A stretch of DNA of 33,673 nt from Clostridiaceae bacterium (GCA_012735465.1 JAAYHJ010000032.1:1-33673), one strand, 5' to 3'; positions 1 to 33,673 are shown, counted from the first letter of the stretch. Numbers and translations are program-made. The notes: a model not told the origin generated them from the letters alone.

Positions 1-1212
1 AGATATATCGTATGCTTCTATTCTTGAAGGTATTTTTTCTAAAGATAAATAGTCCATCAGCTCTTTTAAGGCTTCCTGGGCAAACTGCTTGTCTTTGCTT
101 ATCCTCCACTTAAATTGCTGCAGTGCTTCCACTGCATTTTTAGCTACCATCTGCACCAACTGCTGCTTTTGCCCCCTTCTGGGCACAGTGATATATACCT
201 TGGAACCTTTTTTGCTGGTGAGCCATGATTCAATAATCGAGGCTTCATCAATATCTTCCTGCAAAATAATCTCTTTTGGAATATAGGAAGCACTGTTATA
301 AAACTGCTTTACAAAGGATGTCATAAGTTCCTGATGTTCCATATCGGAAGTACCGTCTATGAAAAAATGCTCTCTCCCGATAAGCTTGCCTCCACGAATG
401 AAAAACACCTGTACACACGTCTCATCCATGGATGTGGCAAAGGCAATGACATCCTGGTCGCTTAAAGCCGAAGATATGACCTTTTGTTTTTCAGCGATTT
501 GTATTATGCTGTTTATCTGATCTCTTAGCCTTGCAGCCCTTTCAAAATCCAATTTTTCAGAAGCAGCCTGCATATCTTTTGTTAATCTTTCAATTAGCTC
601 CTCCTGCTTTCCTCCTAAAAAGGCACATATATCCTTAAACATCTGCTTATAGGACTCCATGTCCAAGGTCCCCTGGCAGGGCGCTAAGCACTGTCCAATA
701 TGATAATTTAAACACGGTCTGTCTTTACCGATATCCCTTGGGAATACTTTATTACAAGTTCTTATTTTAAAAACCTTTTTAATCACGTCTATGGTTTCCC
801 GAACCGCATTGGTACTGGTATAGGGCCCAAAATATTTTGCCCCGTCCTTTTCTATTTTTCTTGTTATCAGGAGCCTGGGATACTCTTCGTTCAAAGTTAC
901 TTTTATATACGGATAATTCTTATCATCTTTTAACAATACATTATATTTGGGCTTGTGTTTTTTAATCAGGTTGCATTCCAATACAAGGGCTTCGAGCTCC
1001 GAGTCCGTAACGATATATTCAATCTCAGCAATATTATAAACCATCGACTGTACCTTTTGAGGAAGGTTTTTAGGTGATTGAAAATACTGCCTAACCCTGT
1101 TTTTCAACACCTTTGCTTTACCGATATAAATAATGTTTTTATCCTTGTCCTTCATAATATATACTCCAGGGCTATCGGGCAGGTTTTTTAATTGTTCTTG
1201 TATATCAAACAT
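1..1212 (-). CDS. uvrC: Excinuclease ABC subunit C, 3' part beyond window
   Basis: UvrC makes both incisions around bulky DNA lesions after UvrAB hands over the damaged site. The 404 codons present begin MFDIQEQLKNLPDSPGVYIM, the usual UvrC start with the GIY-YIG nuclease domain (YIGKAK motif near residue 30). A cysteine-bearing segment follows (TCNKVFP, RPCLNYHIGQCLAPC) like the Fe-S ligands of the family, then a UVR-type helical region near residue 200. The reading frame leaves the window at IEAYDIS, the beginning of the RNase H-like 5'-nuclease half, so that half and the helix-hairpin-helix tail are not visible. An in-frame ATG at 1230 exists, but 1212 matches the family start and has a purine-rich GGAAAG upstream. 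It follows ptsH in the same direction with a very stable hairpin between them. Confidence 0.95.
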   Translation of the reverse strand, partial: MFDIQEQLKNLPDSPGVYIMKDKDKNIIYIGKAKVLKNRVRQYFQSPKNLPQKVQSMVYNIAEIEYIVTDSELEALVLECNLIKKHKPKYNVLLKDDKNYPYIKVTLNEEYPRLLITRKIEKDGAKYFGPYTSTNAVRETIDVIKKVFKIRTCNKVFPRDIGKDRPCLNYHIGQCLAPCQGTLDMESYKQMFKDICAFLGGKQEELIERLTKDMQAASEKLDFERAARLRDQINSIIQIAEKQKVISSALSDQDVIAFATSMDETCVQVFFIRGGKLIGREHFFIDGTSDMEHQELMTSFVKQFYNSASYIPKEIILQEDIDEASIIESWLTSKKGSKVYITVPRRGQKQQLVQMVAKNAVEALQQFKWRISKDKQFAQEALKELMDYLSLEKIPSRIEAYDIS

Positions 1213-1250
1213 GGCTTCACTTCTTTCCATTTGGATATAGATTATTTTGC

Positions 1251-1310
1251 AAGAAAAGACATAAAGATAACCCTGCTGTATACAACAAGGTCATCTTTAT
1301 GTCTCTTCTT
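1251..1310 (-). terminator. 60-nt near-perfect palindrome between ptsH and uvrC
   Basis: Read on the minus strand, all 60 bases fold on themselves. Base i pairs with base 61-i throughout, with four G-U pairs and a UAUA loop, giving a stem of about 28 bp. On the plus strand those four positions would be A-C mismatches, so the minus-strand RNA is the likely functional form. The 3' arm ends in U-rich sequence (GUCUUUUCUU) rather than a separate U tract. It lies about 114 nt after the ptsH stop and 38 nt before the uvrC start. It could end ptsH transcription, be an RNase III-type processing site, or be a small repeated element. Confidence 0.5.
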
Positions 1311-1423
1311 TAATATGCACGATTTCTAATAATAATCTCCACAAGAAAAACATACAAATCCCATGCATAACTGCCTTGATTAATTCCTAAACCATTTGCA
1401 AGATTTATAACCTACATGCTTAA

Positions 1424-1687
1424 TTATTCCTCAAAATTTGAATTTATTAATTTAACCATTGCCTCTATTGCAATTTCTTCGTCCACTCCGTCAGCAATTA
1501 TAGTAATTTCAGTCCCCTTTGATATTCCGAGAGAGAGAACCCCCAATAAGCTTTTAGCATTTACTTTACGTTCGCCTTTTTTCACCCATATACTGGATTT
1601 AAACTCATTTGCCTTTTGAATAAAAAAAGTAGCCGGTCTAGCATGGAGCCCTACCTGGTTTTGCACCACCACTTCTCTTGATATCAT
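1424..1687 (-). CDS. ptsH: HPr-family phosphocarrier protein
   Basis: Small cytosolic phosphocarrier of 87 residues. It carries the phosphorylatable histidine motif GLHARPAT (His15 from this start) and the regulatory serine motif NAKSLLGVLSLG, the site used by HPr kinase in Firmicutes. It can therefore pass phosphate in the PTS and act as a CcpA co-regulator. An upstream in-frame ATG at 1705 overlaps the ribosome-binding site. The start at 1687 sits 7 nt after GGAG and gives the standard MISREVVVQNQ N-terminus. No other PTS gene is in the window. In Bacillus the paralogue Crh sits near whiA and yvcK; Crh lacks the active histidine, which is present here, so HPr is the better call. Confidence 0.93.
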   Translation of the reverse strand: MISREVVVQNQVGLHARPATFFIQKANEFKSSIWVKKGERKVNAKSLLGVLSLGISKGTEITIIADGVDEEIAIEAMVKLINSNFEE

Positions 1688-1782
1688 AACATCGCTCCTT
1701 TTCAATGTTTTAAAACGCTATATAAATATACAATATTGCTATGGCAGGATAAGATAATTTTTTTCAGTTATTCTATACTGTT

Positions 1783-1811
1783 AGGATACTAAATATTATG
1801 CGTTAAGTCAA
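1783..1811 (-). promoter_or_regulatory. Probable promoter of ptsH
   Basis: On the minus strand TTGACT (1806-1811) and TATCCT (1783-1788) are separated by 17 bp, a sigma-A-like spacing. The -35 is 5/6 and the -10 is 4/6 to consensus. The predicted RNA would start about 90 nt upstream of the ptsH start codon. It also follows the terminator of the preceding minus-strand gene, which fits an independent transcript. Confidence 0.45.
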
Positions 1812-1871
1812 TAATAATTTATTACTTATTATATTATGATAACTCGAAGAGGTGGGTTAAGGACGTTTTAT

Positions 1872-1899
1872 AAAAAGCAGGCTGTATAGCCTGCTTTTT
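1872..1899 (-). terminator. Intrinsic terminator after ECF S component gene
   Basis: Hairpin with arms GCAGGC and GCCTGC and loop TGTATA, flanked by A5 and T6 runs. It begins 4 nt after the stop codon of the minus-strand gene and ends in a U run on that strand; the symmetry could also stop plus-strand transcription. Confidence 0.85.
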
Positions 1900-1902
1900 T
1901 CA

Positions 1903-2550
1903 TTATTTCTTTAATATTTTTTTCAACGACAATACAATTGTCGTGGTAATTATCACGGCTGCAACAACCTCCGGAATACCATTTGTTATTCCTATCCCCA
2001 TTATTATCGTACCTGCCTTGCTAACACTAACATTATTAAGCTCGGCAAAAGGAGCTGCATATAACAGGTATATCATGCCCAATACTCCAACCGTATTGGT
2101 AATAGTACCCACGGCTGCAGCAATTCCAATCCTTAATCCTTCTGATAAAAGCTTGAATGCCTTCCCAAGAAATCTCAACGTAAGTTCATCGGATCGGAAT
2201 TTAATCGCATTATAGGAATAGTAAGCGGTAATCCCAATCAGGACCCTCGGCAGGACGGATACCAATGGGTTTAGAAAAGCAAAAGATAATGCAGTCGGAA
2301 CCAGCATGTTTTGTATAATGCTAAAGATTCCAAACAGCAATCCAACAAGAGCTCCTACTACAGGGCCCTCGAGAACTGCCCCGACAATTACCGGGATATG
2401 CATGATAGTTATCTTGGCAGGCAGACCCGGTATTACCAAGAATCCTAATCCCGACTGTCCAAGCACAACGGTAATTGCTGCAAGGACACCAACAATTGTG
2501 ATTTGGCGAATGTTCAGCATCATAACATTCGCATTTTGTGATGATTTCAT
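1903..2550 (-). CDS. ECF-type vitamin transporter, substrate-binding S component
   Basis: A 215-residue hydrophobic protein with about six membrane segments, of the ECF transporter S-component type (PF12822-like). Family features are the start of the first helix (RQITIVGVLAAITVVLG), the segment KITIMHIPVIVGAVLEGPVVGALVGLLFG and FLNPLVSVLPRVLIG. S components bind a vitamin or cofactor precursor and share an energising EcfA-A'-T module, which is not encoded here. The substrate cannot be read from sequence; pantothenate-type uptake is one possibility for this subfamily. A strong ribosome-binding site (GGAGGTGTGAAAA) supports the start. It follows rdgB by 127 nt, and that gap folds into a three-way-junction leader that may control it. 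Confidence 0.85.
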   Translation of the reverse strand: MKSSQNANVMMLNIRQITIVGVLAAITVVLGQSGLGFLVIPGLPAKITIMHIPVIVGAVLEGPVVGALVGLLFGIFSIIQNMLVPTALSFAFLNPLVSVLPRVLIGITAYYSYNAIKFRSDELTLRFLGKAFKLLSEGLRIGIAAAVGTITNTVGVLGMIYLLYAAPFAELNNVSVSKAGTIIMGIGITNGIPEVVAAVIITTTIVLSLKKILKK

Positions 2551-2571
2551 TTTTCACACCTCCGTTCTTAT

Positions 2572-2657
2572 TCCCTCTACAGGGATACAAGTCGCAGCTA
2601 ATCCATCACCAAAATTACCTGCAGTCCGGTTTCCTCAAGAATACCGGCTTCCCTATA
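2572..2657 (-). promoter_or_regulatory. Structured leader RNA with competing hairpin, riboswitch candidate
   Basis: On the minus strand this leader forms a closed three-way junction. P1 pairs 2650-2657 with 2578-2585 (8 bp, one G-U). P2 is 2626-2647 (CCGGU...ACCGG extended by UUC/GAA over a bulged A, UUGAG loop). P3 is 2594-2622 (GCAG and UAAU paired with AUUA and CUGC around one G-G mismatch). The 3' strand of P1 (UCCCU) can instead pair with AGGGA at 2572-2576 to form a hairpin a few nucleotides before the ribosome-binding site of the ECF S component gene. Mutually exclusive pairing of this kind is what a translational switch would use. I do not recognise a known riboswitch class. Confidence 0.5.
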
Positions 2658-2677
2658 TTTTAACATCTACTGTATCA

Positions 2678-3274
2678 TTATGCAAGCATATATTTTTTTA
2701 GCACTTCCCTAAGCAGGGACAGTGCCCTGGCACGGTGGCTTATTTTGTTTTTTATACTCATATCCAATTCAGCCATCGTCTTGTTGTATTCAGGTATGTA
2801 AAACAACGGGTCATAACCAAAGCCTCCGCTACCCGCTGGTTCAAAGGCAATAAACCCTTTGCATTCACCGCGCACGACAGTTTCCTGCCCGTCAGGAAAT
2901 ACCACCGCAATGGCACAAACAAAGCGTGCGGTACGCTTTTCAAAAGGCACCCCTTCAAGGGCTGAAAGCAGCTTTTGGTTTCGCTCCCAATCGGTGGCCT
3001 TTTCCCCTGCATACCTTGCTGAATATATTCCCGGTGCACCGTTTAAATAATCCACTTCTAATCCCGAATCATCTGCAAGGGTTATTTCCCTGCATATTTT
3101 CATCACTTCCCGCGCTTTTTTTAATGCATTTTCTTCAAAGGTGGAACCGTCTTCAACAACAACCGTATTTATGCCCAACTCCTGTTGGGAAACCGCTTTT
3201 ATTCCAATATCGCTCATTATTTGATTAATTTCTTTTATTTTGCCCTCGTTTCTTGTAGCGACAACCACTCTCAT
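2678..3274 (-). CDS. rdgB: XTP/dITP diphosphatase (HAM1/RdgB)
   Basis: Hydrolyses non-canonical purine triphosphates (ITP, dITP, XTP) to monophosphates, keeping them out of DNA and RNA. The 198-residue protein has the family hallmarks TRNEGK near residue 7, LADDSGLEVD, GAPGIYSARYAG and GSGGFGYDPLFYIPEY, and is full length. An in-frame ATG lies 21 nt upstream, directly abutting the rph stop (TAAATG). AGAGGTG followed by 6 nt favours the ATG at 3274, which gives the classic MRVVVATRN start. The order gerM-rph-rdgB is conserved in Bacillus subtilis, and the 21-nt gap to rph suggests translational coupling. Confidence 0.95.
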   Translation of the reverse strand: MRVVVATRNEGKIKEINQIMSDIGIKAVSQQELGINTVVVEDGSTFEENALKKAREVMKICREITLADDSGLEVDYLNGAPGIYSARYAGEKATDWERNQKLLSALEGVPFEKRTARFVCAIAVVFPDGQETVVRGECKGFIAFEPAGSGGFGYDPLFYIPEYNKTMAELDMSIKNKISHRARALSLLREVLKKYMLA

Positions 3275-3295
3275 CCTTTGCACCTCTTCATTCAT

Positions 3296-4036
3296 TTATA
3301 ATATAAATATATCCTGCAGTACATTTTTTTGAATACCTATCAGCTCATGTATGCCCTTTTCACCCAATGCAAGCAATGCACACAGCTCATCCTTGCTAAA
3401 GGGGGATTGTTCGCCCGTACCTTGAATTTCAATAAACTGATTTTTGTCATTCATTATAATGTTCATGTCAACCCGGGCATTTGAATCTTCTGCATAGCAC
3501 AAATCGAGCAATGCTTCGTCCTCTACAATGCCAACACTTACGGCTGCAACAAAACTGTTTACCGGTATTTTTTTCACCACATCCGCTTTTACAAGCTTAT
3601 CAAACGCATCCACCATGGCAACAAAACCTCCTGTAATGGATGCCGTTCTTGTCCCGCCATCGGCCTGGATTACATCGCAGTCCACCGTGATGGTACGTTC
3701 TCCAAGGGCAGAGAGGTCTACCACGGAACGAAGTGCCCTCCCAATCAACCTCTGTATTTCAGAAGTCCTGCCACTTAATTTTAGCCGGCTTATATCCCTT
3801 GGGCTTCTTTCCTGAGTAGCACGGGGCAGCATGGAATACTCGGCTGTTACCCATCCTTCTCCCAGCCCTTTTTTAAAGGGCGGTACCCTTTCTTCCACTG
3901 TTGCAGTACAAATGACCTTGGTATCTCCCATCTCTATCAATACAGAGCCTTCCGCATATTTTGTGAAGTTACGGATTATTTTTACGGGTCTTATCTGGTC
4001 TTTTTCTCTACCATCAACTCTTGCCAAATTATCCAT
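3296..4036 (-). CDS. rph: Ribonuclease PH
   Basis: Phosphate-dependent 3'-5' exoribonuclease that trims tRNA precursors and works as a hexamer. The 246-residue product matches the family along its length: [14 protein letters not shown] at the N-terminus, [37 protein letters not shown], the [20 protein letters not shown] segment, DADGGTR-type [15 protein letters not shown] and the C-terminal [23 protein letters not shown] directly abuts the ATG at 4036, which is too close for good initiation. A TTG at 4027, about 8 nt from the same GAGG, would give a 243-residue protein starting at ARVDGRE, so the start is uncertain by three codons. Confidence 0.95.
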
Positions 4037-4078
4037 CCTCTCTATTATAAAATAAAAAATATTGCCAGGAACACAGGA

Positions 4079-5197
4079 CTAATCATATTGATTTGCATAC
4101 AGAGGTACTTCCAGGGCGGTTTTCCCCTTGTATTCACCCATGTATTCCAATGGCTTCCCATTTACATTCATCTCAACACTTTTTATTTTACCAAACTGCT
4201 TAAAACATAAGGTGATTTGTTTTAGCATTTTGCTAAAATCATCATTTGAATGTGCAGCATTTAACAGCTCATCATCAAAATCCAATATTACTGTCTGCCC
4301 ATCAATACGTATGCCTCTTATAGTGGTTTTCTCCGGTATGAAGCTCTTTAAACCCTTTCCTTCTTCCACCCCTTTTAAAAGTTCGTTCAGCATCTTCATG
4401 TACCTGTCAATGTCACTTGAGGGAGTATTGATCATTCTACCTACCGGTACATAATAAGTATACTTATTATACACCATTTTGGCAAAATACACTTCTACCC
4501 ATTCCCTATCTTTTTCCGGTTTTTCTTCATAAATTGTCGGCTGATTAATACCCCCTCTAACCAGCGGACTGCTTAAATTGCTGCCGTACTTTAACGAGGT
4601 TAGCTTTTCACCGGTTTTCATTATTTCAACACTTTCTATTGTATCAAATTCGGTAAGAGTGTATACCAGGCTGGTTAGAAGGTTTTTTTCATCCTGTTTA
4701 TTATCATAGTTAAGTATGGCTTCATTAAAATCAACAATTGCCGCACCGTCACGAATAGTCATTCCCAAGACACGAGTGCCTTTCGGAAGCACAGGGAACA
4801 ATCCCGCCTTTATAATATCTTCCCGTATAACAGGCATGTCTACCAATGCACTTACTGCCGCCTTGGCTATGCCTTCAATCCTTGCCGTTTTCCTTGTAAT
4901 TGGAATAAGGAGACCGTCTGAATCCTGGTAATAACAAGTTGTATACCTCTCCTGCTGTTCATCAATATCATCAATATATGTATTTGGATTCCGCTCAGGG
5001 TCATCGTTCCTATCGCTTTCCTTACCGGTATTCTTATCATCTTCCTGTTTACCCGTCATACTTTCTCCCAATTCATCAGATTGCACCTCTTCACCGGTAG
5101 TTTCCTTAAATACCTCTTTACTCTCGGGTTCCAGAAAGCGACATCCAGAAAACAGTATCGTACACATTATCATAAGAACGATCATTACCTTACGCAT
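4079..5197 (-). CDS. gerM: GerM-like lipoprotein with two GerMN domains
   Basis: A 372-residue lipoprotein. MRKVMIVLMIMCTILFSGC is a type II signal peptide with the lipid-attachment cysteine at residue 19, followed by an acidic, charged linker. Two similar repeats then follow: the first around DMPVIREDIIKAGLFPVLPKGTRV and AIVDFNEAILNY, the second around KSFIPEKTTIRGIRI and VILDFDDELLNA. This matches the GerMN domain. In B. subtilis GerM joins the platform of the SpoIIIA-SpoIIQ complex between mother cell and forespore, and lies directly upstream of rph, as here. The frame is open further upstream, but the start at 5197 has AAGGAGGG 7 nt before it and is the only one giving a signal peptide. 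A terminator separates it from galK. Confidence 0.85.
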   Translation of the reverse strand: MRKVMIVLMIMCTILFSGCRFLEPESKEVFKETTGEEVQSDELGESMTGKQEDDKNTGKESDRNDDPERNPNTYIDDIDEQQERYTTCYYQDSDGLLIPITRKTARIEGIAKAAVSALVDMPVIREDIIKAGLFPVLPKGTRVLGMTIRDGAAIVDFNEAILNYDNKQDEKNLLTSLVYTLTEFDTIESVEIMKTGEKLTSLKYGSNLSSPLVRGGINQPTIYEEKPEKDREWVEVYFAKMVYNKYTYYVPVGRMINTPSSDIDRYMKMLNELLKGVEEGKGLKSFIPEKTTIRGIRIDGQTVILDFDDELLNAAHSNDDFSKMLKQITLCFKQFGKIKSVEMNVNGKPLEYMGEYKGKTALEVPLYANQYD

Positions 5198-5265
5198 ACG
5201 TTTTCCCTCCTTATTCGTTATTATATTAGACAAACTGGGCATGTATGAAAAAATGCCAAAAAAAT

Positions 5266-5304
5266 AAAACCACTGTATTCCAAATTTTCTGCAGCAGTGG
5301 TTTT
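5266..5304 (-). terminator. Intrinsic terminator of the galT-galK operon
   Basis: Arms AAAACCACTG (5266-5275) and CAGTGGTTTT (5295-5304) form a 10-bp stem, with an A/T run on each side, 9 nt past the galK stop. It ends the gal transcript on the minus strand and could act on both strands. Confidence 0.85.
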
Positions 5305-5312
5305 TTTGTGTC

Positions 5313-6512
5313 TTAAGCCTGCTTAATTTCTTTACCTCCATCCCCAACTTCCGATGCATAAAAGGATGCTTTAAGTCCGGTTCTGTCAAAATATTTTGCT
5401 CCCACTTTTTCAATAAAATCATCAACAGCTTCTTCCTTTACAATGCTTACGGTACATCCGCCAAAACCGGCCCCGGTCATCCTTGAGCCTATGACCCCTT
5501 CAATTTTTAATGCCTCTTCCACCAATGTATCCAATTCTATTCCCGTTACTTCATACAGGTCCCTTAGTGAATTGTGGGATTGAATCATGAGCCTGCCGAA
5601 CTCTGCCAAATCATCCTCGTATAGTGCTTCAACCGATTTCTTCACCCTGTCATTTTCTGAAATAACATGTTCCACCCTTTTTCTTACTGTTTCATTTTCG
5701 ATAAGATCTTTGTAACGGGTGAATTGTTCATAAGTAATATCACCCAGGCAGGTAGCCTGCGGCAGCACAGTTTTTAGAATCTTAAGGCCTTTTTCGCACT
5801 CGCTTCTTCTTTCATTATACTTGGAACTTGCCAGGCTGCGTTTTTTATTAGTATTGGATATGACTATCTTGCATCCTTTCAAGTTTAAGGGGACCAGTTT
5901 ATAACTCAAATCCCTGCAATCAAGGAAAATGGCATGATTTTTCCTGCCCATAGCCGATGCAAATTGGTCCATAATCCCACAGTTGACTCCCACATAGTTA
6001 TTTTCCGCCTTTTGCCCGATCTTGGCCATTTCTATCATATCAACTTCCTTTTTTATACCATTGGCTTCATAGGATAAAGTGGCCAATGCCAGGGCGGTTG
6101 CCACTTCAATGGCAGCAGAGGAAGATAATCCTCCTCCATGGGGCACCGTGTCATCATACAGTAAGTCGCACCCCACAAGGGGATACCCGGCCTTTTGCAG
6201 TTCATCGGCAACACCCAATTGATAATTGCCCCATTTCAAATCCTTATACTCATCTAAACTATCCAAAGAAGCACTTACACGGAAATCCAAGTCGGTAGCC
6301 GCCAGGTTAACCCTTCTGTCAGTCCTTGGCCTGGCTACAACAGTGGTTTTCATTGTCAATGCGGCAGGAAGGACAAACCCACCATTGTAATCCGTATGCT
6401 CCCCAATCAGGTTCACCCTTCCCGGGGATTCAAATACCCTCAGTCCTTCTTCCGTTCCACCATAAATTTCAATGAATCTTTTCTTTAATTCTTGTACTTC
6501 CAATGGGAACAC
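5313..6512 (-). CDS. galK: Galactokinase
   Basis: Phosphorylates alpha-D-galactose to galactose-1-phosphate, the first step of the Leloir pathway. The 399-residue GHMP kinase shows the galactokinase signature GRVNLIGEHTDYNGG (31-45), the ATP-binding loop PHGGGLSSSAA (124-134), GIMDQFASAMG, and the C-terminal MTGAGFGGC motif. The annotated start is a GTG directly abutting AAGGAA. A TTG at 6503, about 9 nt from that ribosome-binding site, is a likely alternative and would shorten the protein by three residues. It lies 5 nt after galT, clearly in one operon. No epimerase gene (galE) is in the window. Confidence 0.96.
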   Translation of the reverse strand: MFPLEVQELKKRFIEIYGGTEEGLRVFESPGRVNLIGEHTDYNGGFVLPAALTMKTTVVARPRTDRRVNLAATDLDFRVSASLDSLDEYKDLKWGNYQLGVADELQKAGYPLVGCDLLYDDTVPHGGGLSSSAAIEVATALALATLSYEANGIKKEVDMIEMAKIGQKAENNYVGVNCGIMDQFASAMGRKNHAIFLDCRDLSYKLVPLNLKGCKIVISNTNKKRSLASSKYNERRSECEKGLKILKTVLPQATCLGDITYEQFTRYKDLIENETVRKRVEHVISENDRVKKSVEALYEDDLAEFGRLMIQSHNSLRDLYEVTGIELDTLVEEALKIEGVIGSRMTGAGFGGCTVSIVKEEAVDDFIEKVGAKYFDRTGLKASFYASEVGDGGKEIKQA

Positions 6513-6517
6513 TTCCT

Positions 6518-7498
6518 TTATTCATTATTTATTTTTTTCTTGAAACGTTTATAGGCCTCTTTTAACTCTCGGGCCTTTTCTTCCGGCGCTGTGGGGTTGC
6601 AATGGGCCCACGCCCCGGTCTCGCTTGAAGCATTAAATTTTTGTTTATCTGCAGAACGCATTGGCGGAAAAAATTCTATATGAAAATGATAATATTCACT
6701 GAAATCCCCGCTGTTAACCGGGTCCTGGTGCATGCACATCATATAGGGAAAGGGGTAATCAAATAAGGAATCCAGCGTTCCGGTAGCTTCCCTTAATATT
6801 TTTGCCAGGTTATCCTTTTCCGCATCGGTAAACTGGGCCAGGTTTTGTTTGTGTTTTTTGCCGGCAATATACATTCCATAAGGATATTCTGTAAAAAACG
6901 GGAGGAAGGATATAAAATCCTCATTTTCAATAATAATCCTTTGCCCGAAATCCATTTCATCCTTCAGCATATCGCAGACAAGGCATGAATGGTTTTTTTC
7001 ATAATGCTCCCTGCTTGCTTCCAACTCCAACTGGAGTTTTTTGGGTATAAAGGGATACCCGTAAATCTGACCGTGGGGATGGGGCATTGTCACACCCACC
7101 ACTTCGCCCCTGTTTTCAAATATAAACACGTACTTTATTTTTTCATCTTTTCTTATTTCTATAAACCGCTCCGTCCATAGGTCCACAAGCTTTCTTATGT
7201 GTTCAACCGGCAGTTCCGGCAATGTAATGGTATGCTCGGGGGAATACAGTATTACTTCGCATTTCCCATACGCTTCCCTTGTTTTATAAAGATTTGTTGC
7301 AACCTTATCCGGCTCAGGGGGACCTTGTGATAATGCAGGAAAATCATTATCGTACTTAAGGACATCATAATGGTCGGGAACCCTTCCCGAACCCGGGCAA
7401 AACGGACACCAGTCCTTTGGCATCTGCGGTCTGTTCTGCCTATGGGAAGCAATCATTACCCAATCCTTTATCAATGGATTCCAACGCAATTCAGCCAT
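6518..7498 (-). CDS. galT: Galactose-1-phosphate uridylyltransferase
   Basis: Transfers UMP between UDP-glucose and galactose-1-phosphate, working directly after GalK. The 326-residue protein is of the HIT-superfamily class I type. It has the nucleophile motif HPHGQIYGYPFIP, a first cysteine pair CPFCPGS near residue 32, a second pair CLVCDM near residue 177, and the C-terminal EYYHFHIEFFPPMR typical of GalT. A GTG three codons upstream lies inside the ribosome-binding site; the ATG at 7498 follows GAGGTG by 6 nt. It is 24 nt downstream of the ABC-F gene and 5 nt upstream of galK, so the three are probably co-transcribed. Confidence 0.96.
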   Translation of the reverse strand: MAELRWNPLIKDWVMIASHRQNRPQMPKDWCPFCPGSGRVPDHYDVLKYDNDFPALSQGPPEPDKVATNLYKTREAYGKCEVILYSPEHTITLPELPVEHIRKLVDLWTERFIEIRKDEKIKYVFIFENRGEVVGVTMPHPHGQIYGYPFIPKKLQLELEASREHYEKNHSCLVCDMLKDEMDFGQRIIIENEDFISFLPFFTEYPYGMYIAGKKHKQNLAQFTDAEKDNLAKILREATGTLDSLFDYPFPYMMCMHQDPVNSGDFSEYYHFHIEFFPPMRSADKQKFNASSETGAWAHCNPTAPEEKARELKEAYKRFKKKINNE

Positions 7499-7522
7499 TT
7501 TAAGCACCTCTTGCCGCTTATT

Positions 7523-9457
7523 TTACGCCTCCTGTAATTCCTGTAATTCTTCCCACTCATTATAGAGTTCCCCTAACTTTTCTTTTAATTCGCTAATTTT
7601 ATTGGTAAGCTCCAACACCTTTTCATGATCCGAATATATTTCCGGGCTGCATAATTGCTGTTCCATATCTTCAATTTCATTTTCACAGTTATAAATTTCT
7701 TCTTCTATCATGCTAATCCTTCTTTGAATCCTGCGTTCATTGGCCTTTTTTTCTTTTTGCCTCAGGTACTCCTGCTTGCCGGAAGAATCCTCTTCTCCCC
7801 GGGAGGATTGTTTCTTTTCAACATTTTGTCCGGCAGACATGCTTTTTTGTCTCTTTTTTTCAGCATAATAATCATAATTGCCCAGGTACTCAATAATTCC
7901 ATTGGGAGTCAATTCAAAAATACGCGTTGCAATTTTATTTATAAAATAGCGGTCATGGGAGATAACAAACAAGGTTCCTTCATAATCGGACAGGGCATTT
8001 TCCAATGCTTCCCTTGAAGGAATATCCAGGTGATTGGTAGGTTCATCCAGTATAAGCAAATTGGCTTTGGACAACATCAGCTTAACCAGGGCCACCCGGC
8101 CTTTTTCTCCCCCGCTTAAGGTGGAAATGGTCTTAAAAACATCATCCCCCTGGAAAAGAAAAGCCGCCAATGCATTGCGTATTTCTGTCTGAGTCATTTC
8201 AGGATTGGCATCCCATACCTCGTCTATTACCGTATTGTCAATATCAATATCCGACTGCTCCTGGTCATAATATCCCGGAACAACATTGGTCCCCCAACGA
8301 ATGGTACCGCTGTCGCAATCCACTTTGTTTAGCAGTATCTTAAAAAGGGTTGTCTTTCCGGTTCCGTTTCCTCCCAGTAAGAATACCCGGTCTCCTTTAC
8401 GAATACTAAATTCGATATTATGGAAAAGGTGGTTATTCCCATAGGATTTGGACAGGTTTTCCACCGATAAAACATCATTTCCGCTTTTTATCCTTGTTTC
8501 AAAGGTAAACCGTATGGGTTCCGGGAGCTCCCCGGGTTTTTCAACCCTTTTCATTTTCTCCAGGGACTTTTCCCTGCTTTCGGCAGCTCTTATATTCCTT
8601 TCCCGGTTCCACCGCCTTTGCTGCTCAATAATTGCCTGTATCCTGGCAATTTCTTTTTCCTGAAGGGTATATTCTTTCCACTGCTGTTGTCTTAATTCTT
8701 CTTTACGCTTTACATAAAAAGAATAATTCCCCATGTAGACGGTTGATTTGCCCTTTTCCAGCTCAATTATCTTGTTGACAACCTTATCAAGAAAAAAGCG
8801 GTCATGGGAAATGATGAAAACACTTCCCGAATAGGAAGATAAAAAGTTCTCCAGCCATTCTATTGATTCAATGTCCAGATGATTTGTCGGCTCATCCAAA
8901 AGCAAAAGCCGGGGGTTTTGAAGCAGCAGCTTTGCAAGGGCAACCCTTGTTTTCTGCCCACCGCTCAAATGCTTGATAGGCAACACAAACTGTTCATCTT
9001 TAAAACCAAGCCCCATCAAAACTGCACGTATATGACTTGTGTACCCATACCCGTTTTTTTCTTTAAACAGCTCGCATAATTCTGCGTGCTGCCGTATTAA
9101 ACGGTTCAATTCCGGGCCGGGAGCAGTCTTTTCCATTTCATGTTCAAGGGCTTTTATTTCTTGTTCCATTTCAATAAGCGGTGCGAAAATCTCCAACAGC
9201 TCATCCCATATGCTTTTTTCCGAATCCACTATATAGTTTTGCGCCATGTATCCAATTGTTACATCCCTGGACAGGTACAGTTCTCCTGAGTCGGGTACCA
9301 CTTCTCCGACAATTATTTTAAAAAGAGTGGATTTGCCGGCTCCATTGACCCCAACCAGTCCTACCCTTTCCTTATCCTGTATATGAAAAGAGACATCTTC
9401 CAGAACCTTATCCAATCCAAAGGATTTTGATATATTGCTACAGCTAAATATTATCAT
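7523..9457 (-). CDS. ABC-F family ATPase with C-terminal coiled coil
   Basis: A 644-residue soluble twin-ATPase without membrane segments. Cassette 1 has GVNGAGKST (36-44), LSGGQK and LLLLDEPTNHLD; cassette 2 has GGNGTGKTT, LSGGEKGRVAL and LLILDEPTNHLD. The linker between them is the charged Arg/Lys/Gln-rich segment (around residue 250-310) that contacts the ribosomal P-site tRNA in ABC-F proteins. The last 90 residues are a Glu/Lys-rich coiled coil, as in the B. subtilis YdiF group. Family members act on ribosomes as translation factors or antibiotic-protection proteins; which applies here is not decidable from sequence. The start has AGGAG and AAGGATAA upstream. It appears to lead the galT-galK operon. 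Confidence 0.92.
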   Translation of the reverse strand: MIIFSCSNISKSFGLDKVLEDVSFHIQDKERVGLVGVNGAGKSTLFKIIVGEVVPDSGELYLSRDVTIGYMAQNYIVDSEKSIWDELLEIFAPLIEMEQEIKALEHEMEKTAPGPELNRLIRQHAELCELFKEKNGYGYTSHIRAVLMGLGFKDEQFVLPIKHLSGGQKTRVALAKLLLQNPRLLLLDEPTNHLDIESIEWLENFLSSYSGSVFIISHDRFFLDKVVNKIIELEKGKSTVYMGNYSFYVKRKEELRQQQWKEYTLQEKEIARIQAIIEQQRRWNRERNIRAAESREKSLEKMKRVEKPGELPEPIRFTFETRIKSGNDVLSVENLSKSYGNNHLFHNIEFSIRKGDRVFLLGGNGTGKTTLFKILLNKVDCDSGTIRWGTNVVPGYYDQEQSDIDIDNTVIDEVWDANPEMTQTEIRNALAAFLFQGDDVFKTISTLSGGEKGRVALVKLMLSKANLLILDEPTNHLDIPSREALENALSDYEGTLFVISHDRYFINKIATRIFELTPNGIIEYLGNYDYYAEKKRQKSMSAGQNVEKKQSSRGEEDSSGKQEYLRQKEKKANERRIQRRISMIEEEIYNCENEIEDMEQQLCSPEIYSDHEKVLELTNKISELKEKLGELYNEWEELQELQEA

Positions 9458-9644
9458 TTATCCTTAACTCCTCATATATAAATGTGCAATTTTTTCATGT
9501 TTCCATAGATGTACATTTATTCACATTAAAAGTATAACATAAAAGAAAACACCGGTAAACATACAGTAGATCGTTGAAAAAATGTATATTTCTCCTTTGC
9601 AAAGCAAATAGCTATATTGAAAATTGTTTTAAGGAGGGAAAAGA

Positions 9645-9788
9645 ATGGGCTGCAACTCAAAAAACAAAAAGAATAAATCCAAATCTTCTGTAAATCCTGC
9701 AGTAAACAATGACCAGCTTGGTGAAAATGCATCGGAAGAATACAAGAGCGAAGATTATACAAACGCATCACAAAGGGTTAAAAAATAA
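9645..9788 (+). CDS. Small hydrophilic protein, 47 residues, function unknown
   Basis: A short frame of 47 codons starts MGCNSKNKKNKSK and ends ASQRVKK. It has a near-perfect ribosome-binding site (AAGGAGGG, 6 nt before ATG) and an intrinsic terminator directly at its stop codon. It is Lys/Asn/Ser-rich at the N-terminus and Glu-rich in the middle, has no membrane segment, and its single Cys is at residue 3. It is the only plus-strand gene in the first 16 kb, between minus-strand topB and the ABC-F gene. I do not recognise the family. It is not an alpha/beta-type SASP, but size and composition would fit a small sporulation-associated protein; that is a guess. Confidence 0.72.
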   Translation: MGCNSKNKKNKSKSSVNPAVNNDQLGENASEEYKSEDYTNASQRVKK

Positions 9789-9817
9789 CGTGGCAGGGGC
9801 AAGCCTGCCTCGTTTTT
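9788..9817 (+). terminator. Bidirectional terminator between small gene and topB
   Basis: Hairpin with arms ACG-T-GGCAGG and CCTGCC-T-CGT (one T-T mismatch), followed by TTTTT on the plus strand and by a T-rich run on the minus strand. It serves the 47-codon gene on the plus strand and topB, which ends at 9823, on the minus strand. Confidence 0.88.
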
Positions 9818-9822
9818 ATTGA

Positions 9823-12024
9823 TCATTTCTTCTTCCATTCTGCCAGAGCAGCCGCCAATGCATCTGCCAGTGCAGAATTAATAGGCTCATCAGCCTTTTG
9901 TTTTTTAAGGTAGTTTAGAACATCCCTTTTATTTACACTGCCTTTTTCTTCTTCTTTTCTTTTTTGATATTCGGATACTTTTTCCCGATAACCACAGGAA
10001 CAATAAAAGGTTTTATTTTCTCCTTCCCCGCGTACTTCCATTTTTTTATGGCATTCAGGGCATCTTACATTGGAAATTGTAGCCACCAGTTTACGGTATC
10101 CGCATTTAGGGTCCTGGCAAATATGCATTGTTCCTTTTTTAGCGTTTACCTCCAGCATGAATTTACCGCATTCGGGACAGCGCACCCCAATCATGTTATC
10201 GTGGCGATAGGTCTTTGAACTTGAAATAACATCTGACACAATCTTCATGGTATATTTTTTCATGTTTTCTACAAACTCTTTGGGATTTCCCTTTCCTTTA
10301 CTGATTAAATTCAGTTGCTGTTCCCATTTTGCAGTCAGCTCAGGAGATTTAAGATCGTCAGGAACAAGCTCAATTAATTGTATTCCCTTGGATGTAGGAA
10401 TAATTTGCTTTCCCTTTTTTTCTACATAAAAGCATGTAAATAATCTATCTATAATCTCCGCCCTTGTGGCAGGTGTGCCCAAACCGCTGGCATTTTCAAG
10501 GGTCTCCCGGAGCACCCTATCTTCCACAAACTTCCCCGGGTGTTCCATGGCAGATAATAAAGTGGCTTCCGTGTACCTTGCCGGAGGCTTGGTTTTACCG
10601 TTTATCACCTTAACGGAAAGTATCTTTAGAACATCTCCCTTTTTAAACACGGGAAGGATTTGATGCTGTTCATCCTCTTCATTTTCATCATCTTCCACAT
10701 TGGCCTGTCCTTCATAAAGGGCCTTCCAGCCCTTTTCCTTAACAACCTTTCCCTTCGCATAAAAGGTTTCCCCCGCCGCCTCAATGGTAATAGTTGTCTG
10801 TTCATATTCGAAGGGCCGGCTAAGCACTGCAATAAACCGTTTTATAACCAAATCATATATATTTCTTTCTTCCGTATTAAAAGCATTTAAGTCTACATAC
10901 TGCTCGGTAGGAATAATTGCATGGTGATCCGAAACCTTGCTGTCATCCACAAACCTCTTGGTCACATTTGGCTTGTTCTTCATAACAGAACGCACCATGG
11001 CGGCATAGGGACCTACCGATATGCTTTTTAGCCTTTCCGGCAAAGTAGGTACAATGTCCTGGGTTATATACCTGGAATCGGTTCTGGGATAAGTAAGTAC
11101 CTTGTGATGCTCATAAAGCCTTTGCATAATGGCCAGCGTCTGCTTGGCAGAATATCCATACCGCTTGTTGGCATCCCTTTGCAGTTCGGTTAAATCGTAT
11201 GCCAGGGGCGGCAGTTCTTTTTTGGCTTCCCTTTTTACATCCACCACCTTGCCTGCCTGGCCGCTCACCTTTGATACAATTGCGTCTGCCTGCTCCTTTT
11301 TGTTCATGCGTACCTGGCCGGTTTTTTTATCCCGCCACCGGGCAGTAAACCCATTTAACACGATATCCACCGTCCAGTAATCCTGGGGTTTAAAGTTTTT
11401 TATCTCGTTTTCCCTTTGCACAATCATTGCCAATGTGGGGGTTTGCACCCTTCCTGCCGAAAGCTGGGCATTATACTTGCACGTAAGCGCCCTGGTTATG
11501 TTAAGACCCACCAGCCAATCGGCTTCTGCCCGGCACTGGGCAGACATGTATAAAGGATAATAATCGGAAGCAGGCTTTAAATTGGCAAAACCTTCTTTAA
11601 CTGCTCTATCCGTTTGGGAAGAAATCCATAACCGTTTTATGCTTTTTTTAAACCCTGCCTTTTCAATTATCCAACGGGCTACAAGTTCTCCTTCACGTCC
11701 TGCGTCCGTGGCAATCACCAATTCATCCACATCCGGCCTTTTCATTAAGTTCCGGATAATACCAAACTGCTTGGATGTTTCCTTTATGACAACCAAATCC
11801 ATTTTCCTTGGAAGCATTGGGAGGTCTTCCAATTTCCAGGTCTTGTATTTTGCATCGTACACCTCCGGATCCGCCAAAGTAACCAAATGTCCCAATGCCC
11901 ACGTTACAATGTATTTAGAACCTTCCATATATCCGTTTTCCTTGTGATTGCAACCTAATACTCTGGCTATATCCCGTCCTACAGATGGTTTTTCTGCCAA
12001 TACCAATATTTTTCCCATAAACAT
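9823..12024 (-). CDS. topB: DNA topoisomerase III (type IA)
   Basis: Type IA topoisomerase that decatenates and relaxes DNA through a 5'-phosphotyrosine. The 733-residue protein has an N-terminal TOPRIM domain (ILVLAEKPSVGRDIA, then VIATDAGREGE with its acidic residues). The central domain has SAGRVQTPTLAMIV and the catalytic tyrosine in VLTYPRTDSRYI. After the core, two cysteine clusters (VRCPECGKFMLE...CQDPKCGY and VRCPECHKKMEV...CSCGY) form C-terminal zinc-ribbon domains, and the tail is charged and alanine-rich. ATG at 12024 has GAGG 5 nt upstream; a second ATG two codons on is possible. It is monocistronic, with its own promoter and terminator. Confidence 0.95.
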   Translation of the reverse strand: MFMGKILVLAEKPSVGRDIARVLGCNHKENGYMEGSKYIVTWALGHLVTLADPEVYDAKYKTWKLEDLPMLPRKMDLVVIKETSKQFGIIRNLMKRPDVDELVIATDAGREGELVARWIIEKAGFKKSIKRLWISSQTDRAVKEGFANLKPASDYYPLYMSAQCRAEADWLVGLNITRALTCKYNAQLSAGRVQTPTLAMIVQRENEIKNFKPQDYWTVDIVLNGFTARWRDKKTGQVRMNKKEQADAIVSKVSGQAGKVVDVKREAKKELPPLAYDLTELQRDANKRYGYSAKQTLAIMQRLYEHHKVLTYPRTDSRYITQDIVPTLPERLKSISVGPYAAMVRSVMKNKPNVTKRFVDDSKVSDHHAIIPTEQYVDLNAFNTEERNIYDLVIKRFIAVLSRPFEYEQTTITIEAAGETFYAKGKVVKEKGWKALYEGQANVEDDENEEDEQHQILPVFKKGDVLKILSVKVINGKTKPPARYTEATLLSAMEHPGKFVEDRVLRETLENASGLGTPATRAEIIDRLFTCFYVEKKGKQIIPTSKGIQLIELVPDDLKSPELTAKWEQQLNLISKGKGNPKEFVENMKKYTMKIVSDVISSSKTYRHDNMIGVRCPECGKFMLEVNAKKGTMHICQDPKCGYRKLVATISNVRCPECHKKMEVRGEGENKTFYCSCGYREKVSEYQKRKEEEKGSVNKRDVLNYLKKQKADEPINSALADALAAALAEWKKK

Positions 12025-12041
12025 ACAGTCCTCTCGTTAGT

Positions 12042-12071
12042 TTTATATATTTAATAAGTTGTGGATTTCAA
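12042..12071 (-). promoter_or_regulatory. Probable topB promoter with adjacent 14-bp palindrome
   Basis: On the minus strand TTGAAA (12066-12071) is followed after 16-18 bp by TATATA/TATAAA (12042-12049), about 20 nt before the topB start. Directly upstream of the -35 lies the perfect palindrome AACAATATATTGTT (12074-12087), placed like an operator. Confidence 0.45.
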
Positions 12072-12107
12072 ATAACAATATATTGTTTATTCTTACATTG
12101 TATATCA

Positions 12108-13088
12108 TTATAACACAAAGGAAAAAATTTTTTGTAAGCTTTTTTTATCGCGAACCAACCATTCAATAAAGGCTATGTAGTATTTTGTTATGGGATAAAA
12201 CAAAACCGCGCTTAAAATATTAAACAATGTATGGGTATTTGCAATTAGCCTTGTCTTATCCTGTCCCAGTATTGCTGTCACATATTCCACCAGTCTTATA
12301 AACGGTCCAAGAAATATCAAAACTATTATTACACCAATAATATTGTAAAGGGTATGGGCCCATGCCACCCTTTTTGCAGCAGTGCTTGTGCCTATACTTG
12401 CAATTTGGGCGGTTGCACAAGTACCGATATTATCCCCCATTGTAAGCAGTACTGCACATTCAATGTCGATAAGCCCTGCATTAAACAGTACAATGGTTAA
12501 CCCGACCGTTGCGCTGCTGCTTTGAACCAGCATGGTGGTAAACAAACCTACCCATAGAGCCAACATAGGGTTATTCCCAAGCGTTGTAAACATATTGTAG
12601 AAAAATTCACTTTCTCTAATATAGGGTACGCTGGCATTTAACAGGCTTAAACCGGTAAAAAGAAACCCAAATCCTAAAATGGAAAGTCCGATATGTTTCA
12701 TGGAAGACGACTGACAAAAGGAAGCTAAAACCATTCCAATTATGATGGCAGGAAAAGCCATATCCGACAGGTGAAATGACATCAACTGGACGGTAACGGT
12801 AGTACCTATATTGGTACCATAAATGATGCCTATTGCCTGGGACAGGGTCATTAAGCGTGCATTTACCAGACCTACCGTCATTACCATGATTGCGGTACTG
12901 CTTTGTACAAGCGCAGTTATAACGGTACCGGAAATCATTGAAGATAAGGTGTTTCCGGTAAAAATCTTCAATGTCCTTTTTATTTTTTCCGTATTAGCCC
13001 CCTCAAGCCCTTCACCCATCCATTTTACTCCTTGCATAAGTGCAGTCGTTCCGCATAGTAAATAGAACAGGATAGTGACCGTCGTCAT
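12108..13088 (-). CDS. Na/Pi-cotransporter family protein without PhoU tail
   Basis: A 326-residue membrane protein of the sodium-dependent phosphate cotransporter family (PF02690). It contains the two inverted family repeats, each with the QSSS-type motif: ALVQSSTAIMVMTVGLVNA near residue 60 and MLVQSSSATVGLTIVLFNAG near residue 190. The motifs GTNIGTT and GDNIGTC follow. About eight membrane segments are visible. Many bacterial homologues carry a cytoplasmic PhoU-like extension; here the protein ends after the membrane part. The frame is open 19 codons further upstream, but the start at 13088, with GGAG and AGAGG upstream, is favoured. It stands alone, 80 nt upstream of topB in the same direction. 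The transported ion is inferred from family only. Confidence 0.88.
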   Translation of the reverse strand: MTTVTILFYLLCGTTALMQGVKWMGEGLEGANTEKIKRTLKIFTGNTLSSMISGTVITALVQSSTAIMVMTVGLVNARLMTLSQAIGIIYGTNIGTTVTVQLMSFHLSDMAFPAIIIGMVLASFCQSSSMKHIGLSILGFGFLFTGLSLLNASVPYIRESEFFYNMFTTLGNNPMLALWVGLFTTMLVQSSSATVGLTIVLFNAGLIDIECAVLLTMGDNIGTCATAQIASIGTSTAAKRVAWAHTLYNIIGVIIVLIFLGPFIRLVEYVTAILGQDKTRLIANTHTLFNILSAVLFYPITKYYIAFIEWLVRDKKSLQKIFSFVL

Positions 13089-13200
13089 TTTATTATTCCT
13101 CTCCTTCTTTGAAAGGTAAAATAAAGGTGTCTTTTGGATGTGCATAACAGGATTTACTATGAAGATACGCTGTTTTTTTAAAAATAGAACAAAATGGGCA

Positions 13201-13240
13201 TAAAAAAAGCAAGTAAAAGCATATTAAAATGCCTACTTGC
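13201..13240 (-). terminator. Intrinsic terminator after DUF4397 gene
   Basis: Stem GCAAGTA/TACTTGC with a nested GCAT/ATGC, followed on the minus strand by a run of seven T. It lies 30 nt past the stop of the DUF4397 gene. Confidence 0.88.
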
Positions 13241-13269
13241 TCAAATAATTCTTTTCATGATAAAAATAA

Positions 13270-13920
13270 TTAAACCTGAATATAACTGTTACCATCCAAG
13301 GGAATCACTACCTGCAGCGGTGGTGTTCCTCCTTCCAGGCCAATAGCATAAATGGTATAAAATCTATTTGCTCTTAAATTAATATTAGGAACATAAAGAA
13401 TATTTCTGTCCGTTCCGGCCGGTCTCAGATAAAAAACATACGTACCGGGGTCTATAGCCATATAATCCGTCACCTGCTTATAGGCTACATTGGAAAACAG
13501 TTTGGTGCCATTTGACAACACCAAGTCCACATTAGGAGTGTTTGGCGCCAGATGCCCAAACCTTATAAATAGTTTTCCCGGAGGAATAGGCCGAATGGGT
13601 TCAAATATCGGGAGCAGCCCCAGGTCTGCAAATCTTCCCACAATAGCAATCGTGTGAATAGACCGGGCAGGAATATCTATATTTTCAGTAAATACCGGAC
13701 GGTCTCTTCTCCCCGCCGGGAATATTTGAATGTTTATCCTTCCGGCTGTAATCAGTATATAGGGCGTAAAACTTCTATAAGTAAGATTCCTGGCAATTAT
13801 ATTATTGTTTACATAAACATCCACTGCCTGAGTATCCGGTGACGCATGAAACATTCTTATATATGCAGGTGCCGGATTGCTGACGTAAAAATTGTTTGTA
13901 TAAAATGGGTAATAAAACAT
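13270..13920 (-). CDS. DUF4397 protein, two tandem repeats
   Basis: A 216-residue beta-rich protein made of two DUF4397-type repeats. Repeat 1 is about residues 19-105 (YIRMFHASPDTQAVDVYVNN, then PYILITAGRINIQIFPAG). Repeat 2 is about 115-205 (FIRFGHLAPNTPNVDLVLSNG, then YMAIDPGTYVFYLRPAG). There is no signal peptide; the N-terminus is Tyr/Phe/Asn-rich (MFYYPFYTNNFYVSN), like several spore-coat proteins. A GTG three codons upstream lies inside the ribosome-binding site, so the ATG at 13920 is preferred. The upstream region has a sigma-E/K-like -10 (CATACAAT). Function is unknown; a spore-surface role is my inference from the N-terminus and promoter. Confidence 0.85.
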   Translation of the reverse strand: MFYYPFYTNNFYVSNPAPAYIRMFHASPDTQAVDVYVNNNIIARNLTYRSFTPYILITAGRINIQIFPAGRRDRPVFTENIDIPARSIHTIAIVGRFADLGLLPIFEPIRPIPPGKLFIRFGHLAPNTPNVDLVLSNGTKLFSNVAYKQVTDYMAIDPGTYVFYLRPAGTDRNILYVPNINLRANRFYTIYAIGLEGGTPPLQVVIPLDGNSYIQV

Positions 13921-13950
13921 GGAATTCACCCTTTCACATATATTTATTAC

Positions 13951-13978
13951 ATTGTATGCGAAAGGATGACGGTAAGTT
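13951..13978 (-). promoter_or_regulatory. Possible mother-cell sporulation promoter (sigma-E/K type)
   Basis: On the minus strand CATACAAT (13951-13958) equals the sigma-E -10 consensus and is close to the sigma-K -10. AACT (13975-13978) lies 16 bp upstream, as for a sigma-K -35. There is no good sigma-A promoter here. The -10 is 30 nt before the start codon. Short motifs like this arise by chance, so confidence is modest. Confidence 0.35.
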
Positions 13979-14000
13979 CACATAATTTAATTTGCAGTCT

Positions 14001-14028
14001 AAAAAAAGACCACATATGGCTATGTGGC
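14001..14028 (-). terminator. Intrinsic terminator after MBL-fold gene
   Basis: Stem CCACAT/ATGTGG with a 6-nt loop, followed on the minus strand by TCTTTTTTT. It begins 8 nt past the stop of the MBL-fold lipoprotein gene. Confidence 0.85.
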
Positions 14029-14035
14029 TGTATGA

Positions 14036-14938
14036 TTATTCTTTTTTCACTTCCACTGTCTTACCATCACTGGAGGCAATAATGGTACCGCTTTCATCGG
14101 TTCTGAAAATCTCTATGCCTTTTTCCGATAATTTCTTCATCGTTTCCCTATGAGGATGTCCGTAGCTGTTATCCTTTCCTACACAAATAACCGCATACTG
14201 AGGCGATACAGCTTCCAGGAAAGAATCTGAAGTTGAAGTGCTGCTGCCATGATGTCCTACCTTAAGCACATCGGATTTTAGGCTGTTTGTAATTTGCCCA
14301 CTATTTTTCAATATGTCCGCCTCGGATTCCTCTTCAGCATCACCGGTAAACATAAAAGATGTATCCCCATAAACCAGCCGAATAACAATGGATGAATCAT
14401 TTATTTCTTTATAATCTTCCCTATTGGGCGCAAGTATTGTCCATCGCGCTTCCCCCAAGGTATAAGTATCTCCCACCTTTGGAGTCGTAACCTTGAGTCC
14501 TTTATCCGAAATAGCCTGCAATACGTCTTCAAAGGTCTTTGTCGTATTAGCCCTCTTGGGCATAAACACTTGACCAATATCAAAAGCATATATTACCGAA
14601 TCCAGGCTGCCGATATGGTCCTCGTGAGGATGTGTACCTATAACATATTCCAGTCGCTCAATCTTTTTTTCCTCCAAATAATCAATAATAAACTTACTGT
14701 CCGCATTATTTCCTGCATCAATCAGCATTGCTTTTCCGCCCGGTTCCTGTATCAATATGCAGTCTGCCTGCCCCACATCCAGGAAGTGAACCAAAAGCTC
14801 GCCTTGGACTTCTTCCGTTTCCAATGAATCAGGTGCTGTATATTGAATTGTGCAAGAAACCAGAAATAATGCTAAAATAAGTATTATAGCTGTACTAAGA
14901 TATTTAGTACGCATGGTGTTATATATTTTATTAAGCAA
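14036..14938 (-). CDS. Secreted MBL-fold (ComEC/Rec2-type) hydrolase, lipoprotein
   Basis: About 300 residues: a lipoprotein signal (hydrophobic TAIILILALFLVSC, Cys29 of this start), then a metallo-beta-lactamase fold. LLVHFLDVGQADCILIQ is the usual first strand. THPHEDHIGS is the metal-binding HxHxDH motif. FMFTGDAEEE and VLKVGHHGSSTSTS carry further metal ligands, and YGHPH closes the site. This matches the free-standing ComEC/Rec2 C-terminal nuclease-like family, which is cell-surface anchored here. A TTG at 14938, 8 nt after GGAGGT, is the best start. A downstream ATG at 14914 would still include the signal peptide; the open frame 15 nt further upstream overlaps the ribosome-binding site. 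The substrate is unknown; extracellular nucleic acid is plausible. Confidence 0.88.
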   Translation of the reverse strand: MLNKIYNTMRTKYLSTAIILILALFLVSCTIQYTAPDSLETEEVQGELLVHFLDVGQADCILIQEPGGKAMLIDAGNNADSKFIIDYLEEKKIERLEYVIGTHPHEDHIGSLDSVIYAFDIGQVFMPKRANTTKTFEDVLQAISDKGLKVTTPKVGDTYTLGEARWTILAPNREDYKEINDSSIVIRLVYGDTSFMFTGDAEEESEADILKNSGQITNSLKSDVLKVGHHGSSTSTSDSFLEAVSPQYAVICVGKDNSYGHPHRETMKKLSEKGIEIFRTDESGTIIASSDGKTVEVKKE

Positions 14939-14964
14939 AATTATTACCTCCAATTATTTTTTAT

Positions 14965-15034
14965 ATCAGAACTTTTGTCCCTTTCGTTTGATTTCCAACT
15001 TTCACATTTACGGCAGGCACTCCTATTTGTATGT
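14965..15034 (-). pseudogene. Relic matching part of comM/yifB
   Basis: Positions 15010-15034 match 33001-33025, inside the comM gene of this window, at 24 of 25 bases in the same orientation. Weaker similarity continues to about 14965, covering the stretch that in comM encodes the residues after [11 protein letters not shown]. On the minus strand it still reads IQIGVPAV. It has no start, stop or neighbours of its own and lies just upstream of the MBL-fold gene, so it is best read as a decayed duplicate. Confidence 0.55.
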
Positions 15035-15328
15035 ATATTTAGTAGTGGATATGCATGCATTAATATAATTATATCCTCCACCCCCTTATATTGCAATAAA
15101 TTCTAAGTCTACATTCAAACTAAAAACACAACACCATGCAACAAAAACTTCTTAAAAATTTGACAAGTTTTTTTCATAAAAAAGCCCATTTTTCAATGGA
15201 TTTCGAGCTTTATAAATTTTAATTTTCAGAAACTGACTCTCAAACTCCCGCACGGAAAAATTTCTTGCAAAAATATTTGCATAATGCTATCATAATGCTA
15301 TAACTATAGAAATTTAATATATAGGCAC
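15035..15328. other. AT-rich intergenic stretch, no gene recognised
   Basis: No frame with a ribosome-binding site and no convincing promoter. It holds a TTGACA at about 15158 without a matching -10, and a weak hairpin (CCATT/AATGG) near 15190. It separates the comM relic from the left end of the decayed insertion sequence. Confidence 0.5.
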
Positions 15329-15359
15329 TGTAAACTTAAAATGAAAAAGTAGTACTTTG

Positions 15360-15902
15360 CTGATTCAAAGTTCATTCAAAAGAGCTTAAATCTTGCTTTG
15401 TCTTATACCAAGTTTTAAATTGACGAGGGAAAGACTCTGTTACATTACTAGAAATATCACCTTAAAAGCTTTCAACACGAACATGTTATTGTTATTGCCT
15501 AAAACAGTTTTAACAGGAACCTTATAAGCACTGTAACGGTCACTGACAATAGCATCCGGTTGACCTAAGCTTTTTAACAGAATTAAGCAAAGGAACAGCT
15601 TGCTCTGAATCTATATTCCGGAATAATTCTTGCCAAGATAAAACATAGCTAAAGCAGTAATAATATGAACTAGGTAACGCATACGTTCAAAATCAGTCTT
15701 ACCAACTAATTTAGACATAGTCTTTGCCACAACCAGGACAACGAGAATAATATTTGAATTTAGCCTTAGGTTTTTCAGGAGCAAATTAGTGATTGCACTT
15801 ACGGCAAAGATATTTTTGATAACCATCTTTATCTTTGCCATAGTGATAAATAAAATACTTGTCATAGCATTTTAAGCATTCAACAGGTACAATTTTTTGC
15901 AT
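15360..15902 (-). pseudogene. Transposase remnant (zinc ribbon plus DDE-like fragment)
   Basis: From ATG at 15902 the minus strand reads MQKIVPVECLKCYDKYFIYH and continues with KYLCRKCNH, then a stop, then APEKPKAKFKYYSRCPGCGK, so CxxC pairs of an N-terminal zinc ribbon are visible. A shift of frame gives KLVGKTDFERMRYLVHIITA. After a further break, the stretch SLGQPDAIVSDRYSAYKVPV resembles the catalytic core of DDE transposases, and the end resembles the usual NVTESFHRQFKTWYKTK region in mixed frames. The family resembles IS1/IS6-type elements with a zinc ribbon, but I cannot assign it. It cannot make an active protein. Confidence 0.75.
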
Positions 15903-15975
15903 GAGGACTTCATTCCTTTCTTAGAGGTGATTTGTTTTCAGCAAAAACATTGCACCTCAGAGGATTGGAGTCCTC
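15903..15975 (-). promoter_or_regulatory. Fold-back hairpin enclosing the transposase ribosome-binding site
   Basis: Three nested stems on the minus strand: GAGGACT (pairing 15969-15975 with 15903-15909), GAGGTG/CACCTC (15924-15929 with 15953-15958), and GTTTT/AAAAC at the tip. The base of the stem abuts the ATG of the transposase remnant, and the AAAGGAATG ribosome-binding site is inside it. IS10-like elements use such structures to block translation of read-through transcripts. Confidence 0.5.
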
Positions 15976-16024
15976 AATTTTCATTTAAGTTTACAAAACG
16001 AATGTATATTTAAGGAGAAAAAAT

Positions 16025-17194
16025 ATGAAAAGAAAATTATCACTATTACTAAGCTTGTTAATGATTTTTACTATGTTTACAGCGTGTTCCAAACAGGGAG
16101 CAGGCACAGAAACCTCAAACAGTGATGTTATAAAAATAGGTGTTTTTGAACCTCTTACTGGTGAAAATGGTGGTGGTGGATTACAAGAGCTTGATGGCAT
16201 TAAGTATGCAAACAAAATGTATCCTGAAGTTTTAGGGAAGAAAATTGAGCTTGTAATTGTAGACAACAAAAGCGATAAAGGCGAAGCAACTACAGCTGTA
16301 ACAAGACTTATAGAAAAAGATAAGGTTGTTGCTATAATTGGTTCTTATGGTTCAGGCGTTTCTATAGCAGCTGGAGATATAATCAAAAACGCAAAAATTC
16401 CTGCTATGGGAGCTTCCTGTACTAACCCAATGGTAACACAAGGCAATGAATACTACTTCCGTGCATGTTTCCTGGACCCCTTCCAAGGAAGAGTTATGGC
16501 TAACTATGCATTGCAGCAAGGTGCTAAAACAGCCGCAGTAATCATGCAGAACGGTGATGACTATTCAGTTGGACTTGGTAACTTCTTTATAGATGCATTT
16601 AAAGAGTTAACTAATGATCCAAACTGCATAGTAGATGTTTCTGAATTCCAGGTTAATGATACGGACTTCAACGCTATTCTTACAAACATTAAAGCTAAAA
16701 ACCCAGATGTTATATTTGCTCCAAGTTCAGCAACTACAGCTCCATTAATTATTAAGCAGGCAAGAGCTCTTGGAATTAAAAGCTTGATAATGGGTGGAGA
16801 TACTTGGGAAAATCCTTCAGTTATAGAAGTTGCAGGAGCTGATGCAGAAGGTATTGTTCTTTCAACATTCTTTGATGAAAACGACCCGGCAACAGAAGAA
16901 GCTAAGAAATTCGTAGAAGGCTATAAGAAAGAATTAGCCGGCAAGGAACCTATTATTCCTGCAGTTGCAGCATTAGGCTATGATGCTTACCTGTTAGTAA
17001 GAGATGCTATTGAGCGTGCCGGAAGTACAAACGGAGAGGCCATAAAGGATGCCCTAAAAGCTACAAAGGATTTCGAAGGTGTTACAGGTATTATTAACTT
17101 TACAGAAGAAGGGGACGCTGACAAGAATATAGCTGTTATTAAGACAGTTAAAGGCGGACAATTTGTTTATATCGATACAGTTGAAGTCAAATAG
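16025..17194 (+). CDS. livJ: Branched-chain amino-acid ABC transporter, substrate-binding lipoprotein
   Basis: A 389-residue extracellular solute-binding protein of the Leu/Ile/Val-binding (periplasmic binding protein type I) family. A signal peptide with Cys21 as likely lipid-attachment site (MFTAC) is followed by IKIGVFEPLTGENGGGG. Then come YANKMYPEVLGKKIELVIVDNKSD, VVAIIGSYGSGVSIAAG, and FFIDAFKELTND and QVNDTDFNAILTNIKAKNPDVIF in the middle. It binds the substrate outside the membrane and delivers it to LivHM. TAAGGAG 8 nt before the ATG supports the start. It is first in the liv operon, and an intrinsic terminator follows it, as often seen where the binding protein is made in excess. 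The substrate is inferred from family and operon. Confidence 0.93.
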   Translation: MKRKLSLLLSLLMIFTMFTACSKQGAGTETSNSDVIKIGVFEPLTGENGGGGLQELDGIKYANKMYPEVLGKKIELVIVDNKSDKGEATTAVTRLIEKDKVVAIIGSYGSGVSIAAGDIIKNAKIPAMGASCTNPMVTQGNEYYFRACFLDPFQGRVMANYALQQGAKTAAVIMQNGDDYSVGLGNFFIDAFKELTNDPNCIVDVSEFQVNDTDFNAILTNIKAKNPDVIFAPSSATTAPLIIKQARALGIKSLIMGGDTWENPSVIEVAGADAEGIVLSTFFDENDPATEEAKKFVEGYKKELAGKEPIIPAVAALGYDAYLLVRDAIERAGSTNGEAIKDALKATKDFEGVTGIINFTEEGDADKNIAVIKTVKGGQFVYIDTVEVK

Positions 17195-17236
17195 TTTTAT
17201 ATACTTTATATAAAATTATATAAAAGTAAAAGAAAG

Positions 17237-17260
17237 GGCGAACTACTCGTTCGCCTTTTT
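17237..17260 (+). terminator. Intra-operon terminator between livJ and livH
   Basis: Perfect stem GGCGAAC/GTTCGCC with loop TACTC and a T5 tail, between the livJ stop and the livH ribosome-binding site. It should let only part of the transcripts continue into the permease and ATPase genes. Confidence 0.85.
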
Positions 17261-17285
17261 GCAGTGATTAGACTGGAGGGAAAAT

Positions 17286-18179
17286 ATGACTTTTGAAATT
17301 TTCATGCAACAGCTTGCTAATGGAATTTCCATAGGAAGTCTCTATGCTCTCATAGCAATTGGATACACCATGGTTTATGGGATATTAAGGCTTATAAATT
17401 TCGCTCATGGTGATATATTCATGATGGCATCATATTTTATGGTATTCAGCATGGTTAACTTCGGTCTTCCATGGTATGTATCAATGGTGATAGTAATCAT
17501 TGCCACAATACTGCTGGGTGTGCTAGTAGAAAAAACAGCATACAAGCCTCTGCGAAATGCTCCGCGTATGTCTATAATGATATCTGCAATAGGTGTTTCG
17601 TTTTTATTAGAAAATTTAGCAACTTACTTGTTCACAGGAGTTCCTAAAGGTTTTCCGGATATAGCAATACTCACACAAGCAATAAGCTTTGGAAACATTT
17701 CATTTTCTGTCGCAACTTTAGTTACACCAATAATAACATTAATTTTATTGTATGTTGTTCAATTCATAACTAACAAAACAAAAATAGGAATGGCAATGAG
17801 AGCATCTTCAATAGACTTTGAAACTGCTCGTTTAATGGGAATAAATATAAATCGAGTTATATCAACAACATTTGTTATAGGCTCCGGCCTTGCAGCAGTG
17901 GGAGCAATATTGTGGGGCTCTAAGTATCCTTCAGTTATGCCTTTGATGGGTGTTATGCCTGGATTGAAATGTTTCATAGCCGCAGTTCTTGGCGGGATTG
18001 GGAATACCACAGGCGCTGTTCTTGGAGGTTTTATTTTAGGGATGGCAGAAATTATGCTTGTAACCTTCTTGCCTTCCTTGACAGGATATAGAGATGCCAT
18101 AGCATTTATTATATTAATAGTTGTATTGTTGGTTAAGCCAACTGGACTTTTAGGAGAGAAGGTGACGGATAAGGTATGA
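17286..18179 (+). CDS. livH: Branched-chain amino-acid ABC transporter permease LivH
   Basis: A 297-residue membrane protein with about eight helices, of the LivH/BraD family. The N-terminal QQLANGISIGSLYALIAIGYTMVYGILRLINFAHGDIFM is the family signature. GLAAVGAILWG and FIAAVLGGIGNTTGAVLGGFILG form the loop that docks with the ATPase. With LivM it forms the channel. The ribosome-binding site GGAGGG is 5 nt before the ATG. The stop overlaps the livM start (ATGA), showing translational coupling. Confidence 0.95.
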   Translation: MTFEIFMQQLANGISIGSLYALIAIGYTMVYGILRLINFAHGDIFMMASYFMVFSMVNFGLPWYVSMVIVIIATILLGVLVEKTAYKPLRNAPRMSIMISAIGVSFLLENLATYLFTGVPKGFPDIAILTQAISFGNISFSVATLVTPIITLILLYVVQFITNKTKIGMAMRASSIDFETARLMGININRVISTTFVIGSGLAAVGAILWGSKYPSVMPLMGVMPGLKCFIAAVLGGIGNTTGAVLGGFILGMAEIMLVTFLPSLTGYRDAIAFIILIVVLLVKPTGLLGEKVTDKV

Positions 18180-19261
18180 TAGATCAAAGAAAAAAACACA
18201 ATTTTAAATTATATAATATAATTATATTTATAGTTTTTGTTGCCTTCATAACTGCTTTAGATTTAAAATTCTTAGGTGACGACTATGTTAGACGTGTACT
18301 GAGTCTCGCAGCAATTTATACCATTGTTAGTGTTTCCATGAACCTGGTTAATGGATTTACAGGGTTGTTTTCACTGGGTCAAGCAGGCTTCATGGCAGTT
18401 GGTGCGTATACTGTAGCAATTTTTACGGTACCTTTGGAAAAGCGCGCAGCAATATTTTACGTTGTGGACCAAAACCCAGTATTAGCACAAATACATCTTC
18501 CATTTGTTGTTGCTTTGATCCTTGGTGGATTACTTTCTGCCCTTATTGCTATTTTAATTGGCATACCTGTACTTCGTTTAAGAAGCGACTATCTGGCTAT
18601 TGCAACATTAGGCTTTTCAGAAATAATAAGAATAATACTTACAAATGCAAAATCAATCACAAACGGTGCACTGGGCATTAAAGGTATCCCCGAAATGCCG
18701 ACGATGTGGGTATTCTTTGGAGTCATGATATTGTCTGTAACTCTAATCGTTCTTCTTATTAATTCCAGCTACGGCAGAGCATTTAAGGCTATCAGAGAAG
18801 ATGAGATAGCAGCAGAAGCAATGGGAATAAATTTATTTAAACATAAGGTCATGAGCTTCGCCATAGGTGCATTTTTTGCAGGCATCGGCGGCGGGCTGTT
18901 AGCTTCATTATTAGGAACTGTTGACCCTAAGCAATTTTATTTTACTATGACATATAACTTCCTTCTGATTATAGTCCTGGGCGGTATGGGCAGTATCTCC
19001 GGTACTGTTATAGCTTCATTTATCGTTACTATAGGACTTGAAGTATTGAGATTCTTTGACGAGCCTCTCACATTGCTGGGATTTAACATCCCACTGTTCA
19101 GAGCCGGTTTTAGAATGGTCATATTCTCAGCTTTATTAATGATATTGGTATTGTTCTTCAGAAACGGCCTCCTTGGGCAAAAAGAATTATCCTGGGACAT
19201 GATCACAAGCTGGTTCAATAAAAAAACCCTCCGTAGGAAAGAAAAAGGAGGTGCCCTATAA
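18176..19261 (+). CDS. livM: Branched-chain amino-acid ABC transporter permease LivM
   Basis: A 361-residue partner permease of the LivM/BraE family. It shows LVNGFTGLFSLGQAGFMAVGAYT (the LivM signature near residue 60), PVLRLRSDYLAIATLGFSEI, the EAA-like coupling loop GRAFKAIREDEIAAEAMGIN, and IVLGGMGSISGTVIAS. About nine membrane helices are visible, with a lysine-rich C-terminal tail. The start overlaps the livH stop by 4 nt, and the stop shares a base with the livG start. Confidence 0.95.
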   Translation: MIDQRKKHNFKLYNIIIFIVFVAFITALDLKFLGDDYVRRVLSLAAIYTIVSVSMNLVNGFTGLFSLGQAGFMAVGAYTVAIFTVPLEKRAAIFYVVDQNPVLAQIHLPFVVALILGGLLSALIAILIGIPVLRLRSDYLAIATLGFSEIIRIILTNAKSITNGALGIKGIPEMPTMWVFFGVMILSVTLIVLLINSSYGRAFKAIREDEIAAEAMGINLFKHKVMSFAIGAFFAGIGGGLLASLLGTVDPKQFYFTMTYNFLLIIVLGGMGSISGTVIASFIVTIGLEVLRFFDEPLTLLGFNIPLFRAGFRMVIFSALLMILVLFFRNGLLGQKELSWDMITSWFNKKTLRRKEKGGAL

Positions 19262-20031
19262 TGGGAATTTTAAAGTTAGATAATATAAAAATGCAGTTTG
19301 GCGGCGTTGTTGCTTTAAATAATCTAAATATAGATGTTGAAAAAGGAAAAATAGAAGCATTAATTGGGCCTAACGGCGCTGGTAAGACAACAGCCTTCAA
19401 CGTAATCACCGGTGTTTATACTCCAACAAGCGGAGATGTATATTATAATGACAAAAAAATAACCGGACTGACACCGGATAAAATAACAAAAATGGGAATA
19501 GCCAGGACTTTTCAAAATATCAGACTATTTAAAAATTTAACTGTGCTGGACAATATTTTAATTGCAAACCATTTGCACGTTAAAAGCAATTTCTTGTCAC
19601 ATACACTCAGAATGCCATGGTCCAGGCAGGAAGAAAAAAATATGAGAGAGAAATCGGAAATGCTTTTGGACAGGCTTGGGCTCTTAAGCTTAAAAAATGA
19701 GATTGCAAGCTCACTGCCCTATGGTGAGCAAAGAAAGCTTGAAATCGCAAGAGCATTGGCAACTGACGCTAAGCTCCTCCTATTAGATGAACCAGCAGCG
19801 GGTATGAATCCAAGCGAAACTATGCAACTGTCCAACTTTATTCATGATATAAGAGACGAATTTCAACTGACCATATTTATGATTGAACATCACATGGATC
19901 TTGTAATGGAAATATCAGATAAAATTTACGTCTTGGATTTTGGTGAGCTTATAGCACAGGGAACTGCAGATGAGGTCAAAAATGATCCAAGAGTAATAGA
20001 GGCTTACCTGGGGGTGGAAGAAGATGCTTGA
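19261..20031 (+). CDS. livG: Branched-chain amino-acid ABC transporter ATPase LivG
   Basis: A 256-residue ATP-binding subunit. Walker A is GPNGAGKTT (residues 37-45), the Q-loop region is GIARTFQNIRLF, the signature stretch is SLPYGEQRKLEIARAL, Walker B is LLLLDEPAAGMN, and the H-loop is FMIEHHMD. The departure from LSGGQ to LPYGEQ is normal for LivG. It pairs with LivF under LivHM. Its start overlaps the livM stop by one base, and it overlaps livF by 8 nt. Confidence 0.95.
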   Translation: MGILKLDNIKMQFGGVVALNNLNIDVEKGKIEALIGPNGAGKTTAFNVITGVYTPTSGDVYYNDKKITGLTPDKITKMGIARTFQNIRLFKNLTVLDNILIANHLHVKSNFLSHTLRMPWSRQEEKNMREKSEMLLDRLGLLSLKNEIASSLPYGEQRKLEIARALATDAKLLLLDEPAAGMNPSETMQLSNFIHDIRDEFQLTIFMIEHHMDLVMEISDKIYVLDFGELIAQGTADEVKNDPRVIEAYLGVEEDA

Positions 20032-20731
20032 GATTAAGAATTTACACGTGAACTATGGCGGAATATCCGCAGTTAAGGGCATTAATATGTCTGTCCCGGA
20101 AAAGTCAATTGTAACGCTTATAGGAGCCAATGGTGCAGGCAAAAGCACAACCCTCAGAACCATTGCAGGACTTGTTAAACCCAGCAGCGGTGAAATTATC
20201 TTTCAGGGAGAAAATATAACCGGCAAGGATACAATTGATATTGTTGCAAAGGGTATTACCCTGGTTCCTGAAGGCAGGAGAGTCTTTGCCAATTTAACAG
20301 TATTGGAAAACTTAAAAATAGGTGCATATTTACGGAAAGAGTCAATAGAGGACAGCATTAAAAATGTTTTTGACCTGTTTCCAAGATTGAAGGAACGTTC
20401 CTGGCAGCTTGCCGGAACTCTCTCAGGAGGCGAGCAGCAGATGCTGGCAGTTGGAAGGGCCCTCATGGCTAAACCAAAGTTGATAATGATGGATGAGCCG
20501 TCACTTGGTCTCGCCCCTCTAATAGTAAATGGTATTTTTGATATTATTAAAGAAATCAACAAATTGGGAACCACAATTCTCTTAATTGAACAAAATGCCA
20601 ACAAGGCATTAAAGGTAGCTGATTATGGCTATGTGCTAGAAACCGGTAAAATAACAATGGAAGGAACGGGTCTTGAGCTGCTGAAGAATGAAAAAGTTAA
20701 GGATGCTTATCTGGGGTCTTCAAAGAAGTAA
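20024..20731 (+). CDS. livF: Branched-chain amino-acid ABC transporter ATPase LivF
   Basis: The second ATPase of the system, 235 residues. It has Walker A GANGAGKST, the LivF-typical LVPEGRRVFANLTVLENL, signature LSGGEQQMLAVGRALM, Walker B LIMMDEPSLGLAP and the H-loop LLIEQNA. The start lies inside the livG 3' end, where GGGGGTGGAAG acts as ribosome-binding site. It is the last gene of the operon, followed by a strong terminator. Confidence 0.95.
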   Translation: MLEIKNLHVNYGGISAVKGINMSVPEKSIVTLIGANGAGKSTTLRTIAGLVKPSSGEIIFQGENITGKDTIDIVAKGITLVPEGRRVFANLTVLENLKIGAYLRKESIEDSIKNVFDLFPRLKERSWQLAGTLSGGEQQMLAVGRALMAKPKLIMMDEPSLGLAPLIVNGIFDIIKEINKLGTTILLIEQNANKALKVADYGYVLETGKITMEGTGLELLKNEKVKDAYLGSSKK

Positions 20732-20740
20732 GTATAATAT

Positions 20741-20769
20741 AAAGAGGCTGATTGTTCAGCCTCTTTTTT
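20741..20769 (+). terminator. Terminator of the liv operon
   Basis: Stem AAGAGGCTG/CAGCCTCTT with a 6-nt loop and a T6 tail, 9 nt past the livF stop. Confidence 0.9.
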
Positions 20770-20834
20770 GTGCCACTGTTTCATATCATGAGCAATCCAT
20801 CGGTCTTTATGTAAAAACACTATTATGTAGTGAA

Positions 20835-21494
20835 TCACACATGAAACCGTTTGACAATCTCTCGCCAAAGATTTTTCCCTTCAAATACTATTTGCACAAC
20901 GCAAGTAACTACACTGACGGCCATACAAAATAGTGTGGGTAAGACCACTGATATCAGTCCTGTAAAATAAAACACGATGGGAACTATGCAAAATAGTAAA
21001 TTTGCTATCAAATATACGCCATAATCCTCCGTCGGAATCTTTTTCACTTTAACAATTATGGTAAGCGACAATATCGCCACCGTACAGGAAATAGGAATAA
21101 AAAAGTTCAATGACCAACCCGTCCAGCCGATCAAAAAATCCAGAGCAATAAACATCAGGGAAAGCGATACTACCTGAAAAGTAATGCTTTTTAAAAGGTT
21201 CCCTCGCCGTTTAATGACAGCAATGATACTAATCCAAAAACAGATAATGCCGAACACTACAAAAACTGACCAATATCCAGATTGGGGTAGCATAAGATTT
21301 ATGCCCACGCAAATAATTCCACCAGATAGAGTAAGTGCAGTAAGTATCTTAAAGATAAGCTGGTATTGCCTGTAGACCGTCGGAATTTTGGGATAAAGAG
21401 CTTCCCCAACGTCTCCTATTAATGGATTTTGGCACAATGGGCATACTTTATTATCACCCCGAACCGTTACATTGCATTGATTACATTGACTCAT
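20835..21494 (-). CDS. Zinc-ribbon membrane protein (DUF6320-like)
   Basis: A 219-residue protein. The N-terminal 25 residues form a zinc ribbon (CNQC and CPLC, Cys4, Cys7, Cys18, Cys21), followed by a short linker and about six membrane helices, and the C-terminal tail is basic. This layout matches the uncharacterised DUF6320 group, which is commonly adjacent to an acyltransferase like the next gene upstream. It is the third gene of a minus-strand module (esterase, acyltransferase, this protein), separated from the acyltransferase by 35 nt with its own GGAGG. No catalytic motif is visible. It may be a membrane platform for the two enzymes; that is inference. The gene lacks an obvious terminator of its own. 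Confidence 0.78.
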   Translation of the reverse strand: MSQCNQCNVTVRGDNKVCPLCQNPLIGDVGEALYPKIPTVYRQYQLIFKILTALTLSGGIICVGINLMLPQSGYWSVFVVFGIICFWISIIAVIKRRGNLLKSITFQVVSLSLMFIALDFLIGWTGWSLNFFIPISCTVAILSLTIIVKVKKIPTEDYGVYLIANLLFCIVPIVFYFTGLISVVLPTLFCMAVSVVTCVVQIVFEGKNLWREIVKRFHV

Positions 21495-21529
21495 ACGAAA
21501 ATATAGCCTCCCACAATAATATCTTTTTC

Positions 21530-22777
21530 TTATTCATTCTCCACGTTATTAGAAGATATTTCTACCGCAATGCCCATTTGCACAAGCATACGAAAAAAAT
21601 ACTGTTGGATATCTGCACTAATAAATCGAGATGTAAAGCTGATACTAAGACAATTTTCAAAGGAACAGACGCACACCTGCATGGAATCGGTAGCCGAACA
21701 GACATCAAACGAACGAATGTAGTCTGTTCCAAAGGAGACGTTAATTATTCCGATGTTAGACAAGGCTGCCGTAACCTTGCGCCGCGACAGCAGATACGCT
21801 GTACGCATAACAATGTTTTTAACTGGCAACGGAACAATTCGGGCAAAAACATTATGCTCCAATGCTGAAAAACGGTTTAAATCTGAATATAATCGTTCCG
21901 GCTCTAACCCTTCCTTTAATTGTTTTCCGATTTTTTGTATGATGTCCTCCAATGTGCCGCTTTCAGTGGAAAAATCGTATTCAACATGTACCAAACCGAA
22001 AAAGTTTCGCGCAGTCAGGGAAGGGAAAAAGCTTCGAAGGTTTACCGGAATGGCAATGACAACCGGCTTTCTTTTGGCACGAACAGACATATTAGAACCA
22101 ATTGCCTTAATAAGGCAAGCGCATAGAAAAACGGTTATGGTAGCACCGTACCCTTTTGCAATGCGAAGCACTTGATCTACAGGCACATGGCCGGTAATCA
22201 GTTTCAAACGATTTTCAGCGACTTTTGCGCCCTTTATCTTATAGCTGTTAGGTCGGGGGACTGCTTTAGAATGGTTCTTATCATCATAATATGTGGCAAA
22301 GCTGTCATTACTCATTTGTGTGTGCGATGCATTAATGAAAAGCGAAGGCGCAGAAACCCCATGGGCAAGGGTTAGGTATTTCGTAATCAATGCGGTTAAA
22401 AACACAGCAGCGCCCTTGCCGTCAGCAATCACATGAAACATCTCAAGGTTCACCCTGTTTTTAAAATAGGTGACCTCATATAAAAGCCCCTTATTTGATT
22501 TGCAGTAAATCGCTGAACACGGCGGCTTGTATTCCTCCCTTACGACAGGCTTAAGATCGGTGCTGTCGAGATAATACCAGAAAAGCCCCCTCCGCATCAC
22601 ACATTGATATACCGGAAACATAGCAGCAGTTTCGTTGAGCGCCTGCTGGAGTATATGCGCATTTACAGGCTCCGTCAACTCACAGCTCAGCCGGAACACC
22701 TGTGTGTCGCTGCCATACGCGGCGGCAGGAAATATTTTAGCGGCGTTGTCAAGCCTGATCCATTGTTTTGTTCGCAT
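21530..22777 (-). CDS. Condensation/alcohol-acetyltransferase-like acyltransferase
   Basis: A 415-residue protein of the CoA-dependent acyltransferase superfamily (CAT/condensation/AATase fold). The catalytic HxxxDG motif is HVIADG (His115, Asp119), with Phe in place of a first His. The N-terminal WIRLDNAAKIFPAAAYGSDTQVFRLSC and the RGLFWYYLD stretch recur in a Firmicutes family annotated as alcohol acetyltransferase-like. The second half has ITVFLCACLIKAI and AIPVNLRSFFPSLTARNFFG, the usual second lobe. It probably moves an acyl group onto a hydroxyl or amine; neither substrate is known. AGGA 9 nt before the ATG supports the start. It lies 33 nt after the esterase gene and 35 nt before the membrane-protein gene, so the three are likely one operon. 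Confidence 0.8.
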   Translation of the reverse strand: MRTKQWIRLDNAAKIFPAAAYGSDTQVFRLSCELTEPVNAHILQQALNETAAMFPVYQCVMRRGLFWYYLDSTDLKPVVREEYKPPCSAIYCKSNKGLLYEVTYFKNRVNLEMFHVIADGKGAAVFLTALITKYLTLAHGVSAPSLFINASHTQMSNDSFATYYDDKNHSKAVPRPNSYKIKGAKVAENRLKLITGHVPVDQVLRIAKGYGATITVFLCACLIKAIGSNMSVRAKRKPVVIAIPVNLRSFFPSLTARNFFGLVHVEYDFSTESGTLEDIIQKIGKQLKEGLEPERLYSDLNRFSALEHNVFARIVPLPVKNIVMRTAYLLSRRKVTAALSNIGIINVSFGTDYIRSFDVCSATDSMQVCVCSFENCLSISFTSRFISADIQQYFFRMLVQMGIAVEISSNNVENE

Positions 22778-22810
22778 TGTACATCATCCTTTAAATCCTT
22801 ACCTTATGGT

Positions 22811-23731
22811 TTATATCGTTTTGTCTCCTACGAGTTCTCCGTCTAAAAAGGCGTTGATTACTTCATAGCAAAGCCGAACATGCGCAAACCTCATGGGAAG
22901 GGAAAAAAAGCCGTGCAGCGCATCCTTCATGCGCACAATATTCACCGAATTCCCAAAACGCCGGAGCTTTTCCCCGTAAGCCTCCCCCTCGTCACGCAGT
23001 GGATCGTATTCGGCAGTAATAATGAGGGTTTCGGGTTGTCCGTGCAAATTTTCCGAAAGCAGAGGCGCAAGATAGGGGCTTGTACGGTCCTTTTCGTCAG
23101 GCGCGTAAAGATCCATATAATCGCAAATCTTCTTTGAAGTCAGCAAATAATTGGTTCCGTATTCTGTCACCGACGGGAACGGTGAATTGCTTGTGTGGTC
23201 ATGATAGGTCAGCGGATATAATAGGATTTGTTTGTTTACATGAAATTCTCCGCGTTCTACTGCCAAAAGGCTCACCGCCGCCGCAAGGTTTCCACCGGCA
23301 CTATCACCCATCAGCACAACGTCCTCACGGCTTAGATGCAGTTCTCTCGCAACAGCGTAGCAATCCTCCAACGCACAAGGGAAGCGGTATTCCGGCGCCA
23401 GACGGTATTCCAGGGAATATACATGCCGTCCTGTCTGTGTTGCAAGATCGGCACAAGTTCTAGCATAGCTGTCCGTATTGCCCGTAACCCATCCACCACC
23501 ATGAAAAAACAATATGATTTCCTCGGACCGCATTTCGGCAGGCGGGAAAACACGAACAGGCAGTTCATAATCTATGTAATCAATGTTATGCTCCCAAAGA
23601 TAATAGTGTGCTTTTAACGGTGGGTGAATAATATTATTGAATATTCGATGAAACTTGTAGTTTTCTTTGATGTTATAATCCGCATAGGATAGCGCTTTCA
23701 AGGCAGCCATCATAAATTTATTTATCGCCAT
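22811..23731 (-). CDS. Alpha/beta-hydrolase, HSL-type esterase
   Basis: A 306-residue cytosolic esterase of the hormone-sensitive-lipase family (Abhydrolase_3). It has the oxyanion-hole motif HGGGW (77-81), YRLAPEYRFPCALED, the nucleophile elbow GDSAGGN (Ser144), the acid in EYDPLRD (Asp243), and the catalytic His273 in ALHGFF. There is no signal peptide. AAGGTGAGG precedes the ATG. It is first in the three-gene module and has a good promoter upstream. Such enzymes hydrolyse short- to medium-chain esters. Next to an acyltransferase it might remove, or supply, the acyl group the partner handles; this is inference from position. Confidence 0.88.
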   Translation of the reverse strand: MAINKFMMAALKALSYADYNIKENYKFHRIFNNIIHPPLKAHYYLWEHNIDYIDYELPVRVFPPAEMRSEEIILFFHGGGWVTGNTDSYARTCADLATQTGRHVYSLEYRLAPEYRFPCALEDCYAVARELHLSREDVVLMGDSAGGNLAAAVSLLAVERGEFHVNKQILLYPLTYHDHTSNSPFPSVTEYGTNYLLTSKKICDYMDLYAPDEKDRTSPYLAPLLSENLHGQPETLIITAEYDPLRDEGEAYGEKLRRFGNSVNIVRMKDALHGFFSLPMRFAHVRLCYEVINAFLDGELVGDKTI

Positions 23732-23752
23732 TGCCTCACCTTCTTTTACTTA

Positions 23753-23781
23753 ATTTTACTATTTATAGACCGTCTTGTCAA
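23753..23781 (-). promoter_or_regulatory. Promoter of the esterase-acyltransferase module
   Basis: On the minus strand a perfect -35 TTGACA (23776-23781) and a -10 TAAAAT (23753-23758) are 17 bp apart. The -10 lies about 20 nt before the esterase start codon. Confidence 0.7.
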
Positions 23782-23821
23782 TCTTATGAAAGTCCGCCCC
23801 AAAAATATTTTACTAAAAGTG

Positions 23822-23850
23822 TTGACAATCATCCGAATCTGTGTTATATT
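23822..23850 (+). promoter_or_regulatory. Promoter of the cold-shock gene
   Basis: TTGACA (23822-23827), 17 bp, TATATT (23845-23850). This is a near-consensus sigma-A promoter, firing away from the esterase promoter, with 40 bp between the two -35 boxes. It leaves a leader of about 120 nt before the cold-shock ATG. Confidence 0.75.
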
Positions 23851-23879
23851 GTCGAAGTATCTTATCATGATTCAATTGT

Positions 23880-23941
23880 TCACATATTTTTGTAAACCAT
23901 TAATTCATTGATGTTTTACAAAAATATGTGATTTTTGTTTT
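23880..23941 (+). promoter_or_regulatory. Leader hairpin with U-rich tail, attenuator-like
   Basis: Positions 23880-23896 pair perfectly with 23915-23931 (17 bp, AT-rich, 18-nt loop). The 3' arm is followed by TTTTTGTTTTATT. It lies between the promoter and the cold-shock start codon, so it would terminate or slow transcription before the gene. Cold-shock mRNAs often have long structured leaders; this one is weak enough in GC to be temperature sensitive. Confidence 0.6.
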
Positions 23942-23978
23942 ATTGGAGATATAATAATTTATTATGGAGGTACCTAAT

Positions 23979-24190
23979 ATGAATAATGGTACAGTAAAAT
24001 GGTTTAATTCTGGAAAGGTTTTGGCTTCATCACAAACAATGCAAGCGGTGAGGATTTATTTGTGCATTTTTCAGCGATTGTATCAACTGGATATAAGTCT
24101 TTGAGTGAAGGACAAAAAGTTACATTCAGTATAGAAGCTGATCCCAGAAACAGTCGCAGACTTCGTGCTGTCAATGTTTGCGTAGTGTAA
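23979..24190 (+). pseudogene. Cold-shock protein gene with a one-base frameshift
   Basis: Starts at an ATG 8 nt after GGAGG and reads [13 protein letters not shown], the Csp start. Near 24017-24022 one base is missing. In the next frame the rest is intact: [20 protein letters not shown], then [20 protein letters not shown] and RRLRAVNV to a TAA. The total length of 212 nt is one short of a multiple of three. With one base restored it would be a normal 70-residue nucleic-acid-binding Csp with both RNP motifs (GKGFGFI and LFVHFSAI). As written, translation goes out of frame after about 14 residues. Promoter, leader, ribosome-binding site and terminator are all intact, so this is a recent mutation or a sequence error. 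The usual cspA-type name is not certain. Confidence 0.85.
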
Positions 24191-24213
24191 CGCCGCGGAA
24201 ATATGATTAATTC

Positions 24214-24248
24214 AAAAAGCTTGTCGGATTTTTCCGACAAGCTTTTTT
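24214..24248 (+). terminator. Terminator of the cold-shock gene
   Basis: Perfect stem of about 14 bp (AAAAGCTTGTCGGA with its complement), TTTT loop and a T6 tail, 23 nt past the stop codon. Confidence 0.92.
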
Positions 24249-24373
24249 GATGCGTTTAACATAATCATTGGACTCCTACAAATCTTAGACTACGATTAGA
24301 TGAAATCGTCAAATCATGCTTTGAGTTCCTTAATGTCTTGGAGTAAGGATATTCCGGATTATTGCCAAATAAT

Positions 24374-24420
24374 AAAGGCGGTTCAATACGAGCCGCCTTA
24401 TTTTATGCTATTTATGGCTA
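24374..24420 (+). repeat. 47-bp repeat, left copy, containing a terminator hairpin
   Basis: Identical in 45 of 47 bases to the reverse complement of 31142-31188; the first 36 bases are perfect. The core is a hairpin (24375-24399, arms AAGGCGGTTC and GAGCCGCCTT, loop AATAC). It stands about 74-120 nt past the stop of the SLH-protein gene. The rest of the 24249-24493 gap holds no gene: a 65-codon frame at 24300 has no ribosome-binding site, and no promoter was seen. Confidence 0.8.
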
Positions 24421-24493
24421 TGTTATTTCTTTATGGTACTTATTCCTTCCCCATATATCTGCCCACGAAAGAGCGCTTAGTTAAATTCAATTA

Positions 24494-26848
24494 CTAATGT
24501 ATAATAATTACTCTGATTTTTCCACCGTCTTTTATATCTCTTTCGGAATAAATACTAACCCGTTGTGATTTGTCAGTATCCAGTTTGTTTAAAGAGACCG
24601 GGATGAAATTGCCATCCCCCTCTTTTTTATAAACCTGTACATCTTCTGCCAAACGATAAATCTTGTTTTTTACTTTTATTCTTTCTTCATCATAGGCCTC
24701 TACGATTGCCGAAGATTCAACCGCATTCAAGGCAAACATGCTGTTTATTTTGTTCCCTTCCATCTCTACAGCTATAGGCTGATTCCTGACCGGAGCAAAA
24801 ATCACATCCGCACTTGCATTATATTTTTGCCCTTTTATATAAAACTCATAGCTGGAATTAGTACCCCTGCCATTCTCGTTGTATTCTTTTTTCGTCAATA
24901 TACCATACTGATAGCTGCTGTATGTTGCATTGTTAAGGAATAATAACTCTATATCACCGAACTTGTTTCTTCTTTCCGCATGTATTACTTCTTTATCTCT
25001 AAGCCTGTTCATAGACATCTCGGCTAACTCTACCTTTTTTACAACGGCATCCGAACCTTTTGGATTGCTAATCAGATCCAGTATAACCGGCTGCTTGGAT
25101 AACCAGATGCCGTCAAGCGTTCTTTCATTCTTGTCAAGCACACCGCTCACCGGAGTATATGAAACTTTATGAAGTATTGCAAGGCCATCCTTGAATTTAA
25201 ATGTAACCAATTCACCTTTTATATTCGTATAGTCATTATCTGCTTTATATTCCTGTACCGTACCGTCCGTCTTAAATAACTTTACATAATATTCTCTCTG
25301 CCCTTTATTCTCAGCTTTCTCGGAAATAGCCTCACGTGCATTAACTACTACTGCCATATTGGATAAATCAGAGGCATTCAAATCAACAACATCAACTACC
25401 TTGCCGTTTATTCCCAACAAGACGGTGATACTGTCTTTAATTCTATATGCACCCGGGGATTCATCCAGCTTTGAAACTGCCTTATGCGTTTCAAGCTCCA
25501 ATTCTACACCTGAAACTTTAATTTTGTTAACAAAAGCCTTGGACGGCAATGCTTCTTCATATATACCGGTTATCTTATTGTCGTATACAAACAATCTGTT
25601 TATCTTGTCAGGTGCATTTTTAAGCAGGTAAACAACATCGTAAGCCTTGATATCGGTTAATGAAGCATTTTCACCATTTCGTATTACTTGTATATTCCCT
25701 TTTTTACTAATGTCTATACTTCCAATATTGTTATCGCTTTCTTTAACGTCACTAGTTACAGTAACAGGGCCTTCCAGCCTCGGGTCAAGCAATACCGCAT
25801 AATCATAGCTTCCTTCAAATGCTCCGGAAAGCACGATCATTGAGCCTAAAGAAATATTTGCCTTGTTAGACATAAAGGTACCTTTTTCGCCCTTATAGTA
25901 TACGGTCAGGCTGTCAGGCAATGTGAACACAGATGCGCTTGCCGCGCCGTTAAGGGTGCCAAGGACGCTTATATCATTCCCTGTAATGCTTTTTACCATT
26001 ACCTGCTTGACACTTTGCGGTTTTAAGGAAACATTAATAATTTCGTTATTCTTATTAATAATAACCTTGACCTTCCTGCCTATGTAATCATCCATATTGC
26101 CAATGGAGGTTGTAAACTCTCCTATGTCGGTTTTGACTCTTCCTAACGTAACACTGTCATCCGTTCCATATGTAGCCGTTATAATGCATTCTTTTACCGA
26201 AGCCAGTCCCGACTTTTCCAATAACGTAACCTTGCTTCCGTTAGCTGCCTCATTGTTTACCTCCTTAAACAAGGTCCTGTCCACCATCAAAGCGGCTATG
26301 CCCCTGGTAACGATATCAGTTGATTTGAATTGAATTCCATCCGTAATGCCAAGTGCCTTTGCCTTTTCAATATAATTGTACGGCCATACGCCGCCAAGAC
26401 CTTCCGGGGTGTATCCAAGAATTTTTAATAAAACCGTAATTACCTGGGAATAATTAATTGGTTCATCAGGCCTGAAATTTCCGTCTCCATATCCTGTTAT
26501 GTATCCTTGCCTTGCAGCTACATTAATATATCCGCTTGCCCAATGCCCTGCAGGCACATCACTGTAAAAGCTGACGCCTGCCTCTGATAAGGCCTGTTCC
26601 TTAAGACCTGCAGCGCTGACAGCAATTTTTGCAAACTGTGCCCGGTTTAATGTGTCCATAGGACTGAAGCTACCGTTACTATTCCCACTGATAATACCCA
26701 AGGTTGAAAGTCTTTCAACTGCTTCTGCATATATCGCATCTGCCGGTACGTCCTTAAAGGCTGCGTATCCGATATAGTTAAAATTACACAAGGATAATAT
26801 TACTGTTAATATTAAGCCAAATGCTATAGGATTAATATATCTTTTCAT
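24494..26848 (-). CDS. S-layer-homology (SLH) domain surface protein
   Basis: A 784-residue exported protein. A signal peptide (residues 1-29) is followed by three SLH domains at about 31-75 (FKDVPADAIYAEAVERLSTLGII), 94-140 (FYSDVPAGHWASGYINVAARQGYITG) and 150-195 (WPYNYIEKAKALGIT). These bind pyruvylated secondary wall polymers. The remaining 590 residues are beta-rich, with recurring short Val/Ile/Lys-rich strands, and no enzyme motif is visible. Such proteins form S-layers or anchor outer-envelope structures. It is the last gene after the exporter adaptor, ATPase and permease genes, 30 nt after the permease stop, and is probably co-transcribed. The ribosome-binding site is weak (AAAGG about 15 nt away), which may mean coupling to the upstream gene. 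Confidence 0.9.
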   Translation of the reverse strand: MKRYINPIAFGLILTVILSLCNFNYIGYAAFKDVPADAIYAEAVERLSTLGIISGNSNGSFSPMDTLNRAQFAKIAVSAAGLKEQALSEAGVSFYSDVPAGHWASGYINVAARQGYITGYGDGNFRPDEPINYSQVITVLLKILGYTPEGLGGVWPYNYIEKAKALGITDGIQFKSTDIVTRGIAALMVDRTLFKEVNNEAANGSKVTLLEKSGLASVKECIITATYGTDDSVTLGRVKTDIGEFTTSIGNMDDYIGRKVKVIINKNNEIINVSLKPQSVKQVMVKSITGNDISVLGTLNGAASASVFTLPDSLTVYYKGEKGTFMSNKANISLGSMIVLSGAFEGSYDYAVLLDPRLEGPVTVTSDVKESDNNIGSIDISKKGNIQVIRNGENASLTDIKAYDVVYLLKNAPDKINRLFVYDNKITGIYEEALPSKAFVNKIKVSGVELELETHKAVSKLDESPGAYRIKDSITVLLGINGKVVDVVDLNASDLSNMAVVVNAREAISEKAENKGQREYYVKLFKTDGTVQEYKADNDYTNIKGELVTFKFKDGLAILHKVSYTPVSGVLDKNERTLDGIWLSKQPVILDLISNPKGSDAVVKKVELAEMSMNRLRDKEVIHAERRNKFGDIELLFLNNATYSSYQYGILTKKEYNENGRGTNSSYEFYIKGQKYNASADVIFAPVRNQPIAVEMEGNKINSMFALNAVESSAIVEAYDEERIKVKNKIYRLAEDVQVYKKEGDGNFIPVSLNKLDTDKSQRVSIYSERDIKDGGKIRVIIIH

Positions 26849-26878
26849 TTATACAATCATCCCTTTCATCATTTCTCA

Positions 26879-28054
26879 TTATTCTACCCTTAGTGCCTGG
26901 ATAGGACTGAGCTTTGATGCCTTGCTTGCCGGATAAAGGCCAAAGAATATTCCCACAAAAGCGGAAAATGAAAATGAAATTAACATTGTAAGCATGGTCG
27001 GAGTTGACGGAATTCCCAAGGCATTGCCGATTATATTTGTGAATATAATTCCCAATAAAACACCTACGATTCCTCCCAAACAGCTTACAACAACAGCTTC
27101 AATTAAAAATTGCGCCAGTATGTCTCTCCTTTTAGCTCCCACTGCTTTTCTGATACCGATTTCCCTTGTCCTCTCCGTTACTGAAACCAACATAATATTC
27201 ATGATTCCTATTCCGCCGACCACCAGAGAAATGCCTGCTATGCCTCCAAGCATCATGGTCATGGATTTTGTTGCTTCATTTACGCTTTCAAGCATATCTG
27301 CCTGGTTAAATACCATATATGAATTTTCATTGTTGAAGATTTTAAATAAGAAGTCCTTAAGCTTTGTCATTGCCTGCTCCACAGTATCAGGTGTTTTTGC
27401 CTGTACGTAATAGCTGCTTATCATCGCATTTCTTAGCAACCGTTTTGCTGTTGTATACGGAATCACTACTACATCGTCGGCAGAACCTGCAGTACTATTT
27501 GACTTTGCCTCCAAAACACCTACCACAGTATAAATGTCACCGTTTATCTTTATATGCTGCCCAACAGGATTTATAGAATCAAACAACTCCTGTTGAATAT
27601 AGGTGCCGACTAATGCGACCTTCTGTCTTCTCTCCACATCCAAAGCATTAATAAAACGTCCCTGCTGTACACTTGTATTCCGAGCCGTTTCATAGACTTC
27701 ATTTGTACCGACAAGATTGGTCTGCAGGTTTTTGTTACCTACCTTTACCGTAACATTTCCACTTATAGTAGGTGCAATGCCCTCAATAATATCACTGTTA
27801 TTTTGTGCAAACTCAAGAAGATCTTTTTCATTTACCCTGCGGGTGCTGCCCCTGCCCCTTATACTTAAATTAATCAGGTTGGTTCCCATGCCCTGCAGCC
27901 GCTCCGTTACTTGCCTTGTTGAACCCTGCACAATACTTACCATAACAATTACCGCACTTACACCAATGATAATTCCAAGCATTGTGAGAGCAGACCTGAT
28001 TTTATTTGAAGCTATACCTTTCAGCGCCATTTTAAATGCCTGTATCCATCTCAT
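26879..28054 (-). CDS. MacB-type ABC transporter permease
   Basis: A 391-residue FtsX/MacB-family permease. The N-terminal helix is followed by a large extracytoplasmic MacB_PCD domain (about residues 45-260). Three C-terminal helices carry MLGGIAGISLVVGGIGIMNIMLVSVTERTREIGIRKAVGAKRRDI, the family signature. These transporters move substrates mechanically from the outer leaflet or periplasm rather than through a channel. The gene starts directly at the ATPase stop (TAAATG) with GGAGGTG 6 nt before. Together with the adaptor it forms a Gram-positive MacAB/YknXYZ-like system; YknXYZ in B. subtilis protects against the SdpC toxin. The substrate is unknown. Confidence 0.93.
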   Translation of the reverse strand: MRWIQAFKMALKGIASNKIRSALTMLGIIIGVSAVIVMVSIVQGSTRQVTERLQGMGTNLINLSIRGRGSTRRVNEKDLLEFAQNNSDIIEGIAPTISGNVTVKVGNKNLQTNLVGTNEVYETARNTSVQQGRFINALDVERRQKVALVGTYIQQELFDSINPVGQHIKINGDIYTVVGVLEAKSNSTAGSADDVVVIPYTTAKRLLRNAMISSYYVQAKTPDTVEQAMTKLKDFLFKIFNNENSYMVFNQADMLESVNEATKSMTMMLGGIAGISLVVGGIGIMNIMLVSVTERTREIGIRKAVGAKRRDILAQFLIEAVVVSCLGGIVGVLLGIIFTNIIGNALGIPSTPTMLTMLISFSFSAFVGIFFGLYPASKASKLSPIQALRVE

Positions 28055-28732
28055 TTAAGCCACCTCCCCTTCATCGAGGATTTTCCCGTCATGAATCCTT
28101 ATAATTCTTTCGGCTTGTGCAGCAATATTGTTGTCATGGGTAATTAATACAATGGTTTTACCTGACGCATGAAGCTCATGTATTATATTCATAATTTCAG
28201 TACCTGACTTCGAATCAAGTGATCCTGTTGGCTCATCTGCCAGGATAATAGAGGGCTTGCTTACAAATGCCCGTGCAATGGCAACCCTCTGCTGCTGTCC
28301 GCCGGATAATTCTGACGGTTTGTGATGGATACGATTCCCTAAGCCTACACGTTCCAATGCTTCTATCGCCATCTTCCTTCTTTCCTTTTTTCCGACTCCC
28401 ATATATATAAGCGGTAATTCCACATTTTCAACTGCACTGAATTTAGGAAGCAAATTAAAGCTCTGAAAAATGAATCCGATCTTTCTGTTACGAATACTGG
28501 CAAGAGAATCGTCTTTCAGCTTACTGACTTCCTCACCATCTAAAAAGTATCGTCCGGATGTAGGCGTATCCAGGCAGCCAATTATATTCATTAATGTAGA
28601 CTTGCCTGAACCGGACGGGCCTATAATTGCTACAAATTCCTTAGGCTTTACATGCAATGAAACTCCGTTTAAGGCACAAACCTCATTTGAGCCCATCCGG
28701 TAAATTTTATACATATTCTCTATCCTAATCAT
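28055..28732 (-). CDS. MacB/LolD-type ABC transporter ATPase
   Basis: A 225-residue ATP-binding subunit. It has Walker [10 protein letters not shown] (residues 38-46), the Q-loop [23 protein letters not shown], signature [15 protein letters not shown], Walker [13 protein letters not shown] and H-loop VLITHD. The LolD/MacB/FtsE-type stretch [14 protein letters not shown] is present. It powers the adjacent FtsX-type permease. AGAGGA is about 11 nt before the ATG. It lies 36 nt after the adaptor gene and abuts the permease gene. Confidence 0.94.
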
Positions 28733-28768
28733 ATAAATGTCATTCCTCTCACTATACCGCCCATAATA

Positions 28769-30772
28769 TTATCTTCTGAAACCACTTCCGCCGGACATCC
28801 CACTGCCGGTCATTCCACCGCCGGGTATTCTACCGCCGGGCATACCGCCACCAGGCATACCGCCACCGGGCATTCCACCGCCGGGCATTCCACCGCCGGG
28901 CATACCGCCACCTACAGGTATTCTGTTCATTGCAGGTACATTGTTATTGTTATTTGAACCACTGTTAGAGCTGACTGTAGGCATATATACTATATCTCCT
29001 TCATTCAAACCGCTTACTATCTCAATAAAATCCTCGTTATTAATGCCAACTACAACCTCTACACGCTTTCTCCCTGACATTGCCGGCATACTGTTATTTC
29101 TGCCGAATGAGCCTGTACGCTGCATGCCTCCCTGTGCATTTTGAAATGCATTGTTTCTTCCGCCTTCTGCACGTTGCTCACCTTGCCGCTCACCTGTATT
29201 CCCGCTTCTCTCCTGTCTCTCACCTGACTGGAAACCCCTTGGTCCTGCTTGACCGCTTGTATTATTAGCATCTCCGTCAGGCCTTCTTCTTCGTTCCCTG
29301 TCCGGTGCATTGTTCCCTTCGGAATTGCCTGTTGGACGTCCCTCCGTTTTTTCAGGAACGTACACAAAATATTTATTGTTCATTTTGGTTACGGCTGCGA
29401 CAGGCAGCAGTAATACATTTTCTTTGCTTTGCACAACGATTTCCGCATTTACGTTCATACCGGGCTTCAGATCTCCCGGGGAAGCAATTGTAACCTCTAC
29501 GGGATAAGTTGTAACTCCGTTTTGAGACGTTCCTTCTGCGGGAATATTTGTGATTTCCCCCTCAAACTCCTCCCCGGGCAATGCATCTGCAGTTACTCTA
29601 ACCTTTTGTCCAAGCTTTACATTGGCAATGTCAAGCTCGTCAACTGAAATTGTAAAAATCATTTTTGATAAATCGGCAATTGTCATTAAAACATTGTTGC
29701 TGTTACCTGCATTATTAATATTGTCCCCTACCTTTGCATTCTTTGTGATAACAGTACCGTCAATAGGTGAAACAATATTATAGTCGTTAAGCTGTTTTAA
29801 TTGTGCTTCAAGTGAAAGCTCCTGGTCTCTTAGGTTCATCTCGCTCTTGGTTTTTGTTACGTATAACTCTTCGTTTTCCAACTCTATAATTTTCTGCCCT
29901 GCTTTCACCCACTGGTTATTGCTGACATATACTTTTTTAACTTTTCCGCTTGTTTTTGCAACAAGGCTTTCTTCCCTAATATTTTTAACAGTGCTTGCCA
30001 CCGGAGATATAATATCCCCCGACGCGCCCTTTACAACACCGTTAACCAATGTTCCTTCCGTAACAGACCCGGGATTATTGACCGTAATTTCCACATCATA
30101 TAAAACCGCTCCGCCTGCCCCTGCTTTTGGCGTGTAATTGATATTTGAAACCGTACCGTCTATTTGTGTCATATACTGCGGAACAATAAGCTGCGCAGGC
30201 TGGCCTACATATATCTGCTCTAACTGTGAAGCCGTAAAGGATATTGTTGCAGTAAGCTGCGAATCATTAATGATATTTGCTATCTTTGTGTTATTACCTA
30301 ACTCGTCTCCCTCTCTAACATTAAAATCCGTAATTTTCCCGTCACAAGGTGCATATACTTGAAGATTCTTAATGCTTTCCAAAACAGCCTCATAATCAAG
30401 CTTTGCCTTTTCAATACTGTTCTTGCTTTTCTCTATGTTAAATGATAAATCGCTGTCATCAATTCTATAGAGGAGATCACCTGCCTTAACCTGCATCCCT
30501 TCTTCAAACGGGGCACTCAGTATTGTACCTTTTACCAGCGGTACAATATCATACCTTGAAATTGGCTGAACCGTTCCTGTTCCAGATATCTTAACTTCAA
30601 TATTTCCGCGCGTTACCGTTACTGTTGATGCCTCTACTGCATTTTTTGATGCTGCCGCCGATGTTATTTTGCTGTATACCATATATCCAACGCATGTAAG
30701 TCCGGCAACAATAATTATAATTAGACCTATTTTTACAGCTTTAAATGAAAAAAAGGATTTTATCTTCTCCAC
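28769..30772 (-). CDS. HlyD/RND-type efflux adaptor, duplicated modules, GGGMP tail
   Basis: A 667-residue membrane-anchored adaptor with one N-terminal helix (12-34). Two lipoyl-type modules follow. Module 1 is split over VKGTILSAPFEEGMQVKAGDLLYRID (80-105) and VYAPCDGKITDFNVREGDEL (139-158). Module 2 is split over TSGKVKKVYVSNNQWVKAGQ (274-293) and IVSPIDGTVITKNAKVGDNI (333-352). Each is followed by a beta-barrel-like stretch. Usual adaptors have one such pair, so this looks like an internal duplication. A low-complexity Arg/Gly/Asn/Gln-rich insertion (about 475-568) interrupts the C-terminal domain, and the protein ends in GGGMP repeats (621-660). The start is a GTG, 7 nt after GGGAGG. It is first gene of the exporter operon and connects the MacB-type transporter to the cell wall side. 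Confidence 0.9.
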   Translation of the reverse strand: MEKIKSFFSFKAVKIGLIIIIVAGLTCVGYMVYSKITSAAASKNAVEASTVTVTRGNIEVKISGTGTVQPISRYDIVPLVKGTILSAPFEEGMQVKAGDLLYRIDDSDLSFNIEKSKNSIEKAKLDYEAVLESIKNLQVYAPCDGKITDFNVREGDELGNNTKIANIINDSQLTATISFTASQLEQIYVGQPAQLIVPQYMTQIDGTVSNINYTPKAGAGGAVLYDVEITVNNPGSVTEGTLVNGVVKGASGDIISPVASTVKNIREESLVAKTSGKVKKVYVSNNQWVKAGQKIIELENEELYVTKTKSEMNLRDQELSLEAQLKQLNDYNIVSPIDGTVITKNAKVGDNINNAGNSNNVLMTIADLSKMIFTISVDELDIANVKLGQKVRVTADALPGEEFEGEITNIPAEGTSQNGVTTYPVEVTIASPGDLKPGMNVNAEIVVQSKENVLLLPVAAVTKMNNKYFVYVPEKTEGRPTGNSEGNNAPDRERRRRPDGDANNTSGQAGPRGFQSGERQERSGNTGERQGEQRAEGGRNNAFQNAQGGMQRTGSFGRNNSMPAMSGRKRVEVVVGINNEDFIEIVSGLNEGDIVYMPTVSSNSGSNNNNNVPAMNRIPVGGGMPGGGMPGGGMPGGGMPGGGMPGGRIPGGGMTGSGMSGGSGFRR
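28811..28912 (-). repeat. 15-bp tandem repeat coding for GGGMP units
   Basis: Six full and one partial 15-bp copies (units such as CATTCCACCGCCGGG and CATACCGCCACCGGG on the plus strand), all in frame. The third bases vary between copies, so the tail is held at protein level but is open to slippage changes in copy number. Confidence 0.9.
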
Positions 30773-30805
30773 AGTAAATCCTCCCTCTGTTACTAATTAA
30801 TACAA

Positions 30806-30874
30806 ATTATATTTTAATAAATCTTTATGTACATTTTGTGAACATTTAATGAAGAATTTATGAATTCTGATGAA
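30806..30874 (-). promoter_or_regulatory. Exporter operon promoter with five direct repeats
   Basis: On the plus strand five RTGWA boxes begin at 30827 (ATGTA), 30838 (GTGAA), 30849 (ATGAA), 30860 (ATGAA) and 30870 (ATGAA), spaced 11, 11, 11 and 10 bp, which puts them on one face of the helix. On the minus strand a perfect -10 TATAAT lies at 30806-30811, 33 nt before the GTG start. Where the -35 should be (30829-30834) there is no consensus, and the repeat array overlaps that position. This is the layout of a promoter activated by an OmpR/PhoB-family response regulator. No two-component genes are in the window. Confidence 0.6.
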
Positions 30875-31007
30875 AAACTATAAAAAATTCCAATCTGTTA
30901 ATAAATTATTCATACTATTTGCACAAATAAGTTATAAAATAAAGTCAAATAAAATTAACAGTTTGTCGGAAAAATCTAATACTTCACTGATGTATTTCTC
31001 GCAAATT

Positions 31008-31115
31008 TGTTGTATAATATTGTTGTATAATATTATTCAACAAGAGACACTCCTTTCAAAAATGTTTGTTTGGCAGCTTACATTTTATCAAAAAAGAGTG
31101 GTCTCTTGTTTTTTT
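31008..31115 (+). ncRNA. Possible small RNA or stray terminator hairpin
   Basis: Two TATAAT boxes (31013-31018, 31027-31032) lie in a 14-bp direct duplication. A hairpin follows: CAAGAGACACTC (31042-31053) pairs with 31096-31108 over one bulged G, an inner AAAATG/CATTTT pairs too, and T7 follows. It could be a short plus-strand transcript ending at an intrinsic terminator, or an 80-bp inverted-repeat element. There is no clear -35. Nothing else was recognised between 30875 and 31141. Confidence 0.3.
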
Positions 31116-31141
31116 ATCCTACAACAATTTTACATGGAGCG

Positions 31142-31188
31142 TAGCAATAAACAGCATAAAATAAGGCGGCTCGTATTGAACCGCCTTT
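31142..31188 (-). repeat. 47-bp repeat, right copy, terminator of the cohesin-SLH gene
   Basis: Reverse-complement copy of 24374-24420 (45 of 47 identical). The hairpin (31163-31187) begins 6 nt after the stop of the cohesin-SLH gene and is followed on that strand by TATTTTATG. In this orientation the stem is fully paired using one G-U, which suits the minus-strand RNA. Confidence 0.8.
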
Positions 31189-31192
31189 TATT

Positions 31193-32335
31193 TTAAATCT
31201 TCAAATATTCATACAGCCTATAAATGAATACTGCCGTTTCGGCCCTTGTCGTATATTGGTTAGGGTTAATCCTATTGTCGCTTCCCTTTACAAGCTCATG
31301 TTCTACAAAAGTTGCAAGGGCTGTTTTTGCATAATCTGCAATCAAATCACGATCATCAAATTTATTTAACACTTGTATATCAATACCGTCTTCAAATAAA
31401 CCTTTATCCTTTATCACCCGGTACGCTATAACAAACATATCCTGCCGGGTTATGGATTCTTCAGGATTAAACTTATTATTGCCAATACCGCTTATCAACC
31501 CGAGTTTTTTTGCTATTCCTATCTCATTGTAATAGTACTTGTCCGGCTGTACATCGGAAAAATTATCATCTACATTTGAGGTCAGGCCTAACATTCTTAC
31601 CAATAAAACTATAAAATCTGCTCTTTTTATATTTAATTGAGGACTGAAGGTTGTATTTGATGTTCCTCTTATAATTCCTTTTTGTGCAAGATAATTTATT
31701 TCATCTTTTGCCCAATCATAACCTGAAAGGTCGTTAAACATTAATATATCTACAGTATCCGCCGGTTCTGGCGGTGTTTCCTGTTTGTCTCCATTATTAC
31801 CTCTATCACCGGCATCATTGCTATCGCCTGTGCTTCCTCCATGACCGCCTTGTTGCCCCGTTGATTTATCTATTTTTACTGCTCCGTTTTCAACGGTTAC
31901 AGGTATGTTTTTTGCATCAAAATCCACAAAATCCACTTCTTTTACTTGTATATCTGCAGTTCCTTCATTTCCTATGGCTATAAAACTAATGCTACACAAT
32001 ACTCCACCGCTTTTAATAGGATCCAGAGTCATAAAGCCCATTCTAACAGTATCCGGTCTATAGTTTTGATTTACAAGCGGCGTTGCATTTTCTATTATAC
32101 TTCCGGCATCACACGAGATGAGTTCAAGCTTTGTATTATCATAGGTAATATTGAAAGTACCCGCGCAGACATTTGAATTTTCCGACAGTATAACATCAAC
32201 CTTTACCGTATCCCCTGCTTTAACCGTTGCACCATTAACTTTCATAACAACATGGTTTTCCTGCGCAAAAGCTGTTCCTAAGGAAAATGTAATAACCATA
32301 ATTATTAAGATTGTCGTACACAGAGCATGTTTCAT
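31193..32335 (-). CDS. Cohesin-like plus triple-SLH surface anchor
   Basis: A 380-residue exported protein. A signal peptide (1-24, AFA before the cut) is followed by a cohesin-like domain at about 28-155 (MKVNGATVKAGDTVKVDVILSENSN, FNITYDNTKLELISCDAGSI, GVLCSISFIAIG). A Gly/Asp/Glu/Pro-rich linker follows (157-195). Three SLH domains then run at about 199-245, 259-310 and 325-380 (the TRAE variant of the SLH TRAE motif appears in the last, ITRQD in the second). Cohesins bind dockerins; with SLH domains this is the plan of small cellulosome anchors such as OlpA of Clostridium thermocellum. AAGGAG is 10 nt before the ATG. It follows a surface-protein fragment by 5 nt and precedes the exporter operon in the same direction. 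Confidence 0.87.
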   Translation of the reverse strand: MKHALCTTILIIMVITFSLGTAFAQENHVVMKVNGATVKAGDTVKVDVILSENSNVCAGTFNITYDNTKLELISCDAGSIIENATPLVNQNYRPDTVRMGFMTLDPIKSGGVLCSISFIAIGNEGTADIQVKEVDFVDFDAKNIPVTVENGAVKIDKSTGQQGGHGGSTGDSNDAGDRGNNGDKQETPPEPADTVDILMFNDLSGYDWAKDEINYLAQKGIIRGTSNTTFSPQLNIKRADFIVLLVRMLGLTSNVDDNFSDVQPDKYYYNEIGIAKKLGLISGIGNNKFNPEESITRQDMFVIAYRVIKDKGLFEDGIDIQVLNKFDDRDLIADYAKTALATFVEHELVKGSDNRINPNQYTTRAETAVFIYRLYEYLKI

Positions 32336-32340
32336 AAATA

Positions 32341-32589
32341 TTAGTCTCCTTTTTCATAGTACTCTGATAATGGGTTCATGTTAGAAAAACCATCCCACAC
32401 AAATACTTTGCATCTGTAGGAACCGATGATATCATCAAATACAAAATCAAGGGTTTTTGAATCATCAACCGGCATATTTATTATATCATGTTTTTTTACT
32501 GCCACCAAGAAATTTCCGTCATATATTGACACAATTGCTATGGCTGATGTTATATCATGCTCTAAGTAGTTTTCATCCGATAAGTACAC
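32341..32589 (-). pseudogene. C-terminal fragment of a clostridial surface protein
   Basis: 82 codons, ending in KVFVWDGFSNMNPLSEYYEKGD. The segment SAIAIVSIYDGNFLVAVKK to KVFVWDGFSNMNPLSE is a module I know as a tail of larger clostridial secreted proteins and glycoside hydrolases. Here nothing precedes it: a stop codon lies directly upstream of the first possible start (a GTG), with no ribosome-binding site, and 62 nt further is comM. It is most likely what remains after a deletion. Its end overlaps the ribosome-binding site of the cohesin-SLH gene, so it may still be transcribed with it. Confidence 0.55.
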
Positions 32590-32651
32590 CTAACACATTC
32601 ATAGACAGACCTATGCCCAACGCCAGGGCAGGATTAATGGTATTTACCGAC

Positions 32652-33530
32652 CTACCTCCATAGCTTTCTGTCCAAACTCCTATATTGAATTGCTTCTGCC
32701 AGGTGATGGGATTTAATATCGGTGCTTTCATCCAGGTCGGCAATGGTCCTGGCTACCTTAAGTATCCTGCCATATGCCCGGGCACTTAAGCCTAATTTTA
32801 TAAATGCCTCTTCTAACAGGTTCTTTTCACTATTGCCTAACCGGCAAAACTCATTGATATGGGATGATTCCATCTGGGAATTAGAATAAATATTATAGCC
32901 CTTATATCTTTCCAATTGAATTTTTCGTGCTTTATTTACCCTCTTCCTTATGCTTTCAGAGCTTTCAGGCTTTTCATTAGACTCCAAGCTTTTATATTCA
33001 ACGGCAGGCACTTCTATTTGTATGTCAATCCTATCCAATAGGGGTCCGCTCACTTTGCTAAGGTATTTTTGAATTTGGGTGGGTGTACAAGTGCATTCCC
33101 TGGTTGCATCCCCGTAATAACCACATTTGCACGGGTTCATGGATGCAATTAGCATTGTATTGCAAGGATAGGTCAGAGTTGCATTTACCCTGGAAATGGT
33201 CACTTCTCCGTCTTCTAAAGGCTGGCGCATAACTTCTAAAACATCTTTTTTAAACTCAGGCAGCTCATCAAGAAAAAGAACCCCAAAATGGGCAAGGCTT
33301 ATTTCTCCGGGTTTGGGAACCTTACCACCACCTACCAGGCTTGCATTGGAAATAGTATGATGGGGACTGCGAAAAGGTCTGGTGGTAATAAGAGGAGTGT
33401 TTCGGGGTACCAGCCCGGCAATGCTATGTATTTTCGTTACTTCCAGCGCTTCTTCAAAGGACATGTCAGGCAATATTGTAGGCAGACGCTTTGCCAGCAT
33501 TGTTTTACCGGATCCCGGAGGGCCTACCAT
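32652..33530 (-). pseudogene. comM: comM/yifB, Mg-chelatase-like AAA ATPase, 5' part lost
   Basis: What is left (292 codons) is the AAA and C-terminal part of ComM/YifB, a hexameric branch-migration helicase used in natural transformation. [22 protein letters not shown] is Walker [12 protein letters not shown] Walker B, and [12 protein letters not shown] and [17 protein letters not shown] follow. Full-length members are about 500 residues with a 200-residue N-terminal S5/ChlI domain. Here homology stops at about YNIL, just before the first ATG, and an in-frame TAA follows nine codons further out. No ribosome-binding site sits at the ATG; the nearest GGAGG is more than 25 nt away. The gene is therefore cut at its 5' side, probably by insertion of the sequence running off the window. 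Confidence 0.8.
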
Positions 33531-33545
33531 CAGAATGTTATATAT

Positions 33546-33673
33546 AGTTTTATCCTTCCTCCTCCTCCCTTAATGAAATTAACCTCATTTGTATAATAAG
33601 GGGGAGGGACAAAAAGTGGAAAGATGAGGTGATGAACGAGCGGAGAACATAGCTCTCTTCATCTGGGCTAATG
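33546..33673. other. Unrelated sequence interrupting comM, probable mobile-element end
   Basis: From about 33546 to the window edge the sequence has no comM homology. On the plus strand it holds an imperfect inverted repeat (CCTCCTCCCTTA against TAAGGGGGAGGG), a TATAAT near 33593, and a nested hairpin at 33622-33664 (AGATGA/TCATCT around GAGC/GCTC). Subterminal hairpins are typical of several insertion-sequence ends. No protein is readable in this stretch, so the family is unknown. Confidence 0.4.

Follow-up and report, generated by a model that had tools for sequence, protein, structure and literature searches.

A three-gene module composed of an HSL (family IV) esterase, a putative O-acyltransferase, and a DUF6320 membrane protein is strongly supported as a real unit by its conserved gene order, its tight or overlapping junctions, fusions that link all three proteins, and the replacement of the esterase by an unrelated one, in agreement with the initial annotation of the locus. 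The pairing of the acyltransferase with DUF6320 is obligate, and the esterase is a frequent but non-obligate partner of the pair. We propose, with confidence evenly balanced between acceptance and doubt, that the module may run a membrane-docked cycle in which a lipophilic alcohol gains and loses an O-acyl group, resembling the Atf2/Say1 cycle of yeast.

Organization of the locus

The window, i.e., the whole stretch of DNA analyzed here (33,673 nt; Clostridiaceae bacterium, GCA_012735465.1, JAAYHJ010000032.1:1-33673), contains the trio as an operon of about 2.9 kb. The initial annotation had described three same-strand genes with short gaps and one good promoter, and the coordinates and intact reading frames confirmed this arrangement. 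The gap between the esterase and acyltransferase genes is 33 nt, that between the acyltransferase and DUF6320 genes is 35 nt, and a Shine-Dalgarno-like sequence precedes each of the three start codons. The sigma-A-like promoter lies 21 nt 5' of the esterase start codon and is one of the two top-scoring promoter-like sites in the 6 kb scanned; it is predicted from its consensus match. The neighbors are a liv-type operon, which is convergent with the trio, and, upstream, a divergent and frameshifted cold-shock gene. A hairpin between the two convergent operons, read from the sequence and unlisted by the scan that gave the promoter, is possibly their shared terminator. The features are as follows.

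23753-23781, minus strand: predicted sigma-A-like promoter, TTGACA-17 nt-TAAAAT, 11 of 12 consensus matches
22811-23731, minus strand: HSL (family IV) esterase gene, first of the trio, 306 aa, intact
23492-23503, minus strand: oxyanion-hole motif HGGG, esterase residues 77-80
23294-23308, minus strand: nucleophile motif GDSAG, esterase residues 142-146, with Ser144
23003-23005, minus strand: Asp243 (in DPLRD), catalytic acid by homology
22913-22915, minus strand: His273 (in HGF), catalytic histidine by homology
21530-22777, minus strand: putative condensation-fold O-acyltransferase gene, second of the trio, 415 aa, intact
22724-22762, minus strand: family signature WIRLDNAAKIFPA near the acyltransferase N-terminus; L9 and P17 invariant, W6, D10, N11, and K14 at least 90% conserved
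22418-22435, minus strand: catalytic motif HVIADG, an intact HxxxDG, acyltransferase residues 115-120
20835-21494, minus strand: DUF6320 membrane protein gene, third of the trio, 219 aa, intact
21432-21485, minus strand: CxxC-CxxC zinc ribbon (C4, C7, C18, and C21), the four cysteines invariant in 60 aligned stand-alone members
20838-21395, minus strand: DUF6320 domain with six predicted transmembrane helices, both ends predicted cytosolic; D119, W127, and P134 invariant, S128 98% conserved
20742-20767, no strand assigned: hairpin between the liv and trio operons

Three further observations concern the rest of the window. The CspA-type cold-shock gene (23980-24191, plus strand) is frameshifted about 35-40 nt into its reading frame, with the remainder of the protein encoded in a different frame, which may reflect a pseudogene or a mistake in the assembly. 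Downstream of a good promoter (23822-23850) and ahead of the start of the cold-shock gene lies a long hairpin of 17 pairs plus 6 pairs (23880-23930, plus strand), and the 136-nt stretch containing it has a z-score of -4.6 against shuffled sequences. The hairpin resembles a structured 5' leader, and no Rfam family was matched there or elsewhere in the window. Finally, the gene at 31193-32335 (minus strand) encodes a surface anchor of the cellulosome type, with S-layer homology repeats and a single cohesin domain, which suggests that the host degrades plant fiber.

Conservation of the module

The acyltransferase-DUF6320 pair was found in about a quarter to a third of the sampled Clostridia genomes, and also in Bacilli, Mycoplasmatota, and Treponema records. 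DUF6320 was present in 80 of the 291 genomes of the class, including the window's own genome, and in none of the five others of its family. The genome-neighborhood analysis suggested for DUF6320 in the initial annotation gave a uniform answer: all 42 copies in the 40 inspected loci (two loci held two copies each, and one copy was split by a broken frame) adjoin an acyltransferase or are fused to one. At L074:7476-8137 (genome G068), DUF6320 is split in two frames within an otherwise intact three-gene module. A reverse search from the acyltransferase, with one genome per species, yielded at least 567 relatives. The 80 best were retained, and DUF6320 was adjacent or fused in 78 of the 79 loci that could be judged. 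As these 80 were selected by similarity rank, the rates given here and below describe the closer relatives. The remote acyltransferase relatives L173-L176 had no DUF6320.

Pooling both sets of loci and dropping duplicates by acyltransferase sequence gave 127 loci, which are related by descent, so that the counts are non-independent observations. DUF6320 was adjacent to the acyltransferase in 115, fused to it in 6, and in neither position in 4 of the 125 loci that were complete at the 3' end. The case of orthologs that never co-occur, raised in the initial annotation as an objection, did not arise, since DUF6320 is adjacent or fused in 121 of these 125 loci. An apparent lack of DUF6320 by Pfam at L165, L167, L168, L169, L171, and L172 was rejected because a diverged zinc-ribbon membrane protein adjoins the acyltransferase there. 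Acyltransferase-DUF6320 fusions occur at L059, L064, L134, L151, L155, L159, and L162, and correspond to about four events (at least four changes) on a FastTree phylogeny of the 127 acyltransferases. Esterase-acyltransferase fusions occur at L165 (737 aa) and L168 (723 aa); both carry the motifs of both enzymes and have a DUF6320-like protein adjoining.

An HSL esterase lies directly upstream of the acyltransferase in 67 of the 127 loci. Further HSL esterases comprise four weak upstream matches, two downstream, and two fused to the acyltransferase, and in 35 loci no esterase of the HSL or pectinacetylesterase/Notum type (PAE, PF03283) was called beside the pair. The median gaps in this set are -4 nt between esterase and acyltransferase and +1 nt between acyltransferase and DUF6320. 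Co-divergence (r = 0.67-0.80) argues for the cycle proposed below, although it includes shared species history and partly reflects common descent. The Butyrivibrio clade has no HSL esterase beside the pair. In 13 loci, the gene directly after DUF6320 is of the PAE type, in every case without an accompanying HSL esterase, and the switch from HSL to PAE occurred once on the acyltransferase tree, confined to this one clade. The PAE-type protein is unrelated to the window esterase, lies after rather than before the pair, and, in those inspected, has no obvious signal peptide; it fills the place of the esterase in the Butyrivibrio-type operon. The strongest argument for ester hydrolysis as part of the pathway is the use of two unrelated esterases in the same operon. 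In two genomes (G149 and G076; L069 and L073), two acyltransferase-DUF6320 pairs lie about 10-14 kb apart, with no HSL or PAE esterase alongside.

Esterase

The window esterase belongs to Abhydrolase_3 (211 bits against a cut-off of 25), and HGGG, GDSAG, the aspartate, and the histidine all lie inside this domain, as in EST2-type HSL carboxylesterases. The description of a complete HSL-type esterase therefore stands. The nearest solved chains were 9ju4, 1jji, and EST2 (about 160 bits); unlike EST2-type enzymes, the window esterase shares its operon with an acyltransferase and a membrane protein. Its sequence shows neither an obvious signal peptide nor an obvious membrane helix. Against the steryl acetyl hydrolase family (Say1_Mug180, PF10340), it scored 19.5 bits, just under the cut-off of 21. 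The esterases of the more distant loci L064, L066, and L083 passed this cut-off at 62-80 bits (75-80 bits for L064 and L066), with the L083 gene located several kb away from the module.

Acyltransferase

The HxxxDG motif was found in 124 of the 127 members of the acyltransferase family, and the intact motif reported for the window protein was verified, with the fold assigned through a homolog. The window protein matched no Pfam family above cut-off and gave no match to AATase (PF07247), and a PDB sequence search produced no match with the single protein and chance-level matches with a profile. Its relatives L065, L066, L079, L162, and L171, on the other hand, passed the PF07247 cut-off (22 bits) at 26-34 bits. 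Since both PF07247 and PF10340 are passed at L066, this one operon combines DUF6320 with an acyltransferase of the AATase type and an esterase of the Say1 type. The natural acyltransferase-DUF6320 fusion L162 was modeled with a pLDDT of 92.3 and a pTM of 0.86. The best PDB matches of the model were NRPS condensation (C) domains, the trichothecene 15-O-acetyltransferase TRI3, PapA5, plant BAHD enzymes, and a mannosylerythritol-lipid acyltransferase; the E-values against TRI3, PapA5, BAHD, and C domains were 1e-13 to 1e-11. By homology to the modeled L162, the window acyltransferase probably adopts the condensation/PapA/BAHD fold. As amide-forming C domains share this fold, the ester chemistry is only inferred.

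DUF6320 membrane protein

The third protein is a full-length member of DUF6320 (PF19845; 184.5 bits against 29.9, model positions 1-186 of 186), a family without an assigned function, and a full-text literature search found no paper naming it. The window protein was modeled as a ribbon and exactly six helices (pLDDT 85.8), which agrees with the earlier description of a CxxC zinc ribbon fused to about six membrane helices. The mean number of lysine and arginine residues was 2.2-3.8 per predicted cytosolic loop or tail versus 0.5-0.9 per outer loop, which argues that both ends are cytosolic. This topology suits the fusions, where the N-terminus gives way to an enzyme that is presumably cytosolic and CoA-dependent. 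D119, W127, S128, and P134 group around the outer loop joining helices 3 and 4. Comparison of the model with PDB folds was uninformative (best E-value 1.4), and the role of DUF6320 is accordingly judged from its topology and fusions.

The ribbon was present in 110 of the 115 separate DUF6320 copies and in none of the seven fused to an acyltransferase. Its absence from every fused copy points to the ribbon as the probable membrane dock of the acyltransferase, in which case ribbon and covalent fusion would be alternative means of retaining the enzyme there. The fusion may, however, merely remove the N-terminus of DUF6320, and a few unfused copies (L066, L070, L072, and L080) also lack the ribbon.

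Base composition and probable horizontal transfer

The initial annotation had taken the trio to be richer in GC than the liv operon and had seen in this a sign of transfer. The first point held for the esterase (46.5%) and the acyltransferase (44.0%) compared with the liv genes (37-41%) but not for DUF6320 (38.8%), and other window genes reach 44%. With two of the three genes mildly GC-richer and the codon usage of the trio deviating no more than that of livK, base composition argues weakly for transfer, and the phyletic pattern is the better argument. A strong acyltransferase match was found in one of the seven genomes of the order, namely, the window's own; the nearest relative found is 50% identical; and the same trio occurs in records labeled Treponema, Bacilli, and Mycoplasmatota, some of which are metagenome bins with possibly misassigned labels. 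From this patchy distribution, horizontal transfer of the trio, undated, is likely. A complete trio is also borne by a 52-kb plasmid of Anaerotruncus colihominis (L183, NZ_CP094683.1), where a diacylglycerol-kinase-family gene follows it by 22 nt; this gene was rejected as a module partner, as it is not directly beside other modules. Matches in records named 'Bacteriophage sp.' were not accepted as phage genes, because the records are unannotated and the one opened is marked unverified.

Flanking genes

Among 95 flanking genes (the nearest gene on each side), no fourth partner or regulator recurred. The commonest flanking family was TraX, which was dismissed as a fourth partner because it accounted for just 4 of the 95 genes. 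When sought directly, a TraX-family membrane protein was seen immediately after DUF6320 in seven loci (L097, L104, L115, L095, L145, L098, and L140), most of them from the Herbinix/Mobilitalea clade. In two Butyrivibrio loci (L149:3338-5962 and L163:3278-5971), the gene immediately preceding the acyltransferase is of the GH120 glycosidase type. Since no flanking family recurs widely, the genome context does not name the alcohol.

Proposed function and comparison with known systems

All of the anatomy is compatible with the synthesis or editing of an acyl-ester at the membrane, as the initial annotation had suggested. In the cycle that we propose, the acyltransferase would move an acyl group, probably short and probably donated by acyl-CoA, onto the hydroxyl of a membrane-soluble alcohol such as a lipid, a glycolipid, or an amphipathic small molecule. 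DUF6320 would keep the acyltransferase at the membrane, by putative docking through the zinc ribbon or by fusion, and would bind, present, or hand on the lipophilic substrate. The HSL esterase (the PAE-type enzyme in Butyrivibrio) would cleave the same kind of ester, so that the acylated state is reversed, edited, or recycled; we infer that both enzymes act on the same ester. Several points weigh against the cycle. A synthase and a hydrolase of the same ester would be futile if co-expressed in an unregulated way, and the nearest flanking genes include no recurrent regulator. About a quarter of the loci have no recognized esterase beside the pair. In addition, the window proteins fall short of both yeast families, with no PF07247 match for the acyltransferase and a sub-threshold PF10340 score for the esterase.

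On the basis of shared components, we regard the yeast sterol acetylation cycle, in which sterols are acetylated by Atf2 and deacetylated by Say1 (PMC4076087), as the closest working analog, and the mycobacterial PapA/Chp systems as the second. In yeast, an alcohol acetyltransferase and a steryl acetyl hydrolase act on one lipophilic alcohol at the membrane, and bacterial relatives of both window enzymes exceed the cut-offs of the corresponding Pfam families, although the window's own proteins pass neither. Unlike the yeast system, the module is a bacterial operon with fusions among its relatives and a six-helix zinc-ribbon membrane partner, for which we know of no yeast counterpart.

In mycobacterial acyltrehalose synthesis, PapA3 performs the first acylation and the transesterase Chp2 then adds further groups (PMC4183827). 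The acyltrehalose and sulfolipid systems combine the same classes of protein as the module, i.e., a PapA- or condensation-fold acyltransferase, a Ser-Asp-His alpha/beta hydrolase, and an integral membrane protein (PMC4183827). This precedent raises the alternative of an assembly line, in which a lipid or glycolipid receives its first acyl group from the acyltransferase and further ones from the hydrolase, acting as a transesterase, and DUF6320 couples the process to export. The invariant DUF6320 residues on the predicted outer side of the membrane are translocator-like and would agree with such a role. We nevertheless consider it unlikely: no PKS, FadD-type, or MmpL-type gene was found among the 25 commonest families of the 95 nearest flanking genes, with the exception of one AMP-binding enzyme, and the hydrolase, which has no obvious signal peptide or membrane helix, is of a different family, closest to soluble HSL carboxylesterases. 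The carriers also differ, being Clostridia.

Similarly improbable as a general explanation is that the module modifies steroids, bile acids, or other toxic amphipaths with hydroxyl groups that come from the host or the diet, like the sterol-export cycle of yeast. Its attraction lies in the closest analog acting on sterols and in the esterase partners that match the steryl acetyl hydrolase family, and many of the carriers are gut Clostridia. Carriers such as Anaerocolumna sedimenticola, Mobilitalea sibirica, Herbinix hemicellulosilytica, and Sporobacter termitidis, however, are organisms from outside the vertebrate gut, and the cohesin-SLH gene of the window genome is typical of plant-fiber degraders. 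Gut bacteria do make short-chain 3-O-acyl bile acids, and the excerpted part of a review on bile acids names an enzyme for the succinyl ester and none for the short-chain esters of Christensenella (PMC11487544).

It appears very unlikely that the acyltransferase makes an amide (an N-acyl or amine conjugate), with the esterase processing something else. NRPS C domains are indeed among its best fold matches, but its family-level sequence matches are O-acyltransferases (AATase and PapA), esterase-acyltransferase fusions exist, and no carrier-protein or adenylation genes recur in the same set of flanking families. We likewise hold little belief in a functional acyltransferase-DUF6320 pair with the esterase as an adjacent, separate detoxification gene, since the two esterase-acyltransferase fusions, the overlapping or near-zero gaps, and the substitution of an unrelated esterase in the same operon speak against it, even though the esterase is missing in 35 loci and DUF6320 almost never is.

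Returning to the proposed cycle, a more specific form may be envisaged, tentatively and with more doubt than conviction, as a reversible lipid-acylation switch, in which DUF6320, as a putative new kind of membrane protein whose fold has no known relatives, uses the zinc ribbon to recruit an O-acyltransferase and supplies it with a lipophilic alcohol, and either of two unrelated esterases reverses the modification. A literature search for a precedent among acylated lipids of Butyrivibrio gave nothing useful. If the proposed cycle is real, an ester modification that is common among anaerobes has escaped notice, and a testable function could be assigned to DUF6320. The operon is small, conserved, and present in cultured organisms, and the proposal should thus be directly testable.
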